From: Oceanimonas pelagia
GTDB taxonomy: Bacteria; Pseudomonadota; Gammaproteobacteria; Enterobacterales; Aeromonadaceae
Length of the DNA: 64,000 nt
Direction: 5' to 3'
Assembly (NCBI RefSeq): GCF_030849025.1
Contig: NZ_CP118224.1
Span: 1,162,001-1,226,000 of the forward strand
In this document: in pieces, positions 1-64,000 of the stretch
Layout of the letters: the number at the start of each line of letters is the position of its first letter
Position numbering within the stretch: position 1 is the stretch's first letter
The notes under the pieces: generated by a model
What the model was told of the DNA's origin: nothing
Seen by the model: the letters and a program-made list of their open reading frames with translations, nothing else
The model's database searches: none
Position numbers and translations under genes: made by a program

Positions 1-54
1 CTGATCGCAAAGGGTAAAGGCCGGAGCCCGGCTGCCTTCCTGCAGATAGGTCAT
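1..54 (-). CDS. bcp: Thiol peroxidase / peroxiredoxin Bcp, N-terminal fragment
   Basis: Only the first 18 codons lie in the window (MTYLQEGSRAPAFTLCDQ); the gene continues beyond base 1. The pattern of a short lead followed by APxFxLxDQ is the usual N-terminus of the Bcp/PrxQ peroxiredoxins, which reduce hydroperoxides with electrons from thioredoxin. The catalytic cysteine is not in view. The start ATG overlaps the gcvR stop by four bases (ATGA), implying translational coupling. gcvR-bcp is a conserved gammaproteobacterial pair, and this context carries much of the assignment. Confidence 0.75.
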   Translation of the reverse strand, partial: MTYLQEGSRAPAFTLCDQ

Positions 55-599
55 TTGCTGTTTCCTGTGGTTGGTTTGCGTTTTAAACGAAAGCTGTGTT
101 GCTCGCACTCCAGCTCGGCGCACAGTTGCTCAAAGGTGTGCTGGGCCTGGTCGTCGCTGAGCTGCTCGGGCAGGTTGAGCTGAAAGTGGGCCTGAAACTT
201 GCCGCTGTGCTCGCCGCTCAGGGTCTGGTTCTGCATGGCCTGAATGTCCCAGCCGGCGTCGCTGAAAAACTGGGTGCAGCGGTTGACGATGCCCGGCCGG
301 TCGGCGAGCACTATTTCGGCATCGGCGCTCAGCACATAGCTGGGCTGGTTCAGCACCTGGGTACGCTTCATCATGGTGATCAGCTGCTGGCTCTGGCCAA
401 ACAGCGGCAGGGTGGTTTCCAGCCGGGTGATCTGGTTCCAGCTGCCCGACAGCAGCAGAATAAAGGTAAACTCGTTGCCGAAAATGCCCAGCCGGCTGTC
501 GACGATATTACAGCCGCAATCGGAAACATGGCGGGCGACTTCGTTCACGATGCCGGCTCTGTTTTCGCCTATGGCGGTCACCACGAGATGATGGGTCAT
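51..599 (-). CDS. gcvR: Glycine cleavage system transcriptional repressor GcvR (ACT-domain protein)
   Basis: A 182-residue protein with two tandem ACT-like domains (about residues 1-80, starting HHLVVTAIGENRAGIVNEVA, and about 85-165, including ADRPGIVNRC), close to the E. coli GcvR length of 190. In E. coli GcvR binds GcvA and, without glycine, keeps the gcv operon repressed; it has no DNA-binding domain of its own. The start is the ATG at 599 because similarity begins there; upstream codons to 701 look non-coding. The stop overlaps the bcp start (ATGA), so the two genes form an operon. The divergent neighbour is bamC rather than the expected dapA. Confidence 0.85.
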   Translation of the reverse strand: MTHHLVVTAIGENRAGIVNEVARHVSDCGCNIVDSRLGIFGNEFTFILLLSGSWNQITRLETTLPLFGQSQQLITMMKRTQVLNQPSYVLSADAEIVLADRPGIVNRCTQFFSDAGWDIQAMQNQTLSGEHSGKFQAHFQLNLPEQLSDDQAQHTFEQLCAELECEQHSFRLKRKPTTGNSK

Positions 600-783
600 C
601 GGCAGTCCGAATAATGCTGTGGGAGTGAGCGGGCATGTTAGCATAAAAGCCGGTTGGCTCCAGTGCCTGTCTTGTATTAGGGTAGGGGCCACCACTAGCA
701 TCGCCGCCTTTATTCTTGTTGCACTTCAGATTGCTCAAAGCGAGAGCAGGCAAGGGGCGCGTTACCGAAGCGAATTTTAGGGC

Positions 784-1779
784 ATGAACCAAAGCGTGAA
801 AGCAAAAACAATGATGAGCCTGCTGGCCATGGCGGTACTGGCCGGCTGCAGCAACCCGGAAACCCGCAGTCAGGCCAACCGTGGTTTTGACTATGAGCAG
901 GAAACCCTGCGCACCGCGCCGCTGCTGATCCCGGAAGGACTGCAGGCGCCGCGTTTCAATACCGAATACGTGATCCCCAAGGGCGCCGCCCAGGGCGCCA
1001 CCGGCAAGGCACTGGACATTCGTCCGCCCACCCAGGTGCTGCCACTGGTGCGCGGCTCCGAGGCCATGGCCGAGGGCAGCGGCCTGTGGTTTTATCAGCA
1101 GCGCCTGGACCAGCCCCTGGAGCAGGAGCTGACCAAGGCGCTGACGGCGTTTTTTGAGCAGAGCGATGCCGACTACCGCGCCGTGGCCAACGGCTTTGAA
1201 AGCAACGGCAAGGCCATTGGTGCACCCGGGCAGCAGTTTCGCTGGCAGCTGATGCCCGACGCGGTGCGCCGGGCGGTGGCGGTGCAGGTGCAGGCCACCG
1301 AGGGCGCCGATGCCCTGGCCCAGGACCGGCGGCGGGCCGAGGCCTCCATGCTCAACGCCTTTTCATTGTCTTACCAGCGTGAGCTGAGCCGCCAGCAGGA
1401 GTTGCTGGATAAAAGCCCCATTGAACTGACCCTGGACCCCGGACAGGGCCTGTTGCTGGCCGGGCAGGGCTACGACCGTACCTGGAAGCGGCTGATCACC
1501 CTGCTGCCCAAACTCGGCTTTGACATCAGCAACCGTCAGCAGGCGCTGGGTTACGTGGACGTGGAGTTCGACGGCCTGAGCAAGGGCGACTGGCAGGATC
1601 TCAAACTGCCGGCGCTGAATATTCCCGAACAGGAATACCGCATTCAGCTCGGTGACTTGGGCAACCGCACCAGCCTGAGCCTGAGCAACAAGGACAGAGA
1701 GCCGGTACCCGCCGGAGTACTGAGCGCGCTTATCAAGACGCTGGCGCCGGCCTTTGAGCGTACCGATCTGGCTCGCTGA
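784..1779 (+). CDS. bamC: Outer membrane assembly lipoprotein BamC
   Basis: A 331-residue lipoprotein. The N-terminus has a short basic lead, a hydrophobic stretch and the lipobox LAGC with the lipidated cysteine at residue 22, followed by the conserved SNPETRSQANRGFDY region that in E. coli BamC forms the unstructured segment contacting BamD. BamC is an accessory lipoprotein of the BAM complex, which inserts beta-barrel proteins into the outer membrane. E. coli BamC is 344 aa. It is normally cotranscribed behind dapA; here dapA is absent and the 184-bp gap to gcvR must hold its promoter. The ribosome site is weak; the ATG at 811 is an alternative start. Confidence 0.9.
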   Translation: MNQSVKAKTMMSLLAMAVLAGCSNPETRSQANRGFDYEQETLRTAPLLIPEGLQAPRFNTEYVIPKGAAQGATGKALDIRPPTQVLPLVRGSEAMAEGSGLWFYQQRLDQPLEQELTKALTAFFEQSDADYRAVANGFESNGKAIGAPGQQFRWQLMPDAVRRAVAVQVQATEGADALAQDRRRAEASMLNAFSLSYQRELSRQQELLDKSPIELTLDPGQGLLLAGQGYDRTWKRLITLLPKLGFDISNRQQALGYVDVEFDGLSKGDWQDLKLPALNIPEQEYRIQLGDLGNRTSLSLSNKDREPVPAGVLSALIKTLAPAFERTDLAR

Positions 1780-1844
1780 GCTTTTTTGGGGAAAGGTAAT
1801 TGGTACCGTGCACTTTCGTCGGACAAAGCGCACTGCTTCTCCGG

Positions 1845-1903
1845 CACGCCGTGAATACCTCCCTGTAGGCTCCGTCGCGCCATCCCTGGCGCGAAGGGCA
1901 CGG
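1845..1903 (+). repeat. Dispersed palindromic repeat, forward copy
   Basis: The copy starts CACGCCGTGAATACCTCCC, continues with TGTAGGCTC, and contains a stem CGCGCCA (1876-1882) / TGGCGCG (1887-1893) with a 4-nt loop. A diverged second copy lies in opposite orientation at 2005-2065. The shared skeleton is CACGC, GAATAC, TCCCTGTA, GCTC, then a variable palindrome. This looks like a non-coding REP-type element, as seen between genes of many GC-rich gammaproteobacteria. Confidence 0.65.
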
Positions 1904-2004
1904 CGAAGCAGACACCCTTTGCCCTCCTTGGGACACTCGGAGCTGACTGACCGCTCACAGACAGCATCGATGTTGCCCGAAGCAGCAGTGGGGATTGCCG
2001 TAGC

Positions 2005-2065
2005 CGACCGGCACATGCCATGGAAGGCATGTGCCGAGCGTTACAGGGAAGTATTCGAAGCGTGT
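2005..2065 (-). repeat. Dispersed palindromic repeat, inverted copy
   Basis: Read on the minus strand this begins CACGCTTCGAATACTTCCC, then TGTAACGCTCG, matching the forward copy at 1845. It holds a perfect 10-bp stem GGCACATGCC (2010-2019) / GGCATGTGCC (2026-2035). The skeleton is conserved while the inner palindrome differs, as expected of members of a repeat family rather than a recent duplication. Confidence 0.65.
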
Positions 2066-2151
2066 CGGCGTAGTGCAACCGTACTGCTGTTTCGCGTGGC
2101 ACGGGTTTTCAGCGAGTGCCATTCCCTGTTCCCGACTCTCCATTCCCCAAA

Positions 2152-4494
2152 ATGAACTCCATCCAGCCGGGCTTTGTGCTCACCCGCCACAGCCGGGATC
2201 GCCACGGCCACACCGAACTGCACTACTGGCTGTGCACGCCGCAGGGGCCGGCGCGCCTCACCGTGCGCGGCGAGCGGGCCCTGCTGATGGTGCCGGTGGC
2301 CGAGCGTCTTCAGGTGGAACGGGCACTCGCGGAGCTGGGTTTTGAATGGACCGAGCCCGGCCTGCAAAGCTTTGCGCGACAACCCCTGGCGGTGCTCTAT
2401 TTCGCGACCATGAGCGAGCACTGGCAGGCGCTGCAGCGGCTGCAGGCCGAGGGCATCGAGGTGCTGGAGTACGACCTTCGTCCCCACGAACGTTACCTTG
2501 TCAGCCGGTTTATTCGGGGCAGTACCGAATTTACCGGTACCCTGCGGCCACGGAATGGCTTTGTGCAGGTGGATCATGCCCGGCTGCGCAGGGGCGACTG
2601 GCAGCCGCGTTTTCGCGTGCTGTCGCTGGATATCGAATGCTCGGGCCAGGGCGAGCTCTATTCCATCGGTCTTTATGGCGAGGGGCTGGCCCGGGTGATC
2701 ATGATTGGCGCCCCCGAGCCCGCCGCCACCGACATCCATTGGGTGGCCGACGAGCGGGCGTTGCTGCGAGCGCTCGAAAGCGAGCTGACGGCTTATGATC
2801 CCGATATCATCATCGGCTGGAACCTGGTGGCCTTTGATCTGCGGCTGATCCTGAAGCGGGCGGCGCTGCACGGGCTGAAGCTCGCCCTGGGCCGGGGCGG
2901 CGAGGGCGCCTACCTGCGCGAGCGCACTCACACCGAGCAGGTGTTTGTCACCCTGCCGGGGCGGGTGGCCATCGACGGCATAGACGCGCTCAAGACCGCC
3001 TGTTACACCTTTGACAGTTTCAGCCTGGAGTCGGTGGCGCAGGCGTTGCTGGGCCGGGGCAAGCAGACCGAGGACGTGACCAACCGGCTGGCGACCATAC
3101 TGCACGACTTTCGCTTTAACAAGCCGAAACTGGCGGTCTACAACCTGGAAGACTGCCGGCTGGTGTGGGACATTTTTGAGCACACTCGAGTGCTCGATTT
3201 TCTGCGCCTGCGCAGCCAGTTGACCGGGCTGGAGCTGGATCGTGTCGGCGGCTCGGTGGCGGCTTTTGTGCAGGTGTATCTGCCCCATCTGCACCGGGCC
3301 GGGTTTGCCGCCCCCAACCTGCCGCCCGGCGGCGGCCTGGCCAGCCCCGGCGGTTATGTGATGAACTCGCGCCCGGGCCTGTACCGCCATGTGCTGGTGC
3401 TCGACTTCAAAAGCCTGTATCCGTCCATTATTCGCACCTTCCGTATCGATCCCCTGGGGCTGGTGCTGGGCGCCGAAGAAAGCGATGCCATTCCCGGTTA
3501 CCGGGGCGCGCGCTTTTCCCGCACCCACCATTTTCTGCCCGACATTATCGCCGGGCTCTGGCGCGAGCGGGATCAGGCCAAGCGGGATGGCGATGGCCCC
3601 CGCTCCCAGGCCATCAAGATACTGATGAACTCCTTTTACGGCGTGCTCGGCTCCGGCGGCTGCCGCTTCTACGATACCCGGCTGGCCTCGTCGATTACCC
3701 TGCGTGGCCACGACATCATGCAGCGAAGCGCTCATTGCATTGAGGCCGAGGGTCACGAGGTGATCTACGGCGACACCGACTCGGTGTTCGTGCTGCTCAC
3801 GGGCGAGCACGACGAAGCCTCGGCCAGCCGCGAAGGACAGCGGCTGGCGGCGCTGGTCAATGCTTACTGGCGGGAATGGCTGCAGGCGGAGCTGCGGCTG
3901 GAAAGCTTTCTGGAGCTGCAGTTTGAAAGCTATTTCGCCCGCTTTTTAATGCCGACCATACGCGGCCGGGAAGAGGGCTCGAAGAAGCGCTACGCCGGCC
4001 TGCGGGTCAAAAACGGTGAGCCTGAGCTGGTGTTCCGGGGGCTGGAAACCGTGCGTTCCGACTGGACGCCCCTGGCCCGGGCCTTTCAGACCGAGCTGTA
4101 CCGGCTGGTGTTCCATGATGAAGATCCGAGCGGGTTGGTGCGGGAAACCCTGGCACAGACCCTGGCCGGCGAGCGGGATGAACAGCTGGTCTATCGCAAG
4201 CGGCTGCGCCGGCCCCTGGCCCAGTATGTGAAATCCCAGCCGCCCCAGGTACGGGCGGCCCGGCTTGCCGACGCGCACAACGCGCGACTGGGCCGGCCGC
4301 TGCGCTACCAGCGCAAGGGGGTGATTGCCTATGTGATCACGGTGAACGGGCCTGAGCCGGTGGAATACCGGCAGTCGGCCATCGACTACCAGCATTATGT
4401 GGACAAGCAGCTCAGGCCGGTGGCGGACGCCATTCTGCCCTTCGTGGGGCTGACCTTTGAGGGCATTACCGGCCAGCAGCTGGGGTTGTTCTGA
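2152..4494 (+). CDS. polB: DNA polymerase II (family B, damage-inducible)
   Basis: A 780-residue family B polymerase (E. coli Pol II 783 aa). In order: Exo I LSLDIECSGQGELYSIGL, Exo II PDIIIGWNLVAFDLRLI, Exo III YNLEDCRLVWDIF, then polymerase motif A DFKSLYPSIIR, motif B KILMNSFYGVLGSGG and motif C YGDTDSVFV, so both proofreading and polymerase sites look intact. Pol II restarts replication at lesions and performs translesion synthesis in the SOS response. The ATG at 2152 gives the family N-terminus (PGFVLTRHSRD); a GTG at 2116 in frame lies in repeat-derived DNA and is rejected. No clear LexA box was seen upstream. Confidence 0.95.
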   Translation: MNSIQPGFVLTRHSRDRHGHTELHYWLCTPQGPARLTVRGERALLMVPVAERLQVERALAELGFEWTEPGLQSFARQPLAVLYFATMSEHWQALQRLQAEGIEVLEYDLRPHERYLVSRFIRGSTEFTGTLRPRNGFVQVDHARLRRGDWQPRFRVLSLDIECSGQGELYSIGLYGEGLARVIMIGAPEPAATDIHWVADERALLRALESELTAYDPDIIIGWNLVAFDLRLILKRAALHGLKLALGRGGEGAYLRERTHTEQVFVTLPGRVAIDGIDALKTACYTFDSFSLESVAQALLGRGKQTEDVTNRLATILHDFRFNKPKLAVYNLEDCRLVWDIFEHTRVLDFLRLRSQLTGLELDRVGGSVAAFVQVYLPHLHRAGFAAPNLPPGGGLASPGGYVMNSRPGLYRHVLVLDFKSLYPSIIRTFRIDPLGLVLGAEESDAIPGYRGARFSRTHHFLPDIIAGLWRERDQAKRDGDGPRSQAIKILMNSFYGVLGSGGCRFYDTRLASSITLRGHDIMQRSAHCIEAEGHEVIYGDTDSVFVLLTGEHDEASASREGQRLAALVNAYWREWLQAELRLESFLELQFESYFARFLMPTIRGREEGSKKRYAGLRVKNGEPELVFRGLETVRSDWTPLARAFQTELYRLVFHDEDPSGLVRETLAQTLAGERDEQLVYRKRLRRPLAQYVKSQPPQVRAARLADAHNARLGRPLRYQRKGVIAYVITVNGPEPVEYRQSAIDYQHYVDKQLRPVADAILPFVGLTFEGITGQQLGLF

Positions 4495-4586
4495 CAGTGC
4501 AGGGATTAGTGATTGGGGATTAGGGACTGGTAGCTGTGCACCCTTGTCTGCGAGTTTGCGCCGGCTGAAGCGGCGCCTATAATGAA

Positions 4587-4705
4587 CCAAGTCCCAAGTC
4601 CCAAGTCCCAAGTCCCAAGTCCCAAGTCCCAAGTCCCAAGTCCCAAGTCCCAAGTCCCAAGTCCCAAGTCCCAAGTCCCTAGTCCCTAGTCCCTGCTCCC
4701 GAGTC
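4587..4705. repeat. Heptanucleotide tandem array (CCAAGTC)n
   Basis: Thirteen perfect copies of the 7-bp unit CCAAGTC run from 4587 to 4677. Four degenerate units follow (CCTAGTC, CCTAGTC, CCTGCTC, CCGAGTC) to 4705. The degenerate units encode the last residues and the stop codon of the ypfN-like gene on the minus strand. Seven is not a multiple of three, so a change of unit number inside the coding end would shift frame, while changes in the perfect block lie beyond the stop. Related heptamers (GGGATTA, GGGACT) occur just upstream at 4503-4530. Confidence 0.95.
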
Positions 4706-4906
4706 TCCGTTTTTCTTCTCGTCATCGGGCTTGTATTGGCCCGGGGGCACGCCCCAGTCATCCTTGCTGTCGTCCCAGCGGCGCAGCTTCATCTTGTCGC
4801 GATTGCGCTGCACGCTTTTTTCTATCTGCTTGGTGTCCTTGAGGGCGCTGACGAACAGGCCAACCAGAAACAGCAGGGGCAGGGCAATCCAGAGCCAGAC
4901 GCTCAT
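4679..4906 (-). CDS. YpfN-like small membrane protein (DUF2897 type)
   Basis: A 75-residue protein with one N-terminal transmembrane helix (about residues 3-22, LWIALPLLFLVGLFVSAL), then a charged tail rich in Lys and Asp (SKDDWGVPPGQYKPDDEKK). Size, topology and position downstream of dapE match the E. coli YpfN family, whose function is not established. A GGAAACC ribosome site precedes the ATG at 4906, ten bases after the M15 peptidase stop. The final residues GAGTRD and the TAG stop come from degenerate units of the heptamer array, so the natural C-terminus has probably been remodelled by the repeat. Confidence 0.7.
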   Translation of the reverse strand: MSVWLWIALPLLFLVGLFVSALKDTKQIEKSVQRNRDKMKLRRWDDSKDDWGVPPGQYKPDDEKKNGDSGAGTRD

Positions 4907-4916
4907 GGTGGTTTCC

Positions 4917-5576
4917 TCAGTGGTAAATGTAGCGGGCGAAAATTTCGTCCAGCATGTTAAGGATATGTGTTTTACCCGATATTGGCCGGGCGGCCAGGGC
5001 CTCGGCCACCAGCGCCGGTGTCAACTGGCGTTCACAGTGCTGTGCCAGCGGCCGGTAGCTGAGGTGCCAGGGCTCGGCACCGACGCCACTGGCCACGGCG
5101 TAAGGCAGGTAAAAGCCAAAGCGGCCCATGTTGGCGTTCAGCCACTGGCTCAGCGGGTGAAAATAGCCGCCGGTTTCATATTCCCAGGGCTCCAGTTGCA
5201 GCTTGCCGCCGCTGGGCAACAGGGTGGGATCGTAAACATCGAGATCCGTGCCCCAGTGGTGGCGGCTGGTGCCGGGCAGGGCGCTCCAGCGCAAAATGGC
5301 GTGAATGCGCTCGGGCTCGCTCAAGGTAAGGGCATCGAGGGGGCGGCTGTGCGCATCCAGCAGCGGTCGCTGGCCCTCGAACTTGCCGTTCCAGATGGCG
5401 AGCTGGCGGTCAAAACCGCGAAAGCTCGACGCCGGTGCCAGATGGAATCCGGCCCCGGCGGCGGCCGCCTGCAGGGCCTCAAACGCCGCCCTGGCCTCGG
5501 CCTGCAGCCGGTGCCCCGGCTCGGCCAGGGGCACCAGATGGCGTTCGTCGAGGCCCAGCAGGCAGGCGGACATCAT
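4917..5576 (-). CDS. M15-family D-Ala-D-Ala carboxypeptidase-like zinc peptidase
   Basis: A 219-residue protein with the M15 zinc signature: [13 protein letters not shown] (residues 104-116; His106 and Asp113 as ligands) and EPWHLSY (Glu168 catalytic, His171 third ligand). This resembles the VanY/DdpX class, which trims terminal D-alanine from peptidoglycan peptides. No signal peptide is evident, so it may act on cytoplasmic muropeptides or leave the cell another way. The ATG at 5576 overlaps the dapE stop (ATGA); a second ATG follows at 5573. It sits between dapE and the ypfN-like gene, which are neighbours in E. coli. Confidence 0.8.
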
Positions 5577-6706
5577 GCCAGCAGCCGCTCCAGAATGCCT
5601 TCATACATGTCGGTGAGCTGTTCCAGATCGGCAATTTTCACGCACTCGTTGAGCTTGTGAATGGTGGCGTTGACCGGGCCCAGCTCAATCACCTGGGCGC
5701 CGGTCTGGGCGATAAAGCGCCCGTCGGAGGTGCCGCCGGTGGTCAGCAGCGCCGGTGCCTGATGGCGCACCGCTTCCACCGCGCCCACGGTGGCGGTGAG
5801 CAGATCGCCGGCGTCGGTGAGGAAGGGTTTGCCGTTCAGCAGCCAGTCGATGCGGTAGTCGAGGCCGTGGGCGTCGAGAATGCTGTGCACCCGGGCCTTG
5901 ATCCTGTCTTCGTCGAGCTCGGTGCTGAAACGGAAGTTGAACTGCACCTTCATCTCGCCGGGAATGACGTTGGAGGCACCGGTGCCGGCCTGGATATTGG
6001 CAATCTGAAAGCTGGTGGGCGGAAAATAGTCGTTGCCCTTGTCCCACTCGATGGCGGCCAGCTCGGCCAGCGCCGGGGCGGCCCTGTGCACCGGGTTGTC
6101 GGCCAGGTGCGGGTAGGCCACGTGGCCCTGCACGCCCTTGACGGTGAGATCACCGGTGAGCGAGCCGCGCCGGCCGTTCTTGACCACGTCGCCCACCTCG
6201 TGGGTGGAGGACGGCTCGCCCACCAGGCACCAGGTGATCTTTTCGTTGCGCGCTTCCAGGGTGTCCACCACCCGGGTGGTGCCGTTGATAAAGGGGCCTT
6301 CCTCGTCGCTGGTGATCAGAAAGGCGATGGAGCCTCGGTGATCCGGAAAGCGGGCCACGAAGCGCTCGGTGGCCACCACCATGGCCGCCAGCGAGCCCTT
6401 CATGTCGGCGGCGCCGCGGCCGTGCAGGTAGCCTTCAATCTCGGTGGCTTCAAAGGGCGGTGTGTGCCACTGGTCCAGCGGGCCGGGAGGCACCACGTCG
6501 GTGTGGCCGGCAAAACAGAACAGCGGGCCTTCGGTGCCACGGCGGGCCCACAGGTTGGTGGTGTCTTCAAATACCATGGTTTCCAGTTTGAACCCCAGGG
6601 CGGCCAGCCGCTGGCCCATCAGCTCCTGGCAGCCTTCGTCTTCGGGGGTTACCGAGGGGCGGTTGATCAGCTCTTTGGTGAGAGCCAGCACGGCAGAGTC
6701 GGTCAT
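5573..6706 (-). CDS. dapE: Succinyl-diaminopimelate desuccinylase DapE
   Basis: A 377-residue M20-family enzyme (E. coli 375 aa). It hydrolyses N-succinyl-LL-diaminopimelate in the lysine and meso-DAP pathway, feeding peptidoglycan synthesis. Visible active-site elements: [11 protein letters not shown] (His68, Asp70), [10 protein letters not shown] (Asp101) and ITSDEEGP (catalytic Glu135, metal ligand Glu136). The start ATG at 6706 has TAAGGA eight bases upstream; the frame extends further upstream into yffB but without similarity. It lies 19 bp after yffB, as in E. coli, and its stop overlaps the M15 peptidase start. Confidence 0.95.
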
Positions 6707-6725
6707 GTGTTTCCTTACTTCTTTA

Positions 6726-7076
6726 TTATTGGTTGAACAGGCGGGCATACAGCTCGGGCTTGAAGCCTAAGTGCAGCTCACCGTCGATATTCAAAAGCGG
6801 CCGCTTGATCATGGCCGGATGGGCCAGCAGCAGGGCGGCGGCGGTGTCGGGCCCCAGACTGGCCTTGTCGGCATCGCTCAGGGTGCGGTAGGTGGTGCCG
6901 CGCTTGTTGAGCACCTGCTCCCAGCCCAGCACGTCCAGCCAGTGGGCCAGTAGCTCGGGGTCGAGGCCATCGGCGCGGTGATCCACAAAACGGTAATCGA
7001 TGCCCGCCTGCTCCAGCCACTTGCGGGCCTTTTTGACGGTGTCGCAGTTTTTGATGCCGTAAAGGGTCACGGTCAT
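6726..7076 (-). CDS. yffB: ArsC/Spx-family reductase (YffB)
   Basis: A 116-residue thioredoxin-fold protein of the ArsC/Spx/MgsR family, starting [20 protein letters not shown] with a single cysteine at residue 11 and the later KRPLL segment typical of the family. E. coli YffB binds glutathione; its physiological substrate is uncertain, so arsenate reduction should not be assumed. It is the first gene of yffB-dapE-M15-ypfN, the same order as in E. coli apart from the M15 insertion. The start at 7076 is chosen for homology; the frame extends to 7115. Confidence 0.85.
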
Positions 7077-7304
7077 GATGCTGTTGCTCCTGGAGGGTGG
7101 GCGGAATTTTGTCACTTAAGGTGCCGGGCTGCAACCGGGGCGGCGTCGCGACAAAATCCGCTGGCGCATCACCGCCGCTTTGGTTAGTGTTAGCGACTTT
7201 GAATTCCCGTCGCCGCCGCCAGCCGAATCCGGACCCTGATACCCGGTCTCGCACCATGACGCGGCTTTTCATTCGCTTTGCCTTCAGAACAAAAGGGGAA
7301 AGGC

Positions 7305-8387
7305 TTGGAACTCAAGGAATACTGGAGCGACAGTTACCACTCCAGCGATTTTAAACTGACCCGCATCGGCTTTGTGGCCATTCGTTTTCGCTGGCTGGTG
7401 ACCCTGCTTATCATCGGCATTGCCGGCTGGATTGCCGTGGACTGGTGGGTGCTGGATCCGGCCCACTTTCAGCTTATCTGGAAAATCCGGCTGATCACCG
7501 GCGCCATGCTCACGCCCTTGTTGCCGCTCAGCTACCTGTGCAAGCTCAACCGGCGCTGGATGGTGGCGTCGCTGTATTTTCTGCTGGGCATTCTGCTCAC
7601 CTTCAATCTGGTGGGATTGTGGAGCTTTCGCGACGGCGCGCCCATTCCCATTGGCTATGTGGCCTTTCCCTATTTTCTGCTGGCGCTGCTGAGCGTGCTG
7701 CCACTGCCGGTGAAGTCGGGGCTGCGCGTGGCGCTGGTGGTCACCCTGGCGGTGCTTGGCACCGACTACTGGCTGGACCGGCACAGCCTGCACAACGGCG
7801 CCCTGCTGGATCGGCTGTGGCTGCTGCTGTGCTTCAGCCTGGCCATGATCTGGGTGCAGGCGGGCCAGTTGCGCATGTTGCTGGATCTGTACCGGGAGTC
7901 GACCCGGGATCCGCTCACCCGGCTGATGAACCGCCGGCTGTTTATGCGTCAGCTCGAGCAGGCACAGCGCGACAGCCGCCATCAGCCCTTTACCCTGATT
8001 TTGTTCGATCTGGACAGGTTCAAGCGCATCAACGACGAACACGGCCACCTGATGGGGGACGAGGTGCTGGTGCGGGTGGCCACCACTCTGGGAGACATTT
8101 TTGGCCCCGACGCCACCCTGGCCCGCTTTGGCGGCGAGGAATTCATCGTGCTGCTGCCCAATACCACCCTGGAGCAGGGCCTGCGCCGGGCCGAGACCCT
8201 GCGTCTGGCGGTGGAGTCCCAGCCGGTGGAAAACCCCTTGGGCGAGGGCGAAATCACCGTGACCCTGAGCGCCGGCGTGGTGGAAGGACGCCATGACAGC
8301 AAGCTGCAGGTGTTGCTCAATCAGGTCGATGAGGCGCTGTATGACGCCAAGCGAAACGGCAGAAACTGTGTACAGGCGGCGGCCTGA
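7305..8387 (+). CDS. Membrane-bound diguanylate cyclase (GGDEF)
   Basis: About 360 residues: six predicted transmembrane helices in the first 190 residues, then a GGDEF domain with FDLDRFKRINDEHGH and the active-site loop RFGGEEF. It should make cyclic di-GMP from two GTP at the inner membrane. The I-site arginine and aspartate of RxxD are missing (GPDA in the corresponding place), so product inhibition by that route is unlikely. The probable start is TTG at 7305, five bases after a GGGGA ribosome site; a TTG at 7278 would add nine residues. The ligand of the membrane sensor is unknown. It is a single gene, divergent from yffB. Confidence 0.85.
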   Translation: MELKEYWSDSYHSSDFKLTRIGFVAIRFRWLVTLLIIGIAGWIAVDWWVLDPAHFQLIWKIRLITGAMLTPLLPLSYLCKLNRRWMVASLYFLLGILLTFNLVGLWSFRDGAPIPIGYVAFPYFLLALLSVLPLPVKSGLRVALVVTLAVLGTDYWLDRHSLHNGALLDRLWLLLCFSLAMIWVQAGQLRMLLDLYRESTRDPLTRLMNRRLFMRQLEQAQRDSRHQPFTLILFDLDRFKRINDEHGHLMGDEVLVRVATTLGDIFGPDATLARFGGEEFIVLLPNTTLEQGLRRAETLRLAVESQPVENPLGEGEITVTLSAGVVEGRHDSKLQVLLNQVDEALYDAKRNGRNCVQAAA

Positions 8388-8413
8388 TCAATAAGCCTTT
8401 CGAGTGGTGGTTT

Positions 8414-8457
8414 GTATACGGGGCTTGGCTTATACTGCGTGCCAAGCCCCCGTATAC
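8414..8457. promoter_or_regulatory. Long inverted repeat enclosing a -10-like hexamer upstream of maeA
   Basis: Arms GTATACGGGGCTTGGC (8414-8429) and GCCAAGCCCCCGTATAC (8441-8457) are reverse complements apart from one extra C. The 11-nt spacer contains TATACT (8431-8436), a good -10 hexamer. No U-tract follows, so this is unlikely to be a simple terminator of the upstream cyclase gene. It may be an operator straddling the maeA promoter or a leader stem-loop. Confidence 0.6.
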
Positions 8458-8501
8458 CAATTTCACATCATGACTTTCCTGCGGAAAAATAACTAAGCGA
8501 G

Positions 8502-10205
8502 ATGTCTATGCCCCAAGACCAACAGGACAAACGTGCCCTTTACATTCCCTATGCCGGCCCCGCACTGCTTGAAACTCCCTTGCTGAACAAGGGCAGCGCG
8601 TTCACCAAGGAAGAACGGCTGGCATTCAACCTGGAAGGTCTTCTGCCTCACAACATTGAAACCATCGAAGAGCAGGCCGAACGGGCCTACAAGCAGTACT
8701 GCGGGTTTCAGAACAATCTCGACAAACACATTTACCTGCGCAACATTCAGGATACCAACGAGACGCTGTTCTACCGTCTGGTGGAAGATCACCTCACCGA
8801 GATGATGCCCATCATCTACACCCCCACCGTGGGCCAGGCCTGTGAGGAATTCTCCAACATCTACCGTCGTGCCCGGGGTCTGTTTATTTCCTACCCCGAT
8901 AAAGATCATATCGACGACATTCTGCAGAACGCCACCAAGCGCAACGTCAAGGTGATCGTGGTGACCGACGGCGAGCGCATTCTCGGCCTGGGTGACCAGG
9001 GCATTGGCGGCATGGGCATTCCCATCGGCAAGCTGTCGCTGTATGTGGCCTGTGGCGGTATCTCTCCGGCCCATACCCTGCCGGTGGTGCTGGACCCGGG
9101 CACCAACAACCCGCAGTTGCTGAAGGATCCCATGTACATGGGCTGGCGCAACCCGCGCATTACCGGCGAGGAATACGAAGAGTTCGTGGACGCCTTCATT
9201 CAGGCGGTCAAGCGCCGCTGGCCCAACGTGCTGCTGCAGTTTGAAGATTTCGCCCAGAAGAACGCCATGCCCCTGCTCAACCGCTACAAGGATGAGCTGT
9301 GCTGCTTTAACGACGACATTCAGGGCACCGCCGCCGTCACCCTGGGGTCGCTCATCGCCGCCTGTCAGGCCAGCGGCAGCAAGCTGTCGGAGAAAAAGGT
9401 GGCCTTCCTCGGCTCCGGCTCCGCCGGCTGCGGCATTGCCGAGCAGATCGTGGCGCAGATGAAGGCCGAAGGCCTGAGCGACGCCAAGGCCCGGGAGCGG
9501 GTGTTCATGGTCGACCGTTTTGGCCTGATCACCGACAACATGCCCAACCTGGTGGACTTTCAGCGTCCGCTGGCCCAGTCCCTGGACAACCTGCAGGACT
9601 GGAACGTGGCCGGCGACAACATCTCCCTGCTGGAGGTGATGCAAAACGCCAAACCCGACATTCTGATCGGCGTGTCCGGCCAGCCGGGTCTGTTCACCAA
9701 GGAAGTGATCCAGACCATGCACGCCCACTGCGAGCGGCCCATCGTGTTCCCGCTGTCCAACCCCACCTCCCGGGTGGAAGCGACCCCGGAAGACATCATC
9801 AACTGGACCGACGGCCAGGCGCTGGTGGCCACCGGCAGTCCGTTCGCGCCGGTGGAGTACAAGGGCAAGCTGTATGAAATTGCCCAGTGCAACAACTCCT
9901 ACATCTTCCCCGGCATCGGCCTGGGCGTGCTGGCCTGTGGTGCCAAGCGGGTGACCGATGCCATGCTGATGGCGTCCAGCCGGGCCCTGGCGGCCTGCTC
10001 GCCGCTGGCGAAAGATGGCGAAGGCGCGCTGCTGCCGCCGCTGTCCGAAATTCAGCAGGTCAGCCGTCACATCGCCAAGATGGTGGCCAAGACCGCCCAG
10101 TTGCAGGGCCAGGCCCTGCAGACCTCCGACGAGGTGCTGGACAAGGCCATTGAGGCCAACTACTGGAATCCGGAATACCGCCATTATCGTCGGGTTTCGT
10201 TCTGA
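8502..10205 (+). CDS. maeA: NAD-dependent malic enzyme (malate dehydrogenase, oxaloacetate-decarboxylating)
   Basis: A 567-residue protein, the size of E. coli MaeA (565 aa). It converts L-malate plus NAD to pyruvate, CO2 and NADH in the cytoplasm. Conserved blocks include the substrate-site region [59 protein letters not shown] and the nucleotide fold [16 protein letters not shown]. The start ATG at 8502 has a nearby GAG-type ribosome site; an in-frame ATG at 8508 is an alternative. It is monocistronic: the inverted repeat at 8414 lies upstream and a strong terminator at 10222 downstream. Confidence 0.95.
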
Positions 10206-10221
10206 TCCCGGGGTGAACCGC

Positions 10222-10249
10222 AAAAGGCATGCTTCGGCATGCCTTTTTT
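10222..10249 (+). terminator. Intrinsic terminator after maeA
   Basis: An 11-bp stem AAAAGGCATGC / GCATGCCTTTT with a UUCG tetraloop, running into a tract of six T. It lies 17 bp after the maeA stop. Confidence 0.92.
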
Positions 10250-10370
10250 GATCCCGGCCCATGGCTGGTATTCATATAACCCTCTGGGTATATTGGACCC
10301 TGACTGGTGAGCAACCACGAGTCCGGCGGCGAGCCAGGGTGGGCGAGCCCGGTTATTCAAGGAGAGAACC

Positions 10371-11984
10371 ATGACCGTTAAAATTTCCCTGCTGGCCCTT
10401 TCCCTCTGTGCTGCGCTCGGTGTGCCGGCCCAGGCCGCCGTGGTGCCCGCAGGCACCGAGCTTGCCAAGGTGCAGCAACTGGTGCGGGGCAATGGCTCTG
10501 AGCCGGCGTCCCTCGACCCGCACAAGGTGGAAGGGGTGCCCGAGAGCAACGTGCTGCGGGATCTGTTTGAGGGGCTGGTGAATTCCGGTCCCGATGGCGA
10601 GGTGGTGCCCGGCGTGGCCGAGCGCTGGGAAAGCAGCGACAATCTGGTGTATGTGTTTCACCTGCGCGACAACGCCCGCTGGTCCAACGGCGATCCGGTG
10701 ACCGCGCAGGACTTTGAATATGCCCTCAGGCGGGCGGTGGATCCCGCCACCGCCTCACCCTATTCCTGGTATCTGGAAAAGGCCACCATTCTCAACGCCA
10801 GCGAGGTGGTAAACGGCAACAAGCCCGCCACTGAGCTGGGCGTGAAGGCGCTGGATGAGCACACCCTGGAAATTACCCTGGCCAGCCCCGTGCCCTATTT
10901 TGTGTCCATGCTGTCGCTGGCGCCCACCTACCCGGTGCACCGGGCCACGGTGGAAAAATTCGGTGACGAGTGGACCCGGGTGGGTAACATGGTCTCCAAC
11001 GGTGCCTACCGGCTCAGCAACTGGGTGGTCAACGAACGCATTGAGCTGGCGCGCAACCCTCACTACTGGAACAACGCCGACACGGTACTGGACACGGTGG
11101 TCTATCTGCCCATCGCGTCGCAGAACGCCGAGATGAACCGGTTTCTGTCCGGCGAGCTGGACATGACCTACGACATTCCTCTGGAGCACTTCAAACGGCT
11201 GCAAAAGGAGCACCCCGACGCCGTTCGGGTGAACGGCTACGTGGGCACCTATTACTATGTGTTCAACACGCAAAAAAAACCCTTTGACGACGTCCGGGTG
11301 CGCAATGCCCTGTCCTACGCCATCGATCGCGACATTATTGCCGGCAAGGTGATGGGGCAGGGGGAGCGCCCCGCCTATACCCTGGCCCCGGAGGGGGTGA
11401 ACGGCTTTACGCCGCCGGCGGTGGTCTGGGCCGGCTGGACCCAGCAGCAGCGGGATGAAAAGGCCCGGGCGCTGCTCGAAGCAGCCGGTTACGGCAAGGA
11501 CAAGCCACTGCGCTTTGAGCTGCTTTACAATACCAACGACAACCACCGCAAGGTGGCGGTGGCCATTGCTTCCATGTGGAAAAAGCACCTGGGGGTGGAA
11601 GTGGAGCTGGTTAATCAGGAATGGAAAACCTACCTGGATACCAAGACTCAAGGGAACTTCGAAGTGGCCCGGGCCGGCTGGATTGCCGATTACAACGAGG
11701 CGTCCAGCATGCTGGATCTGATGCAGAGCCGCCATGGCAACAATGACGGCCAATACAGCAACCCCGAGTTTGACCGGCTGATGGCCGCCTCCAGGCTGGC
11801 CAGCGACGAGAAGGCCCGCAATGCCCTGTATGCCCAGGCCGAGGAGATACTGGCGGTGGATATGCCCATTGCGCCCATTTACCAGTACGTCAAGGCGCGG
11901 CTGGTACAGCCTCAGGTGGGGGGGTACCCCGACAATCCCCTCGACAATATTTACAGCAAGGATATGTATATCAGGGCGAAGTAG
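10371..11984 (+). CDS. oppA: Periplasmic oligopeptide-binding protein OppA
   Basis: A 537-residue SBP family 5 protein. Residues 1-22 are a signal peptide ending AQA. The mature start contains the family block GSEPASLDPHKVEGVPESN and continues with LFEGLV and the NGDPVTAQDFEYALRR segment. It binds oligopeptides in the periplasm and delivers them to OppBCDF. AAGGAGAG lies just upstream of the ATG. It is the first gene of oppABCDF; the 186-bp gap to oppB carries a REP-type repeat that may lower expression of the downstream genes relative to oppA. Confidence 0.95.
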   Translation: MTVKISLLALSLCAALGVPAQAAVVPAGTELAKVQQLVRGNGSEPASLDPHKVEGVPESNVLRDLFEGLVNSGPDGEVVPGVAERWESSDNLVYVFHLRDNARWSNGDPVTAQDFEYALRRAVDPATASPYSWYLEKATILNASEVVNGNKPATELGVKALDEHTLEITLASPVPYFVSMLSLAPTYPVHRATVEKFGDEWTRVGNMVSNGAYRLSNWVVNERIELARNPHYWNNADTVLDTVVYLPIASQNAEMNRFLSGELDMTYDIPLEHFKRLQKEHPDAVRVNGYVGTYYYVFNTQKKPFDDVRVRNALSYAIDRDIIAGKVMGQGERPAYTLAPEGVNGFTPPAVVWAGWTQQQRDEKARALLEAAGYGKDKPLRFELLYNTNDNHRKVAVAIASMWKKHLGVEVELVNQEWKTYLDTKTQGNFEVARAGWIADYNEASSMLDLMQSRHGNNDGQYSNPEFDRLMAASRLASDEKARNALYAQAEEILAVDMPIAPIYQYVKARLVQPQVGGYPDNPLDNIYSKDMYIRAK

Positions 11985-12008
11985 GCCCTGCATGATGACC
12001 ATTTCGTC

Positions 12009-12097
12009 ATGCCCGCGAAGGCGGGCATCCATTTCCCGGCCGGCGCTCTGGTGTCAGAGGGTGCACTTTTGCCCTGGACTCCCGCCTACGCGGGAGT
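12009..12097. repeat. Paired palindromic repeat (REP-type) between oppA and oppB
   Basis: Two 8-bp stems: ATGCCCGC-GAAG-GCGGGCAT (12009-12028) and ACTCCCGC-CTAC-GCGGGAGT (12078-12097), separated by 49 bp. This paired style, with CCGC stems and 4-nt loops, is a common dispersed intergenic repeat in proteobacteria. Stem-loops here could stabilise the oppA message or attenuate readthrough into oppB. Confidence 0.75.
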
Positions 12098-12170
12098 GAC
12101 GTTACTTTTCCTGTCATGCCGGTGTCGGGAAGATGACGGCCGTCAGGCTGCGGCGTTAAGGGGTTAACCC

Positions 12171-13091
12171 ATGTTCAAATTCATACTGAAGCGAATACTG
12201 GAAGCCATACCCACCCTGCTGGTGCTGATCACCATTTCCTTTTTCATGATGCGCTTTGCCCCCGGCAACCCGTTCAGCACCGAGCGTTCGCTGTCGCCGG
12301 AAGTCATGGCCAATATCGAGGCCAAATACGGCCTCGACCAGCCGGTGCTGCAGCAGTATGTCACCTACCTGGGCAACCTGGCGCGAGGGGATCTGGGGCC
12401 CTCGTTCAAGTACCGGGACTTTACCGTCAACGAGCTGGTGGCCCAGGCACTGCCGGTGTCGGCGCGCATCGGCCTGCTGGCGTTTGCCGGCGCCGTGCTG
12501 CTGGGCGTGACGGCGGGTGTGGTGGCGGCGCTCAGGCAGAACAGCTGGGTGGACCATATGGTGATGTCCGGCGCCATGCTGGGGGTGGTGGTCCCGTCCT
12601 TTGTGCTGGCACCGCTGCTGATCCTGGTATTTGCCATCGGGCTGAAATGGCTGCCCGCCGGGGGCTGGCAGGACGGCGGCTGGCAATATCTGATTTTGCC
12701 GGTCATCGCCATGATGATGCACTACATTGCCGCCATCGCCCGCATCATGCGCGGCAGCATGATCGAGGTACTGAACGCGCCCTTTATTCGCACAGCAAAG
12801 GCCAAGGGCCTGCCCATGGCGCACATTGTGCGGCGCCATGCCCTGCGTCCGGCGTTGCTGCCGGTGGTGTCCTACCTGGGGCCGGCCTTTGTGGGCATCA
12901 TCACCGGCTCCGTGGTCATTGAAACCATCTTTGGCCTGCCCGGCATTGGTCAGCTGTTTGTCAACGGCGCGCTTAACCGTGATTACTCCATGGTGCTGGG
13001 GCTCACCATACTGGTGGGTGCCCTCACCATTACCTTTAACGCCCTGGTCGACATTCTCTATGCCCTGATCGACCCCAAGATCCGTTACTGA
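12171..13091 (+). CDS. oppB: Oligopeptide ABC transporter permease OppB
   Basis: A 306-residue inner-membrane permease with about six transmembrane helices. The N-terminus (FKFILKRILEAIPTLLVLI) and the cytoplasmic EAA-type loop (FIRTAKAKGLPMAHIVRRHA) are typical of the DppB/OppB family; that loop contacts the OppD/F ATPases. OppB and OppC form the channel for peptides brought by OppA. A GGGG-containing ribosome site lies just before the ATG. It is followed by oppC after 7 bp. Confidence 0.95.
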   Translation: MFKFILKRILEAIPTLLVLITISFFMMRFAPGNPFSTERSLSPEVMANIEAKYGLDQPVLQQYVTYLGNLARGDLGPSFKYRDFTVNELVAQALPVSARIGLLAFAGAVLLGVTAGVVAALRQNSWVDHMVMSGAMLGVVVPSFVLAPLLILVFAIGLKWLPAGGWQDGGWQYLILPVIAMMMHYIAAIARIMRGSMIEVLNAPFIRTAKAKGLPMAHIVRRHALRPALLPVVSYLGPAFVGIITGSVVIETIFGLPGIGQLFVNGALNRDYSMVLGLTILVGALTITFNALVDILYALIDPKIRY

Positions 13092-13098
13092 GGTATGC

Positions 13099-14007
13099 AT
13101 GGTCACCACCAAGGATAAAACCGCCGCCCTGGCCCGGTTTGCCGGCGAGCTGGAGGTGCCGGGCCGCTCCCTGTGGGCCGATGCCCGCCGGCGCTTTTTT
13201 CACAACCGGGCGGCCCTGGCCAGCCTGCTGGTGTTGCTGCTGATGACCGGGCTGGTGCTGGCGGGGCCCCTGTGGTCACCCCATGCCTTTGATGACACCG
13301 ACTGGGGGGCCATGATGGCGGCCCCCACCCTGGAAAATGCCCACTACTTTGGCACCGACTCCCTGGGGCGGGATCTGTTTGTGCGCACCCTGATGGGCGG
13401 GCGCATCTCCCTGATGGTGGGGCTGCTCGGCGCCCTGGTGGCGGTGGTGATCGGCACTCTTTACGGCGCCACCGCCGGGGTGATGGGCGGACGCACCGAC
13501 CGTGTCATGATGCGGCTGCTGGATATTCTCTATTCCTTTCCCTTTATGTTTTTCGTGATCCTGCTGGTCACCTTTTTTGGCCGCAACATCGGGCTGATTT
13601 TTCTTGCCATCGGCGCGGTGAGCTGGCTCGACATGGCGCGTATTGTGCGCGGTCAGACCCTGAGCCTGAAACGGCGGGAATTTATCGAGGCGGCCGAGGT
13701 GTGCGGCGTCAGCCGCTTGCGGATTGTTGTCCGCCATATTGTGCCCAACGTGCTTGGCATCGTGGTGGTGTACGCCACCCTACTGGTACCGGGCATGATC
13801 CTGTTCGAGTCCTTTCTCAGCTTTCTCGGCCTGGGGGTACAGGAGCCCATGACCAGCTGGGGAGCCCTGCTTGACGAGGGCGCCAAGGCGATGGAGGTGG
13901 CGCCCTGGCAGTTGCTGTTTCCCGCCGGTTTTATGGTGGTGACCCTGTTTTGTTTCAATTTTCTCGGGGACGGCCTGCGCGACGCCCTGGATCCCCGTGA
14001 CCGGTGA
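13099..14007 (+). CDS. oppC: Oligopeptide ABC transporter permease OppC
   Basis: A 302-residue permease with a longer cytoplasmic N-terminus (about 38 residues, including [11 protein letters not shown]) before the first membrane helix, the normal OppC arrangement. The [11 protein letters not shown] motif and the EAA loop [20 protein letters not shown] are present. It pairs with OppB in the membrane. The gene starts 7 bp after oppB and ends 11 bp before the oppD start. Confidence 0.95.
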
Positions 14008-14018
14008 GGGAGGCAACC

Positions 14019-14984
14019 ATGGAGCTGCTGAGCGTCGATGGTCTCAGGGTGGAATTTGATACGCCGGAAGGCCGGGTGGCGGCGGTGGACGATCTCGGCT
14101 TTTCGCTCCGGGCCGGCGAAACCCTCGGCATTGTGGGCGAGTCGGGCTCGGGCAAAAGCCAGACCGCCTTTGCCATTATGGGACTGCTGGCCGGCAACGG
14201 CCGCGCTGGCGGCCGCGTGCGCTATCGGGGCCGGGAACTGCTGGGGCTGCCGGAGCGGGCGCTCAACCGCATTCGCGCCGAAGAAATCGCCATGATTTTT
14301 CAGGACCCCATGACCTCGCTCAACCCCTATATGAAAGTGGGGGAACAGCTGATGGAAGTGCTGCTGCTGCACCAGGGTATGAGCCGAAAAGATGCCTTTA
14401 ACGAGTCGGTGCGCATGCTGGAGGCGGTGAGCATACCCGAGGCGCGGGACCGCATGGGCCGCTACCCGCACGAGTTTTCCGGCGGCATGCGCCAGCGGGT
14501 GATGATCGCCATGGCGCTGTTGTGCCGGCCCGGCCTGCTGATTGCCGACGAGCCCACCACGGCGCTGGATGTGACCGTGCAGGCCCAGATTATGCGCCTG
14601 CTCAACGAGCTGAAAACCGAGTTCAGTACCGCCATCATGCTGATCACCCACGATCTGGGGGTGGTGGCCGGCAGTTGCGACCGGGTGCTGGTGATGTACG
14701 CCGGTCGCGCCATGGAGGTGGCGCCGGTGCGGGATATCTTCTATCGTCCGGCCCACCCCTATACGCAGGGGTTGCTGGCGGCCATTCCCCGGCTCGACCG
14801 CGACGAAGAGGCGCTGGCCACCATGGCCGGTAATCCGCCCAACCTGCTGCGGCTGCCGGCGGGCTGCCCGTTTCAGGCCCGCTGCCCGCATGTGTTTGAC
14901 CGCTGCCGGCGAGAGATGCCGCCCCTTGAAGACATGGGTGACGGTCGGCACAGCGCCTGTTTTCTGGAGGCAAGCCATGACTGA
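14019..14984 (+). CDS. oppD: Oligopeptide ABC transporter ATP-binding protein OppD
   Basis: A 321-residue ABC ATPase: Walker [10 protein letters not shown]-loop [11 protein letters not shown], signature FSGGMRQRV, Walker [13 protein letters not shown], switch histidine in THDLGVV, and a C-terminal oligopeptide-transporter extension with [15 protein letters not shown], whose cysteines may bind an Fe-S cluster as in related Dpp/Opp ATPases. The start is the ATG at 14019 with GGGAGG upstream; a GTG at 14004 overlapping oppC is less likely. Its 3' end overlaps oppF by 8 bp. Confidence 0.95.
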
Positions 14985-15957
14985 GCCGCTGTTGCGGGTA
15001 CACGATCTGCACGTGCATTTTCCGGTGCGAAGCAAGGGCGCCTGGCCCTGGCAGGCCCCGCAACGACTTAAGGCGGTAGACGGCGTCAGTTTCACGCTGT
15101 TACCGGGCGAAACCCTGGGGGTGGTGGGAGAGTCGGGCTGCGGCAAGTCCACCCTGGCCCGGGCCATCATTGGCCTGGTGCCCGTGACCGCCGGCTCGCT
15201 GCGCTGGCAGGGCCGGGAGCTGACCGGCCAAGCGGCGAAGGACTGGCGCACCGTGCGCCGGTACATGCAGATGATTTTTCAGGATCCGCTGGCCTCGCTC
15301 AACCCGCGCATGACGGTGGGGGAGAGTATCGCCGAGCCGCTGATCACCTTTCAGCCGCACCTGAACAGGGGCGAGGTGCGCCAACGGGTGTGGGCCATGA
15401 TGGAGCGGGTGGGCCTGCTGCCCAGTCTGGTCAACCGCTACCCTCACGAGTTTTCCGGCGGCCAGTGCCAGCGCATTGGCATTGCCCGGGCGCTGATCCT
15501 CGAGCCGGAACTGATCATCTGCGACGAGCCGGTCTCGGCACTGGACGTATCCATTCAGGCCCAGGTTATCAACCTGCTGAAAGCGCTGCAACGGGAGCTG
15601 GGGCTGGCGCTGGTGTTTATTGCCCACGATCTCTCGGTGGTGCGCCATATCTCGACCAGAGTGCTGGTGATGTATCTGGGCCACGGGGTGGAGCTGGCCG
15701 ACAGGCAGGCCCTCTATAACAACCCGAAACATCCCTACACTCAGGCGCTGCTCAGTGCGGTGCCCGTTCCCGACCCGGATGCGGAAAAAACCAGAAGGGT
15801 GCAACTGTTGCAGGGCGAGCCGCCGTCGCCCCTCGACCCGCCCTCGGGCTGTGTGTTTCGCACCCGCTGTCCCTTGGCGGATGACGAGTGCGCCAGGGCC
15901 GTCCCCGAGCTGAAAGGACCGGCCGAACACCGGGTGGCCTGTTTCAAGGTGGAATAA
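14977..15957 (+). CDS. oppF: Oligopeptide ABC transporter ATP-binding protein OppF
   Basis: A 326-residue ABC ATPase, partner of OppD. Motifs: Walker [10 protein letters not shown]-loop [14 protein letters not shown], signature [15 protein letters not shown], Walker [20 protein letters not shown], and the C-terminal [15 protein letters not shown]. OppD and OppF together power peptide import. The ATG at 14977 has TGGAGG six bases upstream and overlaps the oppD end, consistent with translational coupling. It is the last gene of the operon; no intrinsic terminator was seen before the tig promoter. Confidence 0.95.
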
Positions 15958-16033
15958 TGCCACTATTTGCAAATCGGCCTTGAAAACCCTGCGGCCAGCC
16001 CCATATTCAGACACCAGGGCGCGCCATCGTCCC

Positions 16034-16062
16034 TCGACGCTGGCACACTGCGCCGTTATAAT
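16034..16062 (+). promoter_or_regulatory. Sigma-70-type promoter for tig
   Basis: The -10 hexamer TATAAT (16057-16062) is consensus. The -35 TCGACG (16034-16039) matches TTGACA at four of six positions with a 17-bp spacer. It lies 115 bp upstream of the tig start, leaving a leader of about 108 nt. Confidence 0.7.
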
Positions 16063-16177
16063 GCCGCGTCTGTTTTTAGCGAAGACCACGTCTTCACCAG
16101 GATTCAAGGAGCAGCCCGGGCTGTTTCAAACATCACAGGGTCAGCACCGCCGTGCTGAAGAAAATTGAGGTAAAAGA

Positions 16178-17488
16178 ATGCAAGTTTCTGTAGAGACGAC
16201 CCAGGGCCTGGAGCGCCGCCTGACCATCACTGTTCCCGCCGAGCAGGTGACCGGTGAAGTGAACAACCGTCTGCGTCAGCTGGCCAAGACTCGCCGCATC
16301 GACGGCTTTCGTCCTGGCAAGGCCCCGCTGACCGTTATCAAGAAAATGTTCGGCGCGTCCGTGGAAGCCGACGTGGCCGGCGACCTGATGCAGCGCAACT
16401 TCTTTGAAGCCGTGATGAGCGAGAAGCTCAACCCGGCCGGCATGCCCACCATGGAGCCTGCCCCCATCAAGGCCGGCGAGGACTTCACCTTTACCGCCAC
16501 CTTTGAAGTGTACCCGGAAGTGGAAGTGAAGGGCCTGGACGCGGTAACCGTTGAAAAGCCCCAGGCCGAGGTGACCGATGCCGATCTGGACAAGATGATC
16601 GACACCCTGCGCAAGCAGCACGCCGACTGGGTTGAAGCCGACCGTGCCGCCGAAGACGGCGACCGCGTGACCATGAACTTTGTGGGCTCGGTAGACGGTG
16701 AAGAATTCGAAGGTGGCAAGGCCGACGACTTCGTGCTGGTACTGGGTTCCGGCCGCATGATCCCGGGCTTTGAAGACGGCCTGCTGGGTAAGAAGGCCGG
16801 TGACGAGTTCACCATTGAAGTGACCTTCCCCGAGGAATACCACGCCGAAAACCTGAAGGGCAAGCCCGCCAGCTTCGCCATCACCCTGACCAAGGTGGAA
16901 GCCCAGCAACTGCCCGAGCTGACCGAAGAGTTCGTCAAGCGTTTCGGCATTGCCGACGGCTCCGTGGACGGTCTGAAGGCGGAAGTGCGCAAGAACATGG
17001 AGCGCGAACTGGCCCAGGCCCTGAAAGCCTCCGTGAAGGAGCAGGTGATCGACGGTCTGCTGGAGCAGAACCAGATCGAGGTGCCTCAGTCCCTGATCGA
17101 CAGCGAGGTGAACACCCTGCGCAAGCAGGCGCTGCAGCGCTTTGGTGGTCTGGATGCCAAGAACGCCCCCGAGCTGCCCGCCGAGCTGTTCAAGGATCAG
17201 GCCGAGCGCCGCGTGCGCGTGGGCCTGGTGCTGGGCGAGCTGATCAAGACCAACGAGATCAAGGCCGACGACGCCAAGGTGCAGGAAATCATCGCCTCCA
17301 TGGCGTCCGCCTACGAAGATCCGGCCGAAGTGGTGGCCTACTACAACGATAACCCCCAGCTGCTGGAAAACGTGCGCAGCCTGGCCGTGGAAGATCAGGC
17401 CATCGAGTTCGTGCTGTCTCAGGCCAAGGTCACCGACAAGCAGGTGTCCTTTGACGAGGTGATGAACAAGCCGGGCATGGGCGCTTAA
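16178..17488 (+). CDS. tig: Trigger factor, ribosome-associated chaperone and prolyl isomerase
   Basis: A 436-residue protein (E. coli 432). The N-terminal ribosome-binding domain ends with the signature [17 protein letters not shown] (about residues 45-61). The FKBP-type prolyl isomerase domain follows (about 150-245, with [18 protein letters not shown] and [13 protein letters not shown]), then the helical C-terminal cradle. It shelters nascent chains at the ribosome exit. A GAGG ribosome site precedes the ATG. It leads the conserved tig-clpP-clpX-lon block. Confidence 0.97.
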
Positions 17489-17494
17489 GATCAT

Positions 17495-17525
17495 TTGACT
17501 TAAGCATCAAGCTCTTGCGTATAAT
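17495..17525 (+). promoter_or_regulatory. Probable sigma-70 promoter for clpP
   Basis: TATAAT at 17520-17525 with TTGACT at 17495-17500. The spacer is 19 bp, longer than ideal. It lies 50 bp upstream of the clpP ATG. No clear sigma-32 promoter was seen here, unlike upstream of lon. Confidence 0.6.
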
Positions 17526-17575
17526 GGCCCCAGTGTAAGTGCACTCGGGCCATTTTGTTTTAGGGACAATATTTT

Positions 17576-18199
17576 ATGTCAGACAACCAGCATCCGATGA
17601 TGAACGGACCCCTGGCCGCCCTGATCCCCATGGTGGTGGAGCAGACGGCCAAGGGCGAGCGTTCCTACGATATCTACTCGCGCCTGCTGAAGGAGCGGGT
17701 GATCTTCCTCACCGGTCAGGTTGAAGACCACATGGCCAACCTGATCTGCGCCCAGCTGCTGTTTCTGGAGTCGGAAAACCCGGAAAAGGACATTTACCTC
17801 TATATCAACTCGCCGGGTGGCTCGGTGACCGCCGGCATGTCCATCTACGATACCATGCAGTTTATCAAGCCCAACGTCAGTACCGTGTGCATGGGTCAGG
17901 CCTGCTCCATGGGCGCTTTCCTGCTGGCCGGCGGCGCACCGGGCAAGCGCTTTGCGCTGCCCAACAGCCGGGTGATGATCCATCAGCCCCTGGGCGGCTT
18001 TCAGGGCCAGGCGTCGGACATTCAGATCCACGCCAAGGAAATTCTCTATATCAAGGAAAAGCTCAACCGGCTGCTGGCCGAGCACACCGGCCAGGATCTG
18101 GCGGTGGTCGAGCGCGATACCGACCGCGACAACTTCATGTCGGCGGCCCAGGCCAAAGAATACGGCCTGGTTGACGAGGTGCTTCTCAAGCGCGACTGA
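17576..18199 (+). CDS. clpP: ATP-dependent Clp protease proteolytic subunit ClpP
   Basis: A 207-residue serine protease. The catalytic triad is visible: Ser111 in [14 protein letters not shown], His136 in [12 protein letters not shown] and Asp185 in [11 protein letters not shown]. It forms the tetradecameric chamber that degrades substrates unfolded by ClpX or ClpA. Residues 1-14 are probably a propeptide removed by self-cleavage, as in E. coli. clpX follows 82 bp downstream, and the order tig-clpP-clpX is conserved. Confidence 0.97.
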
Positions 18200-18281
18200 G
18201 CAAAGCGGGGCGGGGTGCTGTACACTGTGCAGTAGAGCCGACAGGGCTGAGCCCCGCGCTGCATCCACAAGAGGTGACTGA

Positions 18282-19562
18282 ATGACAGACAAACGCAAGG
18301 GCGAAGGGGATGGCGGCAAACTGCTGTACTGTTCCTTTTGCGGTAAGAGCCAACACGAAGTACGCAAGCTGATCGCCGGCCCTTCCGTCTACATTTGTGA
18401 CGAGTGTGTCGAGCTGTGCGAAGACATCATTCGGGAAGAGATCAAGGATATTTCGCCCAAGCGTGATGGCAATGCCCTGCCTACCCCTCACGAGATCCGC
18501 GCGCACCTGGACGATTACGTCATCGGCCAGGACCATGCCAAGAAGGTGCTGGCGGTGGCGGTGTACAACCACTACAAGCGGCTGCGCAACGCCACCGGTA
18601 CCGACGGCGTGGAGCTGGGCAAGTCCAACATTCTGCTGATCGGTCCCACCGGCTCGGGCAAGACCCTGCTGGCCGAGACTCTGGCGCGGCTGCTGGATGT
18701 GCCCTTTACCATGGCCGACGCCACCACCCTGACCGAAGCCGGTTACGTGGGGGAAGACGTCGAAAACATCATTCAGAAGCTGCTGCAGAAGTGTGATTAC
18801 GACGTGGAAAAGGCCCAGCGCGGCATCGTTTATATCGATGAAATCGACAAGATTTCCCGCAAGTCCGACAACCCGTCCATTACCCGGGACGTGTCGGGCG
18901 AGGGCGTGCAGCAGGCGTTGCTCAAGCTGATTGAAGGCACGGTAGCGTCGGTGCCGCCTCAGGGGGGGCGCAAGCATCCGCAGCAGGAGTTTCTGCAGGT
19001 AGACACCTCCAAAATCCTGTTTATCTGCGGCGGTGCCTTTGCCGGCCTCGACAAGGTGATTGAGCAGCGCATGGACAAGGGCACCGGCATCGGCTTTGGC
19101 GCCGAGGTCAAGGCCCGGGATCAGAAGGCGTCCTTGAGTGAAATTTTCACTCGGGTGGAGCCGGAAGATCTGGTCAAGTATGGCCTGATCCCCGAGTTCA
19201 TCGGCCGTCTGCCGGTGGTGGCGACGCTGACCGAGCTGGACGAAGACGCCCTGGTGCAGATTTTGTCCGAGCCCAAGAACGCCCTCACCAAGCAGTATGC
19301 GGCGCTGTTCGCGCTGGAAGACGTGGAGCTGGAGTTCCGTGACGACGCCCTGCGTTCCATTGCCCGCAAGGCCATGGAACGCAAGACCGGTGCCCGGGGC
19401 CTGCGCTCCATCGTGGAAGCCGTGTTGCTCGACACCATGTATGATTTGCCGTCCATGGACGACGTGTCCAAGGTGGTGATCGATGAAACCGTGATCAAGG
19501 GCGAATCCGACCCCATTCTCATTTACGAGAAAGGCGAGGCCCAGGCCGCTTCCGGCGACTGA
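18282..19562 (+). CDS. clpX: ATP-dependent Clp protease ATPase subunit ClpX
   Basis: A 426-residue AAA+ unfoldase (E. coli 424). The N-terminal zinc-binding domain has paired cysteines YCSFCGK and ICDECVELC. The Walker A GPTGSGKT (about residue 120), Walker [10 protein letters not shown], the pore loop [10 protein letters not shown] and the IGF-type ClpP-binding loop ([11 protein letters not shown]) are present. ClpX recognises and unfolds tagged substrates and feeds them to ClpP. AAGAGGTGA precedes the ATG. An intrinsic terminator follows. Confidence 0.97.
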
Positions 19563-19581
19563 ATGCGGCTTTTTTGAGCTG

Positions 19582-19606
19582 AAAAAGGGGCATTTTGCCC
19601 CTTTTT
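19582..19606 (+). terminator. Intrinsic terminator after clpX
   Basis: An 11-bp stem AAAAAGGGGCA / TGCCCCTTTTT with a TTT loop ending in a T run. The A-rich left arm means it could also work on the opposite strand. Confidence 0.9.
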
Positions 19607-19626
19607 CCGTTTTTGCCGCACCGACG

Positions 19627-19654
19627 ATTGAATCTTGCGATCCCGCCCCCATAT
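19627..19654 (+). promoter_or_regulatory. Sigma-32 (heat-shock) promoter for lon
   Basis: ATTGAAT (19627-19633) corresponds to the -35 consensus CTTGAAA. CCCCATAT (19647-19654) matches the -10 consensus CCCCATNT exactly. The spacer is 13 bp, in the RpoH range. It lies about 45 bp upstream of the lon ATG. Confidence 0.8.
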
Positions 19655-19698
19655 ACTCACCCAAGCGCTAATAATTGCATTCAAGCCGAGAGGACACT

Positions 19699-22050
19699 AT
19701 GACCCTAGAGCGTTCCGAACGCATCGAAACTCCCGTCCTGCCTCTCAGGGACGTGGTGGTTTATCCTCACATGGTCATCCCGCTGTTTGTGGGACGGGAA
19801 AAATCCATCCGCTGCCTGGAAGCGGCCATGGAGCAGGACAAGAAGGTACTGCTGATTGCCCAGAAAGACGCCTCCACCGACGATCCCGGTGCCGATGATG
19901 TCTACCAGGTGGGCACCGTGGCCAATGTGCTGCAGATGCTCAAGCTGCCCGACGGCACCGTCAAGGTGCTGGTGGAAGGCGCGCAGCGCGCCCGCCTGGA
20001 GCAACTGCGTGAAGATGACGGTTACTTCGTGGCCGAGGCCCAGTACCTGGCCACCCAGGCCCTGGATGAGCGTGAGCAGGAAGTGCTGGTGCGCTCCGCC
20101 ATCACTCAGTTTGAAGGTTACATCAAGCTCAACAAGAAGATTCCGCCCGAGGTACTCACCTCGCTGTCGGCCATTGAAGACGCCGCCCGTCTGGCCGACA
20201 CCATGGCCGCACACATGCCGCTGAAGCTGGAAGACAAGCAGAAGGTGCTGGAGATCGCCGACGTGGGCGAACGCCTCGAGTACCTGATGGCGATGATGGA
20301 AGCGGAAATGGATCTGCTGCAGGTGGAGCGCCGTATTCGCGCCCGCGTGAAAAAGCAGATGGAAAAAAGCCAGCGCGAGTACTACCTGAACGAGCAGATG
20401 AAGGCCATTCAGAAGGAGCTGGGCGAGCTGGACGACGTGCCCGATGAGTTCGAGGCGCTGCAGCAGAAAATCGACGAAGCGGGCATGACCGACGAAGCCC
20501 GGCAGAAAACCGAGGCCGAGCTGGCCAAGCTCAAGATGATGTCGCCCATGTCGGCGGAAGCCACCGTGGTGCGTGGCTACATCGACTGGATGGTGTCGGT
20601 GCCCTGGAAGAAAAAGTCCAAGGTGAAAAAGGATCTGGCCAAGGCCGAGGAAGTGCTCGATGCCGACCACTATGGCCTGGAAAAGGTCAAGGAACGCATT
20701 ATCGAGTATCTGGCGGTGCAGAGCCGCACCAGCAAGCTCAAGGGGCCCATTCTGTGTCTGGTGGGACCGCCCGGGGTGGGCAAGACGTCACTCGGTCAGT
20801 CCATCGCCAAGGCCACCGGCCGCAAGTATGTGCGTATGGCCCTGGGGGGCGTGCGCGACGAAGCGGAGATCCGCGGTCACCGCCGTACCTACATCGGCTC
20901 CATGCCCGGCAAGCTGATCCAGAAAATGGCCAAGGTGGGTGTGCGCAATCCGCTGTTCCTGCTCGATGAAATCGACAAGATGTCGTCCGACATGCGCGGC
21001 GATCCGGCCTCGGCGCTGCTGGAAGTACTGGATCCGGAGCAGAATCACAGCTTTAACGATCACTACCTGGAAGTGGACTACGATCTGTCCGACGTCATGT
21101 TCGTGGCCACCTCCAACTCCATGCACATTCCCGGCCCGCTGCTGGATCGGATGGAAGTGATCCGGCTGTCGGGCTACACCGAGGACGAAAAGCTCAACAT
21201 CGCCAAGCGTCACCTGCTGGCCAAGCAGATCAGCCGCAACGGCCTGAAGCAAAACGAGCTGGTGGTGGAAGACTCCGCCATTATCGGCATTATTCGTTAT
21301 TACACCCGGGAAGCCGGGGTGCGCAGCCTGGAGCGGGAAATTTCCAAGCTGTGCCGCAAGGCGGTAAAGGAAATTCTTCTCAACAAGGACATCAAGCAGG
21401 TCGTTATCAATGGTGACAACCTGAAAAACTACCTGGGCGTGGTCCGCTTTGACTACGGCAAGGCGGAAGAGAGCAACCAGGTGGGGCAGGTGACCGGCCT
21501 GGCCTGGACCGAGGTGGGCGGCGATCTGCTGACCATCGAGGTGGCCAACGTACCGGGCAAGGGCAAGCTCAGCTATACCGGCTCCCTGGGTGACGTGATG
21601 CAGGAGTCCATTCAGGCGGCGATGACGGTGGTACGCTCCCGCGCCGATAAATGGCGCATCAATGCCGACTTTTATGAAAAGCGCGACATTCACGTGCACG
21701 TGCCCGAAGGCGCCACCCCCAAGGATGGTCCCAGCGCCGGTATCGCCATGTGCACCGCGCTGGTGTCCAGCCTCACCGGCAACCCGGTGCGCGCCGATGT
21801 GGCCATGACCGGTGAGATCACCCTGCGCGGCGAAGTGCTGCCCATCGGCGGTCTCAAGGAAAAACTGCTGGCGGCCCACCGGGGCGGCATCAAGCGGGTG
21901 GTGATTCCGGCGGAGAACGAGCGCGATCTGGAAGAAATTCCGGATAACGTCAAGGGTGACCTGGAAATTCATCCGGTGCGCTGGGTCGACGAGGTGCTGG
22001 AGCTGGCGCTGGAACAGCCGCCGGAAGGCTTTGCGGTGGCCTCGGCCTGA
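19699..22050 (+). CDS. lon: ATP-dependent protease Lon
   Basis: A 783-residue protease (E. coli 784). It has an N-terminal substrate domain ([20 protein letters not shown]), a coiled-coil middle, the AAA+ module with Walker [10 protein letters not shown] (about residue 356) and Walker [10 protein letters not shown], and a C-terminal Ser-Lys protease domain with [10 protein letters not shown] (catalytic Ser near 678) and the lysine in [10 protein letters not shown]. It degrades misfolded and regulatory proteins. The ATG at 19699 has a GAGGA ribosome site and gives the E. coli-like N-terminus; an ATG 24 bases upstream in frame is less likely. It is driven by the sigma-32 promoter at 19627. Confidence 0.97.
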
Positions 22051-22214
22051 GCTTTTTCGCCCCGGGCCGCGGTTTGAGGCTTGTCAGTGGCCGAGACTCG
22101 CAGTAGCCTTGGAGAGCTTTGTGGCGGCCGGGTCAGGATGAACCCCGGACCGCCCACTCAAATAACAGGGTGGTGTCACCCGACCAAACCAAATAATGAA
22201 CAAGGGGAATGACC

Positions 22215-22487
22215 GTGAATAAATCTCAACTGATTGACAGAATCGCCGATGGCGCCGACATCACCAAGGCCGCGGCCGGCCGCGCACTGGACGCCTTCGT
22301 GGAAGCGATTACCGACACCCTGAAAGACGGCGACTCTGTCTCTCTGGTTGGCTTTGGTACCTTTGAGGTGCGTGAGCGTGCCGCCCGTACCGGTCGCAAC
22401 CCGCAAACCGGCGCCACCATCGAGATCGCCGCCGCCAAGACCCCGGCATTCAAGGCCGGCAAGGCTCTGAAAGACGCCGTTAACTGA
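22215..22487 (+). CDS. hupB: DNA-binding protein HU-beta
   Basis: A 90-residue histone-like protein from the GTG at 22215 ([20 protein letters not shown]). It carries the family signature [20 protein letters not shown], whose beta-arm inserts into the DNA minor groove. HU bends and compacts DNA as an alpha/beta heterodimer. The GTG is preferred because AAGGGGAA sits at the proper distance and the length equals E. coli HupB; an ATG at 22209 would add two residues with the ribosome site too close. Order lon-hupB-ppiD is as in E. coli. Confidence 0.95.
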
Positions 22488-22533
22488 CATCGGCTCGCCG
22501 GCGTTCAGGCCGGCTGAACCGAATCCGAACAAG

Positions 22534-22559
22534 GCGCATCCGGTGGTGCGCTTTTTTTT
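22534..22559 (+). terminator. Intrinsic terminator after hupB
   Basis: Stem GCGCATC / GGTGCGC (one T-G wobble) with a CGGT loop, followed by eight or nine T. It stops hupB transcription before ppiD. Confidence 0.88.
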
Positions 22560-22600
22560 CGGCACCGGCGCCAAGGCGCCATCGGGAGCAACAACGACTT

Positions 22601-24499
22601 ATGTTTTTTGACAAATTGAGAGCAGGTGCCCAGGGCACCACCTCCAAGATCATTCTGGGCGCCATCATACTGTCCTTTGCCCTGGCGGGCGTGGGCAGCT
22701 ATGTGACCCGTCCGGTCAAGGAAGTGGCCGCCGTGGTCAACGGCGACGAGATTGCCGCCCAGACCCTGGAAAACGCCTACCGTAACGAGCGTGCCCGGCT
22801 GGAAAGCCAGCTGGGCGAGCAGTTCAGCCAGCTGCTGGCCGATCCCGCCTATGTGGCGCAAATTCGTCGCTCGGTGCTGGAGCAGCTGGTGGAGCAGCAA
22901 CTGATCGATCAGAAAATTGCCGAGCTGGGCCTGCGCGCCAGCGACGATCAGGTGCGCAACGCCATTCGCGCGCTGCCCGAGTTTCAGGTCGACGGTCAGT
23001 TCGACAACGACCGTTACCTGCAACTGCTGGGCCGCAACAACCTGAATCCGGAGCAACTGCGCGACAGCATTCGTCAGGATCTGAACCGTCAGATGCTGCT
23101 CAACGCCGTGGTGGGCTCGGCGTTTTCCCTGCAGAGCGAGGCCGGCTGGCTGGATCGGCTGAACCACCAGCAGCGCAGTGCCAGCCTGGTGAAACTGCCT
23201 CTGGCGCTGTTTGAAGCCAGGGCCGAGGTGAGTGACGCCGACGCCCGGGCCTGGCATGAGGCCCATCCGGAGCGTTTTCAGCGCCCCGAGCAGGTGAAAC
23301 TCAACTATGTGTTGCTGGCGGCAAACACGGTTTCCGCCGATGACATCGACGAGCAGGCCATTGCCGACTACTACGCCGCCAACCAGGCCAGCTATACTCA
23401 GCCCGAGCAGCGCCGGGTGGCCCACATCATGGTGAGCAAGGGTGAGGGGGCCGAGCAGCGGATACAGGCCATTGCCGAGCGGCTGGCCGCCGGTGAAGAG
23501 TTTGCGGAGCTGGCCAAAACCGAATCCGATGACACCTTTACCGGTGAAGACGGCGGCGAGCTGGACTGGATGGAAGCCGGCACCCTGGACCCAGCCTTTG
23601 ACGCCGCCGCCTTTGCCCTGACCGCGGAAGGCGAAGTATCCGGTGTGGTGGAAAGCGAGTTTGGTCTGCACCTGATCAAGCTGCTGGAAGTGCGGCCGGC
23701 CCAGACCAAGCCATTGGAAGACGTGCGTGACACCATTGCTGAGCGACTGGCCGCCGATCAGGCCGCTGACGACTTTTACCACCGCGAGCAGCGGCTGGCG
23801 GAGCTGGCGTTCGAGTTTCCCGATTCCCTCGACATGGCCGCCGACGAACTGGGCCTGACCGTGCACAGCACCGACTTTGTGTCTGCCAATGAGCTGCCCG
23901 CTGCACTGAACGATGCGCGGGTGGTCAGCAAGGCGTTCTCCCTTGAGCTGCGCGAACAGCGCATGAACTCGGAGCTGATTGAGCTGGGAGACAACCAGGC
24001 GGCGGTGATCCGCGTGCTGGACTATCGCCCGGCGGCGACACGCGATTTTGACGACGTCAGGGCCGAAGCGCGTGAGCTGGCACTGAAAGACAAGGCCGCC
24101 GAGCTGGCGCAACAGGCTGCCGACGAGCTGATGCAGCTGTGGGCTCGGGGAGACATTGCCGACTGGCTGACCGAACGTGAGCTGAGTGTGACCGAACTGG
24201 CCGACGTCACCCGCGAAAGCGCTCAGGATCCGGCCCTGCTCAATGCCCTGTTCGCCATGCCAGCGCCGGCCGAGCAGCCCAGCCTGCGCACCGTCCCCCT
24301 GAGCGGCGGCGATCTGGCGGTGCTGCGCCTGAACGCGGTTATCACGCCGGAAAGCCCGTCCGATCAGCTGGCCCTGATCCGTCAGGGACAGAGCCGGGTG
24401 CAGGGACAGCGTGACTACCAGAGTCTGATCAATGCCCTCAAGGCCGCCGCCGACATCGAGTATCGTCAGCTGGAAAGCGAAGACGACAGCTTTTTCTGA
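22601..24499 (+). CDS. ppiD: Periplasmic folding chaperone PpiD (SurA/parvulin-like)
   Basis: A 632-residue protein anchored by one N-terminal transmembrane helix (about residues 17-36, ILGAIILSFALAGVGSYV), with the rest in the periplasm. A SurA-N-like region follows (about 37-250), then a parvulin domain (about 265-365: RRVAHIMVSKGEGAEQ to FGLHLIKLLEV). PpiD associates with the SecYEG translocon and helps newly exported proteins fold; isomerase activity in E. coli is weak or absent. A GGGAGC ribosome site lies upstream. Terminators bound the gene on both sides, so it has its own promoter. Confidence 0.93.
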   Translation: MFFDKLRAGAQGTTSKIILGAIILSFALAGVGSYVTRPVKEVAAVVNGDEIAAQTLENAYRNERARLESQLGEQFSQLLADPAYVAQIRRSVLEQLVEQQLIDQKIAELGLRASDDQVRNAIRALPEFQVDGQFDNDRYLQLLGRNNLNPEQLRDSIRQDLNRQMLLNAVVGSAFSLQSEAGWLDRLNHQQRSASLVKLPLALFEARAEVSDADARAWHEAHPERFQRPEQVKLNYVLLAANTVSADDIDEQAIADYYAANQASYTQPEQRRVAHIMVSKGEGAEQRIQAIAERLAAGEEFAELAKTESDDTFTGEDGGELDWMEAGTLDPAFDAAAFALTAEGEVSGVVESEFGLHLIKLLEVRPAQTKPLEDVRDTIAERLAADQAADDFYHREQRLAELAFEFPDSLDMAADELGLTVHSTDFVSANELPAALNDARVVSKAFSLELREQRMNSELIELGDNQAAVIRVLDYRPAATRDFDDVRAEARELALKDKAAELAQQAADELMQLWARGDIADWLTERELSVTELADVTRESAQDPALLNALFAMPAPAEQPSLRTVPLSGGDLAVLRLNAVITPESPSDQLALIRQGQSRVQGQRDYQSLINALKAAADIEYRQLESEDDSFF

Positions 24500-24528
24500 T
24501 GGGGATCTGAGAGTATCAGGTGGCAAAC

Positions 24529-24554
24529 ACGGGCGCTTCGGCGCCCGTTTTTTT
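24529..24554 (+). terminator. Intrinsic terminator after ppiD
   Basis: Stem ACGGGCGC / GCGCCCGT with a UUCG loop and a seven-T tail. Confidence 0.93.
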
Positions 24555-24752
24555 GGGCAGGGCCTTCCTCTCTCACGTTTTTCCTGTTTCGCGTTGCTTT
24601 CTGCTCGAGCGCGAGTTGCCAAGCCTCCGCCGATTTGATACTAAAGATGTCCTTCGCGGCCGAATGTTTTGTTTGGTCTGCGTTTTTCGTTCAGGTGCGA
24701 AGCATGGGTATTTGAGATATGCTAAGCAGGTTACAGCAGTCGGAGAACAGCT

Positions 24753-25394
24753 TTGATAAACGTATTCCTGGTTGATGACCATGAGTTAGTGCGCACAGGG
24801 ATCCGACGCATTTTAGAAGACGTCAAGGGAATGAAGGTGATGGGCGAGGCCAAGAGCGGCGAAGACGCCGTGCAGTGGTGTCGTGAGCATCATCCCGACG
24901 TCATTCTGATGGACATGAACATGCCCGGCATCGGCGGGCTGGAAGCCACCCGCAAGATCCTGCGCTTCAACCCCGATGTGAAAATCATCGTGCTTACCAT
25001 TCACACCGAAAACCCGTTTCCCACCAAGGTGATGCAGGCGGGGGCCGCCGGTTACCTGACCAAGGGTGCCGGGCCGGAAGAAATGATCAACGCCATTCGC
25101 CTGGTGCATAGTGGTCAGCGTTACCTGTCGCCGGAAATTGCCCAGCGCATGGCCCTGAGCCAGTTTTCCAACGAGGAAAACCCGTTCAAGGAGCTGTCGG
25201 AGCGGGAACTGCAGATCATGCTGATGATCACCCGTGGCCAGCGTGTGACCGACATCTCCGAGCAGCTCAACCTCAGCCCCAAAACCGTGAACAGTTACCG
25301 CTACCGGCTGTTCAGCAAGCTCAACATCAACGGGGACGTGGAGCTGACCCACCTGGCCATTCGCTACGGCATGCTCGACGCGGAAAAAATCTGA
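24753..25394 (+). CDS. uvrY: Two-component response regulator UvrY/GacA
   Basis: A 213-residue NarL/FixJ-type regulator: receiver domain with acidic DD at residues 8-9 and phospho-acceptor Asp54 in ILMDMNMPG, and a C-terminal LuxR-type helix-turn-helix ([15 protein letters not shown] to [16 protein letters not shown]). In gammaproteobacteria it is activated by BarA/GacS and drives the small RNAs that sequester CsrA. The start is TTG at 24753, also the start codon of E. coli uvrY, with CGGAGA eight bases upstream. It is followed by uvrC, the conserved order. The cognate kinase is not in the window. Confidence 0.95.
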
Positions 25395-25431
25395 CCGGCG
25401 CGCTTGCGAGCGCCCGAGTCAGCCAGCCTTC

Positions 25432-27261
25432 ATGAGCCAGCCCTTTGATGCCAAGGCCTTTCTCAAGGTCGTGACCGAGCAGCCCGGCGTCTACCTGATG
25501 TATGACGCCGGGGGTGAGGTGATCTATGTGGGTAAGGCCAAAAACCTCAAGAAACGGCTGTCTTCCTATTTTCGTGCCAATGTCAGCGGCGAGAAAACCC
25601 GGGCTCTGGTGCGCCAGATTGCCGACGTTCAGGTGACGGTGACCCACACCGAAACCGAGGCGCTGATCCTGGAGCACAACCTGATCAAGCAGCACCTGCC
25701 CAAATACAACGTGCTGCTGCGGGACGACAAGTCCTATCCCTATATTCTGATCTCCGATCATGCCCACCCGCGCATCAGCATTCACCGGGGCGCGCGCAAG
25801 AAGCGGGGCGAATACTTCGGCCCTTATCCCAATGGCAATGCGGTGCGCGAAAGCCTGCACCTGATGCAGAAACTGTTTCCGGTGCGTCAGTGTGAAGACA
25901 GTGTCTATGCCAATCGCAGCCGGCCCTGTCTGCTGTATCAGCTCAAGCGCTGTGCCGGCCCCTGCGTGCGTGGCCTTGTCAGCGAGGAGGAATACGCCCA
26001 CCAGGTGCAGCTGGCCCGGTTGTTTCTGCAGGGCAGGAACCAGCAGGTGCTCACCGATCTGGCCGACAGCATGGAGCGCGCCAGCAGCGAACTGCGCTTT
26101 GAAGACGCGGCCCGGTTTCGGGATCAGCTGCTGGCCCTGCGCCGGGTGCAGGAGCAGCAGTTCGTCAGCGGCAATGTGCTTGACGATCTCGACGTGATTG
26201 GCCTTGCCGTGGAGCGCAGCCAGGCCTGTGTGCAGGTGCTGTTTATTCGCCAGGGCAAGGTGCTGGGCGGGCGCAGCTACTTTCCGCGCATGGCCCCGGA
26301 TACCGACGCCGAAGAGATATTGCAGAGCTTTGTGCTGCAGTTCTACCTTTCCGGCATCAACGGCCGTGAAGCGCCCTCCGAGGTGTTGCTGGACCGGACC
26401 CTGTCCGACGAAACCGTGCTGAGTGACACCCTGAGTCAGCATTACGGCCGCAAGGTGCGGCTACGCAGTGCGGTGCGCAGCGAGCGGGCCCGCTTTGTGA
26501 AGCTGGCCCGCACCAATGCCGAGACCGCCCTGGCCAGCCGGCTGGCCCACCGCAGCACCCAGCGCCAGCGGCTGGTACAGTTGCAGGAGGTGCTGGGGCT
26601 GGGCGATATCTTCCGCATGGAGTGTTTTGATATCTCCCACACCATGGGCGAGAAAACCGTGGCCTCCTGTGTGGTGTTCGATCAGGACGGCCCGCGCAAG
26701 AGCGATTATCGCCGCTTCAACATCGGCGGCATTACTCCCGGTGACGACTACGCCGCCATGGAGCAGGCCCTGCGCCGGCGCTTTGAGGGCGCCGATCCCG
26801 ACACCCTGCCCGACGTGCTGTTTATCGACGGTGGCCTGGGCCAGCTCAGCCGTGCCGAGGCGGTGGTGGGCGAGGCCCTGGCCGACAGTCCAAAGCAGCC
26901 GATGCTGGTGGGTGTGGCCAAGGGGGTAACCCGCAAGCCGGGGCTGGAGACGTTGATCATGGGCATCAGCCACGAGGAGCGCCATTTGCCTGCCGATCTG
27001 CCGGCGCTGCACCTGATTCAGCATATTCGCGACGAATCCCACCGCTTTGCCATTACCGGACACCGGGCCCGGCGGGGCAAGGCGCGCACCACCAGCAGTC
27101 TGGAAACCATTCCCGGGGTTGGCGCCAAACGCCGCCAGGCGCTGCTAAAATATCTGGGTGGGCTGCAGGAAGTGAAGCGGGCGAGTGTGGATGAGTTGTC
27201 CAAGGTGCCGGGCATCAGCCGGGCACTGGCAGAAAAGATCCACGATGCGTTGCATCACTGA
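25432..27261 (+). CDS. uvrC: Excinuclease ABC subunit C
   Basis: A 609-residue nuclease (E. coli 610). It has an N-terminal GIY-YIG nuclease domain ([20 protein letters not shown]) making the 3' incision, a cysteine-containing segment ([15 protein letters not shown]), a UVR domain near residues 205-240, a C-terminal RNase H-like nuclease ([20 protein letters not shown]) making the 5' incision, and terminal helix-hairpin-helix motifs ([18 protein letters not shown]). It acts with UvrAB in nucleotide excision repair. It starts 37 bp after uvrY. Confidence 0.97.
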
Positions 27262-27309
27262 GTCTCATCATGCACCATGTACCGGCATCGTATTCTGGTT
27301 TAAACAACA

Positions 27310-27858
27310 ATGATAAATGTCCCCAATTCCCTGACGTTCTTTCGCATTCTGCTGATCCCGGTCTTCATCGTGCTGTTTTACCTGCCGTTCGACTGGGCCT
27401 ATTTCTGGGCGGCTGCGGTGTTCACCCTGGCCGCCGTGACCGACTGGTTCGACGGTTTTCTGGCCCGCCAGCTGAAACAGAGCACGCCTTTTGGTGCCTT
27501 TCTCGATCCGGTGGCCGACAAGGTGATGGTGGCGGCAGCCCTGGTACTGATCGTGGAAGATTACAGCAGCCCGCTGGTGACCATTCCGGCCATGTTCATG
27601 ATCGGTCGCGAGATCATGATTTCCGCGTTGCGGGAATGGATGGCCGAGCTGGGCCAGCGTTCGCGGGTGGCGGTAAGCTGGATTGGCAAATGGAAAACCA
27701 CCATTCAGATGCTGGCGCTGATCGGTCTTATCTGGCAGCAGAGTATCTACATGATCTGGGTCAGCTATGTGCTGCTTTACATCGCCACCGGCCTGACCCT
27801 GTTTTCCGCCTACGATTACCTGAAAGCGGCCTGGGGCGATCTGACCCGCAGCGAATAA
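27310..27858 (+). CDS. pgsA: CDP-diacylglycerol-glycerol-3-phosphate 3-phosphatidyltransferase
   Basis: A 182-residue integral membrane enzyme with the CDP-alcohol phosphotransferase signature [13 protein letters not shown] followed by [10 protein letters not shown] (pattern DG-x2-AR-x8-G-x3-D-x3-D). It makes phosphatidylglycerol phosphate, the committed step to phosphatidylglycerol and cardiolipin. It lies 48 bp after uvrC, completing the conserved uvrY-uvrC-pgsA cluster, with tRNA genes just downstream as in E. coli. Confidence 0.95.
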
Positions 27859-27920
27859 AACGGCAAACACCGGGTCGCGCATAAAAAATGTGCGAACGGA
27901 CGCGAAACACCGAATAGCGG

Positions 27921-27948
27921 TTGACTGAGCGACGTTCGCCGTTAAAAT
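27921..27948 (+). promoter_or_regulatory. Promoter for the tRNA-Cys/tRNA-Leu operon
   Basis: TTGACT (27921-27926), 16-bp spacer, TAAAAT (27943-27948), ending 25 bp before the tRNA-Cys gene. The stretch after the -10 begins GCACC, as in stringently controlled stable-RNA promoters. Confidence 0.75.
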
Positions 27949-27973
27949 GCACCTCATATCAACGACTTCCTTC

Positions 27974-28047
27974 GGCGCGTTAGCAAAGTGGTTATGCAGC
28001 GGATTGCAAATCCGTTTAGTCCGGTTCGATTCCGGAACGCGCCTCCA
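27974..28047 (+). tRNA. tRNA-Cys (GCA)
   Basis: A 74-nt cloverleaf. Acceptor stem GGCGCGT / ACGCGCC, discriminator T, encoded CCA at 28045-28047. The anticodon loop holds GCA at 28006-28008, flanked by the stem GGATT...AATCC, and the T-arm contains GGTTCGATTCC. It sits in the same place as cysT of E. coli. Confidence 0.97.
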
Positions 28048-28070
28048 TATTTCCTTTCAAATACGTCTAC

Positions 28071-28157
28071 GCCCGGATGGTGAAATCGGTAGACACAAGG
28101 GATTTAAAATCCCTCGCTCGCAAGGGCGTGCGGGTTCAAGTCCCGCTCCGGGCACCA
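28071..28157 (+). tRNA. tRNA-Leu (TAA)
   Basis: An 87-nt class II tRNA with a long variable arm (CGCTCGCAAGGGCG). Acceptor GCCCGGA / TCCGGGC, discriminator A, encoded CCA at 28155-28157. Anticodon TAA at 28105-28107 sits in the loop TTTAAAA between AGGGA and TCCCT. It corresponds to E. coli leuZ and lies 23 bp after tRNA-Cys. Confidence 0.97.
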
Positions 28158-28183
28158 TGTAAATCAAGCCTTTCCGCGATGGC

Positions 28184-28227
28184 GCGGGTAATGTGGTAAC
28201 CCGCCAGGGAACACACTGAATGTGTTC
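28184..28227. terminator. Two stem-loops after the tRNA operon (possible weak terminator)
   Basis: GCGGGT / ACCCGC (28184-28204) and GAACACA / TGTGTTC (28209-28227). The second is followed by TTGTT, only a modest U-tract. They lie between the tRNAs and the convergent lipoprotein gene and could stop transcription from either side. Confidence 0.5.
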
Positions 28228-28230
28228 TTG

Positions 28231-28809
28231 TTACTCCCTTGCGCTCAGCAGCACAGTCCCGTTCATGCCTGCCTCATCGCCCCTGATGCACCCGTCCATA
28301 TTCCGAAACAGCCGCTGCAGCCGCTGATAGACCTGCTGGGTTTCGGTGCCCGACGGGGGCAGGGGGGCAAAGTCGTGGCTGTTCAGGCCCAGGGGATCGT
28401 AACGGGCCGACTCAATGCGGCGAAAACCGTAGGTGGTGCCCGACACCTTGGCCAGCAGGGTAAGCTCAAAGCGAATGCGATCCTGCACCGGCAGCACGCG
28501 ATACACGCTGGTGCTGTGATTGACCAGGCCCTCGGCACTGAACATGTCGCGGCCGGTGTAGCGCACAATGCCAGTATCGGGCTGCTGCGCCAGCAGCAGC
28601 TTTTCGCTGCAGGCGCCGGCCTGGGCCTGGTTAAAGGGGGTGGCGGCATAAAAGGTGAGGGCGGCCAGCCGCGGCGGTGCGTTTTGAGTGACGGCAACGC
28701 CCGGGCTGTACTCGTTGATCACGGGAAGGGGAGTCTTGCCGACAAGCGGGGAGAGCTGGGCGCAACCGGTCAGCAGCAGGGCCGGCCACAGCCGTAAAAG
28801 CGCAAGCAT
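28231..28809 (-). CDS. Lipoprotein of unknown function
   Basis: A 192-residue protein with a lipoprotein signal: LLLTGCAQL, lipidated cysteine at residue 16. The mature part has no motif I recognise. It contains two further cysteines (CSEKLLLAQ and MDGCIRGDEAG) that could form a disulfide, and looks like a mixed alpha/beta periplasmic domain. GGAGGTTCACC precedes the ATG at 28809, a strong ribosome site, so expression is likely. It is divergent from the YafK-like gene (176-bp gap) and convergent with the tRNAs. Confidence 0.7.
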   Translation of the reverse strand: MLALLRLWPALLLTGCAQLSPLVGKTPLPVINEYSPGVAVTQNAPPRLAALTFYAATPFNQAQAGACSEKLLLAQQPDTGIVRYTGRDMFSAEGLVNHSTSVYRVLPVQDRIRFELTLLAKVSGTTYGFRRIESARYDPLGLNSHDFAPLPPSGTETQQVYQRLQRLFRNMDGCIRGDEAGMNGTVLLSARE

Positions 28810-28921
28810 GGTGAACCTCCAAATGTTCCTGGTTGAGGCGGGATGCCTTCGTCCTGCTGTTTAGTGTGGGCGCCGGACCGGATCAGGACAAACCGAATGG
28901 CGTTATTTGTGCGCCGGGTGG

Positions 28922-28950
28922 TTACAAGCCGACCCGCGCCGGGCTATCAT
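28922..28950 (+). promoter_or_regulatory. Probable promoter for the YafK-like gene
   Basis: TTACAA (28922-28927), 17-bp spacer, TATCAT (28945-28950). A 10-bp palindrome GAGTTAACTC (28970-28979) lies just before the start codon and may overlap the ribosome site or act as an operator. Confidence 0.55.
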
Positions 28951-28985
28951 TGAAACAGGATGATTCTAAGAGTTAACTCATATTT

Positions 28986-29690
28986 ATGCGCTTTCTGTCC
29001 GCTTTTGTCGCGCCAACCCTTCTTTTAACGACTTTGTTTATGTCAAACGCCGCTTTCAGCTACATTCACGGTTCGGTGGAGAACGTGGTTGCCACCTATG
29101 GCCCGCTGGCGGAAATCCGAATGAAACCCTATTTTATGCGCGCCGAGGTGCAATATCCCCCCAAAGACATAGTGCTGCTGGCCACCAAGGAAGAAAAGGC
29201 CCTGGAGCTGTGGGCCCGCAACGACGACGGTGACTTTCGTTTTATTCGCAGTTATCCGGTGCGCAAGGCCAGCGGTGGCCCCGGGCCCAAGCTGAGGGAA
29301 GGCGACAAGCAGGTGCCCGAGGGTATTTACCGCATTACCCACCTCAACCCCGACAGCCGTTTTCATCTGTCGATGCGGTTGAATTACCCCAATTCCTATG
29401 ATCTGATGCGGGCCGCCCGGGAAGGCCGGACCGATCCGGGCGGTGACATCTACATTCACGGCAAGGCGGAGTCGGTGGGTTGCCTGGCCATCGGTGACAT
29501 TGCCATTGAAGAGCTGTTTGTGCTGGTCAGCCAGATTGGTGTGGACAATACCTCTGTCATTATTGCCCCTCATGATCCGCGTCGCGCCCCCCTCGACGGC
29601 TTTGCTGCCAACCTGCCGCGCTGGGCGGTGGAGCTCTATGCCGATATCTCCCGGGAGTTTGCCAAGTACCCCCGCAACGAGGATATCTGA
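28986..29690 (+). CDS. L,D-transpeptidase-fold protein, YafK/DpaA-like
   Basis: A 234-residue protein with a signal peptide (about residues 1-25) and a YkuD catalytic motif: YIHGKAESVGCLAIGD, with the His, Ser and catalytic Cys in HGxxxSxGC order. E. coli YafK (LdtF/DpaA) cleaves Braun lipoprotein from peptidoglycan rather than making cross-links, so a periplasmic cell-wall amidase role is plausible here. It has its own promoter. A classic Shine-Dalgarno is missing before the ATG. Confidence 0.8.
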   Translation: MRFLSAFVAPTLLLTTLFMSNAAFSYIHGSVENVVATYGPLAEIRMKPYFMRAEVQYPPKDIVLLATKEEKALELWARNDDGDFRFIRSYPVRKASGGPGPKLREGDKQVPEGIYRITHLNPDSRFHLSMRLNYPNSYDLMRAAREGRTDPGGDIYIHGKAESVGCLAIGDIAIEELFVLVSQIGVDNTSVIIAPHDPRRAPLDGFAANLPRWAVELYADISREFAKYPRNEDI

Positions 29691-29702
29691 GCCGGTATTG
29701 CG

Positions 29703-31406
29703 TTAGCGCGGGGCTTTCAGCCGGGCGTACAGGGTGGTGCGGCTGATGCCCAGTCGCCGCGCCGCCTCGCTTACGTTGCCGTCGCACTCGGCCAGCACCT
29801 GCCTGATCCTTTGCTCCGTGGTGGTTTTCAGATCCTGCACCGCCGGTTTTGCCTCACCCGGTGTCGGCAGCCCGGGCAAATGATGAAGCTCGATCATGCC
29901 GCCGTCGGCGAGAATGCCGGCCACTTCCAGCACCTGCCGAAGCTGGCGAATATTGCCCGGCCAGGGGCAGGCGTACAGGCGCGCCATCAGCCCGGGCGCC
30001 AGCCGGCAATGTTCGCCGTGCAGTTCATTCAGCAATTGTTCCACCAACTGCTCAAACGCCGGGCGGGTGTATTCGCGCAGGGGCGGCAGCGTCAGGGTGT
30101 AGCCGTTCAGGCGAAAATACAGGTCTTCCCGGAACCGGCCTTCCGCCACCATGGTCGCCAGGTTTTTGTGGCTGGCGGCAATCACACAAAAGTCCACCGG
30201 CTCGGGCTCATGGCAGCCCAGGGGCACCACGGTTTTTTCCTGCAATACGCGAAGCAGCCGGGTCTGGGCCGCCAGCGGCAGCTCGCCGATTTCATCCAGG
30301 AACAAAATACCCCGGTGCGCGGCGCGCACATAACCGGTGCGTCCGGCCTTGTGGCTGCCGGTAAAGGCGCCGGGCGCGTGGCCAAAGAGCTCGGCCTCGA
30401 TCAGCTCGGCGGGCAGGGCGCCGCAGTTTACCGCCACCAGGGGGCCTTGTGCCCGCCGGCTTTGCCGGTGCAGCCGGCGCACCCGGTGATCCTTGCCGGT
30501 GCCGGTTTCCCCCTGCAGCAGCAGAGGCACGCCATGGTTCAGCAGCTTGAGGGCGGCCGCCTCGGGCGAGTGATCAGCCTGCGGGCGAGGGCGGGCCGGG
30601 GCCGGCTTGCGGCTCAGCAGCGCCATGCCTTCGCCCCAGGGAGTGAGCTCGCCCTGGCGCAGCTGGCGCAACAGGGCGGCAGGATCCAGCCTTGGCAGCC
30701 ACTGCCGGGCCCGGCGGTTGGCGCCCAGCAGCCGGCCGTCTTCCCGCAAGGCGATCAGCGCCGACCAGGGCTGTTGCAGGCCGGCGGCATCGCTGGCCAG
30801 GCTCACCAGCCAGCAGGCATCCTGCTGCTCGCTGACCAGGGCGTTTTCCATGGTCAGCGCCATCAGCCGGGCGGTGAGCAGCATGTCGGTGCTGTGCTCG
30901 CCGGCCTCGCTGGAAATGTCGATCACCCCCAGCAGCTCGCCGGCAGGCGAAAACACCGGGCTGGCACTGCAACTGATGGTGCCGTTGGCATGCATATAGT
31001 GCTGTTCGCCCAGCACCGACACCTCCTGTTGCTCCAAGAGCGCGGTGCCAATGGCGTTGGTGCCCATGGTCTGTTCGTGCCAGCGGGCGCCGGTGGCCAG
31101 GGCCAGCCGCCTGGCCCGGTCGCCAAAGCGGCTGTCGCCCGTGCTGAGCAGTATGGTGCCTTCGGCATCGGCAAACAGCAGCCGGCAGTGGCGGCCCTGC
31201 TGCCACTGTTCAAACAGCGGCATGGCCTTTTGCAGCAGGCTCAGCAAATGGCGGTGGCGCTGCTGGCGCCGGCGCAGCTCGGCCGGACTCAGGCAGCAGG
31301 GGTCGGCGGTGTGGTGGCGTTGCAGGCCAAAGGTCTGGCTGCGTTGCCAGGAGCGGATCAGCAGCTCGCCCGGCTGCGGGGTGGAAGCAGGATAGATCAT
31401 GGTCAT
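29703..31406 (-). CDS. AcoR-type sigma-54-dependent transcriptional activator
   Basis: A 567-residue enhancer-binding protein: an N-terminal GAF-like sensor (about residues 60-190, with WHEQTMGTNAIGTAL and GTISCSASPVFSPAGELLG), a short PAS-like segment, a central AAA+ domain (Walker A GETGTGKD, NCGALPAELIEAELFGH, Walker B GILFLDEIGELPL) and a C-terminal Fis-type HTH (DGNVSEAARRLGISRTTLYARL). The sigma-54 contact loop reads GAFTGS instead of GAFTGA. The region after Walker A (GKDHRVRRLHRQ) is unusually basic but aligns without a gap. It probably activates the divergent aldehyde dehydrogenase from the -24/-12 promoter at 31564. The inducer is unknown; acetoin, ethanol or an aldehyde would fit. 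Confidence 0.88.
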   Translation of the reverse strand: MTMIYPASTPQPGELLIRSWQRSQTFGLQRHHTADPCCLSPAELRRRQQRHRHLLSLLQKAMPLFEQWQQGRHCRLLFADAEGTILLSTGDSRFGDRARRLALATGARWHEQTMGTNAIGTALLEQQEVSVLGEQHYMHANGTISCSASPVFSPAGELLGVIDISSEAGEHSTDMLLTARLMALTMENALVSEQQDACWLVSLASDAAGLQQPWSALIALREDGRLLGANRRARQWLPRLDPAALLRQLRQGELTPWGEGMALLSRKPAPARPRPQADHSPEAAALKLLNHGVPLLLQGETGTGKDHRVRRLHRQSRRAQGPLVAVNCGALPAELIEAELFGHAPGAFTGSHKAGRTGYVRAAHRGILFLDEIGELPLAAQTRLLRVLQEKTVVPLGCHEPEPVDFCVIAASHKNLATMVAEGRFREDLYFRLNGYTLTLPPLREYTRPAFEQLVEQLLNELHGEHCRLAPGLMARLYACPWPGNIRQLRQVLEVAGILADGGMIELHHLPGLPTPGEAKPAVQDLKTTTEQRIRQVLAECDGNVSEAARRLGISRTTLYARLKAPR

Positions 31407-31425
31407 TATCTTCGCCTGTGCGGAA

Positions 31426-31454
31426 ACTGAACACTTGTACTGAACATCCGTACA
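31426..31454. promoter_or_regulatory. Candidate activator sites (ACTGAACA repeats) between regulator and aldehyde dehydrogenase
   Basis: ACTGAACA occurs at 31426-31433 and again at 31439-31446, 13 bp apart. The second copy lies in an inverted repeat TGTAC / GTACA (31436-31440, 31450-31454). They are 110-140 bp upstream of the -24 element, a normal enhancer distance. The same TGAACA core recurs at 31581-31599. Confidence 0.45.
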
Positions 31455-31487
31455 CTCGCGCTACAGCTCGCCGAACCATGTCAGCGA

Positions 31488-31504
31488 ACACTGTGCCCCA
31501 GTGT
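31488..31504. promoter_or_regulatory. Inverted repeat ACACTG-N5-CAGTGT
   Basis: Two perfect 6-bp half-sites separated by TGCCC, about 60 bp upstream of the -24 element of the sigma-54 promoter. It could be a regulator site or an IHF-region feature; function is unknown. Confidence 0.35.
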
Positions 31505-31563
31505 AGCCCGCAACGCCTTGCAACATAAGGGCTCCGCGCCTGCTTGTTATTAAAATGTAAAGC

Positions 31564-31579
31564 TGGCACCGGCCTTGCA
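31564..31579 (+). promoter_or_regulatory. Sigma-54 (-24/-12) promoter for the aldehyde dehydrogenase
   Basis: TGGCACCGGCCTTGCA carries the invariant GG (31565-31566) and GC (31577-31578) with exactly ten bases between, and matches TGGCAC-N5-TTGCA fully. It lies 41 bp upstream of the ATG. The divergent gene encodes a sigma-54 activator, which fits. Confidence 0.88.
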
Positions 31580-31580
31580 C

Positions 31581-31599
31581 TGTTCAGCCTGTCTGAACA
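31581..31599. promoter_or_regulatory. Inverted repeat TGTTCAG-N5-CTGAACA at the transcription start
   Basis: Perfect 7-bp arms with a CCTGT spacer, immediately after the -12 element and so covering the expected start site. The half-site repeats the TGAACA core of the upstream sites. It could be a repressing site for the same regulator or a 5' hairpin in the message. Confidence 0.5.
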
Positions 31600-31619
31600 C
31601 ACACAGCAAGGAGAGCACC

Positions 31620-33137
31620 ATGATCTATCAGCAACCCGGCCAGCCCGGCGCCGTTGTCAGCTTCAAGTCCCGTTATCAGAACTACATTGGCGGTGAGTGG
31701 ACCGCACCGGTCAATGGCCGCTACATGGACAACACCTCGCCGGTGAACGGCGCCGTGTTCTGCGAGGTGCCCCGCTCCGACGCCGATGACGTGGATCTGG
31801 CGGTCAGGGCCGCCACTCAGGCCTTTGCCAGCTGGGGCACCACGCCGCCGGCGGAGCGCGCCAACCTGATGCTGCGCATTGCCGATCGCATTGAGCAGAA
31901 CAGGGAAATGCTGGCGGTGGCGGAAACCTGGGACAATGGCAAGGCGGTGCGGGAAACCCTGGCCGCCGACATTCCCCTGGTGGTGGATCACTTCCGTTAT
32001 TTCGCCGGTGCCATTCGCGCCCAGGAAGGCAGTGCCGCCGAGCTGGACGCCGGTACCGCCGTATATCACTTTCGCGAGCCGGTGGGGGTGGTGGGACAGA
32101 TCATTCCCTGGAACTTTCCGCTGTTGATGGCGGCCTGGAAGCTGGCCCCGGTGCTGGCCGCCGGCTGCTGCACCGTGCTCAAGCCCGCCGAGCAGACCCC
32201 GGCGTCCATTCTGGTGCTGATGGAGCTGATTGGCGATCTGCTGCCGCCCGGCGTGGTTAACGTGGTCAACGGTTTGGGCCCGGAAGCGGGGGAAGCCATT
32301 TTGCGCCACCCGGGCATCGCCAAGCTGGCCTTTACCGGCTCCACCCCGGTGGGCCAGCACGTGCTCAAGGCCGCCGCCGAGCGCTTGATCCCGTCCACCG
32401 TGGAGCTGGGCGGCAAGTCGCCCAATATCTTCTTTGAAGACGTGCTGCGCCATGAGCCCGAGTTCGTGGACAAGTGCATTGAGGGCATGCTGCTCACCTT
32501 CTTCAACCAGGGTGAGGTGTGCACCTGCCCGTCCCGGGCGCTGGTGCAGGAAAGCATTTACGACGAATTCATGGAGCGGGTGCTGGCCCGGGGCCGGGAG
32601 ATCAAACAGGGCAACCCCCTCGACACCGAGACCCAGGTGGGCGCGCAGGCGTCCCGGGAGCAGTTTGACCGCATCCTCGGTTACCTGGAAGTGGGCCGCG
32701 CCGAAGGCGCGCAAATGCTGCTGGGTGGCCAGGCCAACCATATTAGCGGGCTGGAAAACGGCTTCTACATTCAGCCCACCATCTTTCAGGGCCGTAACAA
32801 CATGCGGGTGTTTCAGGAGGAAATCTTCGGCCCGGCGGTGGGGGTCACCACCTTCAGGGACGAGGCCGAGGCCCTGGCCATTGCCAACGACACCGAGTTC
32901 GGCCTGGGCGCCGGGGTCTGGACCCGCGACGTGAACCGAGCCTATCGCATGGCCCGGGGCATTCAGGCCGGTCGGGTATGGATGAACTGCTACCACGCCT
33001 ATCCCGCCCACGCCGCCTTTGGCGGTTACAAAAAGTCGGGCATTGGCCGGGAAACCCACAAGATGATGCTGGATCATTACCAGCTCACCAAGTGCATGCT
33101 GGTCAGCTACGACAGCAACCCTCTTGGCTTTTTCTGA
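31620..33137 (+). CDS. Aldehyde dehydrogenase (acetaldehyde dehydrogenase, AldB/ExaC type)
   Basis: A 505-residue NAD(P)-dependent aldehyde dehydrogenase. Visible: cofactor segment [17 protein letters not shown], general base Glu262 in [12 protein letters not shown] and catalytic Cys301 in [14 protein letters not shown]. It probably oxidises acetaldehyde and similar aldehydes to acids. Length and the EVCTCPSR loop fit the class found next to AcoR-type regulators for ethanol or acetoin use. AAGGAG lies upstream of the ATG at 31620. It is expressed from the sigma-54 promoter; a terminator and then an iron alcohol dehydrogenase follow. Confidence 0.92.
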
Positions 33138-33159
33138 GCGACTTTTTCTGAATAACCAG

Positions 33160-33184
33160 GCGCCGCCGCGGCGGCGCTCTTTTC
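33160..33184 (+). terminator. Terminator after the aldehyde dehydrogenase
   Basis: An 18-base perfect palindrome GCGCCGCCGCGGCGGCGC (33160-33177) followed by TCTTTT. Its position between two genes of one pathway suggests partial termination, or a separate promoter for the alcohol dehydrogenase. Confidence 0.75.
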
Positions 33185-33233
33185 GCCTATGACCAACAAC
33201 AATGAGGCTCAGCCTCAACAAGGGAGCAAACCC

Positions 33234-34385
33234 ATGAGCACAGCAACCTTCTTTATGCCCTCGGTCAACCTGATCGGCGACGGCGCCCTGGAGCAGGCGG
33301 TGAATCAGGTGAGCGAGTCCGGTTTTCGCCATGCGCTGATCGTCACCGATACGCCCCTGGTGGAGCTGGGCTATGCCGGCCAGCTGCAGCAGGCGCTGGC
33401 AGCCAGGGACATTCAGGCCAGTGTGTTTGACGGCGTGCAGGCCAACCCCACCACCGGCAACGTGGAAGCGGGGCTGGCGCTGCTAAAGCAAAGACAGTGC
33501 GACTTCGTGATTTCCCTCGGTGGCGGCTCGCCCCACGACTGTGCCAAGGCCATTGCCCTGGTGGCCAGCAACGGCGGCGACATTCGCGATTACGAAGGCG
33601 TCGACAAGTCCGCCAAGGCCCAGTTGCCGCTGGTGGCCATCAACACCACTGCCGGCACCGCCTCGGAAATCACCCGCTTCTGCATCATCACCGATGAGCA
33701 CACCCACATCAAAATGGCCATCGTTGACAAGCACGTCACCCCGGTGCTGTCGGTGAATGATCCCGGCCTGATGAAAAACATGCCGGCCTCGCTTACCGCC
33801 GCCACCGGCATGGATGCGCTCACCCACGCGGTGGAGGCCTATGTGTCCACCGCGGCCAACCCCATTACCGACGCCTGCGCCATCAAGGCCATTACCCTGA
33901 TCAGCCAAAACCTGGCCAGGGCGGTGGCCAACGGCGCCGACATGGAGGCCCGCAACAACATGGCCTATGCCCAGCTGCTGGCGGGCATGGCCTTTAACAA
34001 CGCCTCTCTCGGTTATGTGCACGCCATGGCACACCAGCTGGGCGGGTTTTACGATCTGCCCCACGGCGTGTGCAATGCGGTATTGCTGCCCCATGTGCAG
34101 CGCTTCAACAGCCGGGCGGCCGCCGCCCGCCTGGCCGAGGTGGCCGCCGCCCTGGGTGAAGAAGTGCAGGGGCTGACCGAGCAGCAGGGCGCCGACCGCT
34201 GCATTGCCGCCATTGAGCGGCTGGCCCGGGAAGTAGGCATTCCCGCCGGCCTGCGCGCGCTCAAGGTGAAGGAAGAGGATTTTGCCGAGCTGGCCCGCAA
34301 CGCCATGAAGGACGCCTGCGGCCTCACCAACCCGGTGCAGCCCAGCCATGAGGACGTGGTGGAGATTTTCAGGGCCGCCTATTAA
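33234..34385 (+). CDS. Iron-containing alcohol dehydrogenase (YiaY/AdhB-like)
   Basis: A 383-residue group III alcohol dehydrogenase, the same length as E. coli YiaY. NAD-site [10 protein letters not shown]; iron ligands Asp194 and His198 in [12 protein letters not shown], His263 in [12 protein letters not shown] and His277 in YDLPHG. It interconverts primary alcohols and aldehydes. The start at 33234 has AAGGGAG upstream. With the preceding aldehyde dehydrogenase it makes an alcohol-to-acid route; it sits 96 bp downstream past a terminator, so co-regulation is likely but not certain. Confidence 0.92.
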
Positions 34386-34408
34386 CGGCGTGGCGATATC
34401 ACGCGGTG

Positions 34409-34436
34409 ATGCCGGGCCTGGTCCCGGCATTTTTTT
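34409..34436 (+). terminator. Intrinsic terminator after the alcohol dehydrogenase
   Basis: Stem ATGCCGGG / CCCGGCAT with a 6-nt loop and a seven-T tail. Confidence 0.92.
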
Positions 34437-34485
34437 GCGGGCAGCGGTGTTTACTCAAGGGCGAGGCGCGCCGCCGGCATGATTG

Positions 34486-36243
34486 TTAGGGCTGCCGGCA
34501 TGGTCCCCGCTCGGTGCTGAAACAGCAGCAGCTTTGCTCATGCTGCTTGGCGCTGTGCTTGGCGGCACTGGCCAGCAGGGCCACGTCGTCGTGGGAGTGG
34601 CAGCGGGCCGGATCCGGGTGCACCACGCCAATGGCAATGCCCAGCAGTGAATGGTGCTTCAGCTCGCCGTTGCGGGCGGGCGCCATCATGCCCCGTCGCA
34701 GCCGGTCTTCGGCACGGTAAAAACCGACGATTTCTTCGTCAAAGCGGCGTATCACCTCGTTGCACAGGCTCTGCCAGTCGCAGCGGGCGTCAAACACCGC
34801 CACGAAGTCGTCTCCGCCCACATGGCCGAGAAACTGGCCGGCACCGCCGATGATCTGCTGCATCAGCGCCGCCACCCATTGCAGCACTTTGTCCCCCTGG
34901 GCGTAGCCGTACACATCGTTGTAGGGCTTGAAATGGTTGAGGTCGAAGTAGGCCACGTAAAAGTCCCGCTGCTGCTGCAGCGCCTCGTCGATTTCCCGGT
35001 AAATGGGCACATTGCCCGGCAACTGGGTCAGGGGGTTGGCGTGGCGGGCATGCTGCAACCGCTGTTCGGTAATGGTGCGCAGCAGTCCCCGCACCGAGCC
35101 CAGACCGTGATAATGGCCGTTGTGGGTAATGATGAAATGCTGACGGGCGATGACGCTGTCGTCGTCGGTGATCAGCGTGCTGGCCCGATCCAGGGAGGTG
35201 TGCCGTTCCACGATCACCGGCTGGGTGTCCATGGCCCGCGACAGTGGTTTGTTGGCGTAGAGGGCGCGGCCAAAGGGAGTGGAAAACAGCTCCATCACCC
35301 GGGAGCGGTGCAGCATGCCCACCGGCATGCCCTGGGCCAGCACCGGAATGGAGTGCAGCCGGTTGTCGGCCAGCAGCCGCTCAAAGGCGGTGTCCAGCCG
35401 CTCGTTCACGTCCATGGCCGGCGCGGAGCGGGCCAGGCTGTCTACCGTGTCCTGCTGGCGGCGAAAGGGACGGCGCTCACCGGTGGGCACATAGGCCGGC
35501 ACCCGGGTCAATGGTCTGGCCTCGGGGCGGCCCAGCCAGAAGCCCTGGCAGTGCTGAATACCTATTTCCTGCAGATGCTCGAGCTCGGCGCGGGTTTCAA
35601 TGCCTTCGGCCACCACCGCCGAGTCCATGCTGCGGGCCAGGGCGGCAATGCTGCGCACGAATTCCCGCTTCACCGGATCCTGGTCCAGATGCTGAATGAA
35701 ATGCCGGTCAATCTTGACAAAGTCGGGCTGCAGCTCCGACCACAGTTTGAGCCCGGAGTAGCCGGCGCCGAGATCGTCGATGGCAATGCGAAAGCCCAGC
35801 TCCCGGTAGCGCTTGAGGGCGCGTTTCAGGCCGTCGGTGTCCTGCACCGCATCCTGTTCCGACAGCTCAATGACAATCTGCTCCGGGGCGATGCCCAGCT
35901 CTTCCGCCAGCCGGCGGGTGCAGCCTCTCGGGTGATGGCGGTCGAGCAGCACATTGGGATTGACGTTCACAAACAGGCTGCCGCCCATGCCAAGCTGGTG
36001 ATAGCGACGCAGCGCCGCCTGGCGGCAGGCCAGATCCAGCTCCGACAGCAGCCCAAGGGTGCGGGCTTCGCCAAACAGGGCCGCCGGAAATTCCAGCCGG
36101 TGGCCGGCGGGCCCGCGGATCAGCGCCTCGTGGCCGAGAATGCGCCCGGCGCTGACATCGACAATGGGCTGAAACAGCGGCCGCAGCCGGTTGTCGGCAA
36201 TCAGGCCGGGCAGATCGTCGCTGATGCAGGGAAGTGGAATCAT
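34486..36243 (-). CDS. EAL-CBS-GGDEF cyclic di-GMP enzyme
   Basis: About 585 residues. The N-terminal EAL phosphodiesterase domain (about 10-245) keeps all key elements: HEALIRGP, the Asn in VNVNPN, Glu in VIELSEQ, IDDLGAGYSG, Lys in VKIDRHF, VAEGIET and Gln in CQGFWLG, so it should be active. A CBS-pair region follows (about 265-400). The C-terminal GGDEF domain has FDLNHFKPYNDVYGYAQGD and GGDDF, a conservative change at the last acidic residue, with no RxxD I-site. No membrane segment, so it is cytoplasmic. The ATG at 36243 is chosen; GTG at 36276 is possible. It may be cotranscribed with the lipoprotein gene upstream. Confidence 0.88.
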   Translation of the reverse strand: MIPLPCISDDLPGLIADNRLRPLFQPIVDVSAGRILGHEALIRGPAGHRLEFPAALFGEARTLGLLSELDLACRQAALRRYHQLGMGGSLFVNVNPNVLLDRHHPRGCTRRLAEELGIAPEQIVIELSEQDAVQDTDGLKRALKRYRELGFRIAIDDLGAGYSGLKLWSELQPDFVKIDRHFIQHLDQDPVKREFVRSIAALARSMDSAVVAEGIETRAELEHLQEIGIQHCQGFWLGRPEARPLTRVPAYVPTGERRPFRRQQDTVDSLARSAPAMDVNERLDTAFERLLADNRLHSIPVLAQGMPVGMLHRSRVMELFSTPFGRALYANKPLSRAMDTQPVIVERHTSLDRASTLITDDDSVIARQHFIITHNGHYHGLGSVRGLLRTITEQRLQHARHANPLTQLPGNVPIYREIDEALQQQRDFYVAYFDLNHFKPYNDVYGYAQGDKVLQWVAALMQQIIGGAGQFLGHVGGDDFVAVFDARCDWQSLCNEVIRRFDEEIVGFYRAEDRLRRGMMAPARNGELKHHSLLGIAIGVVHPDPARCHSHDDVALLASAAKHSAKQHEQSCCCFSTERGPCRQP

Positions 36244-36312
36244 TTGCAGCTCAGTGGTAACGGCTAATACGGACACTATATGGCAGCGTCGTGAACCAAA
36301 TATGACAGCCGC

Positions 36313-37173
36313 TTATTCTTCTGAGTCCGGTGCAGCCAGCAGCCGCGTCAGCGGCAACCGGCTGCGAAACAGCTGGGCGCCTCTCCCTTCCCGGGAAACA
36401 TACAGGTGGCCGTCCGGACCCAGGGCAATGGCCTCGAACTGCCCGCTTTCGCTCAGACGAAAGCGTTTCCCGGCCGCTTCAACCACCCTGTTGTGGCGCA
36501 CCGGATACAGCCAGACAAAGGCCCGCCGGTCCAGTAGGCCACGGCTGTAACCCACCAGCAGCAGGGTCTGGCTGGCGGCGTCAAAGTCGGCGCCGGTCAC
36601 CAGCATGCCGGTGTTCAGCCGTTGCCACTCACTCAGTGGGGCGGCGTCCGGCGTCAGCCGGTAAATGGCGCTGTGCTGATCCAGCCAGCGCTTGGTGAGC
36701 AGCCACAGTTCGCCGTTGACCCAGGCCAGGGCCTCGGCGTCGAAGTTGTGCTGGTGCCGGGGCGGCCGGAAATTGTCTTGCTCCCGGTAACTGACCGGCA
36801 GCAGCACGGGCGCGCTGGCTCCCTCTCCGGTCAGGCTCAGGGCCAGAATGCGCAGATCCCGGCGACGGCCGCCGTTGTTGCCGGTGTCGGCCAGATAAAG
36901 GGTGTTGCCGTGGCGGGCCATGTCTTCCCAGTCCCGGTTGGGGGCGGATACCGGCACCTGCCGCAGTAGCGCGCCTCGGTGGTCGAGCACAAACAGCTCG
37001 GCGGGTTTGCCGCTGTCGTTGTGGCTGACAAAGCCGCCCTTGTGCACGGCCAGCCCGGAGCTTTCCGACAGGCCCGGCGGAAAGCTGCCTGCCCGGGTCA
37101 GGGTCAGGCGCTGCTCGCCGGCACCGGCGCAGGCGGTCAGCAGCAGGCAAAAAGCATATAACAGGCGGGACAT
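36313..37173 (-). CDS. Predicted lipoprotein with a beta-propeller-like domain
   Basis: A 286-residue protein with lipobox LLTAC (Cys15). The mature part carries repeated short blocks typical of esterase-like or SdiA/phytase-type propellers: SESSGLAVHKGGFVSHNDSG, LYLADTGNNGGRRRDL, DAEALAWVNGELWLLTKRW, DFDAASQTLLLVGYSRG, FEAIALGPDGHLYVSREG. This resembles uncharacterised secreted propellers; the substrate is unknown. AAGGAGCCC precedes the ATG at 37173; the frame runs upstream to 37344 without a signal. The next gene downstream is the EAL-CBS-GGDEF gene, 69 bp away. Confidence 0.75.
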   Translation of the reverse strand: MSRLLYAFCLLLTACAGAGEQRLTLTRAGSFPPGLSESSGLAVHKGGFVSHNDSGKPAELFVLDHRGALLRQVPVSAPNRDWEDMARHGNTLYLADTGNNGGRRRDLRILALSLTGEGASAPVLLPVSYREQDNFRPPRHQHNFDAEALAWVNGELWLLTKRWLDQHSAIYRLTPDAAPLSEWQRLNTGMLVTGADFDAASQTLLLVGYSRGLLDRRAFVWLYPVRHNRVVEAAGKRFRLSESGQFEAIALGPDGHLYVSREGRGAQLFRSRLPLTRLLAAPDSEE

Positions 37174-37374
37174 GGGTGCGGGCTCCTTGAACGGGTGTAT
37201 CGGATTCTGTGATGACGTTTTCATTAATGACAGTGACAGGCAAATACACAAGGAATAAAACGCGGTGAAAGGTTGCCGTATTGAATGTTTCTGTAAATCC
37301 GTTGTTAATCGGTTTGGTGTGCTGTTAATACGCGATATAAGCAATAAATATGGCTGCTTTTATTTTTTAAATCA

Positions 37375-37423
37375 GGTCAATATTTCATCGTAAAGCTGGT
37401 AAGCTGCGCGCGAAATATTGACC
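37375..37423. promoter_or_regulatory. 12-bp perfect inverted repeat upstream of the RarD-like gene
   Basis: GGTCAATATTTC (37375-37386) and GAAATATTGACC (37412-37423) are exact reverse complements, 25 bp apart, in an AT-rich 276-bp intergenic region. They lie 27-75 bp upstream of the GTG start. The half-site spacing of 37 bp (about 3.5 helical turns) could suit a looping dimeric regulator, or the arms may form a leader stem. Confidence 0.55.
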
Positions 37424-37449
37424 GGAATGACAGATAAGGAGGAAAGCGA

Positions 37450-38355
37450 GTGGCCAGAGGGGTTGCGTTGTCGGTGTTTTCATCTGTGCTGTTTGCGCTG
37501 CTGTATTACTACGCCAGCCTGATGACGCCCATGAGCGGCGAGGTGGTGTTTGGCTGGCGCATGCTGCTGACCATGCCCTGCCTGGGCCTGTTCCTGCTCT
37601 ACAGCGGCGACTGGCGACTGGTGGCCACTTTGCTTTCGCAACTGAAACGCCGGCCCCTGCTCTGGATGGGACTGCCGCTGTCTTCCGCGCTGGTGGCGGT
37701 GCAGCTGTGGATTTTTATGTGGGCTCCCATCAACGGCCGGGGGCTGGCGGTGTCGCTCGGTTATTTCATGATGCCGCTGGTGCTGGTACTGGTAGGGCGG
37801 TTTCTTTACCGGGAGCGGCCCACCCACCTGCAGTGGCTGGCGGTGGCCTGTGCCGCCGCCGGGGTGGCCAATGAGCTGTGGCACGCCGGTGGCGTGTCCT
37901 GGGAGACCCTGGTAGTGGCCCTGGGCTACCCGCTCTATTTCGTGTGGCGGCGCTGGCTCGGCAACGACACCCTGGGCGGCCTGTGGTGCGACATGCTGCT
38001 GATGCTGCCGGTGGCGGCCTGGTTTGTGCTGGCCGCCGGCTCGCCCATGGCCGTCTTTGCCGAGCGTCCGCTGTTGTATCCGCTGGTGCTGGGCCTGGGC
38101 ATGATCAGCGCGCTGGCGCTGGCCTGCTATATTCTCGCCAGCCGGCGGCTGCCGTTCAGCCTGTTCGGTCTGCTCGGCTACGTGGAGCCGGTGCTGCTGG
38201 TGGTGGTGTCACTGATGCTGGGCGAAACCATTTCCGCCGAGGAATGGCCCACCTACATCGCCATCTGGACGGCGGTGGCTCTGTTGATCCTCGAAGGGGT
38301 GCGTAAAATGCTGGCGTTCCGGCGTTATCCCTTCAGTCAGAACGCCGCCCACTGA
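37450..38355 (+). CDS. RarD-like DMT-superfamily transporter (EamA)
   Basis: A 301-residue membrane protein with about ten transmembrane helices and two EamA-type halves; the N-terminal SVFSSVLFALLYYYASLM and central FMWAPINGRGLAVSLGYFMMPL resemble the RarD subfamily. Substrate unknown. The start is GTG at 37450, with AAGGAGGAAAGC directly upstream, a near-perfect ribosome site. A 12-bp inverted repeat lies in the promoter region. It is convergent with the next DMT gene. Confidence 0.85.
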   Translation: MARGVALSVFSSVLFALLYYYASLMTPMSGEVVFGWRMLLTMPCLGLFLLYSGDWRLVATLLSQLKRRPLLWMGLPLSSALVAVQLWIFMWAPINGRGLAVSLGYFMMPLVLVLVGRFLYRERPTHLQWLAVACAAAGVANELWHAGGVSWETLVVALGYPLYFVWRRWLGNDTLGGLWCDMLLMLPVAAWFVLAAGSPMAVFAERPLLYPLVLGLGMISALALACYILASRRLPFSLFGLLGYVEPVLLVVVSLMLGETISAEEWPTYIAIWTAVALLILEGVRKMLAFRRYPFSQNAAH

Positions 38356-38375
38356 GCGCCGCTCTTCAGGTCATA

Positions 38376-38390
38376 CCGGGCTTGCCCCGG
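38376..38390. terminator. Short GC stem between convergent DMT genes
   Basis: CCGGG / CCCGG with a 5-nt loop, in the dispersed-repeat style TCATACCGGGCTTGCC (compare the stem at 34409). It lies between the two convergent genes and may act as a weak bidirectional terminator. Confidence 0.4.
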
Positions 38391-38430
38391 CATCTTTGTT
38401 CAGCCGGCGCAATGATAAAAGGGCCGGCCA

Positions 38431-39315
38431 TCAGGCCCACATCACCAGCACGGCGGCCAGCACGATCAGCACCAGACCGCCGTGATCCCGCCGGCCCAGC
38501 GGCTCGCGGAAGTACCAGGCCGAGATCATCAGGGTAAACAGTACCTCCACCTGGCCCAGGGTCTTGACCAGGGCCACGCTTTCCAGACTCATGGCGGTAA
38601 ACCAGCCAATGGAGCCAAGACAGCTGGTGAGGCTCACCAGCGCCGTCAGTCCGGGCCGGCGCCACAGCGCTCCCAGCGCGGCCGGGTTGCGCAGGCCCAG
38701 CCAGCCCAGCAGCAGCAGGGTCTGCAGGCTGATCACCAGCAGCAGCACCCAGGCGGCGCCGAACGGGAAGGGCAGGGCCAGCGCCAGGCTGGCTTCCCGT
38801 ACCCACAGCGAGGTCAGGGCAAAGGCCAGGCCGCTGCCCAGCCCGGTAACCAGGGTGCCGGCCGGCACACCCTGGCCCGCCGCCCGGCTGAGGCCGCTCA
38901 GCAACCACACCGCCACGCCGCCCATCATGACCCCCAGCCAGCCCGGGGAGGTGAGCGGGGCGCTGAAAAAGAACACCCCCAGGGCCGCCGCCAGCACCGC
39001 CTCGCTCTTGGCCAGGCCGACGCCCACCGCATAGTTGCGCAGCTGAAACAGCCGCACCATCAGGGCGGTGGCCAGGATCTGGCTTACCGCCGCCGCCACA
39101 ATCAGCATGCCAAAGCCCGTGGTAAAGGCGGGCTGGGGCTGGGCCGGCTGCCAGCGATACAGCAACCACAGGTACAGTGCCGCCAGCGGCCAGGCCAGCA
39201 CAAAGCGCGCCAGGGTCACGGCGGTGGCGCCGGCGTTCTGGCTCAGTTGTTTCTGAAAGGCGTTGCGGCAGGCCTGCATAAAGGCGGCGAACAGGGTAAA
39301 GGGGATCCACAGCAT
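38431..39315 (-). CDS. EamA/DMT-superfamily transporter
   Basis: A 294-residue protein with about ten transmembrane helices (LWIPFTLFAAFMQACRNAFQ, then repeated hydrophobic segments to LVLIVLAAVLVMWA). It belongs to the drug/metabolite transporter superfamily; the substrate cannot be told from sequence. The ATG at 39315 is chosen because AAGGACGCACC precedes it and the first helix starts at once; the frame extends to 39435. It is divergent from the LysE-family gene. Confidence 0.85.
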   Translation of the reverse strand: MLWIPFTLFAAFMQACRNAFQKQLSQNAGATAVTLARFVLAWPLAALYLWLLYRWQPAQPQPAFTTGFGMLIVAAAVSQILATALMVRLFQLRNYAVGVGLAKSEAVLAAALGVFFFSAPLTSPGWLGVMMGGVAVWLLSGLSRAAGQGVPAGTLVTGLGSGLAFALTSLWVREASLALALPFPFGAAWVLLLVISLQTLLLLGWLGLRNPAALGALWRRPGLTALVSLTSCLGSIGWFTAMSLESVALVKTLGQVEVLFTLMISAWYFREPLGRRDHGGLVLIVLAAVLVMWA

Positions 39316-39440
39316 GGTGCGTCCTTGGGCGGCAAAGCGTGAGGCGAGGGCGGTCATTCTAGCAAAGTTGCGCAGGCGGTGACGCCGTCCCCGGGATTTG
39401 ATAGAAAGAAGGCTGTTTTCCGTTACACGAGGCATGTTTC

Positions 39441-40052
39441 ATGGCATTTGATACCTGGCTGGTTTACCTGGCGGCCTGCATTGGCCTGTCGCTGACGCCG
39501 GGCCCCAACAGCCTGCTGGCGCTGACCCACGGCGCCCTTTACGGTCCGGGCCGCACCCTGGCCACCATTGCCGGCGGTGCCGCCGGTTTTATCGGCGTGG
39601 TGGGGCTGTCGATGTTCGGCATCGCCTCGCTGCTGACCCTGGCGTCCGAGTTGCTGCTGGTGATGAAGGTGCTGGGCGGCATCTATCTGGTGTGGCTGGG
39701 CATTCAGGTGTGGCGTTCGCCGGCCCCGGGCGGCGGGGTGGGTACCATCAGCGGCCAGGCCAGTGCCTGGATCATGGCCCGGCAGGGGCTGCTGTCGGCC
39801 TTTGCCAACCCCAAGGCGTTGCTGTTTTTTGCCGCCTTTCTGCCCCAGTTCATCGATCCCGCCGCCAGCCTGTGGCAGCAGTTTGTGGTCATGGCGGTGA
39901 CCTTTGCGGTGGTGGAAGCCCTCACCGAGGGCGTGATCGCCGGCTTTGCCGGCCGGGTGTCGGGCTGGCTCGGCCGCTGTGGCCGGGGCTTTAACCGCAC
40001 CTGTGGCGGCCTGTTCATGCTGATTGGCGGCTGGCTGCCGTTAAGCCGATGA
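39441..40052 (+). CDS. LysE/RhtB-family amino acid exporter
   Basis: A 203-residue inner-membrane protein with about six transmembrane helices and the family N-terminal signature LSLTPGPNSLLALTHGALYG. LysE/RhtB proteins export amino acids such as threonine, homoserine or lysine; the specific substrate is not evident. The later FANPKALLFFAAFLPQF segment is also typical. It is followed by a strong bidirectional terminator shared with tcyP. Confidence 0.88.
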   Translation: MAFDTWLVYLAACIGLSLTPGPNSLLALTHGALYGPGRTLATIAGGAAGFIGVVGLSMFGIASLLTLASELLLVMKVLGGIYLVWLGIQVWRSPAPGGGVGTISGQASAWIMARQGLLSAFANPKALLFFAAFLPQFIDPAASLWQQFVVMAVTFAVVEALTEGVIAGFAGRVSGWLGRCGRGFNRTCGGLFMLIGGWLPLSR

Positions 40053-40064
40053 GTGGCACGCAAT

Positions 40065-40090
40065 AAAAAAGCGCCCGCGGGCGCTTTTTT
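40065..40090. terminator. Bidirectional terminator between lysE-type gene and tcyP
   Basis: AAAAAAGCGCCCGCGGGCGC followed by six T, a symmetrical stem with A and T tracts on the two sides, so it works on both strands for the convergent genes. Confidence 0.93.
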
Positions 40091-40105
40091 GTTGACGGAG
40101 TGGGC

Positions 40106-41488
40106 TCAGGCCACGGCCGGAGCCTGTTCTTCCCGCTCGGCGGCAAACACCGCCTCGTCGGTCTGGCCCAGCAGCTTGCTGCTGATGGTGCCGGCGGTCA
40201 TGGCACCGTTCACGTTCAGGGCGGTGCGGGCCATGTCGATCAGCGGCTCGATGGAGATCAGCAGCGCCGCCAGCGCCACCGGCATGCCCATGATCGGCAA
40301 CACGATCAACGCCGCAAAGGTGGCGCCGCCGCCTACGCCGGCCACGCCAAAGGAGGCCAGGGTGATCACGCCCACCAGGGTCGCCAGCCACAGCGGATCC
40401 AGCACGTCGATGCCCATGGTGGGGGCGATCATCACCGCCAGCATGGCCGGGTAGATGCCGGCACAGCCGTTCTGGCCGATGGTGGCCCCAAAGGAAGCGG
40501 AGAAGTTGGCGATGCTTTCGGGTACGCCCAGCTTCTGGGTTTGCGCCTGCACGTTCAGCGGAATGGTGGCGGCGCTGGAGCGGCTGGTAAAGGCGAACGC
40601 CAGCACCGGCCATACCTTGGTGAAAAAGCGCCTGGCATTCACGCCCACCAGGGTCAGCAGCAGCCCGTGCACGCCAAACATGATGGCAATGGCGAGATAG
40701 GAGGCCACCAGAAAACCGGCCAGGCTGAGCACGTCCTGCAGGTTGGAGCCGGCGATCACCTTGGTCATCAGTGCCATCACACCATAGGGGGTCAGCTTCA
40801 TCACCAGCCGCACCAGCCGCATGATCAGTGCCTGCAACGCCTCAATGCCGCCCAGCACCCGTTTGCCCAGCTCGGGCTCGTCCTTCAGCAGGGTCAGCAC
40901 CGCCAGGCCCAGGAACACCGCAAACACCACCACGCCGATGATGGAGGTGGGGCTGGCGCCGGTCATGTCGGCAAAGGGGTTGCGCGGAATAAAGGACACC
41001 AGCAACTGGGGCATGGACAGGTTGGCCACGCTGGCCACCGAGGCTTCCAGCTGTTCGGCCCGGGCCAGCTCGCGGGCGCCCTGCACCAGATCGGCGGCGC
41101 TGAGGCCAAAGGAGTAGGTCACAAAGGCGCCCACCAGCGCCGAAATGGCGGTGGTGAACAGCAGCACTCCCAGGGTCAGCACGCTGATCTTGCCCAGCGA
41201 GGTGGCGTTGTGCAGCCGCGATACGGCGCCGAGAATGGACACCAGCACCAGCGGGATCACGATCATCTGCAGCAGGCGCACATAACCGCCGCCCACCACG
41301 TTCACCCATTCCAGGGTGCGGGCAATGGTGCCGGCGTCATACAGCAGCTGCATGGCAAAGCCGGCGGCCACGCCAAACACCAGGCCGGTAAGCACCTGGC
41401 GGGAAAGGGACTGGCCCCGGCGGGCCAGTCTGCCGAGCACCAGCATCAGCAGCACAAAGATCGTCAGGTTGACGAGCATGGTCAGCAT
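40106..41488 (-). CDS. tcyP: L-cystine symporter TcyP (YdjN)
   Basis: A 460-residue dicarboxylate/amino acid:cation symporter close to E. coli YdjN (463 aa) throughout: [58 protein letters not shown] and [18 protein letters not shown]. YdjN imports L-cystine and related sulfur compounds. The ATG at 41488 gives the family N-terminus; the frame extends to 41548. An AT-rich promoter region lies upstream (41489-41600). Its terminator is shared with the convergent exporter gene. Confidence 0.93.
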
Positions 41489-41630
41489 GAAGACTCCAAA
41501 TATCAGGGAACAACAGGGAAAGGCGGCGATGCTAACAGCACCATTCACTGCACCGTTAATCCGTTTGGTTATGACTTATAAAAAATAGCGTGAAATGCTG
41601 TTTTCGCAGGCAGTTTGACCAGTTGTCAAG

Positions 41631-41652
41631 CGAAGCCCGTTGCCGGGCTTCG
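41631..41652. terminator. Stem-loop after the lytic transglycosylase gene
   Basis: CGAAGCCCG / CGGGCTTCG with a 4-nt loop, 11 bp beyond the transglycosylase stop on the minus strand. No U-tract follows, so it may protect the 3' end rather than terminate by itself. Confidence 0.5.
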
Positions 41653-41662
41653 CCGAGTGCGG

Positions 41663-42913
41663 TCAGCGCAGGCGCTCCAGCAGGCTGGCGCTGGCGTAGC
41701 CGTCGGCCACCAGTCCCTGCGCCTGCTGCCAGGCGCGAATGGCCGCCATGGTATTGGGGCCAATCACGCCGTCGGCGCCACCGGTGTCAAACCCCCGGGC
41801 GCTCAGACGCCGTTGCAGCTCCTGTTTTTCGGTGCGGCTCAGTGCCCGTTCATGGCGCGGCCAGGCCTGGTGAAAATCACTGCCACCGGCGATTTTATCG
41901 GCAAGATGTCCTACTCCCATGGCGTAGGCGGTGGCGTTGTTGTAGCGCTTGATCACATAAAAGTTGTTAAACACCGCAAAGGCCGGGCCCCGGGCGCCCG
42001 CCGGCACCAGGATCGCGGCCTTGCCGAAATCGGGCAGGGCGCCACCCCCGGCCAGGGTTACGCCGCGCTCGCGCCAGTGGGTCACCGGCTGGCGGTTGCC
42101 CTGCTCGGCCCGGGCGTAGTCAAAGCCCTCGGGCAGCCGCACCTCCAGCCCCCAGGGGGCGCCGGCCTGCCAGCCGAAACGGGACAGGTAATAGGCGGTG
42201 GAGGCCAGGGCGTCGGTCGGGTCTTCGCTCCACACATTGCGCTTGCCGTCGTGGTTAAAGTCCTGGGCGTATTCCAGGTAACTGGTGGGCATGAACTGGG
42301 TGTGGCCCATGGCGCCGGCCCAGGAGCCGCGCATGTCGCTCACGCTCACATCCCCCGCCTGCAGAATGCGCAGGGCGGCGATCAGCTGGGTTTCGGCAAA
42401 CGCGCGGCGGCGGCCCTCAAAGGCCAGGGTGGCCAGGCCCTCAATGGTGGGGGTGTTGCCCCGGTAGCTGCCATAGTTGGTTTCCATGCCCCAGATGGCC
42501 AGCACCACCTCGGCTTCAATGCCGTAGCGTTGCTCAATGCGGGCCAGGGTGTCCTTCAGCGCCTGCTGTTTTGCCCGGCCGGTACTCACCCGGGTGGCCG
42601 ACACGGCGCTGTCCAGATATTCCCAGATCTGGCGGCTGAATTCGGCCTGACCGCGATCCAGCTTGATGACGCTGTGATTCAGGTCGATGCCCCTGAAGGC
42701 GGCGTCAAACACGTCGGGGCTGATGCCTTCGGCCAGGGCGCGGCGGCGGAAATCGGCACGCCAGGTGGCAAAGTCGGGGTGAGAGGTAACCCCGGGGGTC
42801 ACCTGTGCCTTGGCGCCGGCCATGGGCGCGGCCGGGGCGGTATCGGCCTGGCTGGCGCAGCCGGCCAGCAGCAGGCCGGCCAGCAGGGGGGAAAAAATGC
42901 GTGCTCTTGTCAT
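41663..42913 (-). CDS. Lytic murein transglycosylase, MltB family lipoprotein with PG-binding domain
   Basis: A 416-residue lipoprotein (LLLAGCAS, lipidated Cys19). The SLT type 2 catalytic domain holds Glu144 in IWGMETNYGSYRGNTP and the downstream GSWAGAMGHTQFMPTSYLEY block. A C-terminal peptidoglycan-binding domain type 1 follows (about 345-416: LQRRLSARGFDTGGADGVIG). It cleaves glycan strands to 1,6-anhydro products at the outer membrane. The order is that of the MltB-2/SltB class rather than E. coli MltB, which lacks the PG-binding domain. AGGGACG lies upstream of the ATG. Confidence 0.92.
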   Translation of the reverse strand: MTRARIFSPLLAGLLLAGCASQADTAPAAPMAGAKAQVTPGVTSHPDFATWRADFRRRALAEGISPDVFDAAFRGIDLNHSVIKLDRGQAEFSRQIWEYLDSAVSATRVSTGRAKQQALKDTLARIEQRYGIEAEVVLAIWGMETNYGSYRGNTPTIEGLATLAFEGRRRAFAETQLIAALRILQAGDVSVSDMRGSWAGAMGHTQFMPTSYLEYAQDFNHDGKRNVWSEDPTDALASTAYYLSRFGWQAGAPWGLEVRLPEGFDYARAEQGNRQPVTHWRERGVTLAGGGALPDFGKAAILVPAGARGPAFAVFNNFYVIKRYNNATAYAMGVGHLADKIAGGSDFHQAWPRHERALSRTEKQELQRRLSARGFDTGGADGVIGPNTMAAIRAWQQAQGLVADGYASASLLERLR

Positions 42914-43141
42914 GACAGCGTCCCTGTAAAAAGATGGGTGTCAGCTTATCTGATTGTCACGCAAAGAAAAGGGGCGGGCGGAAAGGAAAATGGCGCAAGT
43001 CCGGGCCTGGGCACGGACGCGGGCACCGGCCTTTGTTATCATGCCTCTTCGCCGGCGGTGGCGGCCATGGACAAGCCCCTGGCGAAACGCAAGAATGAAC
43101 ACAGGGACGTTGTCGCGACTATAGTAATTTCCGGAGTGACC

Positions 43142-43612
43142 ATGTACTCGAGCAGAAACTACCAGGAAACCGACTTCAGCAGCCTGGAGCTGATTTATCA
43201 CGATTCGGTCATGGGGCAGGGGCGACGCGGCTACAGCGATGAGCAGGTGCAGGTGTGGGCGGCCTTTCCCTACCTGTTTCGCGACGATTTCAGCCGGCTG
43301 GTACGATCCGGTTACACCCGGGTGATGACGCTGCACAATATTCCGGTGGCCTTTGCCACTCTGACCCCGGACAACTGCGTGGCGCTGGTGTATGTGCTGG
43401 CGGAGCATTCCGGGCGCGGCCTGGCCGGGCGGCTGTGCGAGGAAATGGAGCGGGAGGCGCGCCGGCGTGGCGTGCGCTGCCTGACCACGGACGCCAGCGT
43501 GCTGTCGCGGCCCATGTTTGAACAGCGCGGCTTTCGGCTGGTGGATCAGCAGCAGGTGCACAAGGCCGGCCTGAGTTTCACCCGCTTTATCATGGAAAAA
43601 AAGCTGGACTGA
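43142..43612 (+). CDS. GNAT-family N-acetyltransferase
   Basis: A 156-residue protein with the GNAT acetyl-CoA loop LAEHSGRGLAGRLCEEME and the C-terminal FEQRGFRLVDQQQV strand. The N-terminus RNYQETDFSSLELIYHDSV resembles YafP-type acetyltransferases. The acceptor substrate is not known. The ATG at 43142 is chosen because GGAGTGACC lies just upstream; the same frame continues upstream antisense to the transglycosylase gene and is not coding. Confidence 0.85.
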   Translation: MYSSRNYQETDFSSLELIYHDSVMGQGRRGYSDEQVQVWAAFPYLFRDDFSRLVRSGYTRVMTLHNIPVAFATLTPDNCVALVYVLAEHSGRGLAGRLCEEMEREARRRGVRCLTTDASVLSRPMFEQRGFRLVDQQQVHKAGLSFTRFIMEKKLD

Positions 43613-43659
43613 CGCCCCGCTCGCCGGCTGGTGTTCATCCCGGCTTTGCCGCACAATAG

Positions 43660-43677
43660 CGCCGCCGCAACGCGGCG
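43660..43677 (+). terminator. Weak stem-loop between the GNAT gene and purU
   Basis: CGCCGC / GCGGCG with a 6-nt loop followed by TGTTATT. The tail is poor, so termination would be partial. Confidence 0.4.
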
Positions 43678-43709
43678 TGTTATTCAGGAATCCGGAGAAG
43701 GCCGTGGCC

Positions 43710-44573
43710 ATGCCAAAAGACACCTATTATCTGACCGCCCACTGCCCGGGCAGCCTGGGCACAGTGGACGTGGTAACCCGCTACCTGCGCGAGCAGGGCT
43801 GCTACGTGGTGGAAATGCAGACCTTTGATGACGTGCTGAGCCGCCATTTCTTTATTCGCGCCGAATTCCGGCCTCCGGCCGAACAGCCCTTTGATGAGGC
43901 CGCCTTTCGTCAGGGCTTTGCCCCCCGGGCCGACGGTTTTGCCATGGACTGGCAGCTCACCGCCAGCCACTACCGGCCCAATGTGGTGATCATGGTGTCC
44001 CGGCTGGATCACTGCCTGAACGATCTGCTGTATCGCTACCGCACCGGCCAGCTGGCGGTGGAGATTCCGGCCATTATCTCCAACCATCCCGATTTGCAGC
44101 GGCTGGCCGACTGGCACCATATTCCCTATTACCACCTGCCGGTGGACGATAACAACCGTGCCGAGCAGGAGGCTCAGGTGCTGGGCATCATTCAGGAGTG
44201 CGAGGCGGATCTGGTGGTGCTGGCGCGCTACATGCAGGTGCTGAGTCCGGAGTTGTGTGCCCGGCTCAACGGCCGTGCCATCAACATTCATCACTCCCTG
44301 CTGCCCGGTTTTCGGGGGGCCAAGCCCTATCATCAGGCCTACGACAAGGGCGTCAAACTGGTGGGAGCCACCGCCCATTACATCAACAACGATCTGGACG
44401 AAGGCCCGATTATCACTCAGGGGGTGGAAGTGGTGGATCACAGCCATTATCCCGAGCAGTTGATCGCCAAGGGCAAAGACATTGAATGCATTACCCTGGC
44501 CCGGGCGGTGCAGTACCATATTGAACAAAGGGTGTTCCTGCACAACGGCAAGACAGTGGTCTTTACCAGTTAA
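43710..44573 (+). CDS. purU: Formyltetrahydrofolate deformylase PurU
   Basis: A 287-residue enzyme (E. coli 280). The N-terminal ACT domain (about residues 5-85, YLTAHCPGSLGTVDVVTRYL) is followed by a formyltransferase-like domain with PAIISNHPD, the catalytic INIHHSLLPGFRGAKPYHQA and DLDEGPIITQ. It hydrolyses 10-formyl-THF to formate and THF, balancing one-carbon pools and supplying formate for PurT; the ACT domain senses glycine and methionine in E. coli. The ATG at 43710 is chosen with GGAGAAGG about eight bases upstream; GTG at 43704 is too close. Confidence 0.93.
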   Translation: MPKDTYYLTAHCPGSLGTVDVVTRYLREQGCYVVEMQTFDDVLSRHFFIRAEFRPPAEQPFDEAAFRQGFAPRADGFAMDWQLTASHYRPNVVIMVSRLDHCLNDLLYRYRTGQLAVEIPAIISNHPDLQRLADWHHIPYYHLPVDDNNRAEQEAQVLGIIQECEADLVVLARYMQVLSPELCARLNGRAINIHHSLLPGFRGAKPYHQAYDKGVKLVGATAHYINNDLDEGPIITQGVEVVDHSHYPEQLIAKGKDIECITLARAVQYHIEQRVFLHNGKTVVFTS

Positions 44574-44612
44574 GGCCCTTATTCGGTTTCACGCGATGGA
44601 GTTCGTATATTC

Positions 44613-46559
44613 ATGAAAAAAATTCTGGTGGCCGGCGCCCTGGCGCTGGCCCTGTCCGGCTGTGCCAGCCAGCAACCCGAGGCGCCCTTTACCCTGACTC
44701 TGGCACACATCAACGACACCCATTCCCACTTCGACCCGAGCGATGCGCCCCTGACCCTGGACGGCCAGCGGGTCTACACCCGGCTGGGGGGCTTTCCGCG
44801 ACTGCTGAATTACGCCAACACCCTGCGTGAGCAGGCGAAGCTGGCGGATCAGCCGCTGTTGTTTGTGCACGGTGGCGACGCCTGGCAGGGCAGCGGCTAT
44901 TTTCAGCTGAACCGGGGGGCCATGAACGCTGATCTGCTGAGTCGCCTCGGGCTCGACGCCATGGTGCCGGGCGAGCACGAGTTTGACCTCGACAACCAGC
45001 GACTGGCTGCCTTTATCGAGGGGGTCAATTTTCCGGTGCTGGCCGCCAACCTCAACGTCAGCCGGGATCCGGCCCTGAGCGGTGCCGCCAACCTGCATCC
45101 TTACGTGCTCTATGCCTTTGACGGCAACGACAAGGAACGGCTGGAAAGCATGGACGACGCCGGCCGGGATCCGGTGGTGGCGATCATCGGCCTGCTGCCG
45201 GAGGAGATGGGCGAGCTCGGCACCAGCACCGGCGGACTGCGCTTTGAGCACGAGCTGGAAACCGCCCAGCGCACCGTCAATGCCCTGCGTGCCCAGGGCG
45301 TGAAGCACATCATAGCGCTCACTCATCTGGGGCTGGAGCGGGATCAGCGACTGGCCGCGCGGGTCAACGGCATTGATGTGATCGTGGGCGGACGTTCCGA
45401 AACCCTGCTGGGCGACTTTTCCGATCTGGGGCTGGGCAATAATCCGCCTTACGCCCAGCTCATTACCAACCCCGACGGCCGGGCCAAAACCTGCGTGGTG
45501 CAGGCCGGCCACTTTGCCCAGGCCATGGGCCGGGTGAGCGTTACCTTCAGCCGCGACGGCCGGGTAACCCGTTGTGAGGGGGGCAACACCCTGCTCACCG
45601 ACGGCGAGTTTTACCACGACATTCGCCGGGGAGAGCAGCACCGTCTGAGCCCGGCCGCACAGCAGCGCCTGCGCCAGCTGGTGGCCGCCGACAAGCGCCT
45701 GGCGGTGGTGGCGGAAGACGCCGAACTGCGCCGCCATATCGATGAGCAGTACAAGCCGGCGCTGACCAGGGCCTACGGCGCCGTGCTGGGCCATGTGCCG
45801 GCCACCCTGTCCCACCGTGGTCTGCCCGGACGCGACGGCAGCCAGTCGGAGCTGGCCCCGCTGGTGGCCGCCAGCCAGCTGTACTGGGTCAATACGCCCG
45901 AGGTGCAGGCCGTGACCGGTCGCCGGGCCGATGTGGCCCTGGTGAGCGCCAGCGCGGTGCGCACTCAGCTTGAGCCGGGCGAGCTCAGGCAGGGCAAGGT
46001 CAGGCAGGAGCTGCTGCCGTTTGCCACGCCGCTCAGCCTGGTGTCGCTCACCGGGCGCCAGCTGGCGGGCCTGCTGCTGGAAACCATCAATGGCGCCCTG
46101 ACCGACGACAAACGGGCGCAGGCATTTCCCTATATGGCGGGCCTGCGTTACCAGTTCGACGAAACCCGCAAGGGCGCCGGCTTCCTGCGGCAGATCGAGG
46201 TGCGCCAGGGCGAACGCTGGGTCAAACTGGACCCCAACGCCAGCTACAGCCTGGTGCTGAACGCCTACCATGCGTCGGGTAACGACGGCTGGAATACCCT
46301 GTTCCAGGCGCAGCAGGTGCTGACCGATCGTATTGATCTGGCCCGGGTCAACGGCCGGCTGATGGCGTTTCCGGTGGCGCGCCTGAGCCAGACCGGCAAC
46401 AACGCCATTGAGGCGCACTATATCAACCAGCCGCTGAACTGCCGCGCCGCTGGCGTGCGCTGCAATACCGATGCCGAGGCCTTTGAGGATTACGTGCAGC
46501 AGCGCCGGCCGCTGCTGACCCCCCTGGCCGACACCGGCATTACCCTCAACCGGCTGTAA
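44613..46559 (+). CDS. UshA-like 5'-nucleotidase/metallophosphatase lipoprotein with altered metal ligands
   Basis: A 648-residue lipoprotein (LALSGCAS, Cys17) with the two-domain 5'-nucleotidase layout. Domain 1 keeps HINDTHSH (Asp35, His37), HGGDAWQGS (Asp89) and [10 protein letters not shown] (His238). The usual GNHEFD reads GEHEFD (Glu121 for the catalytic/bridging Asn). The last metal motif, usually GGHSQ or GGHTH, reads GGRSET (Arg261 and Glu263). The C-terminal domain has the [12 protein letters not shown] segment at about residues 549-560. Family members hydrolyse nucleotides or UDP-sugars in the periplasm; here two-metal catalysis is questionable. It starts 39 bp after purU. Confidence 0.85.
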
Positions 46560-46564
46560 GTTCC

Positions 46565-46598
46565 ATGGCGGCGCGGGTCCCTTTTTCCGCGCCGCCAT
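46565..46598. other. 12-bp perfect stem-loop after the nucleotidase gene
   Basis: ATGGCGGCGCGG / CCGCGCCGCCAT with a 10-nt loop GTCCCTTTTT, five bases after the stop. The T run is in the loop rather than after the stem, so it is not a standard intrinsic terminator. It lies just upstream of the DUF2256 start and may cap the upstream message. Confidence 0.6.
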
Positions 46599-46633
46599 CA
46601 CCGGCAACATGCCTCCCCCGGGAGCGAAAGCGG

Positions 46634-46801
46634 ATGACTCTGCGCAAACCCCCTTTGCCGCACAAGACCTGCCCGGTCTGTGGCCGGCCGTTCAGCTGGC
46701 GCAAAAAATGGGCGCGGGACTGGGAACACGTCAGATATTGTTCCGAGCGCTGTCGCCGCCATCGCAAGGGCTCAAACGCGTCAGCAACTGACGTTAATTG
46801 A
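46634..46801 (+). CDS. DUF2256 small zinc-ribbon-like protein
   Basis: A 55-residue protein: basic lead, then [20 protein letters not shown] and [13 protein letters not shown]. The two CxxC-type pairs and the WRKKWxxxWxxVxYCSxxCR pattern define DUF2256, a family of unknown function often found beside photolyase or nucleotide-related genes. A single zinc site is likely. The ATG at 46634 is preferred, with GGGAG nine bases upstream; the frame begins earlier in stem-loop DNA. Confidence 0.8.
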
Positions 46802-46938
46802 AGCGTTTGGCAGCGGTCGTGGCCGTTGCGTCTCGACTTGCTTTTTTGACTGATTTACTCTTGAGGTACCGCAGACATGTAAAGGAAGCAGGGGCGGACT
46901 ATACTCTTTTGAGTCTGCAATTGTTCAAGGAAACCGAG

Positions 46939-47478
46939 ATGCATTTGACCATCCGCTTTGCCACTGTCCGCCCGGCGGCCTGGCCCGGCATACTGGCCCT
47001 GCTGTTGCTGCTGACCGGCTGGTCCGCCCGGGCCGCCGGTGAACTGCCCACACCCGAAGGGCGGGTGATTCTCACCGTGACCGGCAATGTCAAACACACC
47101 AACAGTGCCCACGGCGCCCGTTTCGACATGGCCATGCTGGAGCAGCTGCCCCAGCAGGAATTTGTTACCGACACGCCCTGGACCGACGGCCAGCACCACT
47201 TTCGTGGCGTTGAGCTGCGGGCCCTGTTGCAGCGCCTTGGCGCCGAGGGCAAGCGGCTCCGGCTGGTGGCCCTGAACGACTATCATCACGATATCGACAT
47301 GGCCCTGGTCAACAACATGCCCTTTGTACTGGCGACCCATATGGATGGCAAAACCATGAAAATTCGCGACAAGGGGCCGGTATGGCTGATGTTGCCGCTG
47401 TCCGGCAACGCCCAGTACAACACCAAGCGTTTTCATGAAATGCTGGTGTGGCAGCTGAAAACCCTGGAAATCCAGTGA
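46939..47478 (+). CDS. Secreted molybdopterin-oxidoreductase-fold protein lacking cysteine
   Basis: A 179-residue protein with a signal peptide (about residues 1-33, ending ARA) and a domain resembling the oxidoreductase molybdopterin-binding fold: VTGNVKHTNSAHG, FRGVELRALLQRLGA, RLVALNDYHHDIDMALV, THMDGKTMKIRDKGPVWLM. There is no cysteine anywhere, so the cysteine that ligates molybdenum in sulfite-oxidase-type enzymes is missing. It is more likely a ligand-binding or sensory protein than a redox enzyme. AAGGA precedes the ATG at 46939. It overlaps the following GGDEF-EAL gene by four bases. Confidence 0.75.
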   Translation: MHLTIRFATVRPAAWPGILALLLLLTGWSARAAGELPTPEGRVILTVTGNVKHTNSAHGARFDMAMLEQLPQQEFVTDTPWTDGQHHFRGVELRALLQRLGAEGKRLRLVALNDYHHDIDMALVNNMPFVLATHMDGKTMKIRDKGPVWLMLPLSGNAQYNTKRFHEMLVWQLKTLEIQ

Positions 47479-49379
47479 CCGTGAAAACCGTCAAGCTGGT
47501 GCTGCTTACCATTGCCGCCCTGCTGTTCAGTGCCAGCTCGCTGTACAGCTATAACCGCGATCTGGATGTGGTGACCTATGTGTCGGCCACCATCAAGGCG
47601 GTGGGCTGGGCCAGCTCCGAGCTGGAAATGGAAGTGCTCAAGTTTGACCACGCGCTGACCTCACTGGCGGCCGGCATTCGGGATGAAGACCATGCCCAGC
47701 TGCGGTTTGAATTGCTGTGGAGCCGTATCGACACCCTGCTGGAAGGTGAAGAAACCCGGCCCATGCGCGAACAACCCGGGGTCAAGCCGCTGCTGCTGGA
47801 GTTTCGCCAGCGCCTGCAGGAGTGGGAAGAGGCCGTTTACCGGCTGAACGCCGGCGACCGTCAGGGCATACTGGCGCTGAAGCAGGAACTGGCGCCGTAC
47901 CTGCAGCGGGCCCGGGAGCTGAACGTGGACAGCTTTTCCGGCAGCAGCGTCTGGCAGCAGCTCGACATCATCGGCGACATTCGCCTGCGCTCCACCATGT
48001 ATCTGGGAGGCCTGCTGATCAGCGGCGGCCTGATGCTGTGGCTGCTGCTCAGGGAAAACCGCCGTAACCGTTACCTTGCCTACCACGACATGCTCACCGG
48101 TCTGCCCAACCGCATGAACTTCTATCAGATGATGGAACAGTCCCTGAACCGGGCCCAGCGCGACCAGCACAACCTGGCGGTGCACATGGTGGATCTCAAC
48201 GGCTTCAAGGCCATCAACGACAGCCTGGGCCACGACGTGGGTGACCGGGTGCTCAAGGTGGTGGCTTCCCGGCTGAGCGTGGCGCTGGCCGGGCGTGGCC
48301 ACGTGGCCCGGCTGGGGGGCGACGAGTTTGTGGTGATCCAGCCTTTTGACCGGCGTGAAAAGGTCGAGCGGCTGAGCGAGCAGTTGCTGCGCAGCCTGGC
48401 GGGGGAGATCCGTCTGCCCGACGGTTGCCTGTCGCCCCAGGCCAGCATTGGCACCAGCTGCTATCCCGAGCATGGCACCACCATGGCCGAGCTGCTCAGC
48501 CATGCCGACACCGCCATGTATTACGCCAAGCACGATCCCAAGTTTGCCTCCCGGCTGTTTGAGCCGGGCATGGACGAACGCCGGTTGCGCAGCCAGAAAC
48601 TGGCGGTGGCGTTGCAGCTGGCCATTGAAAATGACGAGCTGAACCTGGTTTATCAGCCCATTTTCCGCCTGGACGGCGGCCATATCGAATCCCTTGAGGC
48701 CCTGCTGCGCTGGCATTCCGCCGAGCATGGCCATATCAGCCCGCTCGAGATCATTGCCGTGGCCGAGCATCATGGTCTGGCCCACCAGCTTAATCAGTGG
48801 GTGTTGTTGAGCGCCTGTCGTCAGCTGAAACACTGGCACCAGCAGGGCCACGGCTGGCTCAAGGTGAATGTCAACATCAGCCCGGAAATCTTCATGAGCG
48901 GCGAGCTGGGCAGCACGGTGAAAACGGTGTTGCAGCGCACCGGCCTGCCCGCCAGCGCCCTGGTGCTGGAGATCACCGAAGACACCAGCCTGTGGGATAC
49001 CGCCGGCTCCATCGACAACCTGGCCAGGCTGCGCCAGCTGGGGGTGGAAATTGCGCTCGATGACTTTGGCACCGGCTATTCCTCGTTCAGTCACCTGCGT
49101 CAGCTGCCGGTGAACAAGCTCAAGATCGACAAGTCCTTTGTGTCGGATCTGACCACGGACTCCCGCGCCGCCGATCTGGTGCATACCATTATTCGCCTGG
49201 CGGAGAGCCTCGACATGGAGGTGACCGCCGAGGGTATTGAGCTGCCCGAGCAGCAGCAGCACCTGCAGCGGCTGGGCTGCCAGCTGGGCCAGGGCTACCT
49301 GCTGGCCCGGCCATTGCCCGCCAGCCAGGTGGCCGACTGGCTGCAGCAGGATCTGCAGCGCTACACGCCCGCCGGCTAG
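47475..49379 (+). CDS. Membrane GGDEF-EAL cyclic di-GMP enzyme with periplasmic sensor
   Basis: About 634 residues. TM1 (about 6-25), a periplasmic helical region of about 150 residues, TM2 (about 176-196), GGDEF (about 210-365, RLGGDEFVV intact, HMVDLNGFKAINDSLGHDVGD) and EAL (about 380-630). The EAL domain keeps ESLEALLRW, VNVNISPE, LEITEDT, ALDDFGTGYSS, LKIDKSFV, TAEGIE and LGQGYLLARPL, so both domains look competent; there is no I-site RxxD. The start is GTG at 47475, overlapping the TGA of the MoCo-fold gene; GTG at 47481 is possible. Coupling suggests the secreted partner controls this enzyme through its periplasmic domain. Confidence 0.88.
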   Translation: MTVKTVKLVLLTIAALLFSASSLYSYNRDLDVVTYVSATIKAVGWASSELEMEVLKFDHALTSLAAGIRDEDHAQLRFELLWSRIDTLLEGEETRPMREQPGVKPLLLEFRQRLQEWEEAVYRLNAGDRQGILALKQELAPYLQRARELNVDSFSGSSVWQQLDIIGDIRLRSTMYLGGLLISGGLMLWLLLRENRRNRYLAYHDMLTGLPNRMNFYQMMEQSLNRAQRDQHNLAVHMVDLNGFKAINDSLGHDVGDRVLKVVASRLSVALAGRGHVARLGGDEFVVIQPFDRREKVERLSEQLLRSLAGEIRLPDGCLSPQASIGTSCYPEHGTTMAELLSHADTAMYYAKHDPKFASRLFEPGMDERRLRSQKLAVALQLAIENDELNLVYQPIFRLDGGHIESLEALLRWHSAEHGHISPLEIIAVAEHHGLAHQLNQWVLLSACRQLKHWHQQGHGWLKVNVNISPEIFMSGELGSTVKTVLQRTGLPASALVLEITEDTSLWDTAGSIDNLARLRQLGVEIALDDFGTGYSSFSHLRQLPVNKLKIDKSFVSDLTTDSRAADLVHTIIRLAESLDMEVTAEGIELPEQQQHLQRLGCQLGQGYLLARPLPASQVADWLQQDLQRYTPAG

Positions 49380-49494
49380 GGCACCATTTCTTCCTTCTCT
49401 GCTTCGCCCCGCAATTTGTTGTCCGTGCCTCATGGCCGCCCAAAACACCTGCTAGTGTTGAGTAATACCAAGCTGATTAATTCTGCACCTGTTT

Positions 49495-49533
49495 CGGCAC
49501 CCCGGCAGCGGGTGCCGGGTCGGCCGGCACCCG
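49495..49533 (+). promoter_or_regulatory. Mutually exclusive hairpins upstream of prpC
   Basis: Three segments: CGGCACCC (49495-49502), CGGGTGCCGG (49509-49518) and CCGGCACCCG (49524-49533). Segment 2 can pair with segment 1 (8 bp) or with segment 3 (10 bp) but not both. The region is 105-143 bp upstream of the prpC start. It may be an attenuator-like leader if transcribed; no obvious U-tract follows. Confidence 0.4.
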
Positions 49534-49637
49534 TGGGCAAACGACGCCGCGGCAGCCGCCACAACAGAGCCCCCATCGGCGCGTGCCTAATCTTCCTGGT
49601 ATGGATCACATCAAACAGCCTGCCGAGGAGACCCGCC

Positions 49638-50750
49638 ATGACCAACGCCGAAGGACTGCGCGGCCAGATCGCCGGCCAGACCGCCCTCTGTACCGTGGAC
49701 AAGACCGGCTCCGGCCTTAGCTACCGGGGTTACGATATTGAAGCGCTGGCGGCCCATGCCGAGTTTGAGGAAGTGGCGTTTTTGCTGCTGAAGGGAAGCC
49801 TGCCCAATGGCGGCGAACTGGCCGCCTTCAAGACCCGGCTGCGCGCCAACCGGGGCCTGCCGGCGGCGCTGCGCACCGTGCTGGAGCAGATTCCGGCCTC
49901 GGCCCACCCCATGGATGTGCTGCGTACCGGCTGCTCCATGCTGGGCAACCTGGAAACCGAGCGTGCATTCAGCGAGCAGCAGCAGGCCGCCGAGCGGCTG
50001 CTGGCCCTGCTGCCGTCCATGCTGTGTTACTGGTATCGCCATGCCCATGACGGTGAACGTATCGACACCGCCCTGGATGACGACAGCCTGGGTGGTCATT
50101 TTCTGCACATGCTGCGGGGGCGGACGCCGTCGACGCTGGACGTGCAGGTGATGCACTGTTCCCTGGTGCTTTATGCCGAGCACGAGTTCAATGCCTCCAC
50201 CTTTGCCGCCAGGGTGTGCGCCTCTACCCTGACCGATCTGCACTCGGCGGTGACCGCCGCCATCGGCACCCTGCGCGGTCCGCTGCACGGCGGCGCCAAC
50301 GAGGCGGCCATGGCCATGCTGGCGCAGTGGAGCAGCCCCGATGAGGCAGAAGCCGCCCTGCTCGAGATGCTGGCGCGCAAGGAAAAGGTCATGGGTTTTG
50401 GTCATGCGGTATACACCCGTAAGGATCCCCGCAACGCCATTATCAGATCCTGGGCCAAAAAGCTGGGTGAAGCGGTGGGCGACCGGGTGCTGTATCCGGT
50501 GTCGGAGCGGGTGGAGCAGGTGATGTGGCGAGAGAAAAAGCTGTTTGCCAACGCCGACTTTTATCATGCCAGCGCCTATCACTTCATGGGCATTCCCACC
50601 GGGTTGTTCACCCCCCTGTTCGTGCTCAGCCGAGTGACCGGCTGGAGTGCCCACATCATGGAGCAGCGGGCCCACAACCGCATTATTCGTCCCGGCGCCG
50701 ACTATGTGGGCCCGGCCCGCCGGGCCTGGGTGCCCATCGACAAGCGCTGA
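49638..50750 (+). CDS. prpC: 2-methylcitrate synthase PrpC
   Basis: A 370-residue citrate-synthase-family enzyme. It has the PrpC-type N-terminus GLRGQIAGQTALCTVDKTGSG, YRGYDIEALA, and active-site residues in RGPLHGGANEAAM, VMGFGHAVYTRKDPR and the late ADFYHASAYHFMGIP. It condenses propionyl-CoA with oxaloacetate to 2-methylcitrate. The ATG at 49638 has GAGGAG upstream; the frame runs back to 49416 without similarity. It is followed by prpD after 67 bp. prpB, prpR and acnD are not in the window. Confidence 0.93.
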   Translation: MTNAEGLRGQIAGQTALCTVDKTGSGLSYRGYDIEALAAHAEFEEVAFLLLKGSLPNGGELAAFKTRLRANRGLPAALRTVLEQIPASAHPMDVLRTGCSMLGNLETERAFSEQQQAAERLLALLPSMLCYWYRHAHDGERIDTALDDDSLGGHFLHMLRGRTPSTLDVQVMHCSLVLYAEHEFNASTFAARVCASTLTDLHSAVTAAIGTLRGPLHGGANEAAMAMLAQWSSPDEAEAALLEMLARKEKVMGFGHAVYTRKDPRNAIIRSWAKKLGEAVGDRVLYPVSERVEQVMWREKKLFANADFYHASAYHFMGIPTGLFTPLFVLSRVTGWSAHIMEQRAHNRIIRPGADYVGPARRAWVPIDKR

Positions 50751-50817
50751 GACTAGCAGGGGCTGGGGGAACACACACATTTCCACCCAATCCCCGCGGT
50801 AAGCAAGGAGCCGAGCC

Positions 50818-52269
50818 ATGCACAGTACCGTGAACAGCAACCGGCGCACCGCCCCCGACGCGCTGCTGGTGCACATCGCCGATTATGTGGCGGGCTCCCT
50901 GTGCGGCAGCCCGGAGGCGCGGCGCACCGCCCGCCACTGCCTGATGGATACCCTGGGCTGTGGCCTGCTGGCGCTGCGCTTTCCCGAATGCACCAAGCTG
51001 CTGGGGCCCCCGGTGCCGGGCATGCATGTGCGCCACGGTGCCCGGGTGCCCGGCACCTCCCACGAGCTGGATCCGGTGACTGCCGCCTTTAACATTGGCT
51101 GTCTTGTGCGCTGGCTCGACTTCAACGACACCTGGCTGGCCGCCGAATGGGGCCACCCGTCCGACAACCTGGGCGCCATTCTGGCCACCGCCGACTACCT
51201 CAGCCGGGTGGCGGTGGCCGAGGGGCGGGCGCCGCTCACCATGGGCGAGGTGCTTACCGCCATGATCAAGGCCCACGAAATTCAGGGCGTGCTGGCCCTG
51301 AACAACAGTTTCAACCGGGTGGGACTGGATCATGTGTTGCTGGTGCGGGTGGCGTCCACCGCCGTGGTTACCCGCCTGCTGGGCGGCGGCCATGGACAGA
51401 TTGTGGATGCCCTGTCTCAGGCCTGGGCCGACGGGGCGGCGCTGCGTGTTTACCGCCACGGGCCCAATACCGGCTCGCGCAAGTCCTGGGCGGCGGGGGA
51501 TGCCACCGCCCGGGCGGTACGGCTGGCCATGCTCACCCTGCAAGGGGAGGCGGGCATGCCATCGGTGCTGAGCGCGCCCCAGTGGGGCTTTCAGGAGGTG
51601 CTGTTTGCAGGCAGGCCCGTCACCCTGAGCCAGCCGCTGGGCAGCCATGTAATGGAAAACGTGCTGTTCAAGCTGAGCTATCCCGCCGAGTTCCATGCCC
51701 AGACCGCGGTGGAGTGCGCGGTGCAATTACACCCGCAGGTGGCGGACCGGATCGAGGAGATCGACCGTATCGAGCTTGCCACCCAGGAGCCGGCCATGCG
51801 CATCATCGCCAAGACCGGCCCCCTGGCCAATCCGGCGGATCGCGACCACTGCCTGCAATACATGGTGGCGGTGGCACTGTTGTACGGCACTCTCACCGCC
51901 GAGCACTACGAAGACGCCTTTCATCAGGGAGATGCGCGCATCGACGTGCTGCGCAACAAGATGCGGGTGGCGGAGGAGCCGCGCTACAGCGCCGACTACC
52001 TGCAGCCGGACAAGCGCTCCATTGCCAACGCCATTCAGGTGTTCTTTAAGGATGGCAGCCACACCGGGCGGGTGGAGGTGGAATACCCCCTCGGCCACCG
52101 TCGCCGCCGGCACGATGGCATACCGGTGCTGGAGCAAAAATTTCTGCACCATCTGCACACTCGTTTTCCCCGGGCGCAAAGCCGGCGCATTATTGACCTG
52201 TGCCAGGATCAGACCCGGCTGGAGGCGACCACGGTCAATGCGTTCATGGATCTGTGGGTAATCAACTGA
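50818..52269 (+). CDS. prpD: 2-methylcitrate dehydratase PrpD
   Basis: A 483-residue MmgE/PrpD-family enzyme (E. coli PrpD 483 aa). Visible blocks: [75 protein letters not shown] and [18 protein letters not shown]. It dehydrates 2-methylcitrate to 2-methyl-cis-aconitate without an iron-sulfur cluster. AAGGAGCC precedes the ATG. It completes the first two methylcitrate-cycle steps with prpC; a terminator follows. Confidence 0.95.
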
Positions 52270-52304
52270 GCCCGAAAGGGTAAGCCTCACTTCGGCTTCA
52301 CCAT

Positions 52305-52329
52305 GCCGGCCTCTGCGCCGGCCTTTTTA
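52305..52329 (+). terminator. Intrinsic terminator after prpD
   Basis: Stem GCCGGC / GCCGGC (self-complementary arms) with a 6-nt loop CTCTGC and a five-T tail. Confidence 0.82.
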
Positions 52330-52356
52330 TTGGTGTGTTACCGCTGTTACCAAAAC

Positions 52357-52372
52357 CGTGACTCACATCACA
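52357..52372. promoter_or_regulatory. CRP-like site upstream of the NCS1 permease
   Basis: CGTGA-N6-TCACA matches TGTGA-N6-TCACA at nine of ten positions. It lies 139-154 bp upstream of the permease ATG in an AT-rich region. Direct GTTACC repeats (52337, 52346) and GTAACA copies near 52473 and 52492 also occur in this gap. Confidence 0.5.
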
Positions 52373-52510
52373 TATGAAAAGCATCAACAAATTTGCATTT
52401 TATTGTTAACGATTTTGGTGGTACTTTGTTTACCTGTGATTCGGTTGATCATTTACATTCATCCGGATCGGGTAACATTTATCATCAGGCAGTAACAGGG
52501 AGAGGCCGCT

Positions 52511-53866
52511 ATGGCTGTACACGAGATGAACAACCCCGAGCTGATGCCGTCCACCGACAAGGACAGAGACATCAATATCTGGGACTTCACCATGCTCTGG
52601 GCGGGCATGACCATCAACATGGGGGCCTTTACCATGGGCGCCCAGCTGTATCCGGGCCTGTCGCCCTGGACCATTATCGGCGCCATTCTGGCGGCCTACG
52701 CCATCGTCACCAGCATTCTGATCCTGGCCGGTGACATCGGCATTCGTTACGGCATTCCGTTTACCGTTTACATTCGTGGTTGCTTTGGCTACAAGGGCGC
52801 CAAGATCCCCGCCGCCTTCCGGGCCATTCCGGCCTGCTTCTGGTTTGGCTTTCAGACCTGGGTGGCGGCGGTGGCCATTGGCAAGGTGCTGGAAATGTGG
52901 GTGGGCTACAGCAATACCACCATTCTCATTCTGATCTTCGGCGTGCTGCAGGTGGTGAATGCCATTTACGGCATGAAGGCCATGGCCAAGTTCGACTGGG
53001 TGGCCATTCCGGCGCTGACCATTCTGATCGGCCTGGTGACCTTCTGGCTGCTGCAGACCAACAACGCCACCATTGGCGACGTGCTGGCGGCCCCGTCTCT
53101 GGACAACGGCTCCTTCCTGTTTGCGGTCATGGCCATTGCCGGTATCTGGATTACCATGGGTCTGAACAGCCCGGATCTGACCCGCAAGCTTGAGCGCTCC
53201 CGGGATCACAGCAGCAAGAACTTCTTCGTACGCAACCGCAAGCCCTTTATTGCCCAGCTGGCCGGCCTGATCATCATTGGCTCCGGCATTCTGATGGTGG
53301 GCATGATCGGTGGCATTCTCACCGGCACCTGGGACCCCATTGAAATCGTGCTCAACTCCATGAGCTCCCCCGTGGTGCTGATCCTGAGCATGCTGACCAT
53401 CGCCTTCGCCCAGTGGTCCACCAATACCGTGGCCAACCTGATGCCGTCGGCGTTGATCCTGATGAACGTGTTCCCGCGCATGAGCTTTGCCAAGGGCGTG
53501 TCCATCTCCGGTGTGATTGGTCTGCTGATGATGCCCTGGCTGTTCGCCGACAACCTGCTGTGGTTCAGCGTGGTCACCTCCGGCCTGCTGGGTCCGGTAG
53601 CGGGTATCATGCTGGCCGACTTCTACCTGCTGCGCCGTGGCCGCATTCGGGTGGAAGACTTCTACGACCCCAAGGGCCCCTTTGTTTACCAGAATAACTA
53701 CAACCTGCGGGCCTTCCTGGTATACGGCGTGTCTTTCGTGTGCAGCCTGATCTTTGTGGACATGGCCTTCTTTGTGGGCCTGGTGATCAGCGTGGTGGGT
53801 TACACCCTGCTGATGAAACCCCTTGCCAAGCCGGCCGAGCTGCCCGAGGTGGCCGCCGAATCCTGA
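52511..53866 (+). CDS. NCS1-family permease (cytosine/purine/allantoin type)
   Basis: A 451-residue transporter with about twelve transmembrane helices. NCS1 features: INIWDFTMLWAGMTINMGAF in the first helix, DIGIRYGIPFTVYIRGCFGY, AIPACFWFGFQTWVAAVAIG and the late APSLDNGSFLFAVMAIAGIW to MGLNSPDLTRKL region. The family imports nucleobases, allantoin, hydantoins or thiamine precursors with cations. The substrate is not evident. AGGGAGAGG precedes the ATG. It is a single gene with a possible CRP site upstream and a terminator downstream. Confidence 0.85.
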   Translation: MAVHEMNNPELMPSTDKDRDINIWDFTMLWAGMTINMGAFTMGAQLYPGLSPWTIIGAILAAYAIVTSILILAGDIGIRYGIPFTVYIRGCFGYKGAKIPAAFRAIPACFWFGFQTWVAAVAIGKVLEMWVGYSNTTILILIFGVLQVVNAIYGMKAMAKFDWVAIPALTILIGLVTFWLLQTNNATIGDVLAAPSLDNGSFLFAVMAIAGIWITMGLNSPDLTRKLERSRDHSSKNFFVRNRKPFIAQLAGLIIIGSGILMVGMIGGILTGTWDPIEIVLNSMSSPVVLILSMLTIAFAQWSTNTVANLMPSALILMNVFPRMSFAKGVSISGVIGLLMMPWLFADNLLWFSVVTSGLLGPVAGIMLADFYLLRRGRIRVEDFYDPKGPFVYQNNYNLRAFLVYGVSFVCSLIFVDMAFFVGLVISVVGYTLLMKPLAKPAELPEVAAES

Positions 53867-53895
53867 GCATTCCGCTGTTAATCGTGTGCTTTTGG

Positions 53896-53917
53896 CCCCG
53901 CTGTGCGGGGTCTTTTT
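53896..53917 (+). terminator. Intrinsic terminator after the NCS1 permease
   Basis: Stem CCCCGC / GCGGGG with a TGT loop followed by TCTTTTTT. Confidence 0.9.
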
Positions 53918-53941
53918 TGTTGGGGGGAAAATGAGGGAAAG

Positions 53942-53975
53942 CATCTGGTTCCCACGGAACAGTGGGAACCAGATG
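53942..53975. terminator. 14-bp perfect stem-loop at the 3' end of torD
   Basis: CATCTGGTTCCCAC / GTGGGAACCAGATG with loop GGAACA, ending two bases beyond the torD stop. The run after it on the minus strand is only weakly T-rich, so it may cap the 3' end of the tor message. The GTTCC/GGAAC content suggests it could belong to a repeat family. Confidence 0.6.
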
Positions 53976-53977
53976 GG

Positions 53978-54655
53978 TCAGTGGGTACCTGCCTCAAGCA
54001 GCCGTTGCCGGCAAAAGGCGGTGACAAGCTGCGCCAGTGCCGGGTAGAAGGGACTGGCGGTGGCCTGTTGCCGGCAGCGCTGGCTGAAGGCGGACAGCCA
54101 GTTGCACAGCTCCTTTTCCAGAAACTGCGCCAGGCCGGCCAGCACCCGGGCCTGTGCCGGGGCATCCAGCTCGGCGAGCTGGCGGTAGCCGCCGGCAAGG
54201 TAATCCAGCATCACCGCCAGGTGATCCGCCGGCTCCCTGAAGTCGGCGGGCAGGGTGACGCCGGCATCCGCCAGCCGGTCCGCCATGCGCCGGGCCGGCC
54301 CGGCCATAAAGCCACCGCGCTCGGTGACATAACAGGAGGCATAGGGCGCGGCGCCGTGGCGGGCATCGCTCAAAAACAGGGTGGCGAAGTCCGCCGCCAG
54401 CTCCAGCCGGGGGTGCTCAAACAGGCCGAGGCCGGTGATGGCCGCCTGCAGGGCGCCGGCTTCTTCCGTCAGGCCGTCTTCTCTCAGCCAGTCCAGCAGC
54501 GGCGCGGCCTCACCGGCCCGGTAGGCGGCCAGGCTGGCGTCGTCCAGCTCCTTGCTCATCAGGGTGGCCAGCCACTGGCACAGCAGCGCCTGCCGTTGCC
54601 AGTGCTCGCTGGAATAAAAGGGCAGGGCGGTGCCTGCCTGCGTTGCCTGTGTCAT
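53978..54655 (-). CDS. torD: TorA-specific cytoplasmic chaperone TorD
   Basis: A 225-residue all-helical protein of the TorD/DmsD family. The conserved [20 protein letters not shown] block and [20 protein letters not shown] are present; the latter fits the EPxDHxxxxLEY signature of chaperones that bind Tat leaders and aid molybdenum cofactor insertion. The ATG overlaps the torA stop (ATGA), consistent with coupled production of chaperone and client. It is the last gene of torECAD. Confidence 0.93.
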
Positions 54656-57123
54656 GACACCTCCACCAGTTGCGGGCCGCCAAAGGAAGTGACCGCCGGC
54701 GCTTCGCCGGTGAATTTTTCGATGTCCACCAGGCAGGTGTTGGCACTGGGCGCCTGGGCCAGTTTGGAGGTGCCCACATCCAGGGTCAGGGTGTTGGGGT
54801 CACCATAGGTATCCAGGGCGCCAATGCTGGCATCCACCGGGCCATACCAGGCGCCTTCGTGAATGCGCACCACCCCGGGCGGGAAATGATCCGACACCCG
54901 GGCACCGGCCAGCAACTGGCCCCGGCCGTTGAAGACCCGCACCAGATCGCCGTCGGCAATGCCCCGGGCGGCGGCATCCTCGGGGTTGATGTAAATGGGC
55001 TCGCGGCCCTGCACCGTATAGGTGGCGCGGTAGTCGTCCGACTCGCACAACTGGGAATGCAGGCGCTGATCCGGGTGTACCGACTGCAGCCACAGCGGGA
55101 ATTTGTCGGAGCCCGGTCCGCCGTGGGAGCGCTCGGCCTTTTCCATCCACATGGGGTGGGACTTGCAGTCGTCGTAGCCGTAGCTGCCGATCTTGCGGCT
55201 GCTGATCTCGATAAAGCCGGACGGCGTGCCCACGGCGTTCACTTCCGGATCTTCGCGAAAATCGGCATGACGCACCCAGTTTTCACCCTCGCCAAAGTCC
55301 ACATAGCCGGCTTCCCAGAACTCGTCGAATTCGGGCATGGGGTAGCTGTCCTTGTTGGCCTCTTTGCACTCGTTGTAGAGCTGCATCAGCCACTGGCGTT
55401 CGTCTTTCCCTTGAGTGTATTCCTCGTGGCGGCCAAAACGGCGGCACAGATCGGTGAAAATGTCGAAGTCGCTGCGGGAATGGAACAGCGGGTCCACCAG
55501 CTTGTGCATGGCCAGCAGGCCGCGCTTCACATAAGAGCCGTAAATGTCGATGTCGTTGCGCTCGAACTGGGTGCAGGCGGGCAGCACCAGATCCGAGAAG
55601 CGGCAGGTGGCGTTCCAGGAATAATCGATGGTGACCACGGTTTCCAGCTTGCGGAACGCCTGCTTCATGCGGTTGTGATCCTGGTGGTGATGCCAGGGAT
55701 TGCAGCCGCTGAACACGCACATTTTCACGTCGGGAAAGATGACCTCGCCGCCGTTGTACTGAATTTTTCCGCCCGGCTCCAGCAGGCAGTCGATCCAGCG
55801 GGCCACCGGAATAATGCGGCTGGCCCCCTGAAAGTCTTCGTTATCGTGCACCGGCTTCTTGCCCGGATCCAGGTTGCGGGGGAAGCCGCCCGGAGCGCTG
55901 GCCGAGGTGCCGGGCACGCCGATGGAGCTGTAGTGGTGGGCATAGCTGATGCCGCCGCCGGGCAGGCCAATCTGGCCCAGCATGGCGGCCAGCACTGCCC
56001 CGGCCCAGTAGGGTTGTTCGCCGTGCTGCTGGCGCTGAATGGCCCAGCCAAACATCAGCTGAGTGCGGCCCGCGGCCAGCAGGCGGGCAAAGTCGCGAAT
56101 GGCGTCGGCCTCAATGCCGCAGATGGCGGCGGCCCATTCCGGGGTCTTTTCCACCTGGTCTTCGGTCTTGCCCAGCACGTAGTCCATAAAGGGCTCAAAG
56201 CCAAGGGTGTAGGTGCCGAGGAATTTTTCATCGTGCAGCTTTTCGCTGTACAGGGTGTGGGCCAGGGCCAGCATAAAGGCCACGTCGGTTTGCGGATGAA
56301 TGTACTGGTGCTCGCATTCCAGATAGCGCTGGGTCTTGGAGCGCACCGGATCCACGCAAATCACCCGCATATCGCCGCTGGCGACCTTTTCCTTCAGTTG
56401 TGCCAGATAGCCGTAGGACTGGTGGGTTTCGCAGTTCCAGCCCACCTGCAGGTTCTTGAACGGATCGTTGGCCCACAGCACCAGGGTGTTGGTGTTTTCC
56501 AGGATCAGCGGCCAGGAGGTGCCCTGATCATAGACCTCGGTGGAGCCCAGCACATAGGGCATGATCACCTGGCCGGCGCCGGTGGAGTAGTCGCCCACCT
56601 TGTTGACAAAGTTGCCGTGCAGGTTCACGGCCCGCTGCATGTGGCTGCCACAGCTGTGAAACTGGCCGGTCTGGCGCCAGCCGGTGGCACCGGCATACAG
56701 CGCCCAGGGACCATACTGGGTCTGTATGCGCTCCAGCTCTTCATAAAACAGGTCCAGGGCTTCGTCCCAGGTGAGCCGCACAAAGCGGTTGTCGCCGCGC
56801 CGGGTGGTGTCGCTGTTGTGACGGTTTTTCAGCCAGTCGAGCCGCACCATGGGGTAGCGAATGCGCGACGGGTTGTAAATCAGCCCCTTGATGCCGTTGA
56901 GCATGTCGGTAGGGTGCTGATCCAGCTCAAAGGGCCTGACCTCGGTGACCACACCGCCCTTGACCAGCGCCTTGAACGCGCCCCAGTGGGAGCCGGCCAT
57001 TTTCCAGCTGCCCTCGGCGGTCACCGCCGCCCGGGCGGTACGCACCAGCAAACCGGGGCCAATCAGGGCCGCGGCAGAGCCCGCCGCCAGCCCCTGAAGA
57101 AAACGTCTTCTTGAAATTGCCAT
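54652..57123 (-). CDS. torA: Periplasmic trimethylamine-N-oxide reductase TorA
   Basis: An 823-residue molybdoenzyme of the DMSO reductase family. A Tat signal [12 protein letters not shown] opens the protein, with the AxA-type cleavage site near residue 33. The molybdenum-ligand serine lies in [13 protein letters not shown], and the [20 protein letters not shown] and [12 protein letters not shown] cofactor loops are present. It lacks an N-terminal Fe-S motif, as TorA does. It reduces TMAO to trimethylamine in anaerobic respiration, receiving electrons from TorC. The start at 57123 is set by the Tat motif; upstream frame overlaps torC. Confidence 0.96.
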
Positions 57124-57136
57124 GCTTGTTCTCTCC

Positions 57137-58324
57137 TTAATGCGCGCCGTCGGCGAAATCGGACGAATGTTTCTGCAGGTATTTGAGCACCAGCGCCTGA
57201 GTGGCGGCGTCCATGTTGGTAAAGCCCACCATGCCCGCGAACATGCCCGGCCAGGTGTTGGCATCGAAGTGCGCCTCGGCGGGCTGGGAGTGGCACACGC
57301 TGCAGGCGGTGCGGTAGGTATCCCGGGCGTAGCTCCAGATGTCTTCCGCCTCCGGCAGCAGGGCACCCTGCTCGGCCCACAGCGCCACCTCCACCGGCTC
57401 CCAGGGCAGGCCGGTCATGCTGTCGACCTTGGCGTCGTCCAGCACCTTCACCAGGGCCTCGTCCTGGGCCATGTCCTTTTCCAGCACCAGGCTGGTGATG
57501 TTCATGCCAAAGTCTTCATACAGCACCCGGCCAAAGCCCCGGGTCTTGCGCCAGGCGGGCACCAGCAGTTTGACGCTGTCGCCGCTTTCTTCCAGCACCT
57601 GCACCGGACTGGCCGCCTCCAGCTCGCCGGCGGCCTGAGTACGGGCTTCGTCCAGATACAGGGTGATGGCCCTGACGGTGTAATAGCTTTCACCTTCATT
57701 CGGGCTCAGCCCCTGGGCGCGCTGCTCCAGCTGATCCAGCGCCGGATCCTTGAAGGTCATCTGCTCGGGCAGGTGGTGGGCGATGCCCTTGTGACAGTCA
57801 ATGCAGCTCTGGTTGCGCTCGGCGGCGGGCTTCATAAAGCGTTTGGCCTGGTCGGACATCACCTCCCAGTTCATGCTGTTGTAGTCGTGGCAGTTGCGGC
57901 ATTCCAGCGAGCCGTTGGCGGAAAACCGCGCCCATTCGTGCTGGGCCAGTTCCAGGCGTTTTTCCAGAAACTTTTCACGGGTGTCGATGGTGCCGAAGAT
58001 CTTGCCCCACACTTCCTTGCTGGCCTGCATCTTGCGGGCGATCTTGTCGGTCCAGTCGTGGGGCACATGGCAGTCGGGGCAGGTGGCGCGCACCCCCGAG
58101 CGGTTGGACCAGTGCACCGTGCCCTGCAGCTCCTGATAGGGGTTGTTCTGCATTTCGTGACAGCTGATGCAGAATTCTTCGGTATTGGTGGCTTCCAGGG
58201 CGGTATTGAAACCGCCCCAGAACACGATGCCGGCCACAAAGCTCACCAGGATCACGGCCCCCAGACTGAGGTGCACCGGCGGACGCTTCAGCGTTTTCCA
58301 GAGTTTGCAAATAAGATTTTTCAT
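57137..58324 (-). CDS. torC: Pentaheme c-type cytochrome TorC
   Basis: A 395-residue membrane-anchored cytochrome of the NapC/NirT/TorC family: one N-terminal transmembrane helix (about residues 18-38), then five heme sites CISCH, CPDCH, CRNCH, CIDCH and, far downstream, CSVCH. The first four form the NapC-like tetraheme core and the fifth is in the C-terminal TorA-contacting domain. It passes electrons from menaquinol to TorA. torA begins 13 bp downstream; torE lies 40 bp upstream. Confidence 0.96.
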
Positions 58325-58364
58325 GGTGCTGCTCGCTTCACAAGATTGAATTCAGTAGGGCGGG

Positions 58365-58532
58365 TCAACCGTGTCCGGGGGGGCCGAACACCAGTTGCAG
58401 CATCCACACCGCAAAGCCGTAACCGCCGACACAGATAATGCTGAGCAGGGGAAAAAGCACCAGGGTCATAAAGAGCAGCGACAGCCACTCCCGCCCCTTG
58501 CCGGGTGCACTGTCGTAGGACTTGTTGTTCAT
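58365..58532 (-). CDS. torE: Small membrane protein TorE
   Basis: A 55-residue protein with one transmembrane helix (about residues 22-45, MTLVLFPLLSIICVGGYGFA) and a short polar N-terminus. Size and position at the head of torECAD match TorE/NapE of Shewanella-type operons, whose precise role is not established. AAGGTACCCACC precedes the ATG at 58532; the frame extends upstream to 58661 without coding signs. Its presence favours a Shewanella-like torECAD arrangement over E. coli torCAD. Confidence 0.85.
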   Translation of the reverse strand: MNNKSYDSAPGKGREWLSLLFMTLVLFPLLSIICVGGYGFAVWMLQLVFGPPGHG

Positions 58533-58626
58533 GGTGGGTACCTTGTTATGCGCGGGGCCGTCCTGGAAAGGCTGCAACCGCCGCCGAAGCCTGATTTCAA
58601 GTTTAGTTACTTTCTGTAAAGGAACG

Positions 58627-58640
58627 TTGATCCCGGTCAA
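58627..58640. promoter_or_regulatory. FNR-like site upstream of torE
   Basis: TTGATcccgGTCAA matches TTGAT-N4-ATCAA at nine of ten positions. Its centre is about 100 bp upstream of the torE start. An oxygen-responsive input would fit anaerobic TMAO respiration, though E. coli tor itself is FNR-independent. Confidence 0.5.
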
Positions 58641-58673
58641 GGCCACCATGGCCGCCAACACGCACCGGTCAAG

Positions 58674-58683
58674 GCGTGAACAG
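58674..58683 (-). promoter_or_regulatory. Candidate TorR box 1
   Basis: On the minus strand CTGTTCACGC, matching the E. coli tor box CTGTTCATAT at seven of ten positions. It lies upstream of torE in the correct orientation. Confidence 0.4.
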
Positions 58684-58712
58684 CTCCGGCTGCTATTTTT
58701 TACTCAGGTGGC

Positions 58713-58729
58713 TGCACCAATTTGGGGCT
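58713..58729 (+). promoter_or_regulatory. NtrC-like enhancer upstream of ureD
   Basis: TGCACCA-N3-TGGGGCT matches TGCACCA-N3-TGGTGCA at twelve of fourteen informative positions. It lies about 120-130 bp upstream of the sigma-54-like element, a standard enhancer distance. Confidence 0.5.
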
Positions 58730-58794
58730 CGAGCCCGGCTCGCTGTGCCAGCTTGGTGAATTGGATTCAATTGAAATTAAATTTAGGTGGTCAG

Positions 58795-58804
58795 GGTATG
58801 AACG
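58795..58804 (-). promoter_or_regulatory. Candidate TorR box 2
   Basis: On the minus strand CGTTCATACC, sharing the seven-base core GTTCATA with the tor box consensus. It lies about 120 bp further from torE than box 1. Confidence 0.35.
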
Positions 58805-58844
58805 CTTTTATTTAATCATTTGTTTAAAAACAATTTTTTTATTT

Positions 58845-58860
58845 TGGCCCGGTTAATGCA
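58845..58860 (+). promoter_or_regulatory. Sigma-54-like promoter for ureD
   Basis: TGGCCCGGTTAATGCA has GG at 58846-58847 and GC at 58858-58859, exactly ten bases apart, with two mismatches to TGGCACG-N4-TTGCA. It lies 35 bp upstream of the ureD ATG. Together with the NtrC-like site this suggests nitrogen control of urease. A sigma-70 -10 (TATATT, 58869-58874) is an alternative. Confidence 0.55.
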
Positions 58861-58895
58861 GTACTACTTATATTCTCAACGGTTCAAATGAATTT

Positions 58896-59753
58896 ATGCA
58901 CCAGTGCCATGCAAACGGCGTTAACGGTTACGGCCCTGAGCGGCAATGGCCGGCCCACCTTAGCCTGCAACTGGCCGAGGGACCGGAACGAACCCAGGTA
59001 AAGCGAATGGCCTTCAGCGGCCCGCTGCGCATTCAACGTCCGTTTTATCCGGAAGGAACGCCTTGCCATCTCTACCTGCTGCACCCGCCCGGCGGTCTGG
59101 TATCGGGAGATAGCCTGCGCATAGAGGTGCAGGCCGGTTCGGGCAGCCAAAGCCTGCTCACCACCCCGTCGGCGGGCAAGGTCTACCGGCGCGACAGCGC
59201 CGGCGTGGCCCAGGGCCAGCAGGTGCGCCTGCAACTGGATGAAAACGCCGAATGTGAATGGCTGCCTCAGGAAACCATTGTCTACCGTGGCGCCAGGGCC
59301 GCCCTGGATCTGCATATAGAGCTGGCCGAAGACGCCCGCTTTATCGGCTGGGAGCTGGTGTGCCTGGGCCGGCCCGCCGGCGAGCACTGGTTTGACGACG
59401 GCAGCCTTACCCAGCGGCTGCAACTGTGGCGGGGCGGGCGTCTGTTGTTTAACGAACGCTTGCAGCTCACAGCCGGGGATGCGCTGCACCGGGGCCGGGC
59501 CGGCCTCAACGGCGGCTGCGTGTTCGGCACCCTGCTGGCGGCGGGTCCCGGGCTGACCGATGAGCTGATTGCCGGCCTGCGTGAGACGCTGCCGGCCGGC
59601 TTTGCCGTGACCGAGCGCCTGGGCGTGCTGCTGGTGCGCTACCTGGGTAACGACATGAACGACTGCCGCACCGGCATGTGGGCGGCCTGGGAACAGCTTC
59701 GCCCCGTCGCGCTGGGGCGTGAGGCCAGTTTTCCCCGCATCTGGTTTACCTGA
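58896..59753 (+). CDS. ureD: Urease accessory protein UreD (UreH)
   Basis: A 285-residue urease chaperone. Family blocks: FSGPLRIQRPFYPEG, CHLYLLHPPGGLVSGDSLRI, LLTTPSAGKVYRRD, EWLPQETIVYRGARA and GCVFGTLLAAG. UreD is the scaffold that binds the urease apoprotein and recruits UreF and UreG for nickel insertion. The ATG at 58896 has no obvious Shine-Dalgarno. It is the first gene of ureDABCEFG(J), downstream of a sigma-54-like promoter. Confidence 0.92.
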   Translation: MHQCHANGVNGYGPERQWPAHLSLQLAEGPERTQVKRMAFSGPLRIQRPFYPEGTPCHLYLLHPPGGLVSGDSLRIEVQAGSGSQSLLTTPSAGKVYRRDSAGVAQGQQVRLQLDENAECEWLPQETIVYRGARAALDLHIELAEDARFIGWELVCLGRPAGEHWFDDGSLTQRLQLWRGGRLLFNERLQLTAGDALHRGRAGLNGGCVFGTLLAAGPGLTDELIAGLRETLPAGFAVTERLGVLLVRYLGNDMNDCRTGMWAAWEQLRPVALGREASFPRIWFT

Positions 59754-59778
59754 ATTTTTGCAAGTGGAGTAACAACGA

Positions 59779-60081
59779 ATGGAGCTCAGCCCGAGAGAAA
59801 AAGACAAGCTGCTGCTGTTTACCGCCGCCTTGCTGGCCGAGCGCCGGCTGGCCCGGGGCCTGCGCCTGAACTACCCCGAGGCGGTGGCCTACCTGTCGGC
59901 AGCGATCATGGAAGGCGCCCGCGACGGCCGCACCGTGGCCGAGCTGATGGGCGAAGGCCGCACTTGGCTGAGCCGGGAGCAGGTGATGGACGGCGTGCCC
60001 GAACTGGTGAAGGAAGTGCAGGTGGAAGCCACCTTTCCCGACGGCACCAAGCTGGTGACATTGCATGATCCGATTCAGTAA
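59779..60081 (+). CDS. ureA: Urease gamma subunit UreA
   Basis: A 100-residue subunit, the standard length. The start [20 protein letters not shown], then [40 protein letters not shown] and VTLHDPIQ are hallmark sequences. It assembles with UreB and UreC as an (abc)3 trimer. GGAG lies upstream of the ATG, 25 bp after ureD. Confidence 0.97.
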
Positions 60082-60090
60082 GGAGACACC

Positions 60091-60411
60091 ATGATTCCGG
60101 GAGAACTGCAACTGGCCGCCGGCGACATTGAGCTGAGTGCCGGACGCGAGCGGCGCACCCTTACCGTGGCCAATACCGGTGACCGGCCCATTCAGGTGGG
60201 CTCTCATTACCATTTTGCCGAGGTCAATCCGGCGCTGGAGTTTCTGCGGGAGCGGGCCCGGGGCTTTCGCCTCGACATTGCCGCCGGCACCGCCGTGCGC
60301 TTTGAGCCGGGCCAGCACCGCACCGTGACCCTGGTGGCCATGGGTGGCAAACGCCATGTGTATGGGTTTCGTGGCGACGTGATGGGCCCGCTGGAAGGAG
60401 AGCAGCCATGA
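60091..60411 (+). CDS. ureB: Urease beta subunit UreB
   Basis: A 106-residue subunit starting [20 protein letters not shown], with the family blocks [30 protein letters not shown] and [25 protein letters not shown] precedes the ATG, 9 bp after ureA. Its last four bases overlap the ureC start (ATGA). Confidence 0.97.
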
Positions 60412-62114
60412 GCAAAATCAGCCGCCAGGCCTATGCCGACATGTTTGGCCCCACTACCGGCGACCGGGTGCGGCTGGCCGACACCGAGCTGTGGATAGCC
60501 GTGGAACAGGATCTCACCCGCTACGGGGAAGAGGTCAAGTTCGGCGGTGGCAAGGTGATCCGCGACGGCATGGGCCAGAGTCAGGCGGTGCGCGCCGACA
60601 GCGTGGACACCGTGATCACCAATGCCCTGATTGTGGATCACTGGGGCATCGTCAAGGCCGACGTGGCGCTGAAGGACGGCCGCATTCACGCCATCGGCAA
60701 GGCCGGCAACCCGGACATTCAGGACGGCGTTACCATTAATGTGGGGCCGGGTACCGAGGTGATTGCCGGTGAAGGCCATATTCTTACCGCCGGCGGGGTG
60801 GATACCCATATTCACTACATCTGCCCCCAGCAGGTGGACGAGGCCCTGTGCTCGGGCATGACCACCATGATCGGCGGCGGCACCGGTCCGGCTACCGGCT
60901 CCAAGGCCACCACCTGTACCCCGGGAGCCTGGCACATTGCCCGCATGCTGCAGGCCACCGACGGCCTGCCGATGAACTTCGGCTTTCTCGGCAAGGGCTG
61001 TGCCAGTGAGCCCGACGCCCTGCGCGAGCAGCTGGAAGCCGGTGCCATGGGACTCAAGATCCACGAAGACTGGGGTGCCACCCCGGCGGCCATCGACTGT
61101 TGTCTGTCGGTGGCGGAAGAATACGACGTGCAGATCGCCATTCATTCCGACACCCTCAACGAGTCGGGTTTTGTGGAAGATACGCTTGGGGCTTTTAAAG
61201 GGCGCACCATTCACACCTTTCATACCGAAGGGGCCGGCGGCGGCCATGCTCCCGACATTCTCACCGCCTGCAGCCTGCCCAATGTGCTGCCGTCGTCCAC
61301 CAACCCGACCCGTCCCTACACGGTCAATACCGTGGACGAGCACCTCGACATGCTGATGGTGTGTCACCACCTGGATCCGGATATTCCCGAAGACGTGGCC
61401 TTTGCCGACTCGCGCATTCGCAAGGAAACCATCGCCGCCGAAGACATTCTGCAGGATCTGGGGGTGATTTCGATGATGTCGTCCGACAGCCAGGCCATGG
61501 GCCGGGTGGGGGAGGTGGTGTGCCGCACCTGGCAGACCGCCCACAAAATGAAGGTGCAGCGCGGCCCGCTGCCGGAAGAGCCCATTGCCGGTGCCGACAA
61601 CTTCCGGGTAAAGCGCTATATCGCCAAATACACCATCAACCCGGCCATTGCCCATGGCGTGGGCCACGAGGTGGGTTCGGTGGAAACCGGCAAGCTGGCG
61701 GATCTGGTGTTGTGGAGCCCGGCCTTTTTCGGCATCAAACCGGCCCTGATCCTCAAGGGCGGCACCATTGCGTATGCGCCCATGGGCGACGTGAACGGCT
61801 CCATTCCCACGCCCCAGCCGGTGCACTACCGCCCCATGTTCGGTGCCTTTGGCAATGCGGCCGCCGCCAGCAGCCTGACCTTTGTCAGCCGTGCGGCGCT
61901 GGCCCACGATCTGCCTGGCCGGTTGAGCCTCAAGCGTCGGCTGGTGGCCTGCGAGCATACCCGCACCATTACCAAGGCCGACATGATCCACAACGGCGCC
62001 ACGCCCAACATTCAGGTGGACGCCCAGACCTACGAGGTGTACTGCGACGGCGAGCTGCTTACCTGCGAGCCCGCCACGGTATTGCCTCTGGCCCAGCTGT
62101 ATTCGCTGTTTTAA
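60408..62114 (+). CDS. ureC: Urease alpha (catalytic) subunit UreC
   Basis: A 568-residue amidohydrolase with every nickel-site residue at the Klebsiella numbering: His134 and His136 (DTHIHYICP), carbamylated Lys217 (GLKIHEDWG), His246 (IAIHSDTL), His272 ([15 protein letters not shown]), flap Cys319 and His320 (MVCHHLD) and Asp360 ([13 protein letters not shown]). It hydrolyses urea to ammonia and carbamate in the cytoplasm. All evidence points to an active enzyme. Coupled to ureB by a four-base overlap; ureE follows after 12 bp. Confidence 0.98.
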
Positions 62115-62126
62115 CAAGGAACCATC

Positions 62127-62579
62127 ATGCTGAACATTACCCACAACGAGGGGCAAAGTACCCGGCCTGCCGACGACACCCTGACCCTGCCCTTTGAGTT
62201 GCGCCAGAAAGGACGGCTGCGCGCCGTCAGTGACGGCGGCACCGAGCTGGGCCTGTTTCTGGAGCGGGGCCGGGTGCTGAGGGCCGGCGACAAGCTGGTA
62301 AGCGAAAGTGGCCGGGTGTTTGAGGTACGCGCCGGGGCCGAGCCGGTGGTCACCGCCCATGCCCCCGACTGGCCTGCCTTTGCCCGGGCCTGCTATCACC
62401 TGGGCAACCGTCACGTCACACTGGAGATAGGCGAGCGCTGGCTGCGTTTTGCGCCGGATCATGTGCTCGAGCACCTGGCCGAGCATCTGGGCCTGCGGCT
62501 GGAGCGTGAGCAGGCCCCTTTTAATCCCGAGTCCGGCGCTTATCACGGCCTGGGCGGCCACCATCATCATGATCACTGA
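62127..62579 (+). CDS. ureE: Urease accessory nickel-binding protein UreE
   Basis: A 150-residue metallochaperone. N-terminal UreE domain (LTLPFELRQKGRLRAV, GTELGLFLERGRVLRAGDKL), central metal-binding domain around ACYHLGNRHVTLEIGERWLR, and a C-terminal histidine cluster GGHHHHDH. It delivers nickel to the UreDFG-urease complex. The tail is short compared with Klebsiella UreE, which has about ten histidines. Its end overlaps ureF by 11 bp. Confidence 0.95.
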   Translation: MLNITHNEGQSTRPADDTLTLPFELRQKGRLRAVSDGGTELGLFLERGRVLRAGDKLVSESGRVFEVRAGAEPVVTAHAPDWPAFARACYHLGNRHVTLEIGERWLRFAPDHVLEHLAEHLGLRLEREQAPFNPESGAYHGLGGHHHHDH

Positions 62580-63231
62580 CGGCGAGCTGCTGGGGCTGCT
62601 GCACCTGGCCAGCCCGGCCTTGCCCATTGGCGGCTTTGCCTGGTCCGCCGGGCTGGAGTCGGCCATTGAGCTGGGCTGGGTAACCCATGAAGCCGAGCTC
62701 AGGGACTGGCTCACCGTCACCCTGCAGGGGCTGGCCCACCTTGATCTGCCGGTGCTGCTGCGTGCGTATGGCGCGCTGGCGGCTGGCCAGTACGAGGCGG
62801 TGGCCTGCTGGAGCGATTTTATTCGCGCCAGCCGCGAAACCCGGGAGTTGTTGTTTGAAGACGAGCAGCAGGCCCTGGCGCTGGTGCGGCTGCTGAAAGG
62901 GCAGGGGGTAAATGTGGCCATGCTGCCCGCGTCGCCGGCCCTGATGTGCGTCTGGGCACTGGCGGCCCGGCAGTGGGGGCTGAGTGCCCGCACCGCCGCT
63001 CTGGGCTTTGCCTGGAGCTGGCTGGAAAACCAGCTGGCGGTAGCCAGCAAGACTCTGCCATTGGGGCAGACCGCGGCGCAGCGGCTGCTGCTGGCGCTGA
63101 AGCCGGCGTTAAGCGAGGCGCTGGTGCTGGCCGAATCCCTTGACGATAACCGGCTGGGGCTGGGCCTGCCCGGTCAGGTGCAGGCCAGCGCCCTGCATGA
63201 AACCCAATATTCACGATTGTTCCGGAGCTGA
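62569..63231 (+). CDS. ureF: Urease accessory protein UreF
   Basis: A 220-residue all-helical protein with [20 protein letters not shown] at the start and [20 protein letters not shown] and [20 protein letters not shown] later, typical UreF blocks. UreF bridges UreD and UreG and gates GTP hydrolysis during nickel insertion. The start ATG at 62569 lies inside the histidine-tail codons of ureE. ureG begins four bases after its stop. Confidence 0.94.
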
Positions 63232-63235
63232 AAAT

Positions 63236-63883
63236 ATGAGTACACACTGTTTGCGCGTTGGCGTGGGGGGGCCGGTGGGCTCGGGCAAAACGGCGCTGCT
63301 GCGCCAGCTGTGCGCGGCCCTGCGCCAGCACTACGATCTGGCGGTGGTCACCAACGACATTTACACCAGGGAAGACGCCGAGTTTCTGCTGCGCCACCAG
63401 GCGCTGGAAGAAGACCGCATTCTGGGGGTGGAAACCGGCGGCTGCCCCCATACCGCCATTCGGGAAGACGCCTCCATGAACCTGGCGGCCATCGACACCC
63501 TGCAACAGCGTCACCCCGGCCTGGAGCTGGTGCTGGTGGAAAGCGGCGGCGACAACCTGTCCGCCACCTTCAGCCCCGAGCTGTCGGATCTCACCCTCTA
63601 TGTCATCGACGTGTGCGCCGGCGACAAGATCCCCCGCAAGGGCGGCCCCGGCATTACCAAGTCGGATTTGCTGATCATCAACAAGACCGATCTGGCGCCC
63701 ATGGTGAACGCCTCGCTGGAGGTGATGGACAGGGATGCCAGACGCATGCGCGGCGAGCGGCCCTTTGTATTTACCAACCTGATGCGCGGCGACGGCCTGC
63801 TCGAAATCATTCTCTTTATAGAGCGCCAAGGCATGCTGCGCCCGCTGCCCGCCGATTTTGCCATTCACGGAGAACAAGCATGA
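63236..63883 (+). CDS. ureG: Urease accessory GTPase UreG
   Basis: A 215-residue SIMIBI-class GTPase: P-loop [62 protein letters not shown] and the base-recognition IINKTDLAP. The CPH motif binds nickel at the dimer interface. GTP hydrolysis by UreG drives delivery of nickel to urease. CCGGAG precedes the ATG at 63236. Its stop overlaps the ureJ start (ATGA). Confidence 0.96.
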
Positions 63884-64000
63884 AAAAAGCCCTGATTACC
63901 CTGGCCGCCCTGATGCCGGCCGCCGCTTTTGCCCACCCCGGCCACGGCGAGGCCGGCCTTGCCGCCGGTTTGCTGCACCCCATGATGGGAGGGGATCACC
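63880..64000 (+). CDS. ureJ: HupE/UreJ-family membrane protein, N-terminal fragment
   Basis: The first 40 codons are visible before the window ends: a signal-like start [18 protein letters not shown] followed by [20 protein letters not shown] and DH. The HPGHG and HPxxGxDH motifs are the N-terminal signature of HupE/UreJ proteins, inner-membrane proteins thought to move nickel. It starts by a four-base overlap with ureG. The rest of the gene, and any later nickel gene, lies outside. Confidence 0.88.

Follow-up and report, generated by a model that had tools for sequence, protein, structure and literature searches.

The window, a 64,000-nucleotide stretch (positions 1,162,001 to 1,226,000 of contig NZ_CP118224.1) of the 3.59 Mb single-contig genome of Oceanimonas pelagia, whose nearest named relatives are Oceanimonas species, carries two codirectional genes that we refer to as pruR-type and dcpA-type (Table 1). 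As stated in the first-pass annotation, the stop codon of the first gene overlaps the start of the second, with the TGA at 47476-47478 lying across the GTG at 47475.

Table 1. Features of the pruR-type/dcpA-type locus (positions in the window)
Feature	Position	Strand	Description
pruR-type gene	46939..47478	+	179-aa predicted SUOX-fold pterin-binding protein; ATG start, TGA 47476-47478
Putative Sec signal peptide	46939..47037	+	Assigned by eye: residues 1 to ~33, a hydrophobic run leading to ...SARA-AG
dcpA-type gene	47475..49379	+	634-aa membrane GGDEF-EAL protein; GTG start, alternative GTG 47481
Periplasmic helical domain	47550..48002	+	Approximately residues 26-176, flanked on both sides by hydrophobic stretches of TM length
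WX7E signature	47607-47633	+	W45...E53 of the dcpA-type protein
GGDEF domain	48078..48536	+	Residues 202-354, active-site GGDEF intact
EAL domain	48609..49313	+	Residues 379-613; EALLRW, NVNIS, DDFGTGY, KID, AEGIE intact

The first product had been described as cysteine-free, and a count over all 179 residues indeed gives zero cysteines. Its N-terminus is hydrophobic by eye and forms a helix at residues 12-31 in the AlphaFold model, in which confidence is low at residues 1-12 and 27-32. The match to PF00174 (Oxidored_molyb) barely exceeds the Pfam cut-off (24.4 versus 24 bits), and the molybdenum-ligating cysteine of the sulfite oxidase family is absent from the protein. The alignment column of the lost ligand could not be located, alignments of the PruR sequences with the two true PF00174 enzymes of the genome (L001, L002) being unreliable, and the argument from the lack of a ligand therefore rests on the total absence of cysteines. 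Among the 41 sequences compared, the mature region is cysteine-free in 34, a check that the first-pass annotation had proposed, so that the absent cysteine is a trait of the family and not a peculiarity of the O. pelagia protein.

In phmmer searches against solved structures, the first product matched the Klebsiella pneumoniae PruR 7RKB (E 2.8e-28) and the Agrobacterium tumefaciens PruR 7KOS (E 7.3e-28), both deposited as "Pterin Binding Protein", as well as 7KOM and 7KP2 from Vibrio vulnificus and V. cholerae, with E-values over the four PruR proteins from 3e-28 to 6e-22. By sequence, the similarity to a solved relative is thus far beyond chance at the best of these E-values, with identities to the four proteins of only ~31-35%. 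The AlphaFold model, built from seven sequences and with a mean pLDDT of 77.8, was matched by Foldseek to the same four PruRs with E-values from 1e-13 to 4e-9 (best 1.1e-13). VIA alignments to the four structures span 131-147 residues and give Z-scores of 20.6 for K. pneumoniae (7rkb), 20.4 for Agrobacterium (7kou_A), 15.7 for V. vulnificus and 14.2 for V. cholerae, all above the highest value of 12.9 for catalytic sulfite oxidases and SoxC-type enzymes. In fold (SUOX-type), in size (about 170 residues in PruRs) and in its nearest structures the 179-residue product has the properties of a PruR. Matches to RNA polymerase beta in the NCBIfam and PDB searches (E 0.02-0.8) were taken as chance.

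The structural alignment places residues 33..179 of the model on residues 22..168 of the 7kou chain with a constant offset of 11, by which N113, Y115 and W171 correspond to Asn102, Tyr104 and Trp160 of A. tumefaciens PruR. These are the positions, with Tyr104 alternatively a Phe, that have been discussed for pterin binding (PMC13259868). The tryptophan at W171 does not vary over the 41 sequences, 38 of them share the asparagine at N113, and the position of Y115 is occupied by Tyr or Phe throughout.

The dcpA-type protein lies directly downstream of the pruR-type gene and combines a WX7E domain between two predicted transmembrane helices with GGDEF and EAL motifs, as is characteristic of DcpA. 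Residues 1-205 are modelled as nearly all helix with a stretch of transmembrane length at each end and approximately 150 residues between them; motifs and model together bear out the earlier description of a membrane GGDEF-EAL enzyme with intact sites and a domain of about this length. The signature reads W45-ASSELEM-E53 and is that of DcpA-type periplasmic domains (PMC13259868); its glutamate is invariant in seven partner sequences, including the histidine-kinase partners of Burkholderiales relatives. Pfam scores are 143 bits for GGDEF and 235 bits for EAL, and the motifs GGDEF, EALLRW, NVNIS, LDDFGTGY, KIDKSF and AEGIE are all intact. The partner gene is under purifying selection (dN 0.06-0.17, dS 0.45-1.57). 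For the periplasmic domain, Foldseek gave no match under E 0.001, with weak rows to NarQ sensors. A blastn search against plasmids gave partial matches only, of which those listed fall in GGDEF-EAL genes.

Of 119 genomes surveyed in the order, 28 contain a PruR gene, and wherever the neighbourhood could be read (the survey left out L041, which lies at a contig end) a codirectional open frame, mostly with WX7E, follows directly 3' of pruR. In the two close Oceanimonas relatives (L004, L005) a GTG overlapping the pruR stop codon is again a possible start of the partner frame, and the order of pruR followed by its partner is also found in Burkholderiales. The outputs of the partners comprise GGDEF-EAL proteins, histidine kinases (L035, L040, L046 and, in Burkholderiales, L006, L007, L009) and GGDEF-only proteins. 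The published list holds more than 5500 sequences, and pairs of this kind occur widely among Proteobacteria (PMC13259868). The conjecture that the pair may recur in other marine gammaproteobacteria was therefore right with respect to recurrence and too narrow with respect to its range.

Two variants of the partner were also noted. Histidine kinases of the PruR-DTB type are encoded 3' of the PruR genes of L006, L007 and L009 (Burkholderiales), and in these the tryptophan of WX7E is replaced and the glutamate is kept. In L037, L043, L044, L045 and L056, a PruR-like gene is followed by a gene for a GGDEF-only membrane protein of ~360-390 residues whose periplasmic stretch is similar. A review (PMC13259868) names two common configurations, and this kind of partner belongs to neither; in L038 and L042 the partners are comparably short but their GGDEF motif is not intact.

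With respect to the supply of pterin, the genome encodes a protein (L010/L049; G000:C1:1541591-1542313) that scores 324.8 bits on NF006598, "pteridine reductase" (cut-off 288), and that carries TGAARRIG and YSMAK, in accordance with the motifs TGX3RXG and YX3K given for pteridine reductases (PMC13259868). This gene is unlinked to the pruR-dcpA pair and is a candidate for the PruA/FolM equivalent. A search of the genome with the NCBIfam model for dihydromonapterin reductase, NF005066, gave no match over the cut-off; a biopterin-dependent hydroxylase is also encoded, and a single gene of the FolB/FolX family was found, which makes a route to monapterin in this genome conjectural. Because the pteridine reductase scores above a curated cut-off, a tetrahydropterin is a plausible ligand for PruR of this organism.

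In A. tumefaciens, PruR in the periplasm is bound by a reduced pterin that is made via PruA; it then makes contact with DcpA on the periplasmic side and tips this enzyme towards phosphodiesterase activity, thereby lowering c-di-GMP and attachment (PMC13259868). The locus in O. pelagia resembles this system (PruR, Atu3496; PDB 7KOS, 7KOU) in the order of pruR and dcpA, in a cysteine-lacking SUOX-fold protein (here putatively periplasmic) with the N102/Y104/W160 pocket residues, in a WX7E periplasmic domain joined to GGDEF and EAL, and in a pteridine reductase encoded in the genome. It differs in that the two PruRs share 35% identity and in that the periplasmic domain of the partner has ~150 residues here versus ~190 there. 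The PruRs of K. pneumoniae (7RKB), V. vulnificus (7KOM) and V. cholerae (7KP2), of which 7RKB and 7KP2 are neopterin-bound structures, have the same fold and size and 31-34% identity in the structural alignments; V. cholerae has PruR-DcpA pairs but lacks a pteridine reductase (PMC13259868), whereas the source genome has one. PruR-DTB systems, as in the Burkholderiales relatives, use the same PruR and a related periplasmic domain with a histidine kinase as output instead of the GGDEF-EAL protein found here. With the sulfite oxidase family, including YedY (PF00174), the first product has the fold core in common; unlike this product, these enzymes are much larger and have a molybdenum-ligating cysteine, and the role here would be signalling instead of catalysis.

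Combining these data, we suggest that the gene pair is very probably a PruR-DcpA system in which a presumably exported PruR free of molybdenum cofactor would have a shortened pocket of the sulfite-oxidase type and hold in it a small pterin in reduced form, probably a tetrahydropterin (tetrahydromonapterin, for example). With its ligand bound, PruR would then dock on the helical periplasmic domain of DcpA in the WX7E region and shift the balance between the cytoplasmic cyclase and phosphodiesterase activities, probably towards the breakdown of c-di-GMP, which would restrain attachment and biofilm formation. What this model says of the ligand, of docking and of the direction in which the enzyme is shifted follows the A. 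tumefaciens system by analogy. The observations made directly are the sequence and fold of the first product, its pocket residues, the signature of the partner, the pairing and its recurrence, purifying selection and the pteridine reductase gene. The first-pass annotation had proposed a ligand-binding subunit that controls c-di-GMP turnover, a reading that is very probably right in matching the established PruR-DcpA system and that is not novel. It also stated that it knew of no characterised system with these components, which does not hold, as the class of ligand, the contact in the periplasm, crystal structures and the phenotype have all been published for A. tumefaciens (PMC13259868 and papers cited there). 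The find is thus real but not new, the pair being already known as a kind of system; it places a characterised pterin-to-c-di-GMP module in a marine gammaproteobacterium of the Oceanimonas type that has a pteridine reductase, and it implies that a gene next to one for a GGDEF-EAL protein should be taken for pruR when it is annotated as "molybdopterin oxidoreductase".

The PF00174 match just over the cut-off and the fold shared with SUOX enzymes (VIA Z about 9-13) could be taken to mean that the first gene encodes a small molybdenum- or tungsten-dependent oxidoreductase that adjoins a c-di-GMP enzyme by accident. We consider this highly improbable and rejected it, as a protein with zero cysteines has no molybdenum ligand of the kind used by this family, its closest structures are PruRs, which bind plain pterins, and the gene pairing is conserved across families and classes. 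Less remote, although still unlikely, is a PruR-DcpA homologue with a diverged ligand or output, for example one that responds to another pterin or in which pterin-bound PruR favours the cyclase. The identity of 35% to A. tumefaciens PruR would leave room for such divergence, both catalytic sites are intact so that either direction is possible, and PruRs fall into separate groups with unsettled ligands (PMC13259868). Weighing also against the main reading, the Vibrio PruRs form groups of their own and the pterin that acts in vivo is a matter of debate even for A. tumefaciens (PMC13259868), the identity to solved PruRs is low, and the phosphodiesterase bias is known only for A. tumefaciens. The N, Y and W residues of the pocket are, however, unchanged, and the genome shares with A. 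tumefaciens the possession of a pteridine reductase, both of which argue against a diverged ligand or output.

A second gene of the PruR type lies elsewhere in the same genome, on the minus strand at G000:C1:2638134-2638595 (in L048, G000:C1:2633000-2642000), and is followed by a partner frame of 658 residues. This partner keeps WX7E and has lost most catalytic motifs, both active sites included: GGDEF is replaced by GRESL and EALLRW by RLSLQW. Three other genomes of the genus (L053, L054, L055) have the same degenerate partner without internal stop codons, and its dN/dS over the four genomes is about 0.13-0.22; the open frames and this sign of purifying selection show that the degenerate partner is maintained. 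As judged from its motifs, the second pair, a predicted catalytically dead c-di-GMP output joined to a pterin receptor, is more unusual than the main pair, and it possibly functions as a pterin-controlled non-enzymatic c-di-GMP receptor or has an output by protein contact. We regard it as doubtful that the PruR-DcpA system of this lineage answers another or an externally supplied pterin, or runs cyclase-biased; were this the case, it would share its pterin input with the dead second pair, and one class of pterin ligand would feed both an enzyme and a non-enzymatic receptor. In one relative (L055; G085, contig C10:74454-74957) the match to the second pair's PruR is interrupted by one in-frame TGA, possibly reflecting a match that overruns the start of the gene or, alternatively, early decay.
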